Positions 1 to 64,000 of a DNA stretch of 64,000 bases are shown here, one piece after another. Position numbers and translations under genes: made by a program. The notes under the pieces were generated by a model. It saw nothing but the letters and a program-made list of their open reading frames with translations. It did no database searches and was not told where the DNA came from. Source of the DNA: Candidatus Ichthyocystis hellenicum (GTDB lineage: Bacteria; Pseudomonadota; Gammaproteobacteria; Burkholderiales; 2013Ark19i); contig NZ_LN906597.1 in assembly GCF_001460935.1 (NCBI RefSeq), positions 482,768-546,767 on the forward strand. Direction: 5' to 3'. The first letter of the stretch is position 1. The number at the start of each line of letters is the position of its first letter.

Positions 1-224
1 AGGGTATTGGGTACACAATGGGGTTGACGCGATTTTTTGCTGGGTATTCCAGAACTAACCTGCTTAGCCGTAAGCGACTTAGTGATGGTTGGGGCGGGGC
101 TGTGAGTCATCAAATTAATCCGAACTTTTTTCTTTTTGGGCGTGTTGGTGTTGCTAATTGGCCTGGGTTGGTTATTAATCAACAGCTTCGATTTGTAGGT
201 ATGGGTTTTGTTCTTATTTTTTAA
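1..224 (+). CDS. C-terminal fragment of a probable outer-membrane beta-barrel protein
   Basis: The reading frame is open from the first base of the window to a TAA at 222-224, so only the last 73 or so residues are present and the start lies upstream. The visible part has alternating polar and hydrophobic short strands with aromatic girdle residues and ends in Phe (...GMGFVLIF). A terminal Phe on an amphipathic last strand is the usual recognition signal for the Bam outer-membrane assembly machinery. The exact family (porin, MipA-like or other) cannot be told from this fragment. The next gene starts 3 bases downstream, so the two may share a transcript. Confidence 0.5.
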   Translation, partial: GIGYTMGLTRFFAGYSRTNLLSRKRLSDGWGGAVSHQINPNFFLFGRVGVANWPGLVINQQLRFVGMGFVLIF

Positions 225-227
225 TTC

Positions 228-770
228 ATGTTGCTAAGAGCTTCTATTTTTGTTTTCCTGGTGCTAATTCTGGGGGGGTATGTCTGCCGAAAATTTTTTG
301 AACCCTCGGCAAATACTCCTGAAAGTTCGACAGAGATTTTTTTCAGGGATATTAACATAGTTGGTATGGACGGTAAGCCAGTTACCTTGCGGGCAGAATT
401 TGGACAGGTGATTTTTAGCAATTTTTGGGGGACTTGGTGCGACTCTTGTGAAAGAGAGACAGACTTAATTTTGGGTTTGTATAGGGATTATGTGCCCTTG
501 GGCGTTAAGTTTGTCAGCGTTGCTATCGACTCGATTGGCGATGTTGTTGTTTTTAATAAGAAGAAGATGATAACCTACCCGGTTTATGTTTCTGATATTA
601 GTGCAATACGTTTTTTGCTAAAATACGGCGATATGTCCGGTGTTCTACCGTTTACCCTGGTGATTCACAGTCGATTCAGACAAGCTTTTGTTGGTGAGTT
701 AAAAGATAAGGTTATTCGAAAGTTTATAGATAATGAGCTTTGTCTGGTGAGGGCGGATGTTGGGTCGTGA
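228..770 (+). CDS. TlpA/ResA-like membrane-anchored thioredoxin-fold protein
   Basis: The protein has 180 residues with a hydrophobic N-terminal segment (about residues 5-19) acting as a signal anchor, followed by a redoxin/TlpA-type thioredoxin fold. The active-site motif WGTWCDSC places the CxxC pair at Cys71 and Cys74, and a later VLPFTLVI segment supplies the cis-proline region. Family members act on the periplasmic side of the membrane as thiol-disulfide reductases, often for cytochrome c maturation; the substrate here is unknown. In other betaproteobacteria a TlpA-family gene lies just upstream of accB, which supports the call. No lipobox is convincing around Cys20. Confidence 0.8.
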   Translation: MLLRASIFVFLVLILGGYVCRKFFEPSANTPESSTEIFFRDINIVGMDGKPVTLRAEFGQVIFSNFWGTWCDSCERETDLILGLYRDYVPLGVKFVSVAIDSIGDVVVFNKKKMITYPVYVSDISAIRFLLKYGDMSGVLPFTLVIHSRFRQAFVGELKDKVIRKFIDNELCLVRADVGS

Positions 771-808
771 TTCTTTGTGTTTAAAAATTCGGGGGTGTGT
801 TTTTTCCC

Positions 809-1276
809 ATGGACCTTAAAAAATTGAAGAAACTTATAGATATGGTTGAGTCTTCAGCCATTGCAGAGCTTGAGATTACCGAGGGCGAAGAGAAGATAAG
901 AATAGTTAAGATTCCTCCGCTGCAGAATCAGCTCGTGAGCATTCCTGCTAACCTGTCTTCTCGTGATTATGTTGTTTCTGCTAATCCTCCTGTGACAAGA
1001 GATTTGTCAAGCGCACCCGAACTTGATGTTGAGGTTGTGCAGGATTTTATTATTCGTTCTCCTATGGTAGGTACTTTTTATCGTTCTCCTGCACCTGGAC
1101 AGCCACCTTTTGTCTCCGTCGGTGCTTCAGTTAAGGCCGGTGATGTGCTGTGTATTTTGGAGGCAATGAAATTGCTAAATGAAATTGAAGCTGAGTGTTC
1201 AGGCGTTATTAAGTCCATTTTTGTTGAAGATGGCGAACCTGTAGAGTTCAATCAACCGTTGTTTTCACTATGCTAA
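809..1276 (+). CDS. accB: Biotin carboxyl carrier protein of acetyl-CoA carboxylase
   Basis: This small protein carries the biotin that is carboxylated by AccC and delivers CO2 to acetyl-CoA, the first committed step of fatty-acid synthesis. The 155-residue product starts [11 protein letters not shown] as the family does; an in-frame GTG at 797 would add four residues and is less likely. A Pro/Ser-rich linker (about residues 45-75) precedes the C-terminal biotinyl domain, in which the biotinylated lysine sits in EAMKLLNE. The domain ends with the typical VEFNQPLF region. accC follows 18 bases later, the standard accBC operon. Confidence 0.95.
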
Positions 1277-1294
1277 ATTTTGCGAAGGCAGTTC

Positions 1295-2644
1295 ATGTTT
1301 AGGAAAGTTTTGATTGCCAATCGCGGGGAAATTGCTCTTAGGATATTGAGAGCTTGTCATTCTCTGGGTATCAGGACAGTTGCTGTTTACTCGTTGGCGG
1401 ATTCTGATGCTAATTATGTGAAAATGGCTGATGAGGCGGTATGTATAGGTCCTGTTTCCCCTGCTGAAAGTTATTTAAATATTCCTTCCATCATTAGTGC
1501 TGCAGAAGTAACAGATGCTGATGCTATTCATCCAGGATATGGATTTTTATCAGAGAATGCTGATTTTGCGGATAAAGTTGAAAAGAGTGGTTTTGTTTTT
1601 ATTGGCCCCACTTCAGAAGTTATTTGTTTGATGGGAGATAAAGTTTCTGCTAAGAGAGCAATGACCGAAGCTGGTATAGTTTGTGTTCCTGGATATGATC
1701 AAGTTCTTCCAAATGATCGCAAAGAGGTAGAAGAAATAGCCAAAAAGATCGGTTATCCCATAATTGTTAAAGCTTCTGGTGGTGGTGGTGGAAGAGGAAT
1801 GCGTGTTGTTGCTGAGGAGGGAGTTTTATGGACCTCTGTGTTGGCAACTAGAGAAGAGGCGGAGCGGGGTTTCAGAAACGGTGATTTGTACATTGAGCGC
1901 TTTCTAGATAACCCACGCCACATTGAATTTCAAGTTTTGGCAGATAAAGTTGGTAATGTTGTTCACCTTGGGGAGAGGGATTGTTCTCTGCAGCGAAGAC
2001 ACCAGAAGATATTGGAAGAATCACCTGCGTTATTTATCAGCGATGATTTTCGTAATCGCATGGGTGAGGTTTGTGTTAATGCTTGTCGTTCTATAGGGTA
2101 TGTCGGTGCGGGTACATTCGAGTTTTTGTTGCATGGTGAAGATTGTTTTTTTATTGAAATGAATACGCGTATTCAAGTTGAACATCCAGTTACAGAAATG
2201 GTTACGGGTGTTGATCTAATTAGGGAACAAATTTTAATAGCGGCTGGACATGAGATTAGTTTTAATCAGTCGGATGTTGTTATTAGAGGTCATGCTATAG
2301 AATGCAGAATTAATGCAGAGGATCCGGTAACCTGGATGCCTTTTCCTGGTTTAATTAGTGTTTACAATGTTCCCGGTGGTCCAGGGGTTCGCTTAGATTC
2401 ACATGTATATCATGGATATAAGGTCTCTCCGTACTACGATTCGTTGGTAGGAAAATTAATAGTCCATGGTTCTGATAGAGCACAAGCCATAGCTCGTATG
2501 AAAGTTGCTTTGAGTGAGCTTGTGATCGGTGAGATCAAAACAAATATACCACTTCACTTTGATTTGTTGAGTGATCCTGATTTTTGTAGAGGTGGTTTTG
2601 GCATCAGGTATCTGGATGATTTTGTGAAGAGATTGAAGATGTGA
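1295..2644 (+). CDS. accC: Biotin carboxylase subunit of acetyl-CoA carboxylase
   Basis: The enzyme carboxylates biotin on AccB using ATP and bicarbonate in the cytoplasm. The 449-residue length is normal. It has the N-terminal Rossmann-like domain ([14 protein letters not shown]), an ATP-grasp domain with the glycine-rich loop [12 protein letters not shown] near residue 160, the HLGERDCS and [14 protein letters not shown] catalytic segments, and a complete C-terminal domain. ATG 1295 is preceded by GAAGG with 6-base spacing; an upstream in-frame TTG at 1280 is rejected. prmA, which often follows accC in relatives, is absent here. Confidence 0.97.
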
Positions 2645-2735
2645 ATATAAAGGTTGTGTTCAGGGAGAAAGTGAAAGAGCGTGAAGATAACCTATAATAT
2701 CAGTGGCTTTTTATACGTTTATTGGGAAAACAACA

Positions 2736-3764
2736 ATGAACGCGGCCGTTTGCAGCGATACAATTTTGCAGTGCCCAACTTGTTACAAGCGCTATCGGGT
2801 TGCCGATGGGCGTTTGCGTAAGTGTGGATATCGTGTTCGTTGTGGTGGTTGTCGAGAGGTCTTTGATGCCAGGTCGGTAAGACTAAATCCTGCTGTTTGT
2901 AGTCCTCAGCTTATAAAAGAAAATAAACGGGAGAATGAGTTCTCGCTTCCTTGGCCAGTTTGTCCAGGTGTAACAGTTTGTGGTGAAAATGTTGACGAAT
3001 ACACTAAGATTGAACGAGTTGCTTCGGTAGATGATTCTTCATGTTTGATTGGTGGCGTTACTCAATTGGGTGCGTTTACTTTGATGGATGATTCTTTAAC
3101 CACTTTTGATTCAAGTAGTTTCTCTTCCGATAGTGGTGGTTGTGATCCTGGTAATGTACCGCTGGATGTTCGAGGGATTAAGCATGTGGTTTTGGGTGCT
3201 CATGAGGGTGGATTATCTGCCCAAGTTTCGTTTGACAAAGGTCTACGTACTTTCAGCGAAGCGTTTAGGTGCGAAGGAAAAAAGGCTCGTATTAATGTTG
3301 CCAAGGGAGTTTTATCTAGATTTTTTATTGTTACTATTGTTTTTGCTGCCTTAGCTGTATTTTACGAACGCGATGAATTTGTAGGGTTTTTCCCCGGTAG
3401 CTATAATTTTTTGCAGAGGGTGTCTGCCTTTTTTGGTAAAACTGTGGTTTGGCCACATAGTAACTGGCAAATTAGTTTGCGTGCCGTGGAGATGCGGCTT
3501 GATCAGCAGGATGCCGAGAAGTTGGTACTTACCGGTGTCTTGAGTAATAGAAGTTATCAAAACTTATCTTTTCCCTCTTTAGAGATAACATTTTTAGACT
3601 CTGACGGTGTTGTTCTTCGTAAAGAAGTATTACCCCCCTCCAGTTATATAGGAGATGGTAGAGTGAATTTGGGATTTGCTGCTAGATCTCAAATAAGATT
3701 TTCGTCTGTTATCAAGAATAATAACTTAATAAAGGTTGATGGATTTCAGGTATCTTTGAAGTAA
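2736..3764 (+). CDS. Zinc-ribbon (MJ0042 type) membrane protein with DUF3426 domain
   Basis: The protein has 342 residues. The N terminus forms a zinc ribbon with Cys13/Cys16 (CPTC) and Cys36/Cys39 (CGGC), the MJ0042-type finger. A poorly conserved Ser/Asp-rich linker follows, then one transmembrane segment at roughly residues 200-220 (FFIVTIVFAALAVFY), then a DUF3426-like C-terminal region containing VLSNRSYQNLSFPSLEI. The function of this family is not known to me. In relatives the gene lies in the accBC-prmA neighbourhood, which fits. A GTG at 2703 could extend the protein by 11 residues but lacks a ribosome-binding site. Confidence 0.8.
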   Translation: MNAAVCSDTILQCPTCYKRYRVADGRLRKCGYRVRCGGCREVFDARSVRLNPAVCSPQLIKENKRENEFSLPWPVCPGVTVCGENVDEYTKIERVASVDDSSCLIGGVTQLGAFTLMDDSLTTFDSSSFSSDSGGCDPGNVPLDVRGIKHVVLGAHEGGLSAQVSFDKGLRTFSEAFRCEGKKARINVAKGVLSRFFIVTIVFAALAVFYERDEFVGFFPGSYNFLQRVSAFFGKTVVWPHSNWQISLRAVEMRLDQQDAEKLVLTGVLSNRSYQNLSFPSLEITFLDSDGVVLRKEVLPPSSYIGDGRVNLGFAARSQIRFSSVIKNNNLIKVDGFQVSLK

Positions 3765-3780
3765 ATTCGGTGTTTAAAAA

Positions 3781-4623
3781 ATGCATTATTCTAGAGTTTT
3801 TGTGGTAGGGGACATTCATGGGTGTTATCGTAGCTTTATGGCACTGCTTGAGAAGGTTGGGTTTAGTCCTGGAGTGGATAGGTTATGGTGTGTTGGTGAT
3901 ATAGTTAATCGTGGTCCGGATTCCCTCAGCGTGCTCAGAACTCTTATGGGTTGGGGGGATAGTGTAGTTACTGTTCTAGGTAATCATGACTTGTATGCTT
4001 TGGCGCTAATTTCTGGGGTGACTCAAAAGTATAGGCATACGCTTTCCGATATCATTTCTTCATGCTATAAGAGCGACTGTATAGATTGGTTACGTACGCG
4101 TCCAATCGTATTTATGGATGAAAATTTCTTTTTGGTTCATGCGGGTATTTGTCCGATATGGACGGCACAGGATGCCCATTCTTATGCGCAAGAGGTTTCT
4201 GAGAGGCTGGCCGGGCCTCGCTTCACAAAATTTCTAAATGATTTTTATGAAATGGGTCACACATGCGTTGAATGGTCAGAAGGAATGACCGAAGAGTATA
4301 GAGCTATGTTTTGCTTAAATACATTTCTTAGAATCCGTTTTCTTTCCCTTTCAAATACTAAGCTTATTTTTTCACACGACAACAACCCGCTCACTCCTCC
4401 TGACGGAGGTCATGCATGGTTCAAGGGGCTTTCCTCATCTAAGATGGGAAGCAGGAAAATAATATTCGGACACTGGTCTAGCCTTGGATGGGCCCGAGGA
4501 GAAAACCACATATGCATTGATACGGGATGCGTATGGGGAAATCAACTAACCATTGTCGAATTACCAAGCATGACCAAGTCAACACAACCCTGCATAGATC
4601 AGTTTCTACTTCCATTGCCATAG
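3781..4623 (+). CDS. apaH: Symmetrical diadenosine tetraphosphatase (Ap4A hydrolase)
   Basis: ApaH hydrolyses Ap4A to two ADP and can remove Np4 caps from RNA. The 280-residue protein carries the metallophosphatase motifs in order: GDIHG (residues 11-15), GDIVNRGPDS (about 40-49), GNHD (about 67-70) and HAGI (about 120). The C-terminal region has GHWSSLGW and CIDTGCVWG, as in ApaH. Base composition changes inside the gene: the first half is G/T-rich on the coding strand and the last third is A/C-rich. The last 25 bases overlap the convergent lipoprotein gene. No clear SD precedes ATG 3781. Confidence 0.9.
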   Translation: MHYSRVFVVGDIHGCYRSFMALLEKVGFSPGVDRLWCVGDIVNRGPDSLSVLRTLMGWGDSVVTVLGNHDLYALALISGVTQKYRHTLSDIISSCYKSDCIDWLRTRPIVFMDENFFLVHAGICPIWTAQDAHSYAQEVSERLAGPRFTKFLNDFYEMGHTCVEWSEGMTEEYRAMFCLNTFLRIRFLSLSNTKLIFSHDNNPLTPPDGGHAWFKGLSSSKMGSRKIIFGHWSSLGWARGENHICIDTGCVWGNQLTIVELPSMTKSTQPCIDQFLLPLP

Positions 4624-5204
4624 TAATGATCATCAAAGTCTTCATCGTCGTCGTCATAGTGGTGTCGTCTATGCCTTTCGCCTCGCTGGTCTACTACACG
4701 TTTGATCCTAGTGCTTCCGTCCCTAAATACAGACACCTTCACCCTGTCACCTGGTATGAACGCGTTAGTAAACCGTTGAATAATAACGACTCTATCTCCA
4801 TCTTCTTTCAATACAACCAGACGCGTAGCACGCTTTCCTTTGCTGTTTTCAGAAAAGTCGCTGTCGCGAACATTGTTTTGAACTGCTGCTCCACCGATAG
4901 CCGCTCCCGCACCAGCCCCAACAATAGTACCAACGCCACTGCCGTTACTCATGCCTGCCCCAGCTAACCCGCCAACAATGGCTCCCAGCAGGGCTCCTTT
5001 TTCGGCAGTGTTGCCTGATCCCAGTCCACTTTCAGAATAGTAAACCGTACTAACCCGCTTGATTTGACCATAAAAACTTCTTTGCTGGTAACTGCCAGCA
5101 TCATCTGCTACGCTGTCCCAGAAAGCTTCGCTGCAGGCACTCATCAACAGGACACAAGTGACAAGGGTGACACTAGAGATCAATTTCTTGCAATTAAACG
5201 CCAT
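4599..5204 (-). CDS. Glycine-zipper lipoprotein with Asp/His-rich tail
   Basis: The 201-residue product has a lipoprotein signal peptide with lipobox LMSAC (lipidated Cys24), so it should be membrane-anchored, probably in the outer membrane. The centre (about residues 66-110) is a glycine zipper of GAxxG-type repeats resembling SlyB/Pcp/17-kDa-antigen lipoproteins. After a beta-rich SlyB-like C-terminal region comes a charged tail with RHRRHH, DDDDEDFDD and HYY, which could bind metal. A GAGGAG ribosome-binding site lies upstream of ATG 5204. The gene converges on apaH with a 25-base coding overlap. Its exact role is unknown. Confidence 0.75.
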   Translation of the reverse strand: MAFNCKKLISSVTLVTCVLLMSACSEAFWDSVADDAGSYQQRSFYGQIKRVSTVYYSESGLGSGNTAEKGALLGAIVGGLAGAGMSNGSGVGTIVGAGAGAAIGGAAVQNNVRDSDFSENSKGKRATRLVVLKEDGDRVVIIQRFTNAFIPGDRVKVSVFRDGSTRIKRVVDQRGERHRRHHYDDDDEDFDDHYYGNGSRN

Positions 5205-5307
5205 ATCACGGATACTCCTCGATAAAAATGGAAACGACTACAACAATGCCGGTGGCGACATTGTATCCTACTTCCTCTTCGGTGAAGATACAACCCTAAT
5301 ACATCTC

Positions 5308-5829
5308 CTACCTCATGCGCACAAATAGGTTGACGCGGTCTATAAATAAGTGCTTGAAGGCCATCAAAGCGTGTAGAGAGAAAACTACGAAGAACGAATA
5401 TGCGGCTATCATGTGAAAATTCTGGGCTACGGTGGCTATATCTCTATTTGCAGAAACAATCCTCGGGAGTGCTGTTCCAAAAAAAAGAACGCTGTGGCCA
5501 TTGGCATTGCTAACGGTATACCCTGACAGAGGAATTGCGAACAAGCAAAAGTACATTAAGGCGTACCCAGCACGAGATAACCGCAACTCTAACTTCGTAA
5601 TTTTCGCTGGAGCTATTTCGTAGGATATTCTCACAAGTAATCTTATTGTTGCCAAAACGAAAATAGAAACGCCCATGGTCTTATGAACCAAGAAGATGTT
5701 TCCTATCCAAGATGAACCCTGAGCCACAATCCTAGCACCAAGGAAACCCAAAGAGCCAGTGCATACGACAAGAAGAGCTACTAGCCAATGTAGCACAACC
5801 GATAAAGGGTGATATCTTTCACGAACCAT
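5308..5829 (-). CDS. Cytochrome b561 family membrane protein
   Basis: This 173-residue integral membrane protein has four hydrophobic helices, as expected for the prokaryotic b561/CybB family. These proteins carry two b haems and move electrons from quinol within the inner membrane. Likely haem-ligating histidines occur in YHPLSVVLHW at the N terminus, VHKTMG in helix 2, and FHMIAAY and SLHALMAFKH in helices 3-4. The gene starts 100 bases downstream of no other gene on its strand except ubiK, 31 bases upstream, and they may be co-transcribed. The redox partner is not evident. Confidence 0.85.
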   Translation of the reverse strand: MVRERYHPLSVVLHWLVALLVVCTGSLGFLGARIVAQGSSWIGNIFLVHKTMGVSIFVLATIRLLVRISYEIAPAKITKLELRLSRAGYALMYFCLFAIPLSGYTVSNANGHSVLFFGTALPRIVSANRDIATVAQNFHMIAAYSFFVVFSLHALMAFKHLFIDRVNLFVRMR

Positions 5830-5860
5830 GATTAATTGTTCCCACTCTGATGTGTTAACC

Positions 5861-6103
5861 TCACTTACTTTCTCTTTCGTTAACCGATTTTTCTACCCTG
5901 TCGAGCTTTTCCTCAAGAAGGCAAATCCTCTTTTCTATATCGTCCAGAAAGTTACGTTGAGCACGAAAGGTGTCGTAGCTCATGAACCCTAAGGAAGTCA
6001 ATTTAGACGCGACCAAGGTATCCACTTTTTTTTTCACGAATCTACCAAAATCCTTGGGACAGGATCCCGACAATGCTTTCGCGATCTTTTCTTTGTCTAT
6101 CAT
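5861..6103 (-). CDS. ubiK: Ubiquinone biosynthesis accessory factor, UbiK/YqiC (BMFP) family
   Basis: The 80-residue protein starts MIDKEKIAKALSG and matches the small UbiK/YqiC family. It has an amphipathic N-terminal helix and a C-terminal coiled coil rich in Glu/Lys (IEKRICLLEEKLDRVEKSV). Family members form trimers, associate with membranes and help late ubiquinone synthesis through UbiJ. A longer frame opens at 6136, but family alignment supports ATG 6103. The gene diverges from ychF across 173 bases. I see no clear promoter in that gap. Confidence 0.8.
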   Translation of the reverse strand: MIDKEKIAKALSGSCPKDFGRFVKKKVDTLVASKLTSLGFMSYDTFRAQRNFLDDIEKRICLLEEKLDRVEKSVNERESK

Positions 6104-6276
6104 AAAATAAACTAATCTGCTTTCCGGGACCGCCAAGCCCCAACTTCCACCATACCCATGGCGCTATTCTACACCGCCGATCATGTTTTGTGAAGGGAGA
6201 GAGGTGTAAGTTTAAGGCGTATGCTAGTATGAAGAGGAGTATTATCAATTCTTTCAAATAACTGGAATTTGTTTGT

Positions 6277-7374
6277 ATGTCTGTTCAATGTGGCATTGTA
6301 GGTCTTCCTAACGTTGGTAAATCGACTATTTTTTCCTGTTTGACCAAGCTTATTGTTGCGGCAGAGAATTATCCGTTTTGTACCATCGATCCCAATGTTT
6401 CCTCTGTTGCTGTTCCTGATGATCGTCTTCTTCGTTTGGCTGATATTGCTAAATCTGCTGCGATAGTGCCCTCATTTTGTGATTTTGTAGACATTGCCGG
6501 TCTTGTTGCCGGTGCTTCTAAGGGTGAGGGCTTGGGGAACAAGTTTTTGTCTCATGTTCGTGAAGCAGATGCCTTAATTCATGTTGTTCGTTGTTTCTCT
6601 GATGAAAATATTGTTCACGTAAATGGGGTTGTCGACCCGGTTGCAGATGTTCAAATTATTCAACTTGAGTTAGTGCTGTCAGATATTGATGTTCTGGAAA
6701 GGTATTTGGCTAAACAGGCTAAAACCTTGAAAATTTCTCGCCAAAAAGATGCACTTGAGCGACTTGAGCTAGTGGAATTCATTTTGGGCCAAATGAATGC
6801 AGATGCTGTGTTGGTAAGAAATATGAATTTGGATGAAGATCAATTTGAAATTATTCGTTCGTTGAATTTGCTAACTGATAAACCATTTTTATATTGTGCT
6901 AATGTTGATGAACCAGATCAATCGAAAAATGAGCATCTTGCCAAGATGTCTTCGTTAGCTGAGGCGGAGGGAGTAGAGCTTCTTGCTTTGAATGCAGCGT
7001 CTGAGAAAGAGTTGATAGGTTTCTCAGATGATGAGCGCCAAGAGTTTTTATCTTACATGGGGTTTGCAGATTCCGGATTGAATCGGCTGGTTAAGTCGGC
7101 ATATAGATTGCTGGGTAGACACTCTTTCTTCACCGTTGGTCCAAAAGAGACTCATTCCTGGACCATACCTACTGGTACAAAGGCACAGAGCGCCGCCGGA
7201 GCAATCCACTCAGACATAGAAAAGGGATTTATCCGTGCAGAGACGATATCATATGAAGACTTCATATCGTGTAATGGATTTAACGGGGCTAAGGAGTCAG
7301 GAAAGATGAGGTTGGAGGGTAAAGAATATGTTGTTAATGACGGTGATATAATTCACTTTCGTTTCAATGTATGA
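6277..7374 (+). CDS. ychF: Redox-regulated ATPase/GTPase YchF (Obg family)
   Basis: YchF is a universal Obg-like P-loop NTPase that prefers ATP, binds ribosomes and is linked to stress responses. The 365-residue protein shows the P loop GLPNVGKST (residues 9-17), NYPFCTIDPN (switch I), DIAGLV (Walker B/G3), a coiled-coil insertion around residues 130-200 and a C-terminal TGS-like domain ending GDIIHFRFNV. The length is close to the normal 363. A GGAA-type site lies upstream of ATG 6277. The last 250 bases are more A/C-rich than the rest of the gene. Confidence 0.95.
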   Translation: MSVQCGIVGLPNVGKSTIFSCLTKLIVAAENYPFCTIDPNVSSVAVPDDRLLRLADIAKSAAIVPSFCDFVDIAGLVAGASKGEGLGNKFLSHVREADALIHVVRCFSDENIVHVNGVVDPVADVQIIQLELVLSDIDVLERYLAKQAKTLKISRQKDALERLELVEFILGQMNADAVLVRNMNLDEDQFEIIRSLNLLTDKPFLYCANVDEPDQSKNEHLAKMSSLAEAEGVELLALNAASEKELIGFSDDERQEFLSYMGFADSGLNRLVKSAYRLLGRHSFFTVGPKETHSWTIPTGTKAQSAAGAIHSDIEKGFIRAETISYEDFISCNGFNGAKESGKMRLEGKEYVVNDGDIIHFRFNV

Positions 7375-7427
7375 GATAAATTTGAAGGCTTACCATACTA
7401 AAAATCAAAAATAATGAAAGGATTTAT

Positions 7428-8843
7428 GTGTTCCAAGTTCCTTTGTGGTTGAGGACAGGCGGGTGTCGTTGCAATCCTTGTCGTGTTTTATTATTTATAT
7501 TGATGATTTTTTCCCCTAGTGTTATGGCAGCTGGTGACAGCAAGAATATTTTGTCATTTATGACTATGGCTTTACTTTTGCTAATTACACAACTGCTGGC
7601 CTCCTTCGTAGGGAAATTTAGGCTGCCATCGGTTTCTGCTGAGATGTTTGTAGGTATATGTTTAGGAAACTTCTCTTTGTTGGGGATTAATTTACCGGAT
7701 GCAATACAAAATTTTGGCAAGGATCCGATGGTTTTGTTTTTGTCTGACATCGGATTGGTTATGTTGTTGTTCGAAATAGGATTGCACTTTGATCCTAAGA
7801 CTTTGAAAAGTAGTGGGGTTGATTCTTTCGTGGTGGCTTTTTTGGGAGCTATGTTTGCTGTTGTGCTTAGCGTTGCTTTTATCGGGCCGGTATTTTTACC
7901 AAAGGAAGGTTTAGAGTCTTGGTTATTTATAGGGGCAGCTCTTGCGGCAACGTCCATTGCAGTGATGTCGCGTATATTTAGCGATTTTGGCTTGGTTCAT
8001 ACTATTGAGTCGCGTATTATCCTGGGAGCGGCTTTGTTTGATGATATTTTTGGTTTTGCTTTGTTGGGTGCTTTAGCTGAACTTGTTGATGGTGGCGAGG
8101 TTTCTTATATGGGGATACTCTCTTCTTTAGGGTCTGCGTTTGCTTTCCTAGGCGCTTGTTTTTTAATAGGAAGACCAATTGTGAAAGTTATTGTTAATTT
8201 GATAGCAAAAAAAGTTGATAATAGCCATGCTATGGCTCTTGTGATATTGATTTCCTTGGCTTTTGTCGGGTCTTATTTTGCTAGTTATTTTGGTTTGGCC
8301 CCAATTGTTGGAGCTTTTGCTGCCGGTTTAATGTTAGGGGAGGATAATTTGCTGGTTTTTTCTGATGAGAAGGCTGTGCAGATGATTAATGATTATTTGA
8401 AGGTAATTAAGTCAGAGTCTGACTCTTTGTCTTTTAAGTATCTTGAAGATCGTCTAGTGTCTGCAAGGAAAGAACAATTTCTATCTTTGATTTTTCCACT
8501 AAAGAAGATTTTTTTGCCGTTGTTTTTTATTGTTGTCGGTACAGAGCTTAATGTTGGAATATTTTTTGAAAAACGCAATGTTTTTCTTGTTTTGGTTATC
8601 CTTGCTTTAGCAATAGTGAGCAAGCTTTTGTCGGCTATTTTTCTGCGATGTGCTGATCGCTGGATTGTAGGGTGGGGCATGGTACCCAGAGGTGAGGTGG
8701 GGCTCATATTTTTGGCGGCTGGACGTGCCTATGGTGTAATAGTTGATCCGTATTTCTCTATTCTTGTGGCGGTTGTTATTGTGACTACCATTGTTAGTCC
8801 GTGGGTGTTGAGTTTATTGTTGCATAAGCGTGAATTAGTATAA
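7428..8843 (+). CDS. CPA2-family cation/proton antiporter (KefB/NapA-like membrane domain)
   Basis: The 471-residue protein has about 12 hydrophobic segments in the layout of the Na+/H+ exchanger domain. Family marks include LLFEIGLHFDPKTLK, AALAATSIAVMSRIF, GAALFDDIFGFALL (the paired Asp of ion binding) and MVPRGEVGLIF. Helices are preceded by an N-terminal segment ending SVMAAGDS that resembles a signal peptide. No TrkA-N or Kef C-terminal regulatory domain is present. A charged segment of some 55 residues (about 305-360) interrupts the membrane part and looks longer than usual. GTG 7428 is chosen because AAAGGA ends 5 bases upstream. The transported cation is not predictable. Confidence 0.85.
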   Translation: MFQVPLWLRTGGCRCNPCRVLLFILMIFSPSVMAAGDSKNILSFMTMALLLLITQLLASFVGKFRLPSVSAEMFVGICLGNFSLLGINLPDAIQNFGKDPMVLFLSDIGLVMLLFEIGLHFDPKTLKSSGVDSFVVAFLGAMFAVVLSVAFIGPVFLPKEGLESWLFIGAALAATSIAVMSRIFSDFGLVHTIESRIILGAALFDDIFGFALLGALAELVDGGEVSYMGILSSLGSAFAFLGACFLIGRPIVKVIVNLIAKKVDNSHAMALVILISLAFVGSYFASYFGLAPIVGAFAAGLMLGEDNLLVFSDEKAVQMINDYLKVIKSESDSLSFKYLEDRLVSARKEQFLSLIFPLKKIFLPLFFIVVGTELNVGIFFEKRNVFLVLVILALAIVSKLLSAIFLRCADRWIVGWGMVPRGEVGLIFLAAGRAYGVIVDPYFSILVAVVIVTTIVSPWVLSLLLHKRELV

Positions 8844-8880
8844 TTAGTCGATTAAGGCGGACTTTATATTATGGTAGATT

Positions 8881-9381
8881 ATGGTAAATGACGGCGGTGA
8901 AGTGTTTTTTCGTGCTGGTGTAGGTGCTGTTATAACGAATTTATCCTTTGATAGGGTGTTATTGTTTAGACGTGGTGATTACGTCAATACGTGGCAGTGT
9001 CCCCAGGGGGGTGTTAATCAGAATGAATCAACTGATGAAGCCGTTTTTAGGGAGGTGTTTGAAGAAACCGGGATAAAGAAGGAAGAGTTAGAGGTTGTGG
9101 CGGTTTGTCCGGTATGGCTGGGGTATGAGTTACCTAGTGGAAAGAGTGAGGAACACCTTAGTGTTGGGCAGGTGCATAGGTGGTACGTTCTTAAATTGCT
9201 TACTTCTTATGATGTTTTCCGCGATGCTGCGGCCAAGGAGTTTATCGATTCTTCTTGGCGTAGTTTTGATGACTGGAATTTAGACAGCGTTCCTAGTTTT
9301 AAAAAGGAAGTGGTAATTTTTTTGATGAATTGGTTTTTTGATGTGGCTTTGGCTGAGGAAAGATTATTATCCGGTGTCTGA
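8881..9381 (+). CDS. rppH: RppH-like Nudix hydrolase (RNA 5'-pyrophosphohydrolase)
   Basis: RppH converts 5'-triphosphate RNA ends to monophosphates and so starts mRNA decay. The 166-residue protein has a full Nudix box, GGVNQNESTDEAVFREV followed by FEETGI, with the catalytic REVFEE. WQCPQGG before the box parallels the WQFPQGG of RppH, and VWLGYELP parallels the DWLRYELP region. The divergence from typical betaproteobacterial RppH (for example the VNTWQC replacement) leaves some doubt about substrate. The start is the second of two nearby ATGs. It precedes the tRNA/tuf cluster. Confidence 0.8.
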   Translation: MVNDGGEVFFRAGVGAVITNLSFDRVLLFRRGDYVNTWQCPQGGVNQNESTDEAVFREVFEETGIKKEELEVVAVCPVWLGYELPSGKSEEHLSVGQVHRWYVLKLLTSYDVFRDAAAKEFIDSSWRSFDDWNLDSVPSFKKEVVIFLMNWFFDVALAEERLLSGV

Positions 9382-9431
9382 CTTTTGAGTTGTTTTTTTT
9401 CATATACTTTGTTTTTTTCAGGAATGATAAT

Positions 9432-9460
9432 TTGACAAACGTTGTTTTTCTCTGAAGAAT
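9432..9460 (+). promoter_or_regulatory. Candidate sigma70 promoter for the tRNA-Tyr/Gly/Thr-tuf operon
   Basis: A perfect -35 element TTGACA at 9432-9437 is followed after 17 bases by AAGAAT at 9455-9460, a 4/6 match to the -10 consensus. Transcription would start near 9467, just before mature tRNA-Tyr at 9474. This is inference from sequence alone. Confidence 0.55.
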
Positions 9461-9473
9461 AGCTTCTCTTTGA

Positions 9474-9559
9474 GGAGGGGTGCCCGAGTGGCTAAAGGGG
9501 GCAGACTGTAAATCTGTTGGCTTACGCCTACGTTGGTTCGAATCCATCCCCCTCCACCA
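9474..9559 (+). tRNA. tRNA-Tyr (anticodon GTA)
   Basis: The 86-base gene folds as a class II tRNA with a long variable arm. Acceptor arms are GGAGGGG and CCCCTCC, the discriminator is A, and CCA is encoded at 9557-9559. The anticodon loop CTGTAAA places GTA at 9508-9510, and the T loop is GGTTCGAATCC. It is the first of three tandem tRNAs upstream of tuf, a classic order in betaproteobacteria. Confidence 0.97.
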
Positions 9560-9566
9560 TGTTTGT

Positions 9567-9640
9567 GCGGGTGTAGCTTAATGGTAGAGCAGAAGCCTTC
9601 CAAGCTTATGACGAGGGTTCGATTCCCTTCACCCGCTCCA
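9567..9640 (+). tRNA. tRNA-Gly (anticodon TCC)
   Basis: The 74-base gene has acceptor arms GCGGGTG and CACCCGC, discriminator T and encoded CCA at 9638-9640. The anticodon loop CTTCCAA gives TCC at 9599-9601. The outermost pair of the anticodon stem reads G opposite A, a mismatch, while the inner AAGC/GCTT pairs are sound. It begins 8 bases after tRNA-Tyr. Confidence 0.95.
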
Positions 9641-9661
9641 ATGATTTTGAGTGCAGATTTA

Positions 9662-9733
<72 letters not shown>

Positions 9734-9822
9734 TTTGCTTGTTTTTGGTTAATTTGTAGTTTGATTTGCATAGGTTATCAGGGGTTTGTAGTTGCAAGAG
9801 GTTGTTTAACACGGGGGGGTAT

Positions 9823-11006
9823 ATGGCTAAGGCTAAGTTTGAGCGTACGAAGCCGCATGTTAATGTAGGGACGATAGGGCACGTTGATCATGGGAAGACA
9901 ACGTTGACGGCGGCGTTGACGACGATATTGAGCAAGGCGTACGGAGGAGAGGTAAAAGGGTACGACCAGATCGATAATGCTCCTGAAGAAAGAGCTAGAG
10001 GGATAACGATAAATACGTCGCACGTTGAGTATTCTACGTCAGCGAGGCATTATGCGCATGTAGATTGTCCTGGGCACGCTGACTACGTGAAGAACATGAT
10101 AACCGGAGCGGCCCAGATGGATGGAGCGATACTGGTGGTGTCTGCAGCGGATGGTCCGATGCCGCAGACGAGGGAGCATATATTATTGGCAAGGCAAGTT
10201 GGAGTACCGAGCATAGTAGTATTTTTGAACAAATGCGACATGGTTGATGATCCGGAGTTACTAGAGTTAGTTGAGATGGAAGTCAGGGAGTTATTATCTA
10301 AGTATGATTTTCCTGGGGAAGAGATACCGTTAGTGAAAGGTTCTGCGGTAAAAGCGTTAGAAGGGGATCAAAGCGAGATAGGAGAGAAGGCGGTAATGGC
10401 GTTAGCGGAGGCGCTGGATAGTTATATACCGACACCGACGAGGGCGGTGGATCAGCCGTTTTTGATGCCGATAGAAGATGTATTTTCTATTTCTGGGCGA
10501 GGCACAGTGGTAACCGGTCGAGTAGAGCGGGGCATATTGAAGGTAAATGAAGAGATAGAGATAGTGGGGCTGAGAGAGACGCAGAAGACTATATGTACGG
10601 GAGTGGAGATGTTTCGCAAGTTACTGGACGAGGGTCGTGCCGGTGACAATGTGGGGATATTGTTGAGGGGAGCGAAGAGGGAAGATGTAGAGAGAGGGCA
10701 GGTTTTGGCGAAGCCGGGTTCAATAACTCCTCACACGGTATTTGAGGCGGAGGTGTATGTATTGTCGAAGGAAGAAGGGGGTCGGCATACACCATTTTTT
10801 AATGGATATAGACCGCAGTTTTACTTTAGGACAACAGATGTAACCGGATCGATCAAGTTTGAAGGAGAGATGGTAATTCCCGGGGACAATGTGACAATGC
10901 ATGTTGAGTTGATAGCACCGATTGCGATGGAAGAGGGCTTACATTTTGCTGTACGAGAAGGTGGCAAAACTGTTGGTGCTGGTGTTGTTACAAAAGTTAT
11001 TAAGTA
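9823..11006 (+). repeat. Long direct repeat (tuf copy 1), partner at 25951-27134
   Basis: As far as I can read, the sequence is identical to the second tuf gene from the start codon to the first two bases of the stop codon. The flanks differ immediately: TAAATT follows here and TAGAGG follows the partner. The copies lie 16,128 bases apart in the same orientation, so recombination between them could delete or duplicate everything from tRNA-Trp to fusA. Confidence 0.9.
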
Positions 11007-11007
11007 A
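9823..11007 (+). CDS. tuf: Elongation factor Tu, copy 1
   Basis: EF-Tu delivers aminoacyl-tRNA to the ribosomal A site with GTP. The 394-residue protein has GHVDHGKTT (G1), DCPGHADY (G3), NKCDMVDD (G4) and complete beta-barrel domains 2 and 3, ending [10 protein letters not shown]. It starts at ATG 9823 after a run of seven G residues; the frame is open upstream to 9766, but the family start is [12 protein letters not shown]. Codons are dominated by ATA, ACG, GCG and AGG/AGA, unlike the neighbouring ribosomal genes, which favour T-ending codons. The last 20 or so codons return to the local style. It appears identical to the copy at 25951-27135. Confidence 0.98.
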
Positions 11008-11025
11008 ATTCGGTTTATGTTTCTA

Positions 11026-11098
11026 AGGCCAATAGCTCAATTGGTAGAGCGCCGGTCTCCAAAACCGAAGGTTGGGGGTTCGATTCCCTCTTGGCCTG
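11026..11098 (+). tRNA. tRNA-Trp (anticodon CCA)
   Basis: The acceptor arms AGGCCAA and TTGGCCT pair fully, and the discriminator is G. The anticodon loop CTCCAAA gives CCA at 11059-11061. The 3' CCA tail is not encoded (TTT follows). The position between tuf and secE is the standard one in beta- and gammaproteobacteria. Confidence 0.97.
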
Positions 11099-11116
11099 TT
11101 TAGATGTTGCGATGAC

Positions 11117-11464
11117 ATGATAGAGAAGATTAGAGTAGTACTGTTTTTTCTTGTTTTTTCTGCTGGTATTTTATTTTTTAGCTTCTTTCCTACCCAAACT
11201 GTTATTACGAAAGTTGGTGTAGGTGTGGCTTCTGTTATTGTTTGTGGTCTGTTGTTCTATTATTCTAAGCTGGGCCAGAGGTTGGTTGTTTTTTCTAGAG
11301 AGTCTGTTCGTGAGGCTTCTAAAGTATTTTGGCCTACTCGTAAGGAGACGATGCAACTAGTGCTGGTGGTGTTTGTTTTCACCGTGGTGGTTGCGTTGTA
11401 CATTTTTTTTGTTGATAAATTTCTTGAGTGGTTTCTTTACGATTTGATTCTGGGGTGGAGATAA
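11117..11464 (+). CDS. secE: Preprotein translocase subunit SecE
   Basis: SecE clamps the SecY channel in the inner membrane. The 115-residue protein has three hydrophobic helices, as in beta/gamma SecE: two near the N terminus and one at the C terminus. The conserved amphipathic segment [18 protein letters not shown] precedes the last helix. ATG 11117 is chosen from family length; the frame is open upstream into tRNA-Trp, which cannot be coding. Its stop codon overlaps the nusG start by one base (TAATG), indicating translational coupling. Confidence 0.95.
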
Positions 11465-11997
11465 TGTCGAAGCGTTGGTACGTGGTTCATGTTCACTCTG
11501 GTTTCGAGAAAGCTGTTCGTCGTTCCCTTGAGGAAAGGATTGAGCGTTCTGATCTTCAGGATTCATTTGGCCAAATTCTCGTTCCGGTTGAAGAGGTTGT
11601 TGAGATGAGGGGTGGGCACAGGAGGATATCTGAGCGTCGATTTTTTCCTGGGTATGTTTTGATTGAAATGGATTTCAACGAAGATACCTGGCATTTGGTG
11701 CGTAGTACTGCTAAAGTAAGCGGCTTCATCGGAGGGACTTCTAGTAGACCTACTCCTATTTCTGAAAAAGAGGTCGAAAAAATAATGAAATTGGTGCAAG
11801 ATGGCTCTGAAAAACCGAAACCTAAAGTTCTGTTCGAGATAGGTGAGGTTCTTCGAATTAAAGAGGGTCCTTTCGCTGATTTTCATGGTGTTCTCGAAGA
11901 CGTTAATTATGATAAGAGTCGTTTGCGGGTTTCGGTAACTATTTTTGGTAGGGCTACTCCTGTGGAGTTGGAGTTTGATCAGGTTGAGAAAGTTTGA
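11464..11997 (+). CDS. nusG: Transcription termination/antitermination factor NusG
   Basis: NusG binds RNA polymerase, raises its processivity and links it to Rho or the ribosome. The 177-residue protein has the NGN domain ([18 protein letters not shown] at the start; [10 protein letters not shown] in the middle) and a C-terminal KOW domain ([20 protein letters not shown]). A GGTGGAG site lies just upstream of ATG 11464. It follows secE directly and precedes rplK. Confidence 0.97.
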
Positions 11998-12075
11998 ATT
12001 TTTGGTTGGCTTAGGGCCTGTTTTGGGTTCTTTTGTTGTCGCTTAATTTTTAAGGTTGGCTTGGAGTGTTTGTAG

Positions 12076-12507
12076 ATGGCTAAGAAAGTTTTGGGGTTAA
12101 TTAAGTTGCAGATTCCGGCAGGTAAGGCCAATCCGTCTCCTCCGTTGGGTCCTGCTTTGGGGCAGCGCGGGCTTAACATTATGGAGTTTTGTAAGGCTTT
12201 TAATGCTGCTACACAGTCCTTTGATCAGGGCGTGCCTATACCAGTTGTTATTACTGCCTATGTAGATAAGAGTTTCACTTTTATAATGAAGGCACCTCCT
12301 GCTACGTTTCTGATAAAAAAAGAGGCTGGAATTACTAAGGGATCTGCTCGTCCTCACGTTGATAAAGTTGGTGTTTTGACATTTGAGCAGTGTAAGAAGA
12401 TAGCCGCTTTGAAAATGTCTGATCTCACGGCGGCTAGTATAGACGCAGCTGCGTTGACTATTGCTGGTTCTGCAAGAAGCATGGGTGTTAAGGTGGAAGG
12501 AATCTAG
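12076..12507 (+). CDS. rplK: 50S ribosomal protein L11
   Basis: L11 binds 23S rRNA at the GTPase-associated centre together with L10/L12. The 143-residue length is standard. The N-terminal domain contains [19 protein letters not shown] and the C-terminal rRNA-binding domain ends [15 protein letters not shown] lies ahead of ATG 12076. L11 is normally trimethylated by PrmA, whose usual gene position beside accC is empty in this window. The 78-base leader before it may carry L1 feedback control, but I see no clear motif. Confidence 0.98.
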
Positions 12508-12510
12508 GTT

Positions 12511-13212
12511 ATGGCAAAGCTTAGTAAGCGATTATCGGCTAACAAGGTGATGGTGGATCGTGATAAACAGTACAATCTTGACGATGCACTTTTGTTGCTT
12601 AAGAAGATAGCTACGGCGCGCTTTGATGAGTCTGTTGACGTTGCTGTTTGCTTGGGTGTGGATCCGCGTAAGTCCGATCAGGTTGTTCGCGGGTCGGTGG
12701 TACTGCCTTCAGGTACTGGTAAGGCTGTTCGTGTTGCCGTTTTCGCTCAAGGGGAAAAAGCTGAAGCTGCTAGAGCTGCTGGTGCTGATATTGTTGGTTT
12801 TGAAGATCTTGCGGAGACTATTAAGGGCGGGACAATTGATTTTGATGTTCTGATAGCCTCTCCTGATTCTATGCGTGTAGTTGGTCAGTTGGGCCAGATT
12901 TTGGGTCCTAGGGGTTTGATGCCAAATCCTAAAGTAGGTACTGTTGCAACTGACGTTGTTCTTGCTGTTAAGAATGTCAAGTCTGGGCAGGTTCAGTACA
13001 GAACTGATAAAACAGGGATAGTCCACTGTGCTTTAGGTAAGGCTTCTTTTTCTGTGGAGAGTTTAAAAGAGAATTTTATTTCTCTCATGTCTGCTTTGAA
13101 TAAAGCTAGGCCTGCTTCTGCTAAGGGTGTTTATTTTAAAAGGGTGTTTATGTCTAGCACCATGAGTTGTTCTGTTCGCTTGGAGGTTACTTCTATTCCT
13201 CTTAGTAGATAG
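12511..13212 (+). CDS. rplA: 50S ribosomal protein L1
   Basis: L1 forms the mobile stalk at the E site and usually represses its own operon. The 233-residue protein shows the family segments [32 protein letters not shown] and [14 protein letters not shown]. It begins 3 bases after the rplK stop codon with AAGGAA upstream, so the two are coupled. Confidence 0.98.
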
Positions 13213-13345
13213 GTTGGATTGAATACTGGTTTATCGAAGACCGGTGGGGCTTTTGGGGCTTAAAAATTAAACCCGCCGCAGATAGTAATGGAAGGCTTTA
13301 TTTCTCCTTGCTTCTGATTCGTTTATGCCAATTTAAGGAGGAGTG
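13213..13345 (+). promoter_or_regulatory. Probable L10 (rplJL) leader region
   Basis: This 133-base gap between rplA and rplJ sits where many bacteria carry the L10 autoregulatory leader, to which the L10-L12 complex binds. A hairpin is visible with arms ACTGGT (13225-13230) and ACCGGT (13240-13245), followed by a GCCGCAGATAG segment and then AAGGAGGA ahead of rplJ. Assignment is from position and partial structure only. Confidence 0.5.
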
Positions 13346-13879
13346 ATGGGTTTAAGCCTTAAGGATAAGGAACTGGTTGTTTCTCAGTTGTCTGAGCGCC
13401 TTGCTGGTGCGCAGGCTGTTATTTTTGCTGAGTATCTTGGTACTAGTGCGACTGCTGCTGCTGCTCTTCGAAGAAGTGCAAGAGAGAGTGGGGTATACCT
13501 AAAAGTTTTGAGGAATACATTGGTGCGGCGTGCTATTAAGGGTACGTCGTTTGAGGTTTTGTCGGATAGAATTTTTGGTCCGCTTGTGTATGCCATTGGT
13601 GATGATCCCGTGTCTGTTGCTAAGGTTTTGTACGATTTTTCTAATGTCTCGCAGCAGACTTTTGTTGTTAAGGGTGGAGCTGTTTCTGGTCGGTATATTG
13701 ATTGTGATGCTGTGAAAGTTTTGGCTACTCTGCCTTCGCGCGAAGAGTTGTTGTCAAGGCTCATGGGTACCATGCAGGCTCCAATATCCCAGTTTGCTCG
13801 CGTTATGAACGAGATTCCTACTAAGTTCGTACGTGCTTTGGCTGCTATCAGGGATCTGAAGGAATCTTCCCTCATTTAA
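13346..13879 (+). CDS. rplJ: 50S ribosomal protein L10
   Basis: L10 anchors L7/L12 dimers to the ribosomal stalk. The 177-residue protein begins MGLSLKDKELVVSQL, has the RNA-binding segment LRNTLVRRA, and ends with the C-terminal helix that holds L12. ATG 13346 has a near-perfect AAGGAGGA site; the GTG three bases upstream is less likely. Confidence 0.97.
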   Translation: MGLSLKDKELVVSQLSERLAGAQAVIFAEYLGTSATAAAALRRSARESGVYLKVLRNTLVRRAIKGTSFEVLSDRIFGPLVYAIGDDPVSVAKVLYDFSNVSQQTFVVKGGAVSGRYIDCDAVKVLATLPSREELLSRLMGTMQAPISQFARVMNEIPTKFVRALAAIRDLKESSLI

Positions 13880-13922
13880 TACTTTATAGGTTGTTTATTG
13901 TCGTTGTGCTGAGGAGTTATTT

Positions 13923-14300
13923 ATGGCTATGTCTAAGAAGGACGTTTTGGAAGCAATTTCTGATATGACGGTACTAGAGTTATCGGAGCTCATAAAGGAT
14001 ATGGAGGAAAAATTTGGAGTGTCAGCAGCAGCAGCGCCGGTTGTTGTTGCTGCCGCTGGATCTGATGCTAAAGAAGAAGCGGAAGAAAAAACAGAATTTG
14101 ATGTTATCTTATCTGCGATTGGTGACAATAAAATTGGTGTAATCAAAGTGATTCGTGAGATTACCGGATTACCTCTGAAAGAAGCTAAAGAGCTTGTGGA
14201 ATCGGCTCCTAAACCAATTAAGGAAGGCATTTCCAAATCCGATGCTGAGGCTATGAAGAAAAAAGTGGAAGAATCTGGTGCTACAGTTACTTTGAAGTAG
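13923..14300 (+). CDS. rplL: 50S ribosomal protein L7/L12
   Basis: L7/L12 recruits translation GTPases to the ribosome. The 125-residue protein has the N-terminal dimerisation domain, an Ala/Val-rich hinge ([14 protein letters not shown]) and a C-terminal domain with [26 protein letters not shown] precedes ATG 13923. The usual order rplJ-rplL-rpoB is kept. Confidence 0.98.
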
Positions 14301-14351
14301 TTTTTAGCGCTGTTTGGTCGGACAGATGCATACTCTCTGTTGTCAGCTAAG

Positions 14352-14367
14352 ACTGGTAGTGGCCAGT
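14352..14367 (+). promoter_or_regulatory. Small hairpin between rplL and rpoB
   Basis: Arms ACTGG (14352-14356) and CCAGT (14363-14367) enclose a 6-base loop within the 113-base rplL-rpoB gap. There is no U-run, so it is not a simple terminator. In Escherichia coli this gap holds an attenuator and an RNase III site; a similar role here is only possible. Confidence 0.3.
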
Positions 14368-14413
14368 AGCCAAGCCTATTGTAGTTTCTCGTTTTGCCAG
14401 TGAGGGGGTTTTG

Positions 14414-17400
14414 ATGTCGTACGGCTACGCAGAGAAAAAAAGGATAAGAAAGAACTTTGCCAAAAGGGGTACAGTTCTCGAGATTCCTTATTTATTGGCT
14501 ACTCAGCTTCGCTCCTATAGGGATTTTCTGCAGGCAGATGTTCCTCCTCAGGATAGGGTTTCTCGCGGTTTGCAGGCTGCCTTTGAGGCTGTTTTCCCTA
14601 TTTCTGGGTACTCTGGGTTTGCTCGTTTGGAGTTCATTTCTTATTCCTTGGGCGATCCAAGCTTTGATGTGTTGGAGTGTCAGCAGCGTGGATTGACTTA
14701 CTCGGCCTCTCTTCGTGCCAAAGTTCGTCTGGTTTTGTTCGATAAAGAATCAAATCAAGATAAGGTTAGAGAAGTGAAGGAGCAGGAGGTGTATATGGGA
14801 GAGATTCCTCTCATTACGCGTCATGGTTCTTTCATTGTGAATGGTACAGAACGGGTTGTTGTCTCGCAGTTACACCGTTCGCCGGGTGTTTTTTTCGAGC
14901 ATGATAAAGGGAAAACACATAGTTCTGGTAAGCTTCTCTTTTTTGGCAGAATCATTCCTTATCGTGGTTCTTGGTTGGATTTTGAGTTTGACTCCAAGGA
15001 CTATTTGTATTTTCGTGTTGATCGTCGACGCAAGCTTCCAGTCACTATTCTCTTGAAGGCAATGGGTTTCTCAAAGGAAGCTATATTGTCAATGTTCTAC
15101 TCTTTCGATACCTTTCGTATTGATGCTGGTCAGTATTTTCTTTGTTTGCAACCGCATCAATTGAAGGGTGAGATTGCTCGCTTTGATATTCATGATTCTA
15201 CTGGTTCTCTGATTGTTGCTAAAGATAAGCGTATTAATGCGAAACATGTAAAGGAAATGGAACAAGCCAAACTAACTGAGGTTCCTGTTCCTCTTGAATA
15301 TATTTTTGGCAAGATTTTGGCCAAAGATTACGTGGATGATAAAACTGGTGAGATAATTGCTCGTGCTAATGACGAGATTAATGAGGATATATTAAAAGCT
15401 CTTTTTGATGCGGGTCTTAATGAATTTGATGTTATCTATGTAAATGATTTGGATAATGGTAGCTATATTTCGCAGACGTTGCGTATCGATGAGACGGTAG
15501 ACGAGTGGACTGCTAAGGTGGCCATTTACCGTATGATGCGTCCTGGAGAACCTCCTACAGAGGATGCTGTCGAGTCGCTGTTTCGAGCTTTGTTTTATTC
15601 TGCTGATAGGTATGATTTATCTTTGGTTGGGAGGATGAAGTTTAATAGCAGAGCCTATCCATCTAATGTTGATGTTAGGACCTCGACTTGGTTAAAAGCT
15701 TTTTATGATAAGGTCGCTGAGGCTGGTTTGCCTTCTTCTATGACCCTGACTGATAATGATATTGTCTCTGTGATTGGTATTTTGGTTGAGCTTCGTAACG
15801 GTAGAGGAATTGTTGACGATATTGACCATTTGGGAAATCGTAGGGTGCGTTGTGTTGGTGAATTGGCTGAGAATCAGTTTCGTGCAGGTCTTGTTCGAGT
15901 GGAGCGAGCAGTTAAGGAACGTTTGAGTCATGCTGAATCCGAGAATTTAATGCCCCATGATTTGATTAATGCAAAACCCATAGCTGCGGCGATTAAGGAG
16001 TTTTTTGGCTCTTCTCAATTATCTCAGTTTATGGATCAAACTAATCCTTTGTCGGAAATTACTCATAAGCGAAGGGTGTCTGCGCTAGGACCTGGAGGTT
16101 TGGTTAGAGAGAGGGCTGGATTTGAAGTTAGGGATGTTCATCCTACCCATTACGGACGGGTTTGTCCTATTGAAACTCCGGAAGGGCCGAACATTGGTTT
16201 GATTAATTCCATGGCCCTTTTTGTTCGAACCAATGATTATGGGTTTTTGGAAACGCCTTATCGTAGGGTCGATAATAGTCGCGTAACTGACCAAATAGAT
16301 TACTTGTCTGCCATTGAGGAAGCTGGGTATGTTATTGCGCAGGCTAATGCTGCTCTAGATGAGAATGGTTGTTTGACGAGTGATCTTGTTTCTTGTCGTT
16401 ATCTTGGAGAGTGTAGCTTGATGTCTCCAGATATCGTACAGTATATGGATGTTTCCCCGTCGCAGATTGTCTCTGTTGCTGCTTCTTTGATTCCTTTTTT
16501 GGAGCATGATGATGCTAACAGAGCTTTGATGGGGTCAAACATGCAGCGGCAGGCGGTTCCTTGTCTGCGACCTGAGAAACCGCTTGTTGGGACTGGAATT
16601 GAACGCACAGTAGCGGTCGATTCTGGAACAACAGTTCAATCTTTGAGGGGTGGAGTTGTAGATTTTGTTGATGCTAACAGAGTAGTTGTTCGTGTCAACG
16701 ATGATGAGGCAGCTTCTGGTGAGGTTGGAGTAGACATCTACAATTTGATAAAGTGTACTCGTTCTAATCAAAACACAAACATAAGTCAGCGTTCCATTGT
16801 TAAGAAGGGTGATGTTGTTAGAAGGGGCGATGTAATTGCTGATGGAGCGTGTACGGACAAGGGTGAGTTAGCCTTGGGTCAGAACATGTTGGTTGCGTTC
16901 ATGCCTTGGAATGGCTACAACTTCGAAGACTCTATTCTTATATCAGAGAGGGTTGTTGCTGATAACCGATTTACTTCCATACATATCGAAGAGTTGTCTG
17001 TGGTAGCGCGAGACACAAAATTAGGGCCGGAAGAAATTACTAGAGACATATATAATTTGGCAGAGTTTCAGCTGAGTCGTTTAGATGAGTCTGGTATTGT
17101 TTACATAGGTGCTGAGGTTGAGGCTGGTGATGTTTTGGTTGGAAAAATTACACCAAAAGGAGAGATTCAGCTGACACCAGAAGAAAAATTGTTGCGGGCC
17201 ATTTTTGGTGAGAAGGCTTCGGATGTTAAGGATACTTCCTTGAGGGTTCCGTCAGGAATTTCAGGCACTGTGATAGATGTTCAGATATTTACTAGAGAGG
17301 GTGTTGATAGGGATTGTCGTGCCCAGCAAATTATTGATGACAATCTTAGAAAATACCGAGCTAATTTAGCTGATCAGATGAGAATTGTTGAGAATGACGC

Positions 17401-18586
17401 TTTTGATCGAGTCTCTCGTCTCTTGGTGGGGCAGGTTGTTCGCTTGGCTCCTCAATTAAAAGAAGGTCAGGTAATTACTGAAGATTATTTACTGATGTTG
17501 CCGCGTCATAATTGGTTCGATATTTGTTTAGAAGATGAAGGCAGTGCTTCTAGTCTGGAATTTTTGCGGCAATTGTTGGAGCAGAAGAGGCGAGAGTTTG
17601 ATTTGATGTTTGAAGAGAAGCGCAAGAAGATGACTCAAGGTGATGAATTGTCTCCTGGGGTTCAAAAGATGGTCAAAGTCTATATTGCTATAAAGAGACG
17701 CCTGCAATCAGGTGATAAAATGGCGGGTCGTCATGGGAATAAGGGGGTTGTTTCTCGTATCGTTCCCGTGGAGGATATGCCTCATCTTGCTGATGGAACC
17801 CCGGTTGATATGGTGTTGAATCCCTTAGGTGTTCCGTCTAGGATGAATATAGGTCAGGTTTTGGAGACTCATCTCGGTTGGGCAGCAAAAGGGTTGGGTT
17901 CTCGGATAGCAGAGATATTGGATAAGGTACAGGAGGATAAAAATAAGATTTCATTTTTGAGAGATTATTTGTCCAATATTTATAATAGAAGTGGGCGTAA
18001 AGAATCCTTAGACTTTCTTTCAGACGAAGAAATTATAGAATTAGCTACTAATTTGAAGGAAGGTGTTCCTTTTGCAACGGCGGTGTTTGATGGTGCTACT
18101 GAGGATGAAATTCGATCAATGTTGGAGTTGGCATATCCTGATTATTTAGGTGAGGTGATGGGATTTACTCCATCTAAAACTCAAGTTGCCCTCTATGATG
18201 GTCGAACCGGTGAGAAGTTTATTCGCCCTGTTACAGTTGGGTACATGTATATACTCAAACTGCATCATTTGGTTGATGATAAAATGCATGCTCGTTCCAC
18301 TGGGCCTTATTCTCTTGTTACTCAGCAACCATTGGGTGGTAAAGCCCAATTTGGTGGTCAAAGATTAGGTGAGATGGAGGTTTGGGCGTTGGAGGCTTAC
18401 GGTGCCGCTTATACATTACAGGAGATGTTGACTGTTAAGTCAGATGATGTTTCTGGTCGTACGAAGGTGTATGAGAATATTGTTAAGGGTGATCATAAGA
18501 TAGATGCTGGTATGCCTGAGTCATTTAATGTTTTGGTTAAAGAGATTCGTTCTTTGGCTATTGATGTTGAACTTGAGAATTCTTGA
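14414..18586 (+). CDS. rpoB: DNA-directed RNA polymerase subunit beta
   Basis: RpoB forms one side of the RNA polymerase active-site cleft. The 1390-residue length is near the betaproteobacterial norm. Expected blocks are present: the rifampicin-region segment [20 protein letters not shown] with wild-type-looking residues, [31 protein letters not shown] and the C-terminal [23 protein letters not shown] 14414 has GAGGGGG upstream. rpoC follows 42 bases later. Confidence 0.99.
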
Positions 18587-18628
18587 TTTGGTTTTTGTAG
18601 CTTTGATATTTTGACGAGAGAGAACTAG

Positions 18629-21600
18629 ATGAAGGCATTGCTTGATTTGTTTAAGCAGGTGGGTCACGGTGAGGAGTTTGATGCGATAGTCATTCGTTTA
18701 GCATCTCCCGAGAAGATTCGTTCTTGGTCTTACGGCGAAGTAAAAAAACCAGAGACAATAAACTATCGTACTCTCAAGCCGGAGCGAGATGGTTTGTTCT
18801 GTGCGAAAATTTTTGGCCCGGTGAAGGATTATGAGTGTCTTTGCGGTAAGTATAAGCGGCTTAAGCATCGTGGTGTTATCTGTGAGAAGTGTGGTGTTGA
18901 GGTTACTTTATCTAAAGTTCGCCGCGAACGAATGGGGCATATTGAGTTAGTTTCTCCTGTTGCGCATATTTGGTTTTTGAAATCGTTGCCTTCTCGGATG
19001 GGTATGATTTTGGATATGCCTCTTCGTGATATTGAGAGGGTTTTGTATTTTGAGGCTTTTGTCGTAGTTGATCCTGGCATGACTCCTTTGACCAAGGGGC
19101 AGTTGTTGAGTGAGGATGATTATATTGCAAAGCTGGAAGAGTACGGTGATGATTTTGTGGCTTTGATGGGAGCGGAGGCGGTTCGTGATCTTTTGAGGGG
19201 CTTGGATTTACCACGGGAGATACAATCGCTTCGTAAATCCTTGGAAGAAACTTCGTCTGAAGCCAAGATTAAGAAAATTGCAAAGCGTTTGAAGTTGTTG
19301 GAAGCTTTTGATAATTCTTCTTCTCGTCCGGAATGGATGGTCTTAGAGGTTTTACCTGTACTTTCTCCTGAGCTACGTCCGTTGGTTCCTCTTGATGGTG
19401 GTCGTTTTGCTACCTCAGATCTTAATGATTTGTACCGTCGAGTTATTAATCGCAATAACAGGTTGCGTCGGTTGTTGGAGCTTAGGGCTCCAGACATTAT
19501 TGTTCGTAATGAAAAGCGTATGTTGCAAGAGGCGGTTGATTCTTTGCTTGATAATGGCCGGCGTGGTAAAGCTATGACAGGTGCCAATAAGAGACCATTG
19601 AAGTCTTTTGCCGATGTTATTAAGGGTAAGAGCGGCCGTTTCCGTCAGAATTTGCTTGGTAAGCGGGTGGATTATTCTGGACGTTCTGTGATAGTTGTTG
19701 GTCCGCAGTTAAAGTTGCATCAATGTGGTTTGCCCAAAAAAATGGCCTTGGAGTTGTTTAAACCTTTTATTTTTCAGAAGCTTGAGGTTATGGGGCTAGC
19801 GACCACCATAAAACAAGCTAAAAGAATGGTTGATAGTGAGGAAGCTATTGTTTGGGACATATTGGAGGGAGTAATTCGGGAGCATCCGGTGTTGTTGAAT
19901 CGTGCTCCTACACTACATAGATTGGGGATTCAGGCTTTCGAGCCTATTCTTGTTGAGGGTAAGGCGATTCAGTTGCACCCATTGGTTTGTGTCGCGTTTA
20001 ATGCGGACTTTGATGGTGACCAGATGGCGGTGCACGTTCCTCTATCTTTGGAGGCGCAGATGGAAGCTAGAACTCTTATGCTTGCTTCCAACAATGTTTT
20101 GTCTCCAGCCAATGGTGAGCCTATTATCGTTCCGTCACAGGATATTGTGCTAGGTCTTTACTACATTACTCGTGAGAATAAGGCAGCTCGAGGAACGGGA
20201 ATGTTCTTTTCGGATTTGTCGGAGTTGAAACGAGCCTATGAAGTAGGTGCAGTTGATGTTAATGCCCGTGTTACTGTGCGATTGGAAGAGCGATTTTTTG
20301 TAGAGGGTAAAGTTTCATCTGTTCGGTCTCGTTATGAAACTGTAGTTGGCTGTGCCTTTGTTTCTGAAATATTACCTGTAGACTTGCCTTTCTCTATGGT
20401 CAATAGAACGCTTAAGAAAAAAGAAATATCTAAACTTATCAATTCTTCTTTTAGACGTTGCGGTTTGCGTGAGACGGTTATTTTTGTCGATAGATTAATG
20501 CAGATGGGGTTCCACCACTCTATGAAAGCAGGGGTGTCGATTTCTATTGATGACATGCTGGTGCCTAGTAGGAAGGATTCGTTGGTTCAGAAAGCTGAGG
20601 TAGAGGTTAAGGAAATTCAGCAGCAGTATAGTTCTGGGTTGGTTACTGAAGGTGAGCGCTACAATAAAGTTATTGATATATGGGGGCGAGCAGGGGATCT
20701 TGTTGCCAAGGCCATGATGGATCGGCTTTCCGTGGAGAAAGTTATTTTGGATGATGGGGTGGAGGCCGAACAAGAGTCATTTAATTCCATATATATGATG
20801 GCTGATTCTGGGGCAAGGGGCTCTGCTGCTCAGATCAGGCAGTTGGCAGGAATGCGTGGTCTTATGGCTAAGCCTGATGGTTCTATTATTGAAACTCCTA
20901 TTACTTCGAACTTCCGTGAAGGTTTGAATGTTTTGCAATACTTTATTTCTACCCACGGAGCTCGTAAAGGTCTTGCCGATACGGCTTTGAAGACAGCTAA
21001 TTCTGGATATTTGACTCGGCGTTTGGTTGATGTTACCCAGGATTTGGTTGTAATCAAGAATGATTGTGGTACAACCAGTGGGGTTTGGGTGAAGGATTTG
21101 ATTGAAGGTGGGGAAGTTGTTGAGTCGTTGCGAGAACGTATTTTAGGGCGTGTGGTTGCTCAGGATATTATTCACCCGGATACTCGGGAAGTTATGTTTC
21201 CAGCTGGGGTTTTGTTGGGTGAAGATGAGGTTGGACGTATTGAGGCTGTCGGTGTAGATGAGGTTAAGGTTCGTACTCCCTTGACTTGTGTAACTCGCTA
21301 TGGTCTTTGTGCGAAGTGCTATGGTCGTGATTTGGCTCGTGGGCACTTGATCAATGTGGGTGAGGCTGTGGGTGTTATTGCGGCTCAATCCATTGGTGAA
21401 CCGGGTACGCAGTTGACGATGAGAACTTTTCACATAGGTGGTGCTGCTTCTCGTGCTGCTGTTTCTTCCAGTGTAGAGGTCAAAGTTTCTGGTGTCGTGT
21501 GTTTCTCGTCTTCTATGCGGTATTTGACTAATAAGAAGAATGAGAAGGTGGTAATTACTCGTTCTGGTGAGGTAACAATAGTTGATGCTACCACTGGGCG

Positions 21601-22855
21601 CGAAAGGGAACGTCATAAAATACCCTATGGTGCTGTGCTTCGTTTTGGTGACAGCGAGTCTGTGTCTGCTGGGGACGTTTTGGCCACTTGGGAACCGCAT
21701 ACGAGGCCAATTATTTCTGAGTTTGCCGGTATTGTTCGCTTTGAAAATGTAGAGGAAGGTGTTACCGTTGCTCGCCAAGTTGACGAGGTTACGGGTCTTT
21801 CTACTCTCGTTGTCATTGATGGTAAACGTCGCTCTGGTTCCTCGAAGACTCTTAAGCCTCAGGTTAAGCTTTTTAGTGAATCTGGAGAAGAGGTTAAGAT
21901 TTTAGGAACTGACCACGTGGTAACGATAGGGTTCCAAGTTGGTTCTGTTATTACCGTAAAGGATGGCCAGTTCGTCGATATAGGTGAGGTTTTAGCTCGT
22001 ATTCCATTGGAGACTTCGAAAACTAGGGATATTACCGGTGGGTTGCCTCGTGTTGCCGAGTTGTTTGAGGCACGTGCGCCGAAGGATAGTGGTATTTTGG
22101 CGGAGGTGACTGGTACTGTATCTTTTGGTAAGGATACAAAAGGCAAGCAGCGTTTGGTTATTACTGATCTGGAGGGGAACAGTCGTGAGTTTCTTATTCC
22201 AAAAGATCGGCAGGTTTTGGTTCACGATGGTCAAATTGTTAACAAAGGTGAGCCTGTTGTTGATGGTCCGGCTAATCCTCATGATGTTTTGCGTTTGTTG
22301 GGAGTTGAGGCACTTTCTCGCTACATAGTTAGTGAAGTTCAGGATGTTTACCGTCTTCAGGGTGTGCGCATTAATGACAAGCACATCGAAGTGATTGTGC
22401 GGCAAATGCTTCGTCGGGTACATATTTCCGATCCTGGGGATACTAGGTTTATTCTTGGCGAGCACGTTGAGCGCTCGGAAGTTTTGGATGAAAATGACAA
22501 GGTTGTCAGTCAATCCAAGAATCCTGCGTCATACAACTACATGCTGCTTGGTATAACTAAAGCTTCTCTTTCTACTGATTCTTTTGTTTCGGCTGCTTCG
22601 TTTCAGGAGACTACTCGTGTTTTGACTGAAGCTGCGATTATGGGCAAGCGTGATGAATTGAGAGGATTGAAGGAGAATGTTATTGTTGGTCGACTGATTC
22701 CCGCTGGAACTGGATTGGCCTATCATAGGAGTCGCAAGTCATCACCTTCAGGTGTGTTGTTTGATTCTGAGGAAGTATTTCAGAGTGCTGATGTTTCTTG
22801 TTCCTCTTTGCCTCTGGATTCTGGTGCTTCATTGGGCCCGGTGGTTCCTGACTAG
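18629..22855 (+). CDS. rpoC: DNA-directed RNA polymerase subunit beta'
   Basis: RpoC carries the catalytic Mg site. The 1408-residue protein has the N-terminal zinc-binding region ([20 protein letters not shown]), the active-site [12 protein letters not shown] near residue 460, the trigger-loop and bridge-helix region ([19 protein letters not shown]) and a second zinc site ([13 protein letters not shown]). The C terminus has a short Ser-rich extension. rpsL begins about 50 bases downstream. Confidence 0.99.
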
Positions 22856-22907
22856 GTTGTTTTTATGTTTGTTTGTGTAGGGTTTGAAATTTTTATTGGA
22901 CGAAAAT

Positions 22908-23282
22908 ATGCCAACGATTAATCAATTGGTTCGCGAGGGTCGTTCGACTCCGCGCTTTAAAAGTAAAGTTCCTGCTTTGGGCAACTGTCCTCAAAAGAGA
23001 GGGGTCTGTACGCGTGTTTACACTACAACGCCGAAAAAACCTAACTCCGCTCTTCGTAAGGTATGTAAGGTTAGGCTTACTAATGGTTATGAAGTAATTT
23101 CATATATTGGTGGTGAGGGTCATAATCTGCAGGAGCACTCTGTTGTTTTGATACGTGGCGGTCGGGTTAAAGATTTGCCTGGGGTTAGGTATCATACTGT
23201 TCGTGGTTCCTTAGATACACAAGGAGTTAAAGATCGTAGGAAAGCACGGTCTAAGTATGGAGCTAAGAAACCTAAGAAATGA
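22908..23282 (+). CDS. rpsL: 30S ribosomal protein S12
   Basis: S12 sits at the decoding centre. The 124-residue protein starts [12 protein letters not shown]. Lysines at the positions linked to streptomycin resistance are wild type in appearance ([11 protein letters not shown] and [11 protein letters not shown]). An upstream in-frame codon at 22884 would add eight residues with no family support. The 5' gap of 52 bases after rpoC has no strong promoter by eye, so the str genes may be read from the rpo operon. Confidence 0.98.
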
Positions 23283-23315
23283 TAGTTTTTGAGTTTGTTT
23301 TAAAAGGAAATTTTT

Positions 23316-23786
23316 ATGCCTCGTCGTAGGGAAGTTCCCGTCCGTGGAGTTCTGCCTGATCCTAAGTTTAGTTCGGTAGAGGTTTCCAAGTTCGTAAATG
23401 TCTTGATGACTCGTGGGAAGAAGTCTGTCGCAGAGAGAATAATTTATGGTGCTTTTGGTATCATAGAGGATCGTTTTGGTAAAAGTCCCTTAGACGTTTT
23501 TTCTTCTGCTGTTTCTAATGTCAAACCCATTGTTGAAGTGAAGTCTCGTCGTGTTGGTGGTGCTAATTATCAAGTTCCAGTAGAGGTATCTCCACCCCGT
23601 CGTACTACTTTATCCATGCGTTGGTTGAAGGAGGCTGCTCAAAAGCGACCAGAGAAGTCCATGGCGCTTAGGTTGGCTCAGGAGCTGTTGGAGGCTTCGG
23701 AGGGACGTGGTGCTGCTGTAAAGAAAAGGGATGAAGTTCATCGGATGGCGGATGCTAACAAAGCTTTTTCTCATTATCGTTTTTGA
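23316..23786 (+). CDS. rpsG: 30S ribosomal protein S7
   Basis: S7 starts assembly of the 30S head and represses the str operon in many bacteria. The 156-residue length is standard, with [15 protein letters not shown] at the N terminus and [14 protein letters not shown] in the middle. AAGGA lies upstream of ATG 23316. It lies between rpsL and fusA as usual. Confidence 0.98.
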
Positions 23787-23824
23787 TCGAATTGATTTTG
23801 TTATAAATAACCTGGAGATTTGTT

Positions 23825-25924
23825 GTGGCCCGCAAAGTTCCCATAGAACGCTATCGTAACATAGGCATTTCTGCCCACATTGATGCGGGAAAGACAACTA
23901 CGACCGAGAGAATCCTATTTTACACTGGAGTTAATCATAAAATTGGCGAAGTTCATGATGGTGCTGCTACTATGGACTGGATGCCGCAGGAGCAAGAGAG
24001 AGGTATTACTATTACCTCTGCGGCCACTACTTGTTTTTGGTCGGGGATGGCGAAAACCTACCCTGAGCATCGGATAAATATAATTGATACTCCCGGGCAC
24101 GTTGATTTTACGATTGAGGTTGAGAGGTCAATGCGTGTTTTGGATGGGGCTTGCATGGTTTACTGTGCTGTGGGTGGTGTCCAACCTCAGTCTGAGACTG
24201 TGTGGCGTCAAGCTAATAAGTATAAGGTTCCGCGTTTGGCGTTCGTGAATAAGATGGATCGTTCTGGTGCCAATTTCATGCGAGTTTACACTCAGATGCG
24301 TGACCGTTTACGTGCCAATCCTGTTCCAATTCAGCTTCCTATTGGTTCTGAGGATAATTTTCGCGGTGTGGTTGATCTGGTTAAGATGAAGGGTATTGTT
24401 TGGGATGATTCGAGCCAAGGCACTAAGTTTGAGTACATAGATATTCCGGAGCAGATGCTGGATGAGGCCAATGAGTGGCGGGAGAAGATGGTCGAGGTAG
24501 CGGCTGAAGCAGATGAAGAAACTATGAATAAGTATCTGGAAGTTGGATCTTTGACTCATGATGAAATAAAGGCAGCTCTTCGTGCGCGAACAATTTCCGG
24601 GGAAATCGTTCCCATGCTTTGCGGTACAGCTTTTAAGAACAAGGGTGTTCAGGCGATGTTGGATGCTGTGTTGGACTATTTGCCGTCACCTGTTGATATT
24701 CCTCCTGTTAGAGGAATAGATGATAAGGGTAATGAAGCTGATCGTCAGGCCTCAGATGATTCTTTTTTCTCTGCCTTGGCTTTCAAGATAATGACTGATC
24801 CCTATGTTGGTCAGCTTACTTTCTTTCGTGTTTACTCTGGTGTTATGTCTTCAGGTGACACGGTATTCAATCCCATAAAGGGTCGTAAGGAACGTATTGG
24901 TCGAATTTTGCAAATGCATGCTGATCAGCGTGAGGAGATAAAAGAGGTTTTTGCTGGTGATATAGCAGCAGCTGTTGGTTTAAAGGATTGTGTTACAGGT
25001 GAGACGTTGTGTTCTCAGGACAATCCTATTACTTTGGAAAAAATGGAATTTCCTGATCCTGTTATTCACGTTGCGGTTGAACCTAAGACGAAGAATGATC
25101 AAGAAAGAATGGGTATAGCTTTAGGTCGTTTGGCTCAGGAGGATCCGTCTTTTCGCATTAGGACGGATGCAGAGTCTGGGCAGACGATTATTTCGGGTAT
25201 GGGTGAGTTGCATCTTGAAATAATTATAGATCGTATGAAGCGAGAGTTTGGTGTTGAGGCTAATGTTGGTGCTCCCCAGGTTGCCTACCGTGAAGCGATT
25301 AAAGCGAGTGTTAGTAAAGAAGGAAAATTTATTAAGCAATCTGGTGGTAGAGGTCAGTATGGTCACGTTTGGTTGAAATTGGAGCCCAAGCGGTCTGGTG
25401 AAGGATTTGAGTTTGTTGATGCAATCAAAGGAGGGGTTGTTCCCCGAGAGTACATTCCAGCGGTTCAGAAGGGTTTGAACGAAGCAATGACTTCTGGGGT
25501 TGTGGCGGGATATCCCGTTGTAGATGTTAAGGTGACCCTTTTTGATGGTTCGTATCACGAGGTTGATTCTAACGAAAATGCTTTTAGAATGGCTGCCATT
25601 TTTGCTTTTAAAGAGTCTATGCGTTGTGCGTCTCCTGTTTTGTTAGAGCCTGTTATGGCGGTTGAGGTTGAAACGCCAGAAGAGTTTATGGGTAACGTTA
25701 TGGGAGATTTGTCTAGTCGCCGGGGAACGATTGTTGGTATGGATGATTCACATGGTGGCTTGAAGATAGTAAAGTGCGATGTGCCATTGGCAGAGATGTT
25801 TGGGTATTCTACTGATCTTCGTTCGTTAACTCAGGGTCGGGCTACCTATATTATGGAATTTAAGCACTATTCAGAAGCGCCTAAGAGTGTTGTCGAGGCT
25901 ATCGTTAGCCGGAAGAAGGGTTAG
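23825..25924 (+). CDS. fusA: Elongation factor G
   Basis: EF-G drives translocation on the ribosome with GTP. The 699-residue protein has [16 protein letters not shown] (G1), DTPGHVDFT (G3), NKMDRSGA (G4) and all later domains, including [14 protein letters not shown]. The start is GTG 23825 with GGAG upstream, in family register ([13 protein letters not shown]). It uses T-ending codons like its ribosomal neighbours, in contrast to the tuf gene 26 bases downstream. Confidence 0.98.
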
Positions 25925-25950
25925 ATTTTTTAGTTCAGGAGATTTGTTTT

Positions 25951-27134
25951 ATGGCTAAGGCTAAGTTTGAGCGTACGAAGCCGCATGTTAATGTAGGGAC
26001 GATAGGGCACGTTGATCATGGGAAGACAACGTTGACGGCGGCGTTGACGACGATATTGAGCAAGGCGTACGGAGGAGAGGTAAAAGGGTACGACCAGATC
26101 GATAATGCTCCTGAAGAAAGAGCTAGAGGGATAACGATAAATACGTCGCACGTTGAGTATTCTACGTCAGCGAGGCATTATGCGCATGTAGATTGTCCTG
26201 GGCACGCTGACTACGTGAAGAACATGATAACCGGAGCGGCCCAGATGGATGGAGCGATACTGGTGGTGTCTGCAGCGGATGGTCCGATGCCGCAGACGAG
26301 GGAGCATATATTATTGGCAAGGCAAGTTGGAGTACCGAGCATAGTAGTATTTTTGAACAAATGCGACATGGTTGATGATCCGGAGTTACTAGAGTTAGTT
26401 GAGATGGAAGTCAGGGAGTTATTATCTAAGTATGATTTTCCTGGGGAAGAGATACCGTTAGTGAAAGGTTCTGCGGTAAAAGCGTTAGAAGGGGATCAAA
26501 GCGAGATAGGAGAGAAGGCGGTAATGGCGTTAGCGGAGGCGCTGGATAGTTATATACCGACACCGACGAGGGCGGTGGATCAGCCGTTTTTGATGCCGAT
26601 AGAAGATGTATTTTCTATTTCTGGGCGAGGCACAGTGGTAACCGGTCGAGTAGAGCGGGGCATATTGAAGGTAAATGAAGAGATAGAGATAGTGGGGCTG
26701 AGAGAGACGCAGAAGACTATATGTACGGGAGTGGAGATGTTTCGCAAGTTACTGGACGAGGGTCGTGCCGGTGACAATGTGGGGATATTGTTGAGGGGAG
26801 CGAAGAGGGAAGATGTAGAGAGAGGGCAGGTTTTGGCGAAGCCGGGTTCAATAACTCCTCACACGGTATTTGAGGCGGAGGTGTATGTATTGTCGAAGGA
26901 AGAAGGGGGTCGGCATACACCATTTTTTAATGGATATAGACCGCAGTTTTACTTTAGGACAACAGATGTAACCGGATCGATCAAGTTTGAAGGAGAGATG
27001 GTAATTCCCGGGGACAATGTGACAATGCATGTTGAGTTGATAGCACCGATTGCGATGGAAGAGGGCTTACATTTTGCTGTACGAGAAGGTGGCAAAACTG
27101 TTGGTGCTGGTGTTGTTACAAAAGTTATTAAGTA
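25951..27134 (+). repeat. Long direct repeat (tuf copy 2), partner at 9823-11006
   Basis: This is the second member of the tuf repeat pair. Identity seems to begin at the start codon and to end inside the stop codon, with unrelated flanks on both sides. Confidence 0.9.
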
Positions 27135-27135
27135 G
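25951..27135 (+). CDS. tuf: Elongation factor Tu, copy 2
   Basis: This is a second full-length EF-Tu gene of 394 residues, in the classic str-operon position after fusA. The protein appears identical to the copy at 9823-11007, with the same GTPase motifs. AGGAG lies 9 bases ahead of ATG 25951. It has the same atypical codon pattern (Ile mostly ATA, Thr mostly ACG, Ala mostly GCG), with a switch to local codon style in the last 20 or so codons. The stop codon is TAG here and TAA in copy 1. Keeping both copies identical implies ongoing gene conversion. Confidence 0.98.
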
Positions 27136-27146
27136 AGGGTTTTTTG

Positions 27147-27488
27147 ATGAAGCAGGAAAAGCAGAAAGTTGTGAAGAGAGAAAAGCAAAAGATACGTATA
27201 CGCCTAAAGGCTTTTGACTACAGGTTGATTGATCAGTCCGCTGCTGAGATTGTCGATACAGCAAAGAGGACGGGGGCGGTGGTGTGTGGTCCTATTCCGC
27301 TGCCTACGCGTATAGAGCGTTATAATTTTCTTAGGTCTCCTCATGTCAATAAGACAGCCAGGGATCAGTTTGAGATGCGCACGCATTTGCGTCTAATGGA
27401 TATCATAGAGCCTACTGATAAAACCGTCGATGCTTTGATGAAGCTGGATTTGCCCGCTGGGGTTGATGTTGAAATTAAGCTTCAGTAG
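27147..27488 (+). CDS. rpsJ: 30S ribosomal protein S10 (NusE)
   Basis: S10 is a 30S head protein and, as NusE, an antitermination partner of NusB and NusG. The 113-residue protein has the family core [20 protein letters not shown] and [15 protein letters not shown]. An N-terminal extension of about 10 Lys/Glu/Gln-rich residues precedes it. AGAGGG lies 7 bases before ATG 27147. It is the last gene of the str block: the expected next gene, rplC, lies 16.7 kb away. Its last 14 bases overlap the end of convergent mrcA. Confidence 0.97.
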
Positions 27489-29622
27489 GATTGTTTAGCA
27501 CTACTGTCGGAAACGATTTTTCTCCTTCCAGTTTCCGCTCGTTTAGGGCTTTCTTAGTGTATTCTATCCATATGGGCAGTGCCGTTTGGCTTCCATATTC
27601 ATGTTTTCCTAGTGGCTGTGGGGAGTCAAACCCGACCCAGGTTACAGTGGCTACGTTTCCAGCGTAGCCACAGAACCATGCGTCTATGGAGTCGTTTGTG
27701 GTTCCCGTTTTTCCTGCTACATCATCTCGGCCTATTGACAGGGCCCTTTTTCCTGTTCCGTCTGTTATGACCTTCCTTAGCATGTAGTCTATGTATTGGC
27801 TTACCTTGGTTGATAATACTTCTTCTACTGCTGGAATATTTTGCTCAGCATCGAATATTACTTTCTTATCAAAGTCAGTGATTCTTTCAATTAGGTACGG
27901 TTTAATTTTGATCCCATTGCGTGCAAATATGCTGTAGGCTTGCAGCATTTGCCATGGTGTTGCCAGTCCTGCCCCAAGGACTAATGTTAAGTATGGTGGT
28001 TGTTTTTTGCTATCCAGTCCAAATTTTTCTAGCATGTTTTTTGCTTTGCTTATTCCTACAAACTGTAAAACTCTCACAGAAGGGACATTTCTTGATTCAG
28101 CTAGAGCTTGCCAAACAGGGATGAAGCCTTTAAAAATTTTGTCAAAATTACGAGGTGTCCATGCAGTGCTTCCAGTTTCCTTTGCCGTGAATGATATTGG
28201 GGAATCATCAATCATTGTTTCTGGGGTATAGCCTTCTGCTAGTGCGGCAGAGTAAATCATGGGTTTTATGCTAGATCCAGGTTGGCGCCATGCTTGGGTT
28301 ACGTGGTTGAATGCACTTGCCGATTCGGAAAATCCGCCACACAGTGCAATAATTGCACCATTGTATACATTTTCTGATACCAGAGCTCCCTCTACCTTGG
28401 GTAATCCGGTAGCTCTCCAAGTATTGTTTCCAATGTTCCTTACGTACAGGATGTCTCCTCTTTTTACGATGAAGTGGTTACTATCGTCCTGTAGTCGTTC
28501 CAATTCAGCGTCAATGATTTCTATTTTTTTTCCTTTTCTTGTAAGTAATGAGACAGAGGTGTCAGTTATTTTTTCTACTACAGCAGAAATTAGAGGTGCA
28601 TAATTATGGAAAGGAGCAAGCTGTTTTTTTACCGAGAAGCCGGGATTTATTTTTCCTGAAATGCCAGGAAAGTTGTGTCTCTCCGTGTATTCAATCAAGT
28701 TATGGCGCAGAGATTGGTTGGCAATTTTCTGGTAATTTTTGCTAATAGTAGTGTAAACATTAAATCCCTTCTGATAAGCATCTTTTCCGTACTCTGAGTA
28801 AAGAAACTGCCTAGCCATTTCCGCTACGTAGTTTGCTGTAACCGCATATTTTTGTTCATACGGGCTGATGATTATAGTTTGCCTTAGGGCATTCATGTAT
28901 TGTTTGGGGGAGATGTATCTAAGATCTAGCATTCTTCCTAGTACATATTTTTGTCTCACTGTAGCTCGTTGCAAATTTGTGATGGGATTGTATGTTGAAG
29001 GTGCTTTTGGTAATCCTGCTAGAAGTGCCATTTCAGCAAGATTTAGTTGGTTTAGTGTTTTTCCAAAGTATGCTTCTGCTGCCGCGGCAAATCCATAGGA
29101 ATGATTTCCAAGAAAGATTTTGTTTATGTACAGTTCCAGGATTTGGTCTTTTCCCAGTGTTGCGTCGATATTAAAAGCCATTAGCATTTCATAAAATTTT
29201 CTTTTATATGTTCTTTGAGGAGAAAAGAAAAAATTTTTTGCTACTTGCATTGTAATAGTGCTTGCCCCTTGTAGTCGTTTCCCCTCTATATTTAGGACAA
29301 TTGCCCTAATTATTCCCTGCAAATCAACACCTGGATGCTTGTAAAATCTGTCATCTTCGGCAGCAAGAATAGCTTTTCTTAGCAGTAACGGCACCCTATT
29401 AATAGGGACAATATCTCTTTTTTTTATTCCATATTCAGCAATCAAACTACCATCTGCTGTGAATATCCTCAGAGGGATTTCAGGGGAAGAGTTTTTGAGG
29501 GTGTCTAATGAAGGCAGTTGTTTGGAAGCAACGGTAACCATTATAGCAAAAGACAGTAATAAGGCTATGGAGATACCTACTATACAGGAAACAAAAGTTG
29601 TTAATGCGCTAAGCAATTTCAT
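27475..29622 (-). CDS. mrcA: Penicillin-binding protein 1A (bifunctional peptidoglycan synthase)
   Basis: PBP1A polymerises and cross-links peptidoglycan at the inner membrane. The 715-residue protein has an N-terminal transmembrane helix, a GT51 glycosyltransferase domain ([12 protein letters not shown] near residue 90; [13 protein letters not shown]) and a transpeptidase domain with SxxK as SSIK near residue 450, SRN as the SxN motif and KTGT near residue 638. It is shorter than many MrcA proteins, mostly in the C-terminal region. The divergent mrcA/pilM arrangement is typical of betaproteobacteria. Its 3' end overlaps rpsJ. Confidence 0.95.
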
Positions 29623-29734
29623 TTAAATCCCAGAGAGGCAAGTTTATGCATACTTACAATTATCCGTATTGTATCCCGAGTTAAGTGGATATTAGCAACG
29701 TCAAAAATCAATCAAGTATTATGATGTTCGATGG

Positions 29735-29761
29735 TTGCTGTATCCAAGTGGTGTTTATAAC
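29735..29761 (+). promoter_or_regulatory. Weak candidate promoter for pilMNOPQ
   Basis: TTGCTG (29735-29740) and TATAAC (29756-29761) are separated by 15 bases within the 165-base mrcA/pilM divergent gap. The spacing is short, so this is a weak call. The gap shows no other clear structure. Confidence 0.3.
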
Positions 29762-29787
29762 CATGGTAACTTGATCATTCTGGGGCG

Positions 29788-30906
29788 GTGAAGATTTATA
29801 TGGAGATATTTAAGAAAACACTGTTGGGTATTTTTGGCGCAAAAGCTAGCTATACCAAGGCCCTTGGTATTGATATGGGATCATCTTCTATCAAATTTGC
29901 AGAGGTTTCTTCGTCGGGTGGCAGATTCATACTTGACTCTTATCACATAGAACCATTGCCAGACAAATCGATTTCAATGGGCAATATAGCGGAACATATG
30001 TTAGTTGTTGATGCTGTGAAGAGAGGGTTATCGTCAAAAGATTTTCGTGCAAAATCTAACGTGAGCATCGTTATGCCTGACTCTATGGTAACTATCAGAG
30101 AAATGTCTTTTTTTGGTAATTTGGCTACATCATTGGAGATGAAAGCGGAATCTGAGGCTGTTCAGGTTACAGGTAACAGTATTGATGAGATAGCAGTGGA
30201 TTTTTGTGTTGATAAACATCCCAAAGACAGCGGGAAAATAAACCTTCTATTGGCTATTGCGAAGCAGGATCAAGTTGATGAGAGAGCCCAAGTGATGAGG
30301 GATGCCGGAGTTTCCCCTCGTATTCTCGACATAGAGTTATATGCGTTTCATTCGATGTGTGCTCGTTTTCTTGATCTTAATTCATCACTTAAATCCAAGG
30401 ATAAGATTTACCTTTTTGTAGAATTCGGTCATTCAAAAATGTTGTTCCTTTTTATGAGGGGGCACGATGTTGTTTTTACAAAGGAGCAGTCATTTGGGGC
30501 CAGTGCTCTAAATCAAGAAGTACAGAGTGAATTGGATACAGACTTTTCTTCTGCCAATAGAATAATAGTTGGTCAAGATGATGCTCCAGAAAAGTATTCC
30601 GAAAGGATTCTGCCTGAATTTGTTTCTGAATGCTGTGCCGTTGTTTATAGGACGCTACAGCTGTTTTACACTACTACCTTTTTTATAAAAATTGATGCAA
30701 TGTTTATTTCTGGTGGAGGATCAAAGTTATCCGGCTTGTCAAGTGCTATTGAGGAAGAAGTAGGGGTCGAGGTTAAACCATTGGAGGCATTTCCTGAGGA
30801 TGATATATCTTCGTCCATTAACCGAGAGAATTTTTTTTCTGATTTGCCGCGATTGACAACTGCCGTCGGAATTGCGATTAGGAACTTATTTCATGATGCT
30901 ATTTAA
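29788..30906 (+). CDS. pilM: Type IV pilus inner-membrane platform protein PilM
   Basis: PilM is an actin/FtsA-like cytoplasmic protein that binds the N terminus of PilN and links the pilus motor to the alignment complex. The 372-residue protein has the ATPase-fold segments ALGIDMGSSSIKFAEV near residue 26, VEFGHSKMLFLF and MFISGGGSKLSGL near the C terminus. GTG 29788 is the longest start; ATG 29800 is nearly as good and would remove four residues. pilN overlaps its end by 14 bases. Confidence 0.93.
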   Translation: MKIYMEIFKKTLLGIFGAKASYTKALGIDMGSSSIKFAEVSSSGGRFILDSYHIEPLPDKSISMGNIAEHMLVVDAVKRGLSSKDFRAKSNVSIVMPDSMVTIREMSFFGNLATSLEMKAESEAVQVTGNSIDEIAVDFCVDKHPKDSGKINLLLAIAKQDQVDERAQVMRDAGVSPRILDIELYAFHSMCARFLDLNSSLKSKDKIYLFVEFGHSKMLFLFMRGHDVVFTKEQSFGASALNQEVQSELDTDFSSANRIIVGQDDAPEKYSERILPEFVSECCAVVYRTLQLFYTTTFFIKIDAMFISGGGSKLSGLSSAIEEEVGVEVKPLEAFPEDDISSSINRENFFSDLPRLTTAVGIAIRNLFHDAI

Positions 30907-31525
30907 CCTTCTTCCTTATAGAAAGTACAAGGAACAGCAGGATCGAAGAATTTTCTTTGCTCACGTTGCTATCGCAGCTTTTATTGCTGTTATTATAAGT
31001 TGGGGTGTTAATCAACTTTCCTATTTTTATGTTAAAAAGCAAGATGATAACGTGACTTTTTTAAAATCTGAGATAGGTAGTTTGCAATCTGATAAGTTGT
31101 CTGTTAAGAAAATAGGAAATCAAATAAAAACTATTTTAGATAATCGTCGTGTTATCGAGGAACTTAACTACAGAAAGCTAAATTTGTTGGAGATATTGCG
31201 GGAGCTAGCAGTTGTTGTTCCAGATGGGATGTACTTGAATAGTTTTAAAACAACAAGTACTGGTGAAGCCGAGGTTTCTGGTGTGGCTTTGAGCAACAAA
31301 ATAGTGTCTGATTTTTTGCATAAAATTGATGGTTCAAAAATTTTTACACTTAAGGGTTTGACTCACACAAAGATACTACATAGTAAGTTTGGTGTTTTTC
31401 AGGAATTTGAATTAGTTGTTGTTAAAAAAGAAAAAGAGATAGAACATGATGAATATTTTCCAGAGTTGATGTCAGATCATACTGAAAGCAAACCTGTTGA
31501 CTTTAAGAACCTGTATCCTGTTTAA
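30893..31525 (+). CDS. pilN: Type IV pilus alignment protein PilN
   Basis: PilN is a single-pass membrane protein that pairs with PilO. The 210-residue protein begins MMLFNLLPYRKYKEQQDRR, where the NLLP motif binds PilM, followed by one transmembrane helix (about residues 22-42) and a periplasmic coiled-coil and ferredoxin-like domain. AGGA lies 9 bases before ATG 30893. The start lies inside the end of pilM, indicating coupled translation. Confidence 0.92.
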   Translation: MMLFNLLPYRKYKEQQDRRIFFAHVAIAAFIAVIISWGVNQLSYFYVKKQDDNVTFLKSEIGSLQSDKLSVKKIGNQIKTILDNRRVIEELNYRKLNLLEILRELAVVVPDGMYLNSFKTTSTGEAEVSGVALSNKIVSDFLHKIDGSKIFTLKGLTHTKILHSKFGVFQEFELVVVKKEKEIEHDEYFPELMSDHTESKPVDFKNLYPV

Positions 31526-31552
31526 GCTTCAGGGTACGACTGGGGGTGAGTA

Positions 31553-32227
31553 ATGGATCTTAGTAATTTATCTGCAGATATTATGTCTATGGGTAATGAT
31601 CCTATTAAATGGCCTAAATATATAAGAATTTCGTGTATAGCTCTGCTATTCGTGCTTGTCTTGGTATTAAATTATATCTTTTTCGCTTCTGCCGCACTAA
31701 ACAAGTTTTCAGCACTGAAAATTGAGGAAAGAAATCTGAAAAAAGAGTACGTTGGAAAGCTTACTGAGGTTGCTAATCTTCCTGTGTATCAGCAGTACTT
31801 CGAATATTTATCAGACAGCTTTGGTCAACTTATCGATAAATTGCCTAAAGAATCTCAAATTAATTTGTTGTTAAAAAATATTAATAGAATAGGTGTTGCT
31901 AATAATATGGTTTTTTACTCTTTTCTGCCGGGGAAAGAAGAAAAAAAAGATTTGTATATCGAGGAACCTGTTTCCGTAGAAATGGTTGGCAGTTATAACG
32001 ATTTTGGTGAATTTGCATATCAGGTTGCTATGCTTGATACAGTTGTAGTTTTAGATAATTTGACTATTTCTACTCCTAGTTCTGTTGGGAAAGGAGGCGC
32101 AAGGGGAGAGCGCTCTATTAAGCCAGGTGATTTGTTATTTTCCTTTGTCGCTAGGATATACAAGGCTGTGGAGGTCAATGATAAGAATGATTCCGGATCT
32201 AATCCAAGAGGTGGAAAAATTAACTAA
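31553..32227 (+). CDS. pilO: Type IV pilus alignment protein PilO
   Basis: PilO forms a periplasmic heterodimer with PilN that joins the inner platform to PilP and PilQ. The 224-residue protein has one transmembrane helix (about residues 27-50), a coiled coil, and the family region YEYLSD-like SFGQLIDKLPKESQI. The C-terminal tail is Asn/Gly/Lys-rich. It begins 27 bases after pilN. Confidence 0.9.
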   Translation: MDLSNLSADIMSMGNDPIKWPKYIRISCIALLFVLVLVLNYIFFASAALNKFSALKIEERNLKKEYVGKLTEVANLPVYQQYFEYLSDSFGQLIDKLPKESQINLLLKNINRIGVANNMVFYSFLPGKEEKKDLYIEEPVSVEMVGSYNDFGEFAYQVAMLDTVVVLDNLTISTPSSVGKGGARGERSIKPGDLLFSFVARIYKAVEVNDKNDSGSNPRGGKIN

Positions 32228-32302
32228 CCTATGAACAGATCCTAATGATTATTGACGTTGGACGTACATAGATAACTCTATTTTATAGCTAGGTTGTAGA
32301 AA

Positions 32303-32824
32303 ATGAACGGGAACTACAAAAAATACAAGCTTTTCATCTATATAGGGATTAATTTTTTCTTATTAGCGGGGTGTTTGCCAAGTTCGAACAACGAGCTGAA
32401 AAGATGGATGGAAGAAGAGGCTAGCAGAATTAAAAGAAAAGAATTTGTTAAATTGGATGATGAATATATTCGGCCTCAATCTTTTAGGCCAGTGAGAATA
32501 GATCCTTTCCAGGCCGTTCGTATAGGCATTTATGTTGGTAATGGTGATGCTTCTGTTGACTACACCAAGAATCCTAATGCTTCTCCTTTGAAGGACGTGA
32601 GTTTACAAGATTTGAAGTTGGTTGGGTTGATTATAAATAAAGATCAAAGAATGGCTGTTGTCAAACATGGGCCTAATATGTTTCGTGTTGGGGTTGGTAC
32701 TCGCATAGGTGCGAGTGGTGGGGTTGTTATTGGTATTGACGGTGATGGGTTAAAAATCAAACAAAGGATTGATGATGGGACGGGGAAGATTGTTAGCAAA
32801 GTAACTATAATTAAATTGCGATAA
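32303..32824 (+). CDS. pilP: Type IV pilus lipoprotein PilP
   Basis: PilP is an inner-membrane lipoprotein that binds the N0 domain of the PilQ secretin. The 173-residue product has a lipobox LLAGC with lipidated Cys24, a charged linker and a C-terminal HR-type beta domain with KDVSLQDLKLVGLI and RVGVGTRIG. It is spaced 75 bases from pilO, wider than other junctions in this operon. Confidence 0.92.
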   Translation: MNGNYKKYKLFIYIGINFFLLAGCLPSSNNELKRWMEEEASRIKRKEFVKLDDEYIRPQSFRPVRIDPFQAVRIGIYVGNGDASVDYTKNPNASPLKDVSLQDLKLVGLIINKDQRMAVVKHGPNMFRVGVGTRIGASGGVVIGIDGDGLKIKQRIDDGTGKIVSKVTIIKLR

Positions 32825-32912
32825 ATGTTCTTGATTGAGTTAGGTTTATTAGCTGTTGATTCCTATCTTGTTGTAGCCTAGATTTATTTTTGAAAATTCA
32901 GAGAGTCTCAGA

Positions 32913-35030
32913 ATGATGAACTTTTGCAGAGACGCAGAAAAAATAGCAGGATTTGTTAGGGCAATTATTATGTCCGTTTTCCTGTTTGCAACTGGCTCAG
33001 TTTTAGCCGGCACTAGCTCAAATGGCCTTGTTTCTATAAATACAATAAAAGAAGGTAATAATTATGCAGTGAAAATAATGTTGTCGGGTGATTTATCCAT
33101 TAGGAAAAAACCAAGTGTTTTTAGCGTTGTATCTCCAGCCAAGATAGTTATTGATCTACCCGATGTCACTACTAGTAGACCAACTTATGTTGTTCCCATT
33201 GGTGTTGGGGACTTTGATAAAGTTTATGTTGCTCAGTTATCCAATAAGACTCGGTTAGTTTTTTCCTTAAAGACTTTTCATTCCTATGATTTGCAGCAAG
33301 AGGGAGATCACTTGATTCTTTCCCTCACTGATGATTTTCCTGCTAAACCGATCCAAAATAGCCGTGATAGTGATAGAGAAACTACGATAAATTCGCAATA
33401 TCATGATGAAAAACAGAGAAGTTTAACTAAAGTAGATTTTAAGAAAGGTGAAAAAGGAAGTGGAATGATTGTGCTTAATACTAATGTTAGGCATTCTTTC
33501 ATAAGAGCCGATCGTGTGGCTAATGGTGTTTTGGTTTATTTGCCGGATTTGGTTCCATATGATTCAATAGTCAAGTCATATGATGTATCAGATTTTTCTA
33601 CACCCGTTCAGAAGTTCTCGATTGTTAGAAAGGATCGAGGTTCATTAATTAGAATATATTCCAGCGGTGTTTTTGAGGATAGAACTTTCGAAAGTCAAGG
33701 TAAAATTGTAATTGAATTGAAAAAAGCATCTTCAAGTGAGGGTTCTTACGGTGGATTGTCAAAACGGGTATTTGTTGGCAAACGGTTATCTTTGCACTTT
33801 CAGAATACGACGATAAGAGGTGCTTTGCAGGCTATTGCAGATTTTACCGGATTGAACATTTTAGTTACTGACGGAGTTAAGGGATCACTGACCCTAAGGT
33901 TGAATGATGTGCCGTGGGATCAAGCTCTGAATATTATCTTAGAGTCAGGTAATCTCGGGATGAGGAAGAATGGTAGTGTCATTGTTATTGGTACTAGTAA
34001 GGAATTGATAGAATCTGAGAAACAGTACCTGCAATCTGAGAAACAGATGAACGAGTTGGCTCAGACAAGATCAGTGGTGTTTCATCTTAATTATCAAAAG
34101 GCAAATGATGTAGAGAAGATGTTGGGTAGTAAGAATAAAATCTTGTCTGAGCGTGGTAGTGCTATTGTTGATGATAGAACTAACCAGATTTTTATCCGGG
34201 ATGTTCCCGACAAAATTAAAGAGGTTCGTGATTTTATTAAGGCAGTGGACGTTCCAGTTTCTCAGGTTATGATCGAGGCTAGAATTGTTGAGGCTGATAG
34301 TACTTTTAATAGATCTCTGGGGGTAAGATTGGGTACCGTTGGCAACAACCAAAACTCCACCTGGGGTGCTGATTTGTTGCAGAATGCCAGTCTTAGGAGT
34401 AATCCGGCTGATATTGTTAACGTAGGGTCTAAATCTCTCAACATTAATTTGCCGGCTACATCTACTTCTCCAGGAAGATTTGCTTGGACCATTTTTAATG
34501 CTGACGGTACTAGTTTACTAAATCTGGAAATAAGCGCTCTTGAAGCTGATGGAGAAGGTAAAACCCTTGCTAACCCACGTGTGGTAACCTCAGATAAGCA
34601 GCAAGCTATTATTGAGCAAGGCACTGAGATTCCGTACACAACAGTTCAGGGTTCAGGAACAAATGTTACTCTTTCCACAGAGTTCAAAAAAGTTAATTTG
34701 TCTCTGAGTGTTACTCCTCAGATTACACCAAATAATCACGTAATATTGGATGTGGAAGTTACTAAGGATTCTGTTGGTGTGTTTTCTACGACAGCTGGTC
34801 CAGCCATTAATACCAAACACGTTAAAACGCAGGTTTTGGTTGAAAATGGAGGCACATTGGTTATCGGAGGTATTTATGAAGATACACGTAATAGTGATCA
34901 CACTAAGGTTCCATTGTTAGGAGATATTCCTGTTATCGGTAATTTGTTCAGGTCCAAGACCAAAGTGCGTAATCGATCTGAACTGATGGTGTTTATTACC
35001 CCACGGGTGCTTTACGAAAAAAGAGCTTAG
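32913..35030 (+). CDS. pilQ: Type IV pilus secretin PilQ
   Basis: PilQ forms the outer-membrane pore for the pilus. The 705-residue protein has a signal peptide ending SVLAGT, two AMIN-like peptidoglycan-binding regions, a secretin N domain (FQNTTIRGALQAIADFTGLNI, read in two halves) and a C-terminal secretin channel with VPLLGDIPVIGNLFRS and ELMVFITPRVL. ATG 32916 directly follows ATG 32913. Its stop codon is one base from the end of convergent mnmE. aroK and aroB, which often follow pilQ, are missing. Confidence 0.95.
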   Translation: MMNFCRDAEKIAGFVRAIIMSVFLFATGSVLAGTSSNGLVSINTIKEGNNYAVKIMLSGDLSIRKKPSVFSVVSPAKIVIDLPDVTTSRPTYVVPIGVGDFDKVYVAQLSNKTRLVFSLKTFHSYDLQQEGDHLILSLTDDFPAKPIQNSRDSDRETTINSQYHDEKQRSLTKVDFKKGEKGSGMIVLNTNVRHSFIRADRVANGVLVYLPDLVPYDSIVKSYDVSDFSTPVQKFSIVRKDRGSLIRIYSSGVFEDRTFESQGKIVIELKKASSSEGSYGGLSKRVFVGKRLSLHFQNTTIRGALQAIADFTGLNILVTDGVKGSLTLRLNDVPWDQALNIILESGNLGMRKNGSVIVIGTSKELIESEKQYLQSEKQMNELAQTRSVVFHLNYQKANDVEKMLGSKNKILSERGSAIVDDRTNQIFIRDVPDKIKEVRDFIKAVDVPVSQVMIEARIVEADSTFNRSLGVRLGTVGNNQNSTWGADLLQNASLRSNPADIVNVGSKSLNINLPATSTSPGRFAWTIFNADGTSLLNLEISALEADGEGKTLANPRVVTSDKQQAIIEQGTEIPYTTVQGSGTNVTLSTEFKKVNLSLSVTPQITPNNHVILDVEVTKDSVGVFSTTAGPAINTKHVKTQVLVENGGTLVIGGIYEDTRNSDHTKVPLLGDIPVIGNLFRSKTKVRNRSELMVFITPRVLYEKRA

Positions 35031-35031
35031 T

Positions 35032-36396
35032 TTATTTGCCAATGCAAAATTGTGAAAATATTTCTGTGAGAAGATCATCGTCTGAAAAAAAGCCGATGAT
35101 TTCCTCTAGGCTCTTCGCAGTTAGGCGGAGTTCTTCGGCAAATATTTCTAGGTGGTGTACTGATTTTTTGGCTAACTGGAGATGCTGCAAAGCCGTATCT
35201 ATGTGTTTTTCATGGCGCTTGTTTATATACAAGGTGCAGTCCATGAGTTTTTTTTGAGAGATGTTGTTTTTTAAAACCTGTTTTAGTTCTTCTATTCCAT
35301 AGCCAGTTATGGCGCAAACACGGATAATATTTGTTTTGGCTGTTAGCTGGGTCAGTTCGTTTTCTATGGAACTGATTTCGTGGTCTGTTAAGAGATCAAT
35401 TTTGTTTAATATAACTATTGAGTTCTCATTTTTAAGGATATCGGCGTATTTGTGATGCGATATTGCAGGATAGCAAGTGACATCTAAAACTAGTAGCGTT
35501 ATATCAGCTTGACTGATTTCTTTCCATGTTTTTTCAATACCTATTTTTTCAATTTCGTTGGTGGCTTCGTCGTTTATCCCGGCAGTGTCTATGAGTAAAA
35601 CAGGCGTGGATTCGAGAACTAGATTTTCTTCTATGGTATTTCGCGTTGTGCCCGCTATATTGCTGACAATGGACCGGTCTTTTTTAAGTAATGCATTAAG
35701 AATGCTGGATTTACCTGCATTAACGTAACCTGTTAGTACAATTCTTGGTCCGTGGTTAAGTATATTGTTATTGTTGCTCTGTCTTAGTATATGAGTTAGA
35801 TCATTTTCAATTGTGGATAGAGAATTAAGTAGTTTTTTTTCTGGAAATGTGATTTCTTCTTCAGGGAAGTCTATGAAGGCTTCGGTGTGAGTACGAACGT
35901 GGATGAGCTGTTCTCTAATGTTTTTTATGAGGTTTGAAAAAGACCCATTTATATTTTTTGCCGCAGCTTTAACCATTGCTTCCGATTGAGCATTAATGAT
36001 ATCTGAAATGGCCTCTATTTGTGTTAGGTCGACTTTGTTGTTGTAATAAGCTCTTAGAGTAAACTCTCCCGGTTCTGCCAAACGAGCTCCTGCTCGGAGG
36101 CATAGATCTAAGATCATATGTGTTACTACTAATCCGCCATGTCCATGAATTTCGATAACATCTTCCCCTGTATATGAGTGTGGCGCATGGAAGAACAGGA
36201 CCAGAACGTTATCGATGATGTTATCTTCATCATATATGTTTGCTAGCGTCGGCTTCTTGTTTGGTATTTTCTTTCTGAATATGGCTTCGGAAAAAGACTG
36301 TAGATTGTCACCTGAAACACGGACAACCGAAATAGCACCGTTTCCTAGTGGAGTTGATATGGCACTAATTATTTCGCGATAATATCTACAGTTCAT
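35032..36396 (-). CDS. mnmE: tRNA modification GTPase MnmE
   Basis: With MnmG, MnmE installs the carboxymethylaminomethyl group on U34 of several tRNAs. The 454-residue protein has the N-terminal formyl-THF-binding domain, a G domain with GYVNAGKSS near residue 220, DTAGIND and NKID, and the invariant C-terminal FCIGK with the catalytic Cys. Its ATG overlaps the yidC stop codon by four bases (ATGA), so the two are coupled. Confidence 0.97.
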   Translation of the reverse strand: MNCRYYREIISAISTPLGNGAISVVRVSGDNLQSFSEAIFRKKIPNKKPTLANIYDEDNIIDNVLVLFFHAPHSYTGEDVIEIHGHGGLVVTHMILDLCLRAGARLAEPGEFTLRAYYNNKVDLTQIEAISDIINAQSEAMVKAAAKNINGSFSNLIKNIREQLIHVRTHTEAFIDFPEEEITFPEKKLLNSLSTIENDLTHILRQSNNNNILNHGPRIVLTGYVNAGKSSILNALLKKDRSIVSNIAGTTRNTIEENLVLESTPVLLIDTAGINDEATNEIEKIGIEKTWKEISQADITLLVLDVTCYPAISHHKYADILKNENSIVILNKIDLLTDHEISSIENELTQLTAKTNIIRVCAITGYGIEELKQVLKNNISQKKLMDCTLYINKRHEKHIDTALQHLQLAKKSVHHLEIFAEELRLTAKSLEEIIGFFSDDDLLTEIFSQFCIGK

Positions 36397-37988
36397 GCTT
36401 CATTTATTTTTTTGGTTATGAAGAATTGCTGCATGATTGATAGTAAATTGTTGGTAAGCCAGTACAGGACTAATCCTGACGGAAAAAAGAAAAACATGAT
36501 TGAAAATACCATTGGCATTATCGTCATGATTTTTGCTTGTACAGGGTCAGACGCCGGGGGATTCATTTTGGTTTGTAAAAAAGTTGATGCGGCAAGGGCT
36601 ATTGGCAAGACGTATAGAGGATCAGGTGAAGATAGGTCTTTGATCCATCCTAGCCACGGTGCTTGAAGTATTTCTACGCTTGTTGACAAAACGTAGTAAA
36701 GAGAAATGAATACAGGAACTTGTATAATTATAGGCAAGCAACCAGCTGCGGGATTGACGTTTTCTTTTTGAAACAACTCTACTATTGCTTTTTGTTGTTT
36801 GGCTTTATCATTGCCATAGGAAATTTTTAGTGCCTGAATTTTGGGGGAGAGTATTTTCATTTTAGCCATAGATTTATAACTAGTCGCTGATAATGGTAAA
36901 AATACGATTTTGATCAGGATAGTTAGCAATATTATTGCCCATCCCCAATTTGTCGTGAGAAGGTGTAACCAGCTTAGCAGCTTAAATAAAGGCTGGGCAA
37001 TTATTGTTGACCAGCCATAATCTGTAACCAGTTCCAGGCCATTTGCGATCGAAGCTAGTTTGTTCTGCTCCTGTGGTCCTGCATAAAATTTGGCAGTAGC
37101 AGAACTTGTAGTCTTGGGCGGTACAATTCCTAGGTCCTGTTTAAACCCAATAGTATAAAGCTGGGAAGTCGGTTCTTTGAATGCATAGAAAGTTGCAACC
37201 TGATTGTCATTGGGTATCCAGGTGCTAACGAAGTAATGCTGGATTACTCCACACCATCCTCGTTTTTGGCTCATTTCTGTTTGGTTTTGATCCATACTGG
37301 AGAAGGTAATTTTGTTGAATTTTTTATCATTTGTGTATATTGCGCCCCCGAAGTATGAGCGCACGAATCGTGATTGCTCATGCACAGGATAATCATCTCT
37401 TTGTATTAAACCAAAAAGGAACGGGTTTATTGGTTTACTAGATCCATTAGTGATTTTGTATTTTACTCCGATGACATAATCATTGTTGTTGATTGTGTAA
37501 GTTGCTTCTATGTCGACTTTATGATCTTTTCCAGTTAGTAGAAGCGTTGATGTTCCCGTTAGGTTGTCATGCGATATGGTATGGTGATTGAAATATGGTC
37601 TGAAAACTATCTCATTTTTACCTGGTACTTGAATTTTGACAAAACTTGATGAGCGGTAGATGGGGTTGCCTGTACTCAGGAGGGTGTAAGCTTCGCTCTT
37701 GTTATTATGGTCATGGTATTTTTTCAGATATAGCCCTACTATGTTGCCGTTGATCGGGTTTACCGCCATGTCGACTAAAGACGAAGAAATTACTACCGGT
37801 TTTTGTTTCTCTTCGGTTGCTTCAGTTGTTGCTATAGTCGGCTGTTTTTTCTTTTCCACATTTAGGGGGTTGTACGCGTTAGTAGAACCGATGGGGTTGG
37901 GGGCAGGTGATTCCTTATTCCAGTTTTGATATAGTCCAAGCAATGATCCGAACAATAGAAATACCAGCACAAGTCTTACATTTTCCAT
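36393..37988 (-). CDS. yidC: Membrane protein insertase YidC
   Basis: YidC inserts and folds inner-membrane proteins with or without SecYEG. The 531-residue protein has an N-terminal helix (MENVRLVLVFLLFGSLLGLY), a large periplasmic beta domain and a C-terminal insertase domain with about five helices, including PAAGCLPIIIQVPVFISLYY. ATG 37988 is preferred over an in-frame GTG at 38000. The C-terminal tail is short. It lies between yidD and mnmE as in most proteobacteria. Confidence 0.96.
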   Translation of the reverse strand: MENVRLVLVFLLFGSLLGLYQNWNKESPAPNPIGSTNAYNPLNVEKKKQPTIATTEATEEKQKPVVISSSLVDMAVNPINGNIVGLYLKKYHDHNNKSEAYTLLSTGNPIYRSSSFVKIQVPGKNEIVFRPYFNHHTISHDNLTGTSTLLLTGKDHKVDIEATYTINNNDYVIGVKYKITNGSSKPINPFLFGLIQRDDYPVHEQSRFVRSYFGGAIYTNDKKFNKITFSSMDQNQTEMSQKRGWCGVIQHYFVSTWIPNDNQVATFYAFKEPTSQLYTIGFKQDLGIVPPKTTSSATAKFYAGPQEQNKLASIANGLELVTDYGWSTIIAQPLFKLLSWLHLLTTNWGWAIILLTILIKIVFLPLSATSYKSMAKMKILSPKIQALKISYGNDKAKQQKAIVELFQKENVNPAAGCLPIIIQVPVFISLYYVLSTSVEILQAPWLGWIKDLSSPDPLYVLPIALAASTFLQTKMNPPASDPVQAKIMTIMPMVFSIMFFFFPSGLVLYWLTNNLLSIMQQFFITKKINEA

Positions 37989-38031
37989 AGTATTCCACAC
38001 ACTCTCTGATGATCTGTAACTCAGATTTTGG

Positions 38032-38256
38032 CTAGGGGTTGTCCTCGCCGAATCTTTTATTAATAGGGTTGCACCGCAATATACGATAAACTGCCATCAA
38101 TAAGCCTTTGTATGGCCCGTATTTTTTAATCGCAAGTTCTGCATATACGGAACAGCTAGGGAAGAATCTGCAATTCATTCCCCAGAAAGGGCTTAGAAAC
38201 AGCCTGTACAAACGGATGAAAAAAATTAGCAAACTAGACAAAAGTGAACGGATCAC
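38032..38256 (-). CDS. yidD: Membrane protein insertion efficiency factor YidD
   Basis: YidD assists YidC-dependent membrane insertion. Reading from GTG 38256 gives 74 residues, the family length, with an amphipathic N terminus and the core IRLYRLFLSPFWGMNCRFFP, then SCSVYAELAIKKYG. GGAGG lies about 13 bases upstream. The open frame extends into rnpA to 38301, but that longer start is not supported. It begins 4 bases after the rnpA stop codon. Confidence 0.93.
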   Translation of the reverse strand: MIRSLLSSLLIFFIRLYRLFLSPFWGMNCRFFPSCSVYAELAIKKYGPYKGLLMAVYRILRCNPINKRFGEDNP

Positions 38257-38260
38257 GGCC

Positions 38261-38656
38261 TTATTTTTCCTCCGATAAGAGAAAGAAAAGATGATCCACA
38301 TAATTACGGATGTCGCGCCTTGGCATTGAAGATACGTTACCCTTTAGTGAAACAATAATGTCAGCAATTGGCAGGTAACGGATTCTAGTTCTAAAACACT
38401 CCCTGATCAGGCGTTTTACAAGGTTCCTCCTTACCGATGTCACCGTGGCCTTTTTGGGGATTACCATCCCGATCCGAACAAATAGCGGATTAGTCTCACG
38501 GGAGCAGTAAGCCTTGAAAGGACCTGATCTGACTGATATCGGTTTTGAGGAGTAAACGGAGACGAACTCTGATTTTTTTCTAACAGAGCATAGCGACCTC
38601 TTGAAAGGTGATAACAAATTTTTTCTGGGTTTAATCAGAGAGTTATCTGCTGTCAA
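38261..38656 (-). CDS. rnpA: Ribonuclease P protein component
   Basis: RnpA binds the RNase P RNA and helps mature tRNA 5' ends. The 131-residue protein is very basic and has the RNR signature RRNLVKRLIRE near residue 78, with the early KKSEFVSVY segment. The start is TTG 38656 with GGGGAG 9 bases ahead; no suitable ATG is available in frame. It follows rpmH by 19 bases. Confidence 0.92.
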   Translation of the reverse strand: MTADNSLIKPRKNLLSPFKRSLCSVRKKSEFVSVYSSKPISVRSGPFKAYCSRETNPLFVRIGMVIPKKATVTSVRRNLVKRLIRECFRTRIRYLPIADIIVSLKGNVSSMPRRDIRNYVDHLFFLLSEEK

Positions 38657-38675
38657 CGAATACCACTCCCCTTCT

Positions 38676-38807
38676 TTACGCAGACAATCTATGCCTTCCT
38701 TTTTCTCTGCGCGATTTTATAACCAGTCCTCCCGGTGCTTTCATTCTTGCCCTGAATCCGTGAGTGCGCTTACGTCTTATCTTGGAAGGTTGATAGGTTC
38801 TCTTCAT
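38676..38807 (-). CDS. rpmH: 50S ribosomal protein L34
   Basis: L34 is a tiny, very basic 50S protein. Translation of the minus strand from ATG 38807 gives 43 residues starting [18 protein letters not shown] and ending RHRLSA. It heads the rpmH-rnpA-yidD-yidC-mnmE cluster. In most bacteria rpmH lies beside dnaA; here fumarase lies upstream instead. Confidence 0.97.
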
Positions 38808-38839
38808 TTCAATTACCTCGATGTTCCAACTTTCTATTC

Positions 38840-38870
38840 TCATGATCGAGCAACTAAACCTCGCTCATGA
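38840..38870 (-). promoter_or_regulatory. Inverted repeat in the rpmH leader
   Basis: Arms TCATGA (38840-38845) and TCATGA (38865-38870) pair with each other, and inside them CGAG (38847-38850) pairs with CTCG (38860-38863). One mismatch interrupts a stem of 10 base pairs around a 9-base loop. It lies in the 98-base gap between the end of fumarase and rpmH, and would form in the rpmH mRNA leader or in a transcript running from fumarase. No T-run follows on the minus strand, so it is not a plain intrinsic terminator. Confidence 0.5.
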
Positions 38871-38905
38871 AGAAAGGGATGTTTATACAAATCAAACTAT
38901 TCTAG

Positions 38906-40420
38906 TCAATTCCGACTTTCTTTTAAAGATATTTTCCACTTTTGTGGACCAATTTCGTGTATGGACTCACCCAATGACGAAACAGAGACGGTAACGGGCA
39001 TGTCTTTTACCGTCAGTTTTCTTACTCCCTCCATGCCTAGATCAGAAAAAGCTATCATTTCCACCTTTGTAATAGATTTAGAAACTAAGTATGCGGCGCC
39101 ACCTACTGCGATCATCGAAACGGCACCGTATTTTTTTATGGCATCGATGCCTTTTTGCTTCCGTTCTCCTTTTCCTATCATCCCAATTACACCTACTTTT
39201 TCGGACAACATAAGTTCTGCGAATCGGTCCATGCGATCTGCTGTGGTTGGTCCTGCTGGTCCTATAATTTCGTCGCGAACGGGATCCACAGGGCCTACGT
39301 AATAAACAATTTTACCTCTCAGATCAAATGGCAATTCTTTCCCTGCATTTATCATGTCTTGAATGCGCTTATGGGCGGCGTCGCGAGCAGTGTATAGAGT
39401 TCCAGATAGTAATAAATTTTGTCCTGCTTGCCACTTTGCTATATCACTCTTAGTTAATGTGTCTATATTCACAGGAGTTGCTTCAACTTGAGTGTCACTC
39501 AAGCTAATGTTCGGCCACAGGGATAGATCAGGTTCAGGGAAGGTAGCAATGTTAGTTCCATCCAGTGAAAAATGTACATGCCTTGTTGAGGCACAGTTTG
39601 GTATGAGTGCTACCGGGAGCGAGACAGCGTGAGTAGGGTAAGTTAGGACTTTTACGTCCAATACAGTCGTAATCCCACCTAATCCCTGTGCGCCAATTCC
39701 TAGTGCATTTACTCGATCGTAAATTTCTATTCGTAGCTTATCTATCGAGTTATCTCCTCCACGTTCCTTAATTTCATGTATGTCAATTGGTGCCATCAGT
39801 GATCTTTTGGCCAAATACATAGCATATTCTGGTGTGCCCCCTATTCCGATACCAAGTATTCCTGGGGGACACCAGCCTGCACCCATAGATGGCAAGGTTT
39901 CAATTATCCAGTTCACTACAGATGCGGATGGATCTAGATTAACAAAACGGCTTTTGTTTTCAGATCCTCCGCCTTTTGCTGCTAAATGAATCTCCACTTT
40001 GTTTCCGGGTACAATGTTATAATGAATGACTGCGGGTGTGTTGTCCTTCGTGTTCGTTCTTTTATCATGAGGATTATCTACGATGGAGAATCGCAATTTG
40101 TTGTTGGGATCTTGGTATGCTTTTCTTACTCCTTCGTGCACCATTTCTGATACTGATAGGTCGGTTTCCCATCTGACATCCATTCCAACATCGATGAAAA
40201 CCACAGAAATGCCTGTATCCTGGCACATAGGTCTTTTGTTTTCGGCACTCATTTTGGAGTTAAGCAATATTTGTGCTATGGCTGTCTTAGCTGCAGAATT
40301 TTTTTCCCGTTTATAAGCTTCAGCTAGTGAGTGAACGAAATCCGGTGGGTGGCAATAAGAAATGAACTGAAAAGCGTTTCTTATAGATTCTATGAACTGT
40401 TGCTTTGTTATTATGGACAT
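38906..40420 (-). CDS. Class I (iron-sulfur) fumarate hydratase
   Basis: The enzyme interconverts fumarate and malate in the TCA cycle using a [4Fe-4S] cluster. The 504-residue protein matches the class I FumA/FumB type: an N-terminal domain with MCQDTGISVVF, GGGSENKSR and GWCPPGILGIGIGGTPE, and a C-terminal domain with GPTTADRMDRF and GKGERKQK. Candidate cluster cysteines occur in MCQDTG, GWCPPG and PNCAST. It is oxygen-sensitive, unlike class II FumC. It stands alone between dnaE and rpmH on the same strand. Confidence 0.93.
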   Translation of the reverse strand: MSIITKQQFIESIRNAFQFISYCHPPDFVHSLAEAYKREKNSAAKTAIAQILLNSKMSAENKRPMCQDTGISVVFIDVGMDVRWETDLSVSEMVHEGVRKAYQDPNNKLRFSIVDNPHDKRTNTKDNTPAVIHYNIVPGNKVEIHLAAKGGGSENKSRFVNLDPSASVVNWIIETLPSMGAGWCPPGILGIGIGGTPEYAMYLAKRSLMAPIDIHEIKERGGDNSIDKLRIEIYDRVNALGIGAQGLGGITTVLDVKVLTYPTHAVSLPVALIPNCASTRHVHFSLDGTNIATFPEPDLSLWPNISLSDTQVEATPVNIDTLTKSDIAKWQAGQNLLLSGTLYTARDAAHKRIQDMINAGKELPFDLRGKIVYYVGPVDPVRDEIIGPAGPTTADRMDRFAELMLSEKVGVIGMIGKGERKQKGIDAIKKYGAVSMIAVGGAAYLVSKSITKVEMIAFSDLGMEGVRKLTVKDMPVTVSVSSLGESIHEIGPQKWKISLKESRN

Positions 40421-40469
40421 GTTTTCATTCCGTGAAAGTTTGGCAAATGCATTTTAAGAGAAAATCATT

Positions 40470-40491
40470 GTAATTCAGAATTATGAATTAC
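40470..40491. repeat. AT-rich inverted repeat upstream of fumarase
   Basis: GTAATTC (40470-40476) and GAATTAC (40485-40491) are perfect arms around an 8-base spacer in the 87-base gap between dnaE and the fumarase start. It could be an operator for the fumarase gene or the weak end of dnaE transcription. No T-run supports termination. Confidence 0.35.
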
Positions 40492-40507
40492 CCAATATCA
40501 TCAATTA

Positions 40508-43500
40508 TTAATACCTTATATGATATGGTTTTTTTGAACAAGACAGTAACTGTTGACAAGCTTCCAGAAAGTCATTGGAGATTTTTATTTTCCATTTTTG
40601 TCCAGTTCTTATATAGCAGGAAATATTGTTATTGACGTAATAGAATGTTACAGGTACCGAATTATCCTGTGTTGCGTGCTCCTTGATTAGATTGCATATA
40701 TCAGTTATTGGGGAAAACGGTTGAATGTACAGAATGAGTTGAGATGCTTTTTCTTCTCTGAGTTGTTCTAGTGACATAATGCGACTTGCTATAAATCGAT
40801 TAGTTTTATGGTAATTATCGAAAGATATCTTGCCTTCGAAAAATAGCAAGTTGTCAGTTTTAAAAAGTTGTCTGTTCTTTTCAAAATTATCTGAAAATAC
40901 CGTGACTTCAATTTCCTCTTGGCCATCGCTGATAACTGTGCAGTAAGCTTTGCCAATTTTGCGTACCTTATTGATTATGCCACTGATAATTTTGACGCTG
41001 TTGTCCGGATTGCAATGCAGTACATCTCTTAGGGATAGGCGTGTAATTTGCTGTGATTCGTCGGCAAATGCCTGAAATGGATGGGAGCTTAGAAAAAATC
41101 CAACGGCACTTTTTTCTTCAGACAGTTTTTTAAGTAAAGACCATTCAGGGAAGAGTGTTTCTGGGTTTTGATCTGCATTTGATACGGGTTGGTCCATGTC
41201 GAAAAGGCTTACCTGATTAGTGTCAAGGGTTTTCTTTTGCAGAGCTTGCTTCATTTTTTCCTTTATATCTTCGAATAGTATCTTTCTGTTATGGTTCAGC
41301 TTATCGAAGGCTCCTCCTTTGACTAAAAATTCTATACTTCTTTTGTTGACGATGTTTAAATCAATGCGGCTGCAAAAATCAGAAAGACTCGAAAACGGAC
41401 CAGTTTGTCTCCTGTTGATAATTTCTAGGGCAGTATTTTGTCCTACTCCTTTTATAGCGCCGAGCCCATAAAAAATGGTTTTTTCATTTACAGGTGTAAA
41501 TTTATGATCAGATTGATTTATGTCTGGGGAACAAACTGTGATGTTATTTTTTATAGCGTCTTCGTACAAAATTTTAATTTTGTCGGTGTCGTCCATGTCA
41601 AGCGAGAGAGAAGCAGCGATGAAGCATGATGTATGGTGCCTTTTTAGCCATGCTGTCTGATAAGCGATAACTGCGTATGCTGCTGAGTGAGATTTGTTGA
41701 ACCCGTACTCGGCAAATTTTTCCATGAGGTTGAATAAGTGAATTGCCAATTGTTGGTCGTAGTTGTTTTTTTGGGCACCCTTTATGAATATTTCACGATG
41801 CTTTGCCATTTCTTCAGTTTTCTTCTTGCCCATTGCTCTTCTGAGCAAATCTGCTCCCCCCAATGAATATCCAGCTATTATCCTAGATATCAGCATTACT
41901 TGCTCTTGATAAACTATAATTCCATAAGTTGGTTTCAGCACAGACTCTAAACAAGGGTGGTAGTAATTTACAGACGCTTTGCCGTGTTTCCTATTTATGA
42001 AATCATCCACCATTCCTGAACCTAGAGGTCCTGGTCTATACAGTGCCAGTACAGCGATGACGTCTTCGAAATTGTTGGGACGGAGTTTTTTCAACAAATC
42101 TTTCATTCCTCGAGATTCTAGCTGAAAAACGCCAGTGGTGTTTCCCTCACACAGTAAATTATAGGTTTCTGCATCATTAAAATCTATATTTCTTAGTTCT
42201 AGATTTTCTTGATCTGGGTAGAGCGCTTGGATAGATTTTACAGTCCAGTTGATAATCGTTAAGGTTTTTAGTCCTAGAAAGTCAAATTTAACCAGACCAA
42301 CTTCTTCTACATCGTCTTTGTCGTACTGGCTAAGCATATCTGAGGAATTATCAGGTTTGAATAAAGGGCAGAAATTTACTAGTCTATCGGGAGCTATCAG
42401 AACACCGCCGGCGTGGGTACTGATGTTTCTCACTAGTCCTTCTATTTCTTTCGCAAGAGATATGCACTGACGTACGTCTTCTTCGTTTTCTATGCGCTCT
42501 CTGAGCGAAGGTTCCATTTTGCAAGCGATGTCTATTGTTATATTTTTAGTTGGCTCGAACGGAATTAACTTAGCTATGCCGTCAACGAAAGTGTATGGTA
42601 AATTTAGGACGCGACCGATGTCCCTTATGGATGCCTTGGCAGCCATTGTACCAAATGTTGCTATCTGAGAAACGGCATCGTTTCCATATTTGTTTTTGAC
42701 GTAATCTATTACTAGTTGTCTTTTTTCTTGGCAAAAGTCGATATCGAAATCCGGCATGCTAATACGTTCTGGATTTAGGAACCGCTCGAACAGTAAATCG
42801 TATTTTATTGGGTCAAGTTCTGTTATTCCTAGATAGTATGCCACTATTGATCCAGCACCAGATCCCCTTCCAGGTCCGACGGGTATGTCGTTATTTTTAG
42901 CCCAGTTTATGAAATCTTGCACTATTAAGAAGTAGCCAGAGAATCCCATTTCATTGATTATGCGCAGCTCATACTCTAAGCGTTGTTTGTGTACTTTTCT
43001 TGTCTTTTCGGGCAATAGTAAAAGTAATTGCTCTGATTTCTCATAAACAAGCTGTTTTAAATATTCTGTAAGTGTGAAATTTTTTGGTAGTGGAAAGTTT
43101 GGTAATTTTGGAACGCCAAGTTCCAATAATAGATTGCATTGTTTGGCAATTTCTACTGTGTTCAGCAAGGCATCTGTGTAAGGGTGAAAAAGGGCATTTG
43201 CTTCTTTTTCTGATATGAAGTGTTGAGTTGGCTTGAATTCTTTGGGGCGGTTTGGGTGGTTGAGTGTCCATCCGTTTGCAATGCATACTTTTGCCTCATG
43301 TGCATCGAAATCGCTCTTACTGAGAAATTGTACAGGGTGAGTTGCAACTAAGGGGGTATTTGTGGTTTGGCCAATGTTTGCAGAGGCGGTTAGTAGATCT
43401 TCATGTCTGGGATTATATCGCTGAATTTCTATGTAGAAACGATTTTCAAAAACTTCTTTGTAATGTTCAAGTACCAGTAGAGCTTTTTTTTCTTGTTGGC

Positions 43501-43963
43501 GAAGAAGGAGTTGTCCTATCTCTCCTTTGTCGTATCCGGATAATGCTATCAAGTTTCGACAATTTTCCCTTGTGAACCAGGATATTTCGATTGATGCCTC
43601 AGCAGAGTTTTCTTTTTTATGGTACGAAGATGTCAGTAGCTCGCAAATTTTTAGGTAACCATTAATGTTTTTTGCAAGAAGGAGCAATCTCGATTTTTGA
43701 TTATTTATGAGTCCTGTTGTAAGTACATCAACCCCAAGTATTGGCTTAACCCCAACGCGCAGGGCTTCTTTGTAAAATTTTATAAATCCGAAGATGTTGT
43801 TTCTATCTGCTAGCGCTACCGCTGGCATTTTTTGATTGGCAACATGTTCCAGTAAGTGTTTTATACGTATTATGCTGTCTGTAATTGAGAATTCAGACCG
43901 CACTCGCAGATGCACAAACGAAGACACTGGGTGATTATGGGGGTGATGTTGTTTCTTATCCAT
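40508..43963 (-). CDS. dnaE: DNA polymerase III subunit alpha
   Basis: DnaE is the replicative polymerase. The 1151-residue length is standard. It has an N-terminal PHP domain, the catalytic PDFDIDFCQEKR near residue 400, GLVKFDFLGLKTL with the third catalytic Asp, the fingers and beta-binding region, an HhH segment and a C-terminal OB fold. The N terminus starts with a His-rich stretch (HHPHNHP), and the PHP motif reads HLRVRSEFS where HLRVHS is usual. The gene lies alone on the minus strand, divergent from rplC across 240 bases. Confidence 0.97.
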   Translation of the reverse strand: MDKKQHHPHNHPVSSFVHLRVRSEFSITDSIIRIKHLLEHVANQKMPAVALADRNNIFGFIKFYKEALRVGVKPILGVDVLTTGLINNQKSRLLLLAKNINGYLKICELLTSSYHKKENSAEASIEISWFTRENCRNLIALSGYDKGEIGQLLLRQQEKKALLVLEHYKEVFENRFYIEIQRYNPRHEDLLTASANIGQTTNTPLVATHPVQFLSKSDFDAHEAKVCIANGWTLNHPNRPKEFKPTQHFISEKEANALFHPYTDALLNTVEIAKQCNLLLELGVPKLPNFPLPKNFTLTEYLKQLVYEKSEQLLLLLPEKTRKVHKQRLEYELRIINEMGFSGYFLIVQDFINWAKNNDIPVGPGRGSGAGSIVAYYLGITELDPIKYDLLFERFLNPERISMPDFDIDFCQEKRQLVIDYVKNKYGNDAVSQIATFGTMAAKASIRDIGRVLNLPYTFVDGIAKLIPFEPTKNITIDIACKMEPSLRERIENEEDVRQCISLAKEIEGLVRNISTHAGGVLIAPDRLVNFCPLFKPDNSSDMLSQYDKDDVEEVGLVKFDFLGLKTLTIINWTVKSIQALYPDQENLELRNIDFNDAETYNLLCEGNTTGVFQLESRGMKDLLKKLRPNNFEDVIAVLALYRPGPLGSGMVDDFINRKHGKASVNYYHPCLESVLKPTYGIIVYQEQVMLISRIIAGYSLGGADLLRRAMGKKKTEEMAKHREIFIKGAQKNNYDQQLAIHLFNLMEKFAEYGFNKSHSAAYAVIAYQTAWLKRHHTSCFIAASLSLDMDDTDKIKILYEDAIKNNITVCSPDINQSDHKFTPVNEKTIFYGLGAIKGVGQNTALEIINRRQTGPFSSLSDFCSRIDLNIVNKRSIEFLVKGGAFDKLNHNRKILFEDIKEKMKQALQKKTLDTNQVSLFDMDQPVSNADQNPETLFPEWSLLKKLSEEKSAVGFFLSSHPFQAFADESQQITRLSLRDVLHCNPDNSVKIISGIINKVRKIGKAYCTVISDGQEEIEVTVFSDNFEKNRQLFKTDNLLFFEGKISFDNYHKTNRFIASRIMSLEQLREEKASQLILYIQPFSPITDICNLIKEHATQDNSVPVTFYYVNNNISCYIRTGQKWKIKISNDFLEACQQLLSCSKKPYHIRY

Positions 43964-44115
43964 AAGACAGATTGTTGCTATACATATAGTAAATAGATGA
44001 CATCTTAACTAAGTCCGATTCAATGACGATAGCGCGATTTTTGTTATCTTGACAAGCTGTTGTTGTTTGATATGTGGCCGTGGAGAATATTTTTTGTTTT
44101 TTGGCGAAAATAGTT

Positions 44116-44143
44116 TTGAAATCACTGTTCTTTAATCTATAAT
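44116..44143 (+). promoter_or_regulatory. Strong sigma70-type promoter ahead of rplC
   Basis: TTGAAA (44116-44121) and a perfect TATAAT (44138-44143) are separated by 16 bases. Transcription would start near 44150, about 54 bases before rplC. It gives the displaced rplC-to-rplQ block its own promoter now that rpsJ is elsewhere. Prediction is from sequence only. Confidence 0.7.
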
Positions 44144-44164
44144 CGGATCCTTGTTGTGAAACTG

Positions 44165-44195
44165 TCCCTCGACCAATCGTAGTCGAAGCTTGGGA
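44165..44195 (+). promoter_or_regulatory. Leader hairpin that can cover the rplC ribosome-binding site
   Basis: TCGAC (44169-44173) pairs with GTCGA (44182-44186) around an 8-base loop. The flanking TCCC (44165-44168) can pair with GGGA (44192-44195) across a 5-base bulge. That GGGA belongs to the GGGAG ribosome-binding site of rplC. This would fit translational feedback control, but the controlling protein is unknown. Confidence 0.4.
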
Positions 44196-44203
44196 GATTT
44201 TTA

Positions 44204-44839
44204 ATGAAGGTTGGTTTTTTGATGGGCCGTAAGGTTGGTATGATCCGGATCTTTAAAGAGGCTGGGGAGTCCATAGCGGTTACTGTCATTGATGTTTCTG
44301 GTAACAGAATTGTTTCTGTCAAGAATTCTGCTTTGAGTGGATATTCCGCTGTTCAGGTTTGTTTTGGTAATGCTCGCTCGGACAGATTGAATCGGTCTGT
44401 GCGTGGATTTTATGCCAAGGTGGGTATTGAGCCCGGCATAAAGTTGAAAGAGTTTCGTATCCCAGAGGGCCAAGAGGGCTGTTACAATTCTGGTGATACA
44501 TTGGGGGTTGGTGTTTTCAGCGTCGGTTCCCGTCTCAGTGTTTCTGGTGTTACTCGTGGGCATGGTTTTGCCGGTGCTATCAAGAGGCACAATTTTTCTT
44601 CGGGTGATAAATCTCATGGAAACTCTCTTTCTCATAATAAGCCTGGATCTACTGGTATGTGCCAGGATCCTGGTCGTGTGTTTCCCGGAAAGAAAATGCC
44701 GGGTCACATGGGTTGTGCGAGAAGGACGGTAAAGAATCTTCTTTTGTTCGATATTGACGAGAGCCGCAATTTGTTGTTCGTTAAGGGTGCGGTTCCGGGG
44801 CCTAAGGGTGGCTTGGTTTGCGTTAAGTCGATTCTGTAG
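44204..44839 (+). CDS. rplC: 50S ribosomal protein L3
   Basis: L3 is an early 50S assembly protein near the peptidyl transferase centre. The 211-residue protein has GRKVGMIRIF at the N terminus, the loop HNFSSGDKSHGNSLSHNKPG and PGKKMPGHMG. It is the first gene of the resumed S10 operon; rpsJ is 16.7 kb upstream. GGGAG precedes ATG 44204 with 7-base spacing. Confidence 0.98.
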   Translation: MKVGFLMGRKVGMIRIFKEAGESIAVTVIDVSGNRIVSVKNSALSGYSAVQVCFGNARSDRLNRSVRGFYAKVGIEPGIKLKEFRIPEGQEGCYNSGDTLGVGVFSVGSRLSVSGVTRGHGFAGAIKRHNFSSGDKSHGNSLSHNKPGSTGMCQDPGRVFPGKKMPGHMGCARRTVKNLLLFDIDESRNLLFVKGAVPGPKGGLVCVKSIL

Positions 44840-44861
44840 ATATCTGCAAAAGGGGATAATT

Positions 44862-45494
44862 GTGGAGTGTGATTTATTAGATCAGAATGGTCATCTGATT
44901 TCCAAAATTTCTTTATCGGATTCTGTGTTTTCCAGGGAATATAACGAAGCGTTGGTTCATCAGGTTGTTATTTCTTATTTAGCTAATGCTAGACAAGGAT
45001 CTAGAGCACAGAAGAATCGTTCTTCTGTTTCTTATTCGACCCGTAAACCGTGGAAGCAAAAAGGTACTGGTCGTGCCCGTGCTGGTATGAGGTCTTCCCC
45101 ATTGTGGCGTGGGGGTGGTAAGATATTTCCTTCTTCTCCATCAGAGAATTTCCGCCAGAAGATCAATAGGAAAATGTATAGGGCGGCAATGGGTTGCGTG
45201 TGTTCTAGGTTAGTGAGTGAAGGTCGTATATCTTTTGTTGATAAGATAGATGTTCCTCTACCTAAGACGAAGGAATTTTTGAAAATTGCTTCCGCCCTTG
45301 GTTTGCCGGGTGACGGTACGAGGGTTGTTGTTGTGACTGCTGGCTATGATGAGAACTTAGATTTGTCTTCGCGTAATTTGCACTACTGTGATGTTGTGGA
45401 TTCGCTGGTCGTTGATCCTGTTACGCTTGTTAACAGCGGTAGAGTTTTGATGACAGAGGCAGGTTTGAGGGTGCTGGAGGGGAGTCTTTCATGA
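44862..45494 (+). CDS. rplD: 50S ribosomal protein L4
   Basis: L4 lines the exit tunnel and in enterobacteria represses the S10 operon. The 210-residue protein contains FSREYNEALVHQVVISYLAN and the tunnel loop TRKPWKQKGTGRARAG. The start is GTG 44862 with AGGGGA upstream; the frame is open further upstream inside rplC, but the family start supports GTG. rplW overlaps its end by four bases. Confidence 0.96.
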   Translation: MECDLLDQNGHLISKISLSDSVFSREYNEALVHQVVISYLANARQGSRAQKNRSSVSYSTRKPWKQKGTGRARAGMRSSPLWRGGGKIFPSSPSENFRQKINRKMYRAAMGCVCSRLVSEGRISFVDKIDVPLPKTKEFLKIASALGLPGDGTRVVVVTAGYDENLDLSSRNLHYCDVVDSLVVDPVTLVNSGRVLMTEAGLRVLEGSLS

Positions 45495-45805
45495 GTGAGG
45501 TTAAGTCTTTCTTTTTAGATGCTTTCAAGGGTTTTGTTGTTTCTGAGAAGGGTGGTCTTTGTTCTTCTCGTTTCCAGGTTACGGTGAAAGTTGGTACTTA
45601 TCTTAATAAGGCTCAAATAAAGGAAGCTTTCGAGTCTCTTTTTGATGTTTCTGTTGAGGGAGTAACTACTCTGAATGTTGCGGGAAAGAAGAAGCGTTTC
45701 GGTCGTTTTTATGGAAAGCGTTCTGATTGGAAGAAGGCTTATGTTTCCATAAAGGATGATGTTCGCGGCAGGAGTTTTATGGAGAGAAATGATGGCGTTG
45801 CTTAA
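45491..45805 (+). CDS. rplW: 50S ribosomal protein L23
   Basis: L23 sits at the tunnel exit and is the docking site for trigger factor and SRP. The 104-residue protein has VVSEKGG and [19 protein letters not shown], and ends in a basic loop. Overlaps of 4 bases with rplD and 14 bases with rplB indicate tight coupling. Confidence 0.96.
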
Positions 45806-46616
45806 AGTTAAGCCTACTTCTCCGGGGCGTCGTTCTCTTGTAAAGGTAGTATGTAACCATTTGCACAAAGGTAGGCCTTTCGCCCCCTTGGTTTCTGGAT
45901 TTCATCGTTCTTTTGGACGAGATGCTTATGGGCACATTACTGTTCGTCACAAGGGTGCTGGTCACAAGAGACTGTATAGGGTTATAGATTTTAAACGTAA
46001 CAAGGACGGAGTACCGGCTAAAGTTGAGAGGATCGAGTATGATCCAAACCGTACTGCTCATATAGCACTGTTGTGCTATGCCGATGGTGAAAGAAGGTAT
46101 ATTGTTGCTCCGCGTGGATTGTTAGCTGGTGGAGTTGTGGAAAGTGGGCCGTTGGCGCCGATAAAGGTTGGAAATGCCTTGCCTATTCGCAATATTCCTG
46201 TTGGTACTGTTTTGCATTGTGTTGAAATGTTGCCGGGCAAAGGTGCTCAGATAGCTCGTTCAGCTGGTGTTTCTGTGGTGTTGTTGGCTAAAGAATCTGC
46301 TTATGCTCAGGTTCGCTTGCGCTCTGGTGAGGTTCGCAGAGTTCATGTTGAGTGTCGTGCTGTAGTGGGTGAGGTGAGTAATGAGGAAAATTCTCTTCGT
46401 TCGATAGGTAAGGCTGGTGCTAATCGTTGGAGAGGCATACGACCTACTGTTCGTGGTGTAGCTATGAACCCGGTTGATCACCCTCATGGTGGTGGTGAGG
46501 GTAGGACAGGAGAAGGTGGTGAGCCTACAAGTCCTTGGGGCAAGCCTACTAAAGGCTATAGAACGCGGTCTAACAAGCGTACTCAACCTTTGATTGTTTC
46601 CAGAAGACGCAAGTGA
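45792..46616 (+). CDS. rplB: 50S ribosomal protein L2
   Basis: L2 is needed for subunit joining and peptidyl transfer. The 274-residue protein begins [14 protein letters not shown] and has the highly conserved [17 protein letters not shown] with the key His. ATG 45792 lies inside the end of rplW with GGAGAG upstream. C-terminal [14 protein letters not shown] is typical. Confidence 0.98.
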
Positions 46617-46633
46617 TTTTTTAGGATGGTAGA

Positions 46634-46915
46634 ATGAGTCGTTCTCTTAAGAAGGGTCCTTTTGTTTGTGCAAGTTTGTTGAAAAAAGCTGTTACTGCTG
46701 TGTCTCAGAGAGATAAACGACCGATAAAGACCTGGTCCCGTTCATCGACTGTTGTTCCTGACTTCGTCGGGCTTACTATAGCCGTTCATAACGGAAGACA
46801 GCATGTGCCTGTGTTTATTTCTGAGAATATGGTTGGTCACAAACTTGGTGAGTTTGCTTTGACGAGGGTTTTCAAGGGCCATCCTGGGGGCAAGAAGGTT
46901 GTTATCAAAAGGTAG
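46634..46915 (+). CDS. rpsS: 30S ribosomal protein S19
   Basis: S19 forms the 30S head with S13. The 93-residue protein starts [18 protein letters not shown] and has [26 protein letters not shown] lies ahead of ATG 46634. It keeps the rplB-rpsS-rplV order. Confidence 0.98.
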
Positions 46916-46947
46916 TTTGAGTTTTTTGGTAATTGAGGGAGATTTTT

Positions 46948-47298
46948 ATGCAGGTCAAGGCTGTTCTTAAGGGGGTTCGTCTCTCTCCTCAGAAGGGTCG
47001 TTTGGTTGCTGATACGATTCGGGGTTTGCCTGTTGTAGAGGCTTTGAGGTTGCTTAGTTTTTGTTCCCGTCGTAAGGCTGCGCAGATTATTAGGGCAGTT
47101 GTTTTTTCTGCTGCGTCTAATGCTGAGCATAATCAGGGCATGGATCTTGAAGATTTGTTGGTTGTTCAGATTTTTATTGAAAAGGGTCCTGTCCTTAAGA
47201 GATTTTCTGCTAGGGCCCGTGGCCGTGGTGCTAGGATTTTAAAACCTACGTCTCACATATATGTTTTTGTTGGTACCGTTGGTGATTTGGAGAATTAG
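46948..47298 (+). CDS. rplV: 50S ribosomal protein L22
   Basis: L22 lines the exit tunnel with L4. The 116-residue protein starts [19 protein letters not shown] and has the extended loop ending [25 protein letters not shown] precedes ATG 46948; an upstream in-frame start at 46933 would add five residues and is rejected. Confidence 0.97.
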
Positions 47299-47309
47299 GA
47301 GAGTTCTGG

Positions 47310-48083
47310 ATGGGGCAGAAAGTTCATCCTGTGTGTTTTCGTTTATCGATGACCAAGGATTGGGGTTCTCGTTGGTATGCAAAAGGTTCTGTTTTTGCGA
47401 AAATGCTGGCGGAGGATATTCGTGTTCGTGAATATCTGAAAAAGAGGGTTTCTGGTGCGGCAATAAGTAGAATCTTGATTGAACGTCCTGCTAAGAGTGC
47501 TCGCGTAACGCTTTTTTCTGGCCGTCCAGGTGTGATTATTGGCAAAAAGGGTGATGGCCTGGAGAGAATTCGTGCTGATATTCAGGCTATGCTTAGTGTT
47601 CCTGTTTGTGTAAATGTTGAGGAAGTTAGAAAACCGGAGTTGGAAGCTCAGATTGTTTCTGATTCTTTGGCTCAACAATTGGAAAAGCGGGTGATGTTTA
47701 GGCGAGCAATGAAGAGATGTATACAGAGTGCTATGCGTTTAGGCGCTGAAGGTATTAAGATAGAGGCATCTGGTAGGTTAAATGGCATTGATATTGCTCG
47801 TTCTGAGTGGTACCGTGAGGGTCGAGTTCCGTTGCAGAAGCTTCGTGCAGATATTGGTTACGGATTCAGTGAGGCTAAAACTACCTATGGTCTTATTGGT
47901 TTGAAGGTATGGATTTTTAAGGGAGATAGAGCTGCTGTTGCATCTCCATCTTCTTCTCCGGTTTCTCCTTCTGCTGTGCCTTCTCCTCCTTCCCCACGTT
48001 CTGCTCCTGATAATCAGCGTAAAAGGTCTCGTGAAGGCTCTAGGAAATCTTTTCCTGCTACTAAATCCGGCTCAGGGTCGTAA
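47310..48083 (+). CDS. rpsC: 30S ribosomal protein S3
   Basis: S3 lines the mRNA entry tunnel and has KH and C-terminal domains. The 257-residue protein starts [18 protein letters not shown], has the KH motif [17 protein letters not shown], and ends its conserved region at [13 protein letters not shown] near residue 212. A tail of about 45 residues rich in Ser, Pro and later Arg/Lys follows; it is low-complexity and is not part of the conserved fold. AGGAGAG overlaps the rplV stop codon. Confidence 0.97.
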
Positions 48084-48101
48084 TTTTTTTGGGTAATTTT
48101 T

Positions 48102-48527
48102 ATGTTACAGCCAGCTAAAAGAAAGTATCGTAAGGATCACAAAGGAAGGAATAGGGGTGTTGCCGTCCGTGGTAGCTCTGTTGCTTTTGGTGATTTTGGT
48201 TTGAAAGTTACCGGTTTGGCGAGGATTACTGCTCGTCAGATTGAGGCTGCTAGAAGAGCTATGACTCGCCATATAAAGAGAGGCGGTCGGATTTGGGTTC
48301 GTATTTTTCCAGATAAACCTATATCTTCTAAACCGGCTGAAGTTAGGATGGGTAATGGTAAGGGCAGTCCAGAGTTTTATGTAGCTCAGGTTCAGCCAGG
48401 AAAAGTTATTTATGAGATGGATGGTGTGAGTGAGAAATTAGCTCGGGAGGCTTTTTCTTTGGCTGCTGCTAAGTTGCCGGTCAAGACTGTCTTCGTAACG
48501 AGAAGGAGTATGGTAAGTGAGGGCTAG
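48102..48527 (+). CDS. rplP: 50S ribosomal protein L16
   Basis: L16 helps place A-site tRNA. The 141-residue protein starts [19 protein letters not shown] and has [15 protein letters not shown] and [14 protein letters not shown]. Its last 11 bases overlap the rpmC start, a coupled junction. Confidence 0.98.
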
Positions 48528-48708
48528 TGAGTTGCGTGAGAAGACAGAGGAAGAATTGCGGGAAGAGCTGGAGTCTCTGTTCAAGCTTCTTTTGTCTTTG
48601 AATATGAAGAAAGCTTTGGGATATTCTGGTTCTTTAGATGTTAGAACTGTTAGATGTGATATTGCTAGGGTTAAGTTAGTTTTGTCCGAGAGGGGAATTT
48701 CCGTTTAG
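48517..48708 (+). CDS. rpmC: 50S ribosomal protein L29
   Basis: L29 lies beside L23 at the tunnel exit. The 63-residue protein is two helices starting [17 protein letters not shown], with start codon GTG 48517. AGAAGGAG lies about 10 bases upstream inside rplP. Confidence 0.94.
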
Positions 48709-48718
48709 GGGGTAGATT

Positions 48719-48994
48719 GTGTCTATGGAAAGTGTTGCTGTTTCTCCTACGGCTCGTTCCTTGATTGGTCGAGTTGTTAGTGACAAGATGATGAAGACTG
48801 TTATTGTTCTTGTGGAGCGTCGTGTTCGTCACGTTGTGTATGGCAAGATCGTTACTCGTTCCAAAAAGTACCATGTTAGGGATGATAGTTTTTCGGCAAA
48901 AGAAGGCGATGTTGTTGAGATATCTGAGTGTCGTCCTCTTGCAAAGACGGTTTCTTGGCGGGTTACTCGCTTGTTGGGTAAAGCTAGGCGGTAG
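48719..48994 (+). CDS. rpsQ: 30S ribosomal protein S17
   Basis: S17 is a primary 16S rRNA-binding protein with an OB fold. The 91-residue protein has [20 protein letters not shown] and [18 protein letters not shown]. The start is GTG 48719; an internal ATG two codons later is possible. It follows rpmC by 10 bases. Confidence 0.96.
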
Positions 48995-49016
48995 TTTTGA
49001 TTTATGGGGTTTTTTT

Positions 49017-49385
49017 ATGATTCAGTCTGAGTCGTTGCTTGGTGTTGCTGACAACACGGGGGCAAAGAAGGTTCTTTGCATAAAGGTTCTTGGCGGTTCT
49101 AAGCGTCGCTATGCTCGTGTTGGTGATATCATTAAGGTTAGTGTGAAGGATGCTGCTCCTCGCGGTCGTGTTAGCAAGGGTGATGTTTGTTTTGCGGTTG
49201 TCGTTCGTACTTCTCAGGCAGTGAGGCGCAATGATGGTTCATCGATTCGTTTTGATGATAATGCAGCTGTTTTGTTGAACTCCAAGTTGGAGCCCATAGG
49301 CACTCGTATATTTGGTCCGGTGACTAGAGAATTAAGAACGGAAAAGTTTATGAAGATAGTTTCTTTGGCTCCTGAAGTTATATAG
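49017..49385 (+). CDS. rplN: 50S ribosomal protein L14
   Basis: L14 sits at the subunit interface next to L19. The 122-residue protein starts [18 protein letters not shown] and has [20 protein letters not shown]. The reading frame is open upstream to 48804 across rpsQ, but that part is out of frame with rpsQ and not coding. It starts the spc-operon-like segment. Confidence 0.98.
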
Positions 49386-49428
49386 ATTAGATGTTATATA
49401 GATTTGGATTCCAGAGCGGAGATTTTTT

Positions 49429-49743
49429 GTGAGAAAAATTATTAAGGGTGACACGGTTGTGGTAATATCTGGTTCCGCTAAGGGACGTAGGGGTGAGGTT
49501 TTGGCTGTGTTGGATGGCAAGAAGGTTTTGGTTCAAGGGGTTAATGTTTGTAAAAAACACATGAAGCCCAATCCTGCTAAGAATGAAATGGGTGGGATTA
49601 TTTCTAAAGAGATGCCGATAGACATTTCCAACGTTGCTCTTTTTTGTGAGCGAGACGGTCGTTCTTACCCTGTTGGTTTCGTTTTCTCTGAAGGTAAGAA
49701 AAAGAGAGTTTTCAAGATAGCTGGAGAACGTTTGCCAGTTTAA
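49429..49743 (+). CDS. rplX: 50S ribosomal protein L24
   Basis: L24 starts 50S assembly. The 104-residue protein has a KOW motif ([20 protein letters not shown]) and [11 protein letters not shown]. The start is GTG 49429 with GCGGAG upstream. It follows rplN by 43 bases. Confidence 0.97.
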
Positions 49744-49778
49744 ATTTTTTGGAGTTGGATTTTTTTGGGGTTTTTGAT

Positions 49779-50318
49779 ATGTCTAGATTGATGAGACATT
49801 ACAGGGAGGAAGTTGTTCCGGCGCTTGTGAAGAAATTTTCTTACTCTGGAGTGATGGAAGTTCCGAGGATCGTCAAAATTACGCTGAACATGGGTGTTTC
49901 CGAGGCGGTTGCTGATAAGAAGGTTATTGAACATGCGGTTGGTGACATGTCCCGCATTGCTGGTCAGAAGCCTGTGGTTACGAAGGCAAAAAAATCCATA
50001 GCGACCTACAAGATAAGGCAAGGTCAGCCTATAGGTTGTATGGTTACTCTGCGTGGTTGTCGGATGTATGAATTTTTGGATCGTTTGGTGAGTGTTGCGT
50101 TGCCACGTGTTCGTGATTTTCGTGGGTTAAGTTCTCGCTCTTTTGATGGTCGGGGTAATTATTCTTTGGGTGTTAGGGAGCAGATCGTTTTTCCTGAAAT
50201 TGAGTATGATAAGATCGATGCGCTTAGGGGACTTGATATTTGCATTACTACTACGGCCAAGAGTGATGAAGAAGCTAGGGCTCTTCTAGATTGTTTTAAC
50301 TTTCCTTTTAGGTCTTGA
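49779..50318 (+). CDS. rplE: 50S ribosomal protein L5
   Basis: L5 binds 5S rRNA and contacts the 30S head. The 179-residue protein starts [20 protein letters not shown] and has KITLNMGV and [23 protein letters not shown] 49779 has GGGG upstream; the frame is open to 49749. rpsN follows within 5 bases. Confidence 0.97.
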
Positions 50319-50323
50319 TAGAA

Positions 50324-50629
50324 ATGGCAAAATTGTCTTTGAAAAATCGTGAGAAAAAACGTTCGGCTGTTGTTTCTCGCTACCTTGAAAAACGTCGTCT
50401 TTTGGCATCTCGTATTTCCGATCAAGCTTTGTCTTTGGAAGAGAGAATGCAAGCTCGATTGCAGCTTCAATCTTTACCTCGCAATTCTAGTCCTGTTAGG
50501 TTGAGACGGCGTTGTTTTTTGACTGGGCGTCCCCGTGGTGTTTTTCGTAAATTTGGTTTGTGTCGTAACAAATTGAGAGAAATGGCAGCTAGGGGTGAAA
50601 TACCTGGTCTTGTTAAGGCTAGTTGGTAA
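50324..50629 (+). CDS. rpsN: 30S ribosomal protein S14 (zinc-free form)
   Basis: S14 is a late 30S head protein. The 101-residue protein starts [14 protein letters not shown] and ends [10 protein letters not shown]. It lacks the CxxC pairs of the zinc form (only two isolated Cys), so it is the long C-minus type usual in proteobacteria. ATG 50324 begins 5 bases after the rplE stop codon. Confidence 0.97.
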
Positions 50630-50646
50630 TTCTCTGGGGGATGATG

Positions 50647-51045
50647 ATGAGTTTAAGTGATCCTGTTGCGGATATGTTGACGAGGATTCGTAATGCCCAT
50701 ATGGCTAAGAAGTTGAGCGTTGAGGTAGTGTCTTCTCGTTTGATTAAGAGTATCGCCTCTGTTCTACTGGGAGATGGCTATATCGAGTCCTATGAGGCTT
50801 TTTCTCCCCGTAAGGGTGTTGAGTACCTGAGGATATTTTTGAAGTACTACGCAGGATTTCCGGTTATTAGTACGATATCTCGTGTTTCTCGCCCTGGTTT
50901 GCGGGCTTATGCTTCCAAGAGTTCTTTACCTGACGTGGTTAATGGGTTGGGTGTAGCTATAATGACTACTTCTAGTGGTGTTATGACTAACAAGGAAGCG
51001 AAAAAGAGAGGCATTGGTGGTGAAGTCATTTGCTTTGTTTCGTAG
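50647..51045 (+). CDS. rpsH: 30S ribosomal protein S8
   Basis: S8 binds 16S helix 21 and in enterobacteria represses the spc operon by binding near rplE. The 132-residue protein starts [17 protein letters not shown] and ends with the [19 protein letters not shown] region. Three ATG codons occur in a row (50641, 50644, 50647); the last matches the family start and has GGGGG upstream. Confidence 0.96.
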
Positions 51046-51076
51046 TTTATTTTCGATTTATTAGGGTTGGGATTTC

Positions 51077-51610
51077 ATGTCGAGGGTTGCTAAGAGTCCT
51101 ATTAAGTTGCCTGCCGGAGTTTCGGTTGAATTGACTGCCGGGAGTGTAGAGGTTAGGGGACCAGGTGGTGTGCTTAGGTTTTCCAGGTCTCATCTTGTTG
51201 AGGTTGTCTTGGAGGATGGGGTTCTAAGATTTAGGCCCTTGGGTGCTAGCAAGTTTGCTATCGCTCTGTCTGGTACCACCAGGGCTATTGTGAATAACAT
51301 GGTGATAGGTACCACAAAAGGTTTTGAGAAAAAGCTCGTTTTGTTCGGTACGGGGTATCGTGTATCCCTTCAGGGGAGTGCGTTGAATCTTTCTTTGGGC
51401 TATTCCCATCCTGTTATTTATGAAATTCCCCAGGGGATAGTTGCTAAGGTTTTGACGCCTACAGAGCTGATTGTTTCAGGAATAGATAAGCAGTTAGTTG
51501 GCTTGACGGCTGCTAATATTCGTTCTTTTCGATCTCCTGATCCTTATAAAGGCAAGGGTGTTCGTTATGCTGATGAAGTAGTTGTTTTGAAAGAAGTTAA
51601 GAAGAAGTGA
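51077..51610 (+). CDS. rplF: 50S ribosomal protein L6
   Basis: L6 lies near the GTPase centre. The 177-residue protein starts MSRVAKSPIKLPAGV and ends with the SPDPYKGKGVRYADEVV motif. Spacing to rpsH is 31 bases. Confidence 0.98.
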   Translation: MSRVAKSPIKLPAGVSVELTAGSVEVRGPGGVLRFSRSHLVEVVLEDGVLRFRPLGASKFAIALSGTTRAIVNNMVIGTTKGFEKKLVLFGTGYRVSLQGSALNLSLGYSHPVIYEIPQGIVAKVLTPTELIVSGIDKQLVGLTAANIRSFRSPDPYKGKGVRYADEVVVLKEVKKK

Positions 51611-51643
51611 TGGTGTTTGTGTGTTTTGCTTAGAGGGTTTTCT

Positions 51644-52003
51644 ATGGTCCTGAACAAGAGTAAAAGGCGGTTGGTGCGAGCTAGAGCTACTCGTGTTAGA
51701 ATTGTTCTCTCAGGTATGCCTCGGTTGAGTGTTTTTCGCTCCAACAAGCATATTTATGCTCAGCTTATATCTTCCTGCGGTACTTCAACTATAGCTAGTG
51801 CTTCTTCTTTGGATAAGTCTTTTAAGGATCGTTCTCCTGCTGCTTCTGGGATTGGGTCTGCGTCTCTGGTTGGTGTGCTCATTGCTGAGAAAGCTGTGGC
51901 AGCGGGTGTTACTGTGGTTGCGTTTGATCGCTCGGGTTACAAGTATCATGGTAAGGTTAAGGCTTTGGCTGATGCGGCCCGTTCTGCTGGTTTGACTTTT
52001 TGA
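51644..52003 (+). CDS. rplR: 50S ribosomal protein L18
   Basis: L18 binds 5S rRNA with L5. The 119-residue protein has RRLVRARATRVRIVLSG, RLSVFRSNKHIYAQ and C-terminal FDRSGYKYHGKVKALADAAR. ATG 51644 has TAGAGGG upstream; the frame is open to 51617 without support. Confidence 0.97.
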   Translation: MVLNKSKRRLVRARATRVRIVLSGMPRLSVFRSNKHIYAQLISSCGTSTIASASSLDKSFKDRSPAASGIGSASLVGVLIAEKAVAAGVTVVAFDRSGYKYHGKVKALADAARSAGLTF

Positions 52004-52018
52004 TTGGAGCTGGTTTGT

Positions 52019-52543
52019 ATGGCGGTTAGAGATAAGGGGCATAAAAAGTCCTCTGATGATAAGTCTGATTCTTTTCGTGAGAAGATGATTTCTGTCAATA
52101 GAGTTACTAAAGTTGTCAAAGGTGGTCGTATATTGAGTTTTGCTGCGCTTACCGTTGTTGGAGATGGGGACGGTGGTGTTGGTATTGGTAAAGGCAAAGC
52201 TAGGGAAGTTCCAGTTGCTGTCCAAAAAGCTATAAATGAAGCAAAAAGAAGCATGGTCAGGGTCCCTTTGAAAGATGGTACTTTGCAGCATGTTTTGAAG
52301 GGTAAGTATTGTGCTTCTCGTGTTGTTATGTTGCCTGCTCCGCAGGGATCTGGTGTTATTGCCGGTGGTGCTATGAGAGCTGTTTTTGAGGTGATGGGAG
52401 TTACAAATGTCATAGCTAAGTGCTATGGTTCCACCAATCCTTATAATGTAGTTCGTGCTACTGTTAACGCGTTAATCAATATGACTACTCCCTATGAAGT
52501 TGCGGCTAAGCGGGGAAAAACTGTTGAAGAGATATTGGAGTAG
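52019..52543 (+). CDS. rpsE: 30S ribosomal protein S5
   Basis: S5 helps decoding accuracy. The 174-residue protein has [19 protein letters not shown] and [20 protein letters not shown], and the C-terminal S5 domain. GGAG precedes ATG 52019. It follows rplR by 15 bases. Confidence 0.97.
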
Positions 52544-52548
52544 GTGGT

Positions 52549-52746
52549 ATGAGCACCAAAGAAAAGAAGTTATTGGTGAGGTTGGTTAGAAGTTTGATAG
52601 GTGTACGTTCTTCTCACAGGAGCACTGTTCGCTGTTTGGGCTTGAATAAGTTGGGTTCTTCTCGTGAGTTTTTGGATACCCCGACAGTTAGGGGTATGGT
52701 TGATCGTGTTTCTTATTTAGTTGACTGTAGCGAGTTTGAGGGTTAG
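52549..52746 (+). CDS. rpmD: 50S ribosomal protein L30
   Basis: The 65-residue protein has [20 protein letters not shown] and [16 protein letters not shown], as in bacterial L30. It begins 5 bases after rpsE, with GGTGG upstream. It is slightly longer than the usual 60 residues at the C terminus. Confidence 0.95.
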
Positions 52747-52751
52747 TTAAA

Positions 52752-53180
52752 ATGTTTTTAAATCAGTTGAAGCCTGGCTGTGGTTCCAGGTCAGCTAAGA
52801 GGCGCGTTGGGCGTGGCATTGGTTCTGGTCTCGGTAAAACTTGTGGGCGTGGCCATAAAGGTCAGCATGCTAGGGCTGGTGGTTATCACAAAGTTGGGTT
52901 TGAGGGGGGGCAGATGCCTTTGCAGAGAAGGCTTCCCAAAAGAGGATTTAGGTCCCCGCAGTATTCTGCTAGGTTTCATGCTAGCTTACGCTTAACTCAG
53001 TTGGTGGCTTTTGCTGGAAGTGTTGTTGATATAAATTTTCTGAAGGAAGCTGGATTGATTTCTCCTTTGGTTAAGACGGTGAAGGTGTTTTTGGATGCTC
53101 CTGTCGGAGAGTATATCCAGTGCGATGGTCTTTTGTTGACAAGCGGTGTTCGTGCACATTTGGATTCTTTGAAGACTTAG
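52752..53180 (+). CDS. rplO: 50S ribosomal protein L15
   Basis: L15 is a late 50S assembly protein. The 142-residue protein has the Gly/Arg-rich N terminus [20 protein letters not shown] and [17 protein letters not shown]. It follows rpmD by 5 bases and precedes secY. Confidence 0.97.
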
Positions 53181-53211
53181 TTACTATTGTTGAATTTTTT
53201 TGGGATGTACC

Positions 53212-54510
53212 ATGGATGGCGTTCGTCGCTATGCTGATCTTAGGGGCAGGATACTTTTCTTGTTAGGTGCTTTGATTGTCTACAGGATAGGTGCTCATGT
53301 TCCTGTTCCCGGTATTGATGTTGCCAGGTTGTCTCATCTTTTCAAGAGTCAATCCCATGGTTTGTTGGCGATGTTTAATGTTTTTTCTGGAGGAGCTCTT
53401 CAGAGGTTTACGGTTTTTGCCTTGGGTATAGTTCCATACATATCGGCTTCTATTATTGTTCAGCTGTTGAGTGTTGCTGTTCCTCACCTTGATGCATTGA
53501 GGAAGGAAGGTGAGGTTGGTCGTCGGAAGATTACGCAGTACACCAGGTTTGCTACTGTTGGTTTGGGTTTTTTTCAGGGCGTAGGTATAGCAGTTGCCTT
53601 GGATGCTAATAATCTTTCTTTGAGGCCTGGTTTGTCTTTCGTTTTGATGACAGCGCTCACTCTGGTTTCTGGGACCATGTTTTTGATGTGGTTGGGAGAG
53701 CAGATAACCGAGAGGGGTTTGGGTAACGGTGTTTCCATAATTATTTTTGCTGGTATAGCATCGGGTCTTCCTAACTCGCTCAGCAAGTTGTTAACTATGG
53801 TACGTTTGGGGCAAATTTCTCCTCTTTTTGCTCTTTTTATCTGCTTCTTGGTATTTTTTGTAACTGCTGTTGTTGTTTTTGTCGAGCGTGGTCAAAGGCG
53901 TATTCCGGTTCAGTATGCTAAGAGGCAGTCGTCTGGTCAGGTCTATTCTGCCCAGTCTTCGCACTTGCCACTGAAGGTGAATATGAGTGGGGTGGTTCCG
54001 CCGTTGTTTGCTTCATCGGTGATTCTTTTTCCAACTACTTTGATATCTTGGTTTAGTTCTAGCCGGCATATTTACTGGTTGAGGGATTTGGCTTCGTCTC
54101 TCTCTCCTGGCCAGCCTTTACATTTCGTGGTTTATGGTGTTGCTGTTGTGTTTTTTTGTTTTTTTTACACGGCTCTTGTTTTTGATCCTAAGGAGACAGC
54201 TGACAATTTGAAAAGGGGGGGGGCTTTTGTTCCGGGGATTCGTCCTGGAGAGCACACAGCGCAGTATTTTGAGAAAGTGATTCTAAGGTTGACTCTTGTT
54301 GGCTCTGTGTACATTACTTTGGTTTGTTTGTTGCCTGAGTTTCTGAATATTAAGTGGGGAATTCCGTTTTATTTCGGAGGGACTTCTCTTTTGATAGTGG
54401 TTGTTGTGACCATGGATTTCATAGCTCAGCTTCAGGCCTATTTAATGACGCATCATTACGAGAGTTTGTTGAAAAAGTCTAATTTTAAGGGCGGCGCTTA
54501 CATGCGTTAG
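53212..54510 (+). CDS. secY: Preprotein translocase subunit SecY
   Basis: SecY is the ten-helix channel of the general secretion pathway. The 432-residue protein has PVPGIDVARL, FNVFSGGALQRFTVFALGI, GEQITERGLGNGVSIIIF and FVERGQRRIPVQYAKR. ATG 53212 has GGGA 6 bases upstream. A run of nine G residues (54215-54223) encodes Arg-Gly-Gly in NLKRGGAFVPGIRPG. The order rplO-secY-infA-rpmJ is standard for many betaproteobacteria. Confidence 0.98.
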   Translation: MDGVRRYADLRGRILFLLGALIVYRIGAHVPVPGIDVARLSHLFKSQSHGLLAMFNVFSGGALQRFTVFALGIVPYISASIIVQLLSVAVPHLDALRKEGEVGRRKITQYTRFATVGLGFFQGVGIAVALDANNLSLRPGLSFVLMTALTLVSGTMFLMWLGEQITERGLGNGVSIIIFAGIASGLPNSLSKLLTMVRLGQISPLFALFICFLVFFVTAVVVFVERGQRRIPVQYAKRQSSGQVYSAQSSHLPLKVNMSGVVPPLFASSVILFPTTLISWFSSSRHIYWLRDLASSLSPGQPLHFVVYGVAVVFFCFFYTALVFDPKETADNLKRGGAFVPGIRPGEHTAQYFEKVILRLTLVGSVYITLVCLLPEFLNIKWGIPFYFGGTSLLIVVVVTMDFIAQLQAYLMTHHYESLLKKSNFKGGAYMR

Positions 54511-54517
54511 TTTGTGA

Positions 54518-54736
54518 ATGGCTAAGGAAGATTTTATAGAGATGCAAGGCGAAGTTATTGAAACTTTGCCCAACGCAACCTTCAGGGTTAAGCTGGAGAA
54601 TGGTCACGTTGTTTTGGGCCATATTTCCGGGAAGATGAGGATGCACTACATAAGGATTCTTCCTGGGGACAAAGTTACTGTTCAACTTACTCCGTATGAC
54701 TTGACTCGTGCTAGAATTGTATTTCGTGTCAAGTAG
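54518..54736 (+). CDS. infA: Translation initiation factor IF-1
   Basis: IF-1 occupies the A site during initiation. The 72-residue OB-fold protein starts [19 protein letters not shown] and ends [12 protein letters not shown]. It begins 7 bases after secY with no clear SD, so coupling to secY translation is likely. Confidence 0.98.
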
Positions 54737-54765
54737 TTGTATGGGGTTACTCTTGGGAGTTGTTT

Positions 54766-54879
54766 ATGAAGGTTAGAGCTTCTGTTAAGGCTATGTGTCG
54801 TCACTGTAAGTTTGTTAGACGGCGTGGTGTTTTGCGAATTATTTGTAAAGATGCTCGCCACAAGCAGCGTCAGGGTTGA
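54766..54879 (+). CDS. rpmJ: 50S ribosomal protein L36 (zinc form)
   Basis: Translation from ATG 54766 gives 37 residues, [16 protein letters not shown] to the TGA at 54877-54879. The zinc ligands Cys11, Cys14, Cys27 and His32 are all present, so this is the C-plus form. GGGAG precedes the start. It sits between infA and rpsM as usual. Confidence 0.97.
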
Positions 54880-54894
54880 TGTTAGGATATTAGT

Positions 54895-55251
54895 ATGGCA
54901 CGTATAGCAGGGATTAATATACCGGGTAATAAGCATGTTTTTATTGCCTTGACTTCTATTTATGGGGTTGGTGTTTCCAGGGCTCGTTTGTTGTGTAGTT
55001 TGGCTGGAATTGATGAGTCTAAGAAAGTAAAAGACTTGATGGAGCACGAGCTCGGTAGTATACGGGAGCAATTGTCTAAATTTACAATTGAGGGAAGCTT
55101 GCGTCGAGAGGTTTCCATGAACATCAAGAGGTTGATGGATCTTTCGTGCTATCGAGGGTTGCGTCACAGGAAAGGTCTTCCCGTTCGAGGTCAAAGAACA
55201 AGGACGAATGCTAGGACTCGTAAGGGGCCTCGTCGTCAGATGCAGAAGTAA
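54895..55251 (+). CDS. rpsM: 30S ribosomal protein S13
   Basis: S13 contacts the 50S subunit and P-site tRNA. The 118-residue protein starts [20 protein letters not shown] and ends [21 protein letters not shown] in two parts. AGGA lies ahead of ATG 54895. It begins the alpha-operon part rpsM-rpsK-rpsD-rpoA-rplQ. Confidence 0.98.
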
Positions 55252-55280
55252 TATAATGTATGTGATCGGAATGTATCTAT

Positions 55281-55676
55281 ATGGTTAAGACAAGTGGTTC
55301 TTCAAAGGTTAAGAGGAAGGTTAAGAAAGCAGTTACGGACGGTATAGTTCACGTGCATGCTTCTTTTAATAACACAATTATTACTGTTGCTGATCGTCAG
55401 GGGAATGTTTTGAGTTGGTGTTCTTCTGGTGGGTCGGGTTTTAAGGGTTCTCGTAAGAGTACTCCTTTTGCTGCTCAGGTAGCTGCGGAGAAGGCAGGTC
55501 GTCAAGCCCAAGAGTTTGGTTTGAAAAATGTAGAAGTTCGGGTAAAAGGGCCTGGGCCTGGTAGAGAATCTGCTGTCAGGGCTTTGAATGCTGTTGGTTA
55601 CAAGATTACTGCGATTTCTGACGTGACTCCTATTCCTCATAATGGTTGTCGTCCGACGAAGCGTCGCAGAATTTAG
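55281..55676 (+). CDS. rpsK: 30S ribosomal protein S11
   Basis: S11 forms the platform. The 131-residue protein has [20 protein letters not shown] and [17 protein letters not shown], ending CRPTKRRRI. It follows rpsM by 29 bases and has only a weak SD. Confidence 0.98.
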
Positions 55677-55690
55677 TCAGGGAGTTGGAT

Positions 55691-56317
55691 GTGGCTAGGT
55701 ATATAGGTCCTAAATGTCGCTTGTCTCGTAGGGAAGGCAAGGACTTGTTTCTTAAGAGTGCTCGTAGGTCTCTCGATAGCAAGTGTAAAAAGTTGGATGT
55801 TCGTCCAGGGCAGCATGGCTCTAAGCCTTCTCGACTTTCTGACTATGCATTGCAATTGAGGGAGAAGCAAAAGCTTCGTCGCATGTATTGTGTTCGTGAG
55901 AAGCAGTTCCGTAGGTATTTTGAGATGGCGCATGGTAAAAAGGGGAACACCGGCGAGCATTTGATCTCTTTTTTGGAATCTCGTTTAGATAATGTGGTTT
56001 ACAGAATGGGGTTTGCCTCGACTCGTGTTGAGGCACGTCAAGTGGTTTCCCATAAGGCGATTCTTGTTAATGGTAAGTCCGTTAATGTTCCTTCCTATCA
56101 AGTTAAGCCAAATGATGTTGTTTCGGTGCGTGATAAAGCCCGTAAGCAGGCTCGTATACATGAATCTATGGAGCTGTTGCTTTCTGGTGGGGGGATTCCT
56201 GAGTGGGTCTCAGTTGATGCCAAGAAGTTTGAGGGGATTTTTAAGTCTACTCCTGACAGGTCAGATATTTTGGCTGATGTTAATGAGCAGTTAGTTGTTG
56301 AGTTGTACTCAAGGTAG
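55691..56317 (+). CDS. rpsD: 30S ribosomal protein S4
   Basis: S4 starts 30S assembly and represses the alpha operon in many bacteria. The 208-residue protein has [20 protein letters not shown] and the S4 domain [20 protein letters not shown]. The start is GTG 55691 with GGAGTTG upstream. The reading frame is open into rpsK to 55646 but the longer start is not supported. Confidence 0.96.
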
Positions 56318-56350
56318 ATTACTTCGATTGGTTGTGTCTAAGGAGTTTCC

Positions 56351-57331
56351 ATGCAAGATAGTGGTTTGCTGAAGCCAAGGATTGTGGAGGTGGTGATGCT
56401 CTCACCTACTAAGGGTAGAGTCACCATGGAGCCGTTTGAGCGGGGTTACGGCCATACTTTGGGCAATGCTCTTCGGCGAGTTCTTATTTCGTCTATGACG
56501 GGTTTTGCAGCTACGGAGGTTTCTATTTCGGGGGTATTACACGAGTATTCGACCATTGACGGTGTTCGTGAAGATGTCATTGACATATTGCTGAATTTGA
56601 AGGAAGTGGTTTTTAAGCTCCATTCTCGTAATGAGGCTGTCCTTTCAATTCGTAAGTCTGGGGAAGGTTATGTCACGGCATCTGACATAGAGCTTAGTCA
56701 TGATGTAACTGTGGTTAATAAGGACGCTGTTATCGCTAGCTTGAGTGCTGGTGGTAAATTAGAGATGCAGGTAAAGGTTGAGCGTGGTCGAGGTTACGTT
56801 CCCGCTTCTTTGCGTCGTCAGAAAGAAGAGGCTAAGAGGGTTGGAAAAATTTTGCTGGATGCCTCTTTTAGTCCTGTTAAAAAAGTTTCTTACTCTGTTG
56901 AGGCAGCGCGTGTCGAGCAGCGTACCGACCTCGACAAATTGATTCTTGAGATTGAGACCAATGGATCTATTAATCCCGACCAGGCTGTTCGTGAGGCGGC
57001 AAGAGTTCTTATTGATCAGTTGGCCACTTTTGCTGATTTAGAGGGTGCCAAGTCGGTTATGGAGGTTCCAAAAGTTCCGGCAATTGATCCTTTGTTGTTG
57101 CGTCCTGTGGATGATCTTGAACTGACGGTTCGTTCGGCTAATTGTTTGAAGGCTGAAAATATTTATTATATTGGTGATCTTGTTCAGAGAAGTGAGAATG
57201 AGCTTTTGCGCACTCCTAACCTGGGACGTAAGTCTCTTATGGAGATTAAGGAAGTTCTTGCCGATTATGGTCTGTCGCTAGGTATGAAGGTGGAGGCGTG
57301 GCCCCCGGTTGGCGTTAATAAGAGTGTATAG
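56351..57331 (+). CDS. rpoA: DNA-directed RNA polymerase subunit alpha
   Basis: The alpha dimer scaffolds RNA polymerase assembly and contacts promoters and activators. The 326-residue protein has the N-terminal domain ([20 protein letters not shown]) and the C-terminal domain ([20 protein letters not shown]) with the DNA-binding Arg. AAGGAG precedes ATG 56351. Confidence 0.99.
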
Positions 57332-57359
57332 CTAATGTTTTGTCGGAGGGTGATTTTTT

Positions 57360-57731
57360 ATGCGGCACTGTAAGTCTAACAAGAAGTTGAATCGGACTAG
57401 TAGTCACAGGCGTGCGATGTTTCGCAATATGGCTTCTTCGCTACTTAATCATGAGCGTTTGGTAACAACTTTACCTAAAGCTAAGGAGCTTCGTAGAGTT
57501 GTAGAGCCTTTGATTACCAGGGGTAAGAAGGATACCTTGGGTAATCGTAGGTTGGTTTTTGACCGCCTTCGTGATCGTGATGTTGTCTGTAAGCTTTTTG
57601 GTGTGTTGGGACCTCGTTATCTTGATCGCCCTGGTGGGTATGTGAGAGTTTTAAAAAGAGGTTTTCGTAAAGGAGACGGGGCTCCTATGGCCTATGTTGA
57701 GCTTGTTGATTCTTCTGTTTCAGCCTCCTAG
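57360..57731 (+). CDS. rplQ: 50S ribosomal protein L17
   Basis: L17 ends the alpha operon. The 123-residue protein starts [20 protein letters not shown] and has [25 protein letters not shown] precedes ATG 57360. A small 5-bp hairpin (57735-57750, TTGCA/TGCAA) followed by TGTTTT lies just after it and could be a weak terminator. Confidence 0.98.
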
Positions 57732-57773
57732 ATTTTGCATTCCACTGCAATGTTTTCCTTCTGAGGGGTGTCT

Positions 57774-58418
57774 ATGTTTACCGGTATAATATCCGGGGTT
57801 GGACGTGTGATTAGTGTTTGTCCAAAATCCTCAGGGGCTTCTGTATTCGTTGAATTATGCCGGGATCGTAGCTCCGGTTTTGATCTTTCCCTTGTTTCTG
57901 TCGGGGATAGTGTGTGTGTTTCTGGTGTTTGTTTGACCGTTGTTTCTGTTACAGATGCTGGCTGTGGTTTTGATGTGTCAGCGGAGACTTTGTCGTGCAC
58001 CTGCTTACTTGATGTGACCGGAGCGTTGGTTAATTTGGAAACCTCGTTGAGGCCCTCTTCGCTTGTAGGGGGGCATTTTGTTTATGGCCATGTCGATTGC
58101 GTTGGTAAGATAGTTGTGTGGCGCTCCGTTTGTGACTCCCAAGAAATGGTTGTTTCAATCCCCCCTTTATTTGCACCTTACATTGCTAGGAAGTGTTCCA
58201 TTGCTGTCGATGGAATCAGTTTGACTGTGAATGGTGTTGAGGATGGTGTTGAGGATGTACGTTTCAGTGTAAACTTGATTCCTCATACTCTTTCTCATAC
58301 AACGTCATCTAATTTTGATCTCTCTACGTCTGTTAATGTAGAAGTTGATATGATGGCTAGGTATGCCTCGCGTTGTGCTGAGGTATTTTTGAACTGTTCA
58401 AGAAATAACGGTGTTTGA
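57774..58418 (+). CDS. ribE: Riboflavin synthase alpha chain
   Basis: The enzyme dismutates two molecules of 6,7-dimethyl-8-ribityllumazine to riboflavin. The 214-residue protein has the tandem lumazine-binding fold: MFTGIISGVGRV and GGHFVYGHVDCVG in the first half, DGISLTVNGV in the second half. It begins 42 bases after rplQ, too close for an FMN riboswitch. Its stop overlaps the next start (TGATG), so the riboflavin genes are coupled. It appears to be read with the alpha operon. Confidence 0.94.
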   Translation: MFTGIISGVGRVISVCPKSSGASVFVELCRDRSSGFDLSLVSVGDSVCVSGVCLTVVSVTDAGCGFDVSAETLSCTCLLDVTGALVNLETSLRPSSLVGGHFVYGHVDCVGKIVVWRSVCDSQEMVVSIPPLFAPYIARKCSIAVDGISLTVNGVEDGVEDVRFSVNLIPHTLSHTTSSNFDLSTSVNVEVDMMARYASRCAEVFLNCSRNNGV

Positions 58419-59434
58419 TGCCAGTTTCTTCTATTCAGGAAGTTCTGTCTGATTTTTCTGCAGGAAAGATGGTCATCATAGTGGACGATATGTTCCGCGA
58501 AAATGAGGGTGATCTTGTTGTTGCAGCAGACTATGTTACTCCTGAAATAATTAATTTTATGGCTACTTATGGTAAGGGTTTGATTTGTATGCCTTTATCT
58601 GCCAGTATTTGTGATCGATTGAATTTTTATCCTATGGTTGAGACAGCTCCCCGGGGGCTGACTGCTTTTACTGTGACTATAGATGCAGCAGAGGGAATTA
58701 CTACCGGAGTGTCTGCTTATGATAGAGCAATAACTGCGTCTAAGGTTGTCGATGTCAATGCCGTTCCGGAGGACTTTAGACGCCCCGGACATATGTTTCC
58801 GTTGCGTGCTCATAGAGGTGGCGTTCTTATGCGTTCGGGACATACTGAGGCAAGTGTTGATTTGTGTTGCGCTGCTGGATTGACTTCCGCGGCGGTTATT
58901 TGTGAAATCCTAAATGATGATGGCTCCATGTCTAGGTTGCCTGAACTGGAGGAGCTTTCAAGTTTTCATGGCCTTAAAATAGGATTTGTTGAAGATTTGG
59001 TGGATTTTAGATTAAAAAATGAGGAAATTTTGTGTTTTGCTGGAGAGATTTCTCTGGGAGATGGTATTTGTGTAAGACAGTATAGCGATGAAGTTGATGG
59101 GTGTGTCTGGTGCCTGGTATATCGAGATTTCCAGAAGTCTAATTCTTTGACTATTGATAAGAATTTCTTTGGGGAAATTTTTTGTGATGGTGATGTTCGT
59201 GGCACTATTGTAAATTGCATGAAAAATTCTTCTCCAGAGCCAGGAATGGTTGGTGTTTTTCGTTTGATTGTTGCTGTAAAAGGTGGTTTGGCCTTTAAGG
59301 ATTTAGTGATGATGTCATCCTTTCAGGTTGTTTTTAAGAGAACAGTTACTGCTTTGTCTTTTATTGCTACTGATATTGGGACTGTTGCTCCATGTTTGTC
59401 TATTGATGACTGGAAATCGTGCTTCGGTTTTTGA
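58418..59434 (+). CDS. ribB: RibBA-type protein: DHBP synthase with degenerate GTP cyclohydrolase II domain
   Basis: The N-terminal ~200 residues match 3,4-dihydroxy-2-butanone 4-phosphate synthase, which makes the four-carbon unit for lumazine. Key parts are DDMFRENEGDLV (about residues 24-35), YGKGLICMPL, TTGVSAYDR and GHMFPLRAHRGGVLMRSGHTEAS, read in parts. The C-terminal ~140 residues align in place with GTP cyclohydrolase II but lack the zinc-binding cysteines and the HSECLTGD-type motif. The protein is therefore probably RibB only. The ATG overlaps the ribE stop codon. A separate ribA would be needed elsewhere. Confidence 0.85.
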   Translation: MPVSSIQEVLSDFSAGKMVIIVDDMFRENEGDLVVAADYVTPEIINFMATYGKGLICMPLSASICDRLNFYPMVETAPRGLTAFTVTIDAAEGITTGVSAYDRAITASKVVDVNAVPEDFRRPGHMFPLRAHRGGVLMRSGHTEASVDLCCAAGLTSAAVICEILNDDGSMSRLPELEELSSFHGLKIGFVEDLVDFRLKNEEILCFAGEISLGDGICVRQYSDEVDGCVWCLVYRDFQKSNSLTIDKNFFGEIFCDGDVRGTIVNCMKNSSPEPGMVGVFRLIVAVKGGLAFKDLVMMSSFQVVFKRTVTALSFIATDIGTVAPCLSIDDWKSCFGF

Positions 59435-59471
59435 TGAATTTAACTTGATTCTTGCTTTTTGCTGGAGGTTT

Positions 59472-59948
59472 ATGTCGGAGCGTAATTTTATTCGCGCTGA
59501 GGTTCCGTTTGATGTTTCTGATCTTAATTTGGTTGTCGGCGTGGTTACCAGTCGCTTCAATTCTGATATTACTTTGCCACTTAGAGATAAGTGTGTAGAT
59601 AGACTGCTCTCTAGAGGTGTTTCGACATCCTGCCTGGTTCATGCCGATGTTCCCGGATCGCTGGAGATTTCTTATGCCCTTTCATTGATCGCTGCTCGTC
59701 AATTTCCTCTAGATGTTATGGTGGCTATAGGGTGCGTTATTCGTGGAGATACTTTTCATTTTGATGTTGTAGCTATGCAGAGTTCTTCTTCTATTTACCG
59801 TGTCCAGGAAGCTCAGGGAGTTCCTGTTGTGAATGGCATTTTGACTACTGATAACTTTCAGCAGGCTTCCGATAGAATTTCCCGTGGTGATGATTTTGCT
59901 GATTGTGCCATAGAAATGGCTTTTCTTCGTCGCTTCTTTAGTTCTTAG
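59472..59948 (+). CDS. ribH: 6,7-dimethyl-8-ribityllumazine synthase
   Basis: RibH condenses the RibB product with the pyrimidine from RibA and RibD. The 158-residue protein has VVTSRFNSDIT, VPGSLEISYAL and AIGCVIRGDTFHFDVVA, where the last segment has the catalytic His. GGAGG lies 3-4 bases upstream of the family-position ATG 59472; the reading frame is open to 59328 inside ribB but is not supported. nusB follows 10 bases later. Confidence 0.94.
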   Translation: MSERNFIRAEVPFDVSDLNLVVGVVTSRFNSDITLPLRDKCVDRLLSRGVSTSCLVHADVPGSLEISYALSLIAARQFPLDVMVAIGCVIRGDTFHFDVVAMQSSSSIYRVQEAQGVPVVNGILTTDNFQQASDRISRGDDFADCAIEMAFLRRFFSS

Positions 59949-59958
59949 GTACAGACTT

Positions 59959-60432
59959 ATGTCAGAATCGTCGTCGACTGCTGCTCCAAGACCAAGGAAA
60001 CCAGGATTGTCCGGTAGGTCTCGTTCACGGGTGTGCGTGATGAAGTGCTTTTATCAGTACTTTCTAGGTGAGGATTCTTTTAAGGGAAATTATTCTGATC
60101 TGAGGAGCTTTTTGGATAGTGATATTGATTATTTGAGATGTAATAAGGACTACTTTGAAGTTTTGTTTTCAGGTGTTTGTGATCACCTAGAAAAAATTTT
60201 GGAATGCCTGATCAAATATCTTGATCGGCCCGTGTCTTCTGTTACACCAATAGAGATTTCCATATTGGTCGTGTCAGTCTTTGAGCTCTTATATGAAAGA
60301 AATGTTCCTGCTCCGGTAGTGATAAATGAAGGCATAGAATTGGCAAAGGTTTATGGCGGTACCGATGGCTACAAGTACGTCAATAACGTACTGGACAAAG
60401 TCTTTTCAGATGTGAAGGCCGGTCTAATGTAG
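59959..60432 (+). CDS. nusB: Transcription antitermination factor NusB
   Basis: NusB binds S10 at boxA in rRNA operons to prevent premature termination. The 157-residue protein has the all-helical NusB fold and C-terminal signature GIELAKVYGGTDGYKYVNNV. A Ser/Pro/Arg-rich N terminus of about 25 residues precedes the fold, as in other betaproteobacteria. The ribH-nusB pairing is common. It converges with ffh 11 bases downstream. Confidence 0.93.
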   Translation: MSESSSTAAPRPRKPGLSGRSRSRVCVMKCFYQYFLGEDSFKGNYSDLRSFLDSDIDYLRCNKDYFEVLFSGVCDHLEKILECLIKYLDRPVSSVTPIEISILVVSVFELLYERNVPAPVVINEGIELAKVYGGTDGYKYVNNVLDKVFSDVKAGLM

Positions 60433-60443
60433 CAAATTTACGC

Positions 60444-61790
60444 TTATCTGTTGAATTTTTTTATTCCCCCCATAAGCCTCTCTAGTCCATTTTCTCCTCC
60501 TTTTTTGATTTGTTTGAATACCTTTTGCGTTTTCTCAAACTGGGACAAGAGTTTGTTTACTTCTTGGACTGTGGTTCCTGCACCGGATGCAATTCTCCTT
60601 TTTCTGGATGATTTTAATATTTCCGGTGTTTTTCGTTCTTGTGCTGTCATGGAATCAATGATTCCCAAGGATATTTTGACAGTTTTGGCCGTTTGCGGGA
60701 TTTGTTGCGCCGCTATAGAGGATATTTCTTTGGGGAGTTTATCAATAAACCCAGGAACAGAACTTATGGTTCGTATTTGCTCTAGCTGAGCACGAAAATC
60801 TGTCATGTCAAACCTTTTCTTAGATTTTTTGGGTGTGTTTTTTTTCTCCAGGCGACTTTTTTCTGCTTTGCGCGCGTATTCAACAAGAGAGACTACATCA
60901 CCCATCCCAAGAATGCGGGAAGCCATTCTCTCTGGATAAAATTCTTCCAATCCGTCTAATTTTTCCGAAGTCCCGCAAAACTTTATAGGAACACCAACCG
61001 TATCCCATACCGATAAAGCCGCTCCCCCTCTGGTATCTCCATCCAATTTTGTGACGATAGCTCCTGTAATTTTTACTGCTTCCTTAAAGGCGAGAGATGT
61101 GCTAACTGCATCCTGACCTAACATGCTGTCAATCACAATAAACGTTTCGACCGGTGAAAGAATTTCTTCTAGCTCGGTTAGTTCATTGAGCATAGGTTTA
61201 TCTACGGAAGTTCTTCCTGCTGTATCGAAAATTATCAGATCGTATGCTTTTTTATTCGCGTGAGTAAGCGCAGATCTTGCTATATTTTGCGGTGATTTTT
61301 CTGAAGATTCATAGAAATCTACAGAAAGCTGTTCTGCTAAAATTCTTAACTGATCTATTGCTGCCGGTCGATAAACGTCTCCACTCGAAATTAGAACTTT
61401 CTTCTTGCTTGAGTCCTGGATAAATTTTGCTAATTTTCCTGCTGTGGTGGTTTTTCCAGAGCCTTGGAGCCCAGTAAGAAGGACGGTTGCCGGAGGCGGT
61501 GCGTTAAGATTAAGTTCAGATTTTGCACTTCCAAAAAGGTCTGTGAGCTCCTTATGTACTATGCCGATGAAGGCTTGGGCAGGAGTCAAACTGGAAATTA
61601 CGCGCTCACCAATGGACTTCGTCTTGACACTGTCTATAAATTTTTTCAGTGTAACTAAGGAAACGTCGGCGTCCACCAATGCTACCCGAACCTCGCGGAG
61701 AGCATCTTCTATGTTTTTTTCTGATATTTTGGCCTGGCCACTCAGAGTTTTATGGATCTCGTGAAAACGGGAAATAAGTTGGTCAAACAT
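60444..61790 (-). CDS. ffh: Signal recognition particle protein Ffh
   Basis: Ffh binds 4.5S RNA and signal sequences and delivers ribosomes to FtsY at the membrane. The 448-residue protein has the N domain, G domain (GLQGSGKTTTAGKLAKF near residue 107; DTAGRTSVD; TKLDGDTRGGA) and M domain with the RNA-binding SRKRRIASGAGTTVQEV. The M domain contains only three methionines, at about residues 332, 385 and 440, in contrast to the methionine-rich groove usual in Ffh. ATG 61790 matches the family start MFDQL, with GGGGG upstream. Confidence 0.95.
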   Translation of the reverse strand: MFDQLISRFHEIHKTLSGQAKISEKNIEDALREVRVALVDADVSLVTLKKFIDSVKTKSIGERVISSLTPAQAFIGIVHKELTDLFGSAKSELNLNAPPPATVLLTGLQGSGKTTTAGKLAKFIQDSSKKKVLISSGDVYRPAAIDQLRILAEQLSVDFYESSEKSPQNIARSALTHANKKAYDLIIFDTAGRTSVDKPMLNELTELEEILSPVETFIVIDSMLGQDAVSTSLAFKEAVKITGAIVTKLDGDTRGGAALSVWDTVGVPIKFCGTSEKLDGLEEFYPERMASRILGMGDVVSLVEYARKAEKSRLEKKNTPKKSKKRFDMTDFRAQLEQIRTISSVPGFIDKLPKEISSIAAQQIPQTAKTVKISLGIIDSMTAQERKTPEILKSSRKRRIASGAGTTVQEVNKLLSQFEKTQKVFKQIKKGGENGLERLMGGIKKFNR

Positions 61791-61825
61791 GATTTGCAAC
61801 CCCCTAGATGATTTGGGAACCTATC

Positions 61826-62965
61826 CTACAGTCTATATGATCTATCTCCAGCTGAAAATGATGGGAGGTCAAGGTCCAAATTTTTTTCCCATGTTATTAT
61901 TTTAAATAACTCACCCATTTCATGGGGGCTGGTTAAAATTTGCAGGCATTGTGCGTCTTTTGGGTTATTTATGCTGAAGATGTTAGCGCTAGATTGCAAC
62001 AAATTTACTAGAAATTGACCTTGGGATATGTATCCGCATAGGGTTAATCCTAGTCGGTGTGCTGTTTGTGCAAGTAAGGAAAAATTTACATGACAAGAGA
62101 TGTCTTGTGATCCTACGTTGGCAAGCAAGTTGTCGTGTGCAAGATGTTGGTGATGGCACATTAAGGTTCCACGTGAACGTGAGGGCATGTAGTAAACAGA
62201 TGCCTCAAAACCGTAATCTATCAACTGTAGTATGCCCTTATCTAGGTGTTCGGCGACTTTTTCAAAAAATAACTGTGCTTGAGGGTGGATTTCACTTTCG
62301 TAAGGCAAGCTTTCCTGTTCTTTTAGGTAGGCGTGTATTTCATTTGCTTGTTGTTGCAGCAGTTTATCAGGACCTGAGTGATCTAGTAGACGCCATTTGA
62401 ACACAAGTTGGTTGTTATGGTCGATTGTAATGCCGGAACGCCATATCTGATCATTTGTCCACCTAAGTAGTTCGCAGGGAATAGCATCAATGATTTCATT
62501 GCCAAAAATTATGCCCTGCGAGCAAGATGGGGGGAGAGAGTCTATCCATTTTATTTGTGACGCCATATTATTACTCAGTCGGTTTTTTATGTTTTTTTCC
62601 TGTATGTTTTTTAGATGAGGTGATATTTCATATATCTTGTAGTTTCTCAGAGGGATTCCTCTACGTTCTATTTCACTGCAAATTGTGCAGGCAAGTGATC
62701 CATCTCCAGCACCTAGTTCTGTGATGTCGCAGGTTTCACTGCGAAGAAGGGGTTCCCATTGAGTTATTAGTGCTTGGCCTAGATGACAGGATAGAGTTGG
62801 AGCAGTGAAAAAATCCCCTGTTTTTCCGAATGGTTGGATAGTTTGGGAGTTGTAGTACCCCAATCCATTCTCATAAAGTGCCATTTCCATGAAAGTGGAA
62901 AAAGGTATCCAAATATCGGAATTGTTTTTGATGGTCGATATTATCTTTTTAACCAAAGGATTCAT
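61826..62965 (-). CDS. MidA/COG1565-family SAM-dependent methyltransferase
   Basis: The 379-residue protein matches the NDUFAF7/MidA family of S-adenosylmethionine-dependent methyltransferases, known in eukaryotes for methylating a complex I arginine; the bacterial target is not known. It has MALYENGLGYY, GDFFTAPTLS, the SAM motif ELGAGDGSLA near residue 83 and IIFGNEIIDAIPCELL. The gene is followed by ffh on the same strand after 35 bases and diverges from ttcA. Confidence 0.9.
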   Translation of the reverse strand: MNPLVKKIISTIKNNSDIWIPFSTFMEMALYENGLGYYNSQTIQPFGKTGDFFTAPTLSCHLGQALITQWEPLLRSETCDITELGAGDGSLACTICSEIERRGIPLRNYKIYEISPHLKNIQEKNIKNRLSNNMASQIKWIDSLPPSCSQGIIFGNEIIDAIPCELLRWTNDQIWRSGITIDHNNQLVFKWRLLDHSGPDKLLQQQANEIHAYLKEQESLPYESEIHPQAQLFFEKVAEHLDKGILQLIDYGFEASVYYMPSRSRGTLMCHHQHLAHDNLLANVGSQDISCHVNFSLLAQTAHRLGLTLCGYISQGQFLVNLLQSSANIFSINNPKDAQCLQILTSPHEMGELFKIITWEKNLDLDLPSFSAGDRSYRL

Positions 62966-62988
62966 GAGATTAAATTAGAAGAGGTGGT

Positions 62989-63846
62989 ATGAGTGAATTA
63001 TTATGTAAGCAAAAACGAGAGCATATTAAACTTGAAAAAAGAATTCGTCGCCAGATCGGACAGGCGATAAATGACTTTTCCATGATCGAAAACGGTGATC
63101 GTGTCATGGTATGTCTTTCAGGAGGAAAAGACAGCTACACTTTGCTCGATATTCTGTTGAAGCTTTCTCATATATCACCTATCAAATTCGATATTATAGC
63201 TGTAAATGTTGATCAAGGTCATCCAGGTTTTCCAAAAGATACTTTGCCTAACTATGTTGCTTCCCTGGGAGTGCCTTTTCACTGTGAGTACCAGAACACA
63301 CTTGATGTTGTTAATCGTGTCCTACGACCACAAGATACTAAATGCTCACTGTGTTCGCGATTGCGTAGAGGTATCTTGTACCGCTTAGCAGATGAGCTGG
63401 AAGTTAATAAAATCGCTCTCGGGCATCATCGGGATGACATTATAGAAACCTTTTTTCTGAATCTTTTTTTTGGAGGGGCATTGAAAGCTATGCCTCCAAG
63501 GTTAGTGTCTGATGATGGGTCACATGTTGTTATTCGACCGTTGGCTTACGTGGCAGAAGAGGATACTATCCGCTGGTCTGAGCACCGGAAATTTCCGATC
63601 ATTCCATGTAATTTGTGTGGTAGTCAGGAAAATATGCAGCGAGCACAAATTAAGTCTATGCTTTCTCTATGGAGGAGTAAGCATCCAGGACGGATACAGA
63701 CTATTTTTAGAAGCCTGTTCAAAATAGTGCCGTCACATTTGCTGGATCTAAGATTAGCTGAGTATGAAAATTTGCGATCGTCTGACCACGTTATCTGTAA
63801 TGATTCATCAGATGTGCCCGTAAGTCCTATACAATGGGTGCTGTGA
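62989..63846 (+). CDS. ttcA: tRNA 2-thiocytidine synthetase TtcA
   Basis: TtcA thiolates C32 of some tRNAs with ATP and an Fe-S cluster. The 285-residue protein has the PP-loop SGGKDSYT near residue 45, [14 protein letters not shown] with the first two cluster cysteines, [14 protein letters not shown] and the later NLCG Cys pair. GAGG lies ahead of ATG 62989. It diverges from the methyltransferase gene across 23 bases. Confidence 0.95.
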
Positions 63847-63871
63847 TAGCAAGCGTTGGCGAGCCGTTATT

Positions 63872-64000
63872 ATGCAACATGGGGTGATATATAGTCTGCT
63901 GTACGTAGTTCGACGACTTAGGGTTGTTCCTTTTGCGTTACCCCTTCTGTTTATGGCGTCCTGTGTTTCCGATGAGGCACATAAAGTTAATCATGAGCTC
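63872..64000 (+). CDS. Start of a lipoprotein gene (truncated by window end)
   Basis: An open frame of 43 codons runs from ATG 63872 to the window end. It begins with a basic stretch (RRLR) and a hydrophobic run PFALPLLFMASC, where MASC is a lipobox with predicted lipid-modified Cys31. The mature part starts VSDEAHKVNHEL. The rest of the gene lies outside, so the family cannot be named. An internal GTG or ATG could be the true start. It begins 25 bases after ttcA. Confidence 0.5.
   Translation, partial: MQHGVIYSLLYVVRRLRVVPFALPLLFMASCVSDEAHKVNHEL

What the first reader, a model, noticed from the sequence alone, without database searches (positions are those of the whole stretch)
60444..60850. 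Ffh M domain nearly without methionine
The signal-sequence-binding M domain of Ffh is normally rich in flexible methionines. Here the segment after the G domain has just three, and positions usually Met appear as Ile, Val, Phe, Leu or polar residues (for example RTISSVPGF, KTQKVFKQI). The RNA-binding motif is intact. It may reflect altered signal-peptide preference or low-Met composition.
Basis: partly seen in the sequence, partly recalled or inferred. Interest (0 to 1): 0.5.

Follow-up and report, generated by a model that had tools for sequence, protein, structure and literature searches.

The report
SRP protein nearly without groove methionines
In this bacterial genus the protein that catches signal sequences of new membrane proteins has lost nearly all of the flexible methionines thought to line its binding groove, mostly to other greasy residues, which makes it a natural test of whether those methionines are needed.

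Summary
Ffh lies at window 60444-61790 (-). The only held congener also has 4; 57 other order-level relatives have 8-21 (median 16), and among 148 Ffh compared (not a random set) these two are lowest. At 8 reliably aligned positions of the finger loop and C-terminal helix that are often Met, both species have none (146 others: 1-8); 7 of 8 are hydrophobic instead. Two invariant Met remain; a tail Met (440) may be a third survivor, depending on the alignment. The loss is not general Met poverty: 100 of 123 consensus Met are kept in eight other proteins plus Ffh's NG part, against 3 of 14 here; the proteome sample has an ordinary 2.2%; the GroEL tail keeps its Met. Ffh looks functional: family models, GTPase and RNA motifs, FtsY and 4.5S RNA are present, and the M domain is normally conserved between the two species. 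Thermus aquaticus Ffh (solved) is a partial precedent (5 Met). Best reading: a working SRP with a hydrophobic, nearly Met-free groove fixed on the genus stem. Changed client preference is neither supported nor excluded.

The parts
60444..61790 (-). ffh, signal recognition particle protein, 448 aa from ATG (an upstream in-frame TTG at 61799 is less likely the start)
   Evidence: TIGR00959 502.9 bits over cut-off 473.2; PF02881, PF00448, PF02978 over cut-off; relatives align from this Met
60447..60911 (-). GM linker and M domain, residues 294-448, 4 Met in 155 aa (296, 329, 381, 440)
   Evidence: 329 is Leu in 56 of 57 relatives
60519..60815 (-). PF02978 signal-peptide-binding domain, residues 326-424
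   Evidence: 90.5 bits, cut-off 27
60744..60776 (-). finger-loop stretch, residues 339-349, IRTISSVPGFI; usual Met at 339 and 342 (and often 345, 349) replaced by I, I, V, I
   Evidence: column counts in 57 relatives; codon ATA at 339 and 342 in both species
60576..60608 (-). SRP-RNA-binding motif SRKRRIASGAG, residues 395-405, intact
60453..60530 (-). C-terminal helices and tail, residues 421-446; Met-rich in relatives; here T421, V424, F425, I428, then a tail whose alignment is uncertain and in which Met440 may match a usual Met
   Evidence: helices 408-430 and 432-441 in the model
61212..61226 (-). DTAGR GTPase motif, residues 189-193, intact (as is GLQGSGKTT at 61446-61472)

Best explanation
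This is an ordinary, functional Ffh of the bacterial SRP. On the stem of its genus, nearly all methionines of the finger loop and C-terminal helix were replaced, mostly by branched aliphatic or aromatic residues. It most likely works as any SRP does: the M domain binds 4.5S RNA through the intact SRKRRIASGAG helix, a hydrophobic groove takes the signal anchor, and the NG domain pairs with FtsY. The difference is a groove wall that is greasy but stiffer instead of methionine-lined. Shown: the sequence pattern, its presence in both species held, its specificity against other proteins, normal constraint since the species split, presence of partners. Inferred: that these positions line the groove in this protein, that it binds signals as well as a Met-rich one, and that the cause is relaxed demand for side-chain flexibility in a host-restricted lineage (helped by AT mutation pressure) rather than selection for a new preference.
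For: Family models and fold are met. FtsY and Ffh are found in own genome and congener, and 4.5S RNA over cut-off in both. The congener has the same zero at the 8 positions. Between the two species the M domain is 73.9% identical at 76.8% NG identity; 222 pairs of other relatives at the same NG identity have a median of 70.6%, so the domain is not decaying. 7 of 8 replaced positions are hydrophobic in each species. T. aquaticus Ffh, with a solved structure, has only 5 Met in the aligned 133 residues against 15 of 140 in E. coli. Low-Met M domains also occur elsewhere in the sample: L191 (G075) 5, L113 6, L185 and L081 7.
Against: The loss hits Met columns selectively: identity to relatives is 0.19-0.20 at Met columns against 0.48-0.49 at other M-domain columns, where relatives among themselves have 0.65 at both. 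Plain drift might be expected to leave more Met; position 425 is Met in 57 of 57 relatives and F or V here, although 12 other Ffh of the wider 148 also lack it. Thr421 is polar in both species (but Thr also in 15 of 57 relatives). Ffh NG also keeps few consensus Met (3 of 7, congener 4 of 7). Nothing here shows binding or targeting activity.
Confidence: 0.68

Rival explanations
1. Adaptive retuning: a stiffer, nearly Met-free groove was selected because this lineage's SRP serves a narrower or different set of clients, for example with a raised hydrophobicity threshold.
For: All 8 reliably aligned positions are non-Met in both species while the rest of the domain changed much less; the state is stable since the split.
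Against: First hydrophobic segments are of ordinary hydrophobicity (61 of 184 ORFs, median KD15 2.33; G053 2.50, p = 0.016 with the window's genome lower; G032 2.31, p = 0.25). No client data.
Confidence: 0.13
2. Mutation pressure alone: AT bias turns ATG into ATA and the like.
For: Genome sample 35.6% GC; codons at 339 and 342 are ATA in both species.
Against: Met is kept in 100 of 123 consensus positions elsewhere; G041, whose Ffh locus is 35% GC, keeps 17 Met in its M domain (L025); most other codons at these positions (GTT, ATT, ACG, GTA, TTC, ATC in the window) are not single ATG-to-ATA steps.
Confidence: 0.08
3. Methionine economy in a host-dependent auxotroph, or avoidance of oxidisable Met.
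For: If the organism is Ca. [quoted passage not shown]
Against: Proteome sample 2.16% Met; GroEL tail 9 Met in its last 40 residues, congener 8, four relatives 4-7; FusA 4.3% Met against a median of 4.4% in relatives. Met329 is even a gain (Leu in 56 of 57 relatives).
Confidence: 0.05
4. Decay of an SRP on the way to being lost, as in the lineages without SRP seen in the same class.
For: Ffh has diverged more on this lineage than other core proteins (distance ratio 1.58 NG, 1.56 M, against 1.21-1.42 for seven proteins; the relative sets differ, 57 against 14-19). SRP loss does seem to occur in the class.
Against: No stop codon or frameshift; GTPase and RNA motifs intact; M domain constrained between species; 4.5S RNA and FtsY kept.
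Confidence: 0.06

Closest known systems
Bacterial Ffh with Met-rich M domain (E. coli; 2xxa, 5nco, 5gaf)
   Same: Same domain order, GTPase motifs, RNA-binding motif; 47% identity to 2xxa_A
   Different: 3 Met against 15 in the same M-domain span; none at the 8 reliably aligned Met positions
Thermus aquaticus Ffh (2ffh)
   Same: Also Met-poor (5 of 133 in the aligned part), with Leu or Phe at finger-loop positions, in a solved protein
   Different: Thermophile (recalled); keeps two Met in the C-terminal helix (EEMKALMK) and one in QMQNLK, where the window protein has none
Ffh of a 0.4-Mb genome, G075 (L191)
   Same: 5 Met in 155 aa; 1 Met at the 8 positions
   Different: Keeps Met at position 425; no RF00169 match in that genome

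Membership tests
Ffh / SRP54 (bacterial SRP protein) | Scores over the curated equivalog cut-off for Ffh | tested here: met
   TIGR00959 502.9 bits, cut-off 473.2
Ffh / SRP54 (bacterial SRP protein) | N, G and M domains in order with SRP GTPase motifs | tested here: met
   PF02881, PF00448, PF02978 over cut-off; GLQGSGKTT and DTAGR
Ffh / SRP54 (bacterial SRP protein) | SRP-RNA-binding motif in the M domain and a cognate 4.5S RNA in the genome | tested here: met
   SRKRRIASGAG; two RF00169 matches of about 60 bits, cut-off 40
Ffh / SRP54 (bacterial SRP protein) | Receptor FtsY in the genome | tested here: met
   338-aa open frame with PF00448 at G000:C1:256691-257293, FtsY-like on reading; no FtsY-specific model was run on it
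Ffh / SRP54 (bacterial SRP protein) | Binds signal sequences and targets nascent chains | not testable with these tools
   needs biochemistry
Methionine-rich ('bristle') type of M domain | M domain enriched in Met over the proteome, with Met at finger-loop and C-terminal-helix positions | tested here: not met
   2.6% Met against 2.16% in the proteome sample; 0 of 8 positions Met. So it is an Ffh, but not of the Met-rich type

The most novel reading that the evidence does not exclude
A mesophilic host-restricted genus runs its SRP with a groove that holds no bristle methionine at all, with a changed client range (for example a stricter hydrophobicity threshold) selected on its stem; methionine flexibility is then a tunable, not an essential, property of signal recognition.
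Probability: 0.15. Interest if true: 0.65.

Novelty: new variant of a known kind. Interest (0 to 1): 0.42.

Why it matters
A usual reason given for how SRP binds so many different signals is a pocket lined with methionines (so stated in the review PMC8230904, passage). A conserved Ffh with none at the reliably aligned positions is a natural test of that idea. The contrast with T. aquaticus matters because high temperature cannot be the reason here, if the organism is the fish-gill bacterium I take it for.

Tried and rejected
Rejected: general Met depletion; pseudogene or decay; a shift of bulk signal hydrophobicity (crude: Kyte-Doolittle windows on mechanically called ORFs of 200 aa or more, in 20 stretches of 20 kb per genome).

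Mended on checking: I first counted 12 positions as all non-Met. Three further M-domain alignments showed that the tail after residue 428 aligns in two ways. In two of the three, Met440 falls on a column that is Met in 51 of 57 relatives, so 'every one lost' was too strong. I now rest on 8 positions before the tail (339, 342, 345, 349, 421, 424, 425, 428). Met in at least half of relatives holds for 6 of them (not 345 and 428). I left out 427, Met in 25 of 57 relatives and Gln in both species here. The two 4.5S genes differ at 1 of 97 positions, not at none.

Limits. The positions were chosen from relatives, and I did not map contacts in a solved complex. In one search I gave 14 control proteins: 8 were scored, RpsC had too few sequences (6), and NusG, L1, L11, SecY and RpoA gave no usable match in the fetched stretches. 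The dS estimate failed (one search gave -1), so no dN/dS. In one search a strict pattern parsed 54 of 80 named loci; one search used all 80. The named loci came from a scan with the Met-poor M domain, are the best 80 of at least 570, and are not a random sample. One of the 60 genomes (G051) had no PF02978 match and is not in the counts. The nine extra Ffh are those readable among the ten weakest PF02978 matches other than the window's (G138 was in pieces). The name Ca. Ichthyocystis rests only on genus size, 35.6% GC in the sample, 2.15 Mb and the published figures (about 35% GC for Ca. I. hellenicum, up to 2.6 Mb; PMC4943182, passages). No named record was matched. The model is weak at residues 341-370 (pLDDT 63-67) and 431-448 (46-59) and was not used for groove geometry.

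Paper searches for Met-poor M domains listed no paper whose title or abstract start described one. I saw passages only, of six papers (PMC4943182; PMC8321541; PMC2568955; PMC4737761; PMC2905702; PMC8230904).

Full report
What is there. The finding covers the C-terminal third of ffh. The gene runs on the minus strand from ATG 61790 to the stop at 60444, 448 codons. Around it lie rplQ-like, riboflavin-synthesis-like and nusB-like frames on one side and a methyltransferase-like and a TtcA-like frame on the other (names from reading, not from a family search). Ffh passes the curated cut-off of the Ffh equivalog model and has all three Pfam domains.

How unusual it is. Of the 60 same-order genomes searched, 59 gave an Ffh: the window, one congener and 57 of 58 others. 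The window and the congener have 4 Met each; the 57 others have 8 to 21, median 16. The PF02978 score is 93 bits for both, against 106 to 127 for the rest. With 80 named loci from a collection scan and nine of the ten weakest matches of a 370-genome class survey added, the two remain the lowest of 148. Next come a 0.4-Mb genome (5), two Bacteroidota (6 and 7; phylum partly recalled) and a 1.5-Mb genome (7). So there is a tail of Met-poor domains, and this genus is its end in this sample, which is not random. A weak PF02978 score does not by itself mean few Met: G080 and G171 score below the window and have 17 and 18.

Which methionines are gone. The four Met are 296 (LGMGD, Met in 57 of 57 relatives), 329 (Leu in 56 of 57, thus a gain), 381 (SMT, 57 of 57) and 440 in the tail. 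At eight reliably aligned positions of the finger loop (339, 342, 345, 349) and C-terminal helix (421, 424, 425, 428) the window reads I I V I T V F I and the congener I I V L T A V L; the 146 other Ffh have one to eight Met there. Beyond residue 428 the alignment is ambiguous: in two of three M-domain alignments Met440 sits on a column that is Met in 51 of 57 relatives, in the third it does not. According to PMC4737761 (passages) the finger loop clamps on the signal sequence and a C-terminal helix seals the groove. I infer that these are the bristle positions; I did not measure contacts.

Specific to Ffh. At columns that are Met in at least half of relatives the window keeps 3 of 14 in the M domain but 100 of 123 in eight other proteins plus the NG part (Fisher p 1.1e-5). 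Leave-one-out relatives keep a median of 79% in the M domain (minimum 50%). The NG part of Ffh alone keeps 3 of 7, which is low too. Proteome Met is 2.16% in 184 sampled ORFs, against 2.24% and 2.37% in two relatives, so the M domain (2.6%) has lost its enrichment. The GroEL tail keeps 9 Met in 40 residues. Met saving or a general ban on exposed Met is therefore unlikely.

Is it working? Between the two species the M domain is as conserved as expected for the NG identity (73.9%, against a median of 70.6% in 222 matched pairs). FtsY is present in both species (by PF00448 and reading), and 4.5S RNA is present in both, with two near-identical copies in the own genome. The model has the Ffh fold (mean pLDDT 82.4; best matches Ffh structures), but residues 341-370 and 431-448 are modelled with low confidence.

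Cause. Two positions carry ATA in both species, one step from ATG, so AT pressure may have helped, but it did not remove Met elsewhere. Ffh as a whole has diverged faster on this stem than seven other proteins (ratio about 1.57 against 1.21-1.42; the relative sets differ). The first hydrophobic segments of sampled ORFs are not more hydrophobic than in relatives; against G053 they are slightly less so. I therefore favour a loosened need for Met over a new preference, and keep the latter as the bold reading. Selectivity for Met columns (identity 0.19, against 0.49 at other columns) is the main result against simple drift.

Precedent. T. aquaticus Ffh shows 5 Met in the 133 aligned residues printed (counted), so a Met-poor M domain as such is known from a solved structure. 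What goes further here is the complete loss at the eight positions in what is probably a mesophile. The organism is most likely Ca. Ichthyocystis (gill bacteria of fish): 35.6% GC in the sample, 2.15 Mb, one congener; published values are about 35% GC and up to 2.6 Mb (PMC4943182, passages). This naming is inference.

Side result. In the class survey 28 of 370 genomes had no PF02978 match. The 20 that the output listed were tested further, the other 8 were not. Of the 20, 17 gave no match to the window Ffh, FtsY included; 16 of those 17 had no PF00448 match and one only a fragment below the cut-off; 0 of 17 had 4.5S RNA whereas 12 of 13 other genomes in the same call did; 17 of 17 had SecY. 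In 5 of the 17 the RNA search scored only 94 of more candidates, so a miss there is possible; but three of the genomes with a hit were capped in the same way. Two of the 17 are tiny (0.3-0.4 Mb), where such loss would surprise less. This looks like loss of the whole SRP in several families. Two paper searches listed no paper whose title reports it; that is a weak negative.

Noticed in passing
genomes G062 G064 G088 G094 G101 G159 G183 G202 G208 G216 G220 G250 G265 G283 G303 G309 G311 (unnamed, same class): Apparent loss of the whole SRP (no Ffh or FtsY match, no 4.5S RNA) although SecY is present and the genomes are rated 94-99% complete, 0.3-3.2 Mb, in 13 family codes. G265 has a 20-bit PF00448 fragment below the cut-off; 8 more genomes without PF02978 were not listed and not tested.
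   Followed up: partly
genomes G099 and G100 (unnamed): 4.5S RNA and an FtsY-like GTPase found, but no M-domain match; G099 is one contig. Missing Ffh or a gap in the assembly.
   Followed up: no
L032 and L033; L182:9019-10894 against L167:4410-6339 (own genome): Two 4.5S RNA genes differing at 1 of 97 positions inside a duplicated segment of about 1.8 kb (97.9% identical); the congener gave one 4.5S match.
   Followed up: partly
L069:1122-2456 (Chloroflexi MAG HGW-Chloroflexi-9): Ffh-like protein with a Met-containing M domain but altered GTPase motifs (GSKGGGKTT, DFERVAAS and DSVGI in place of GLQGSGKTT, DVYRPAA and DTAGR), perhaps a GTPase-poor paralogue.
   Followed up: no
window 9766-11007 and 25951-27135: Two EF-Tu-like frames, one after a tRNA cluster and one after FusA; ordinary, from recall.
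   Followed up: no
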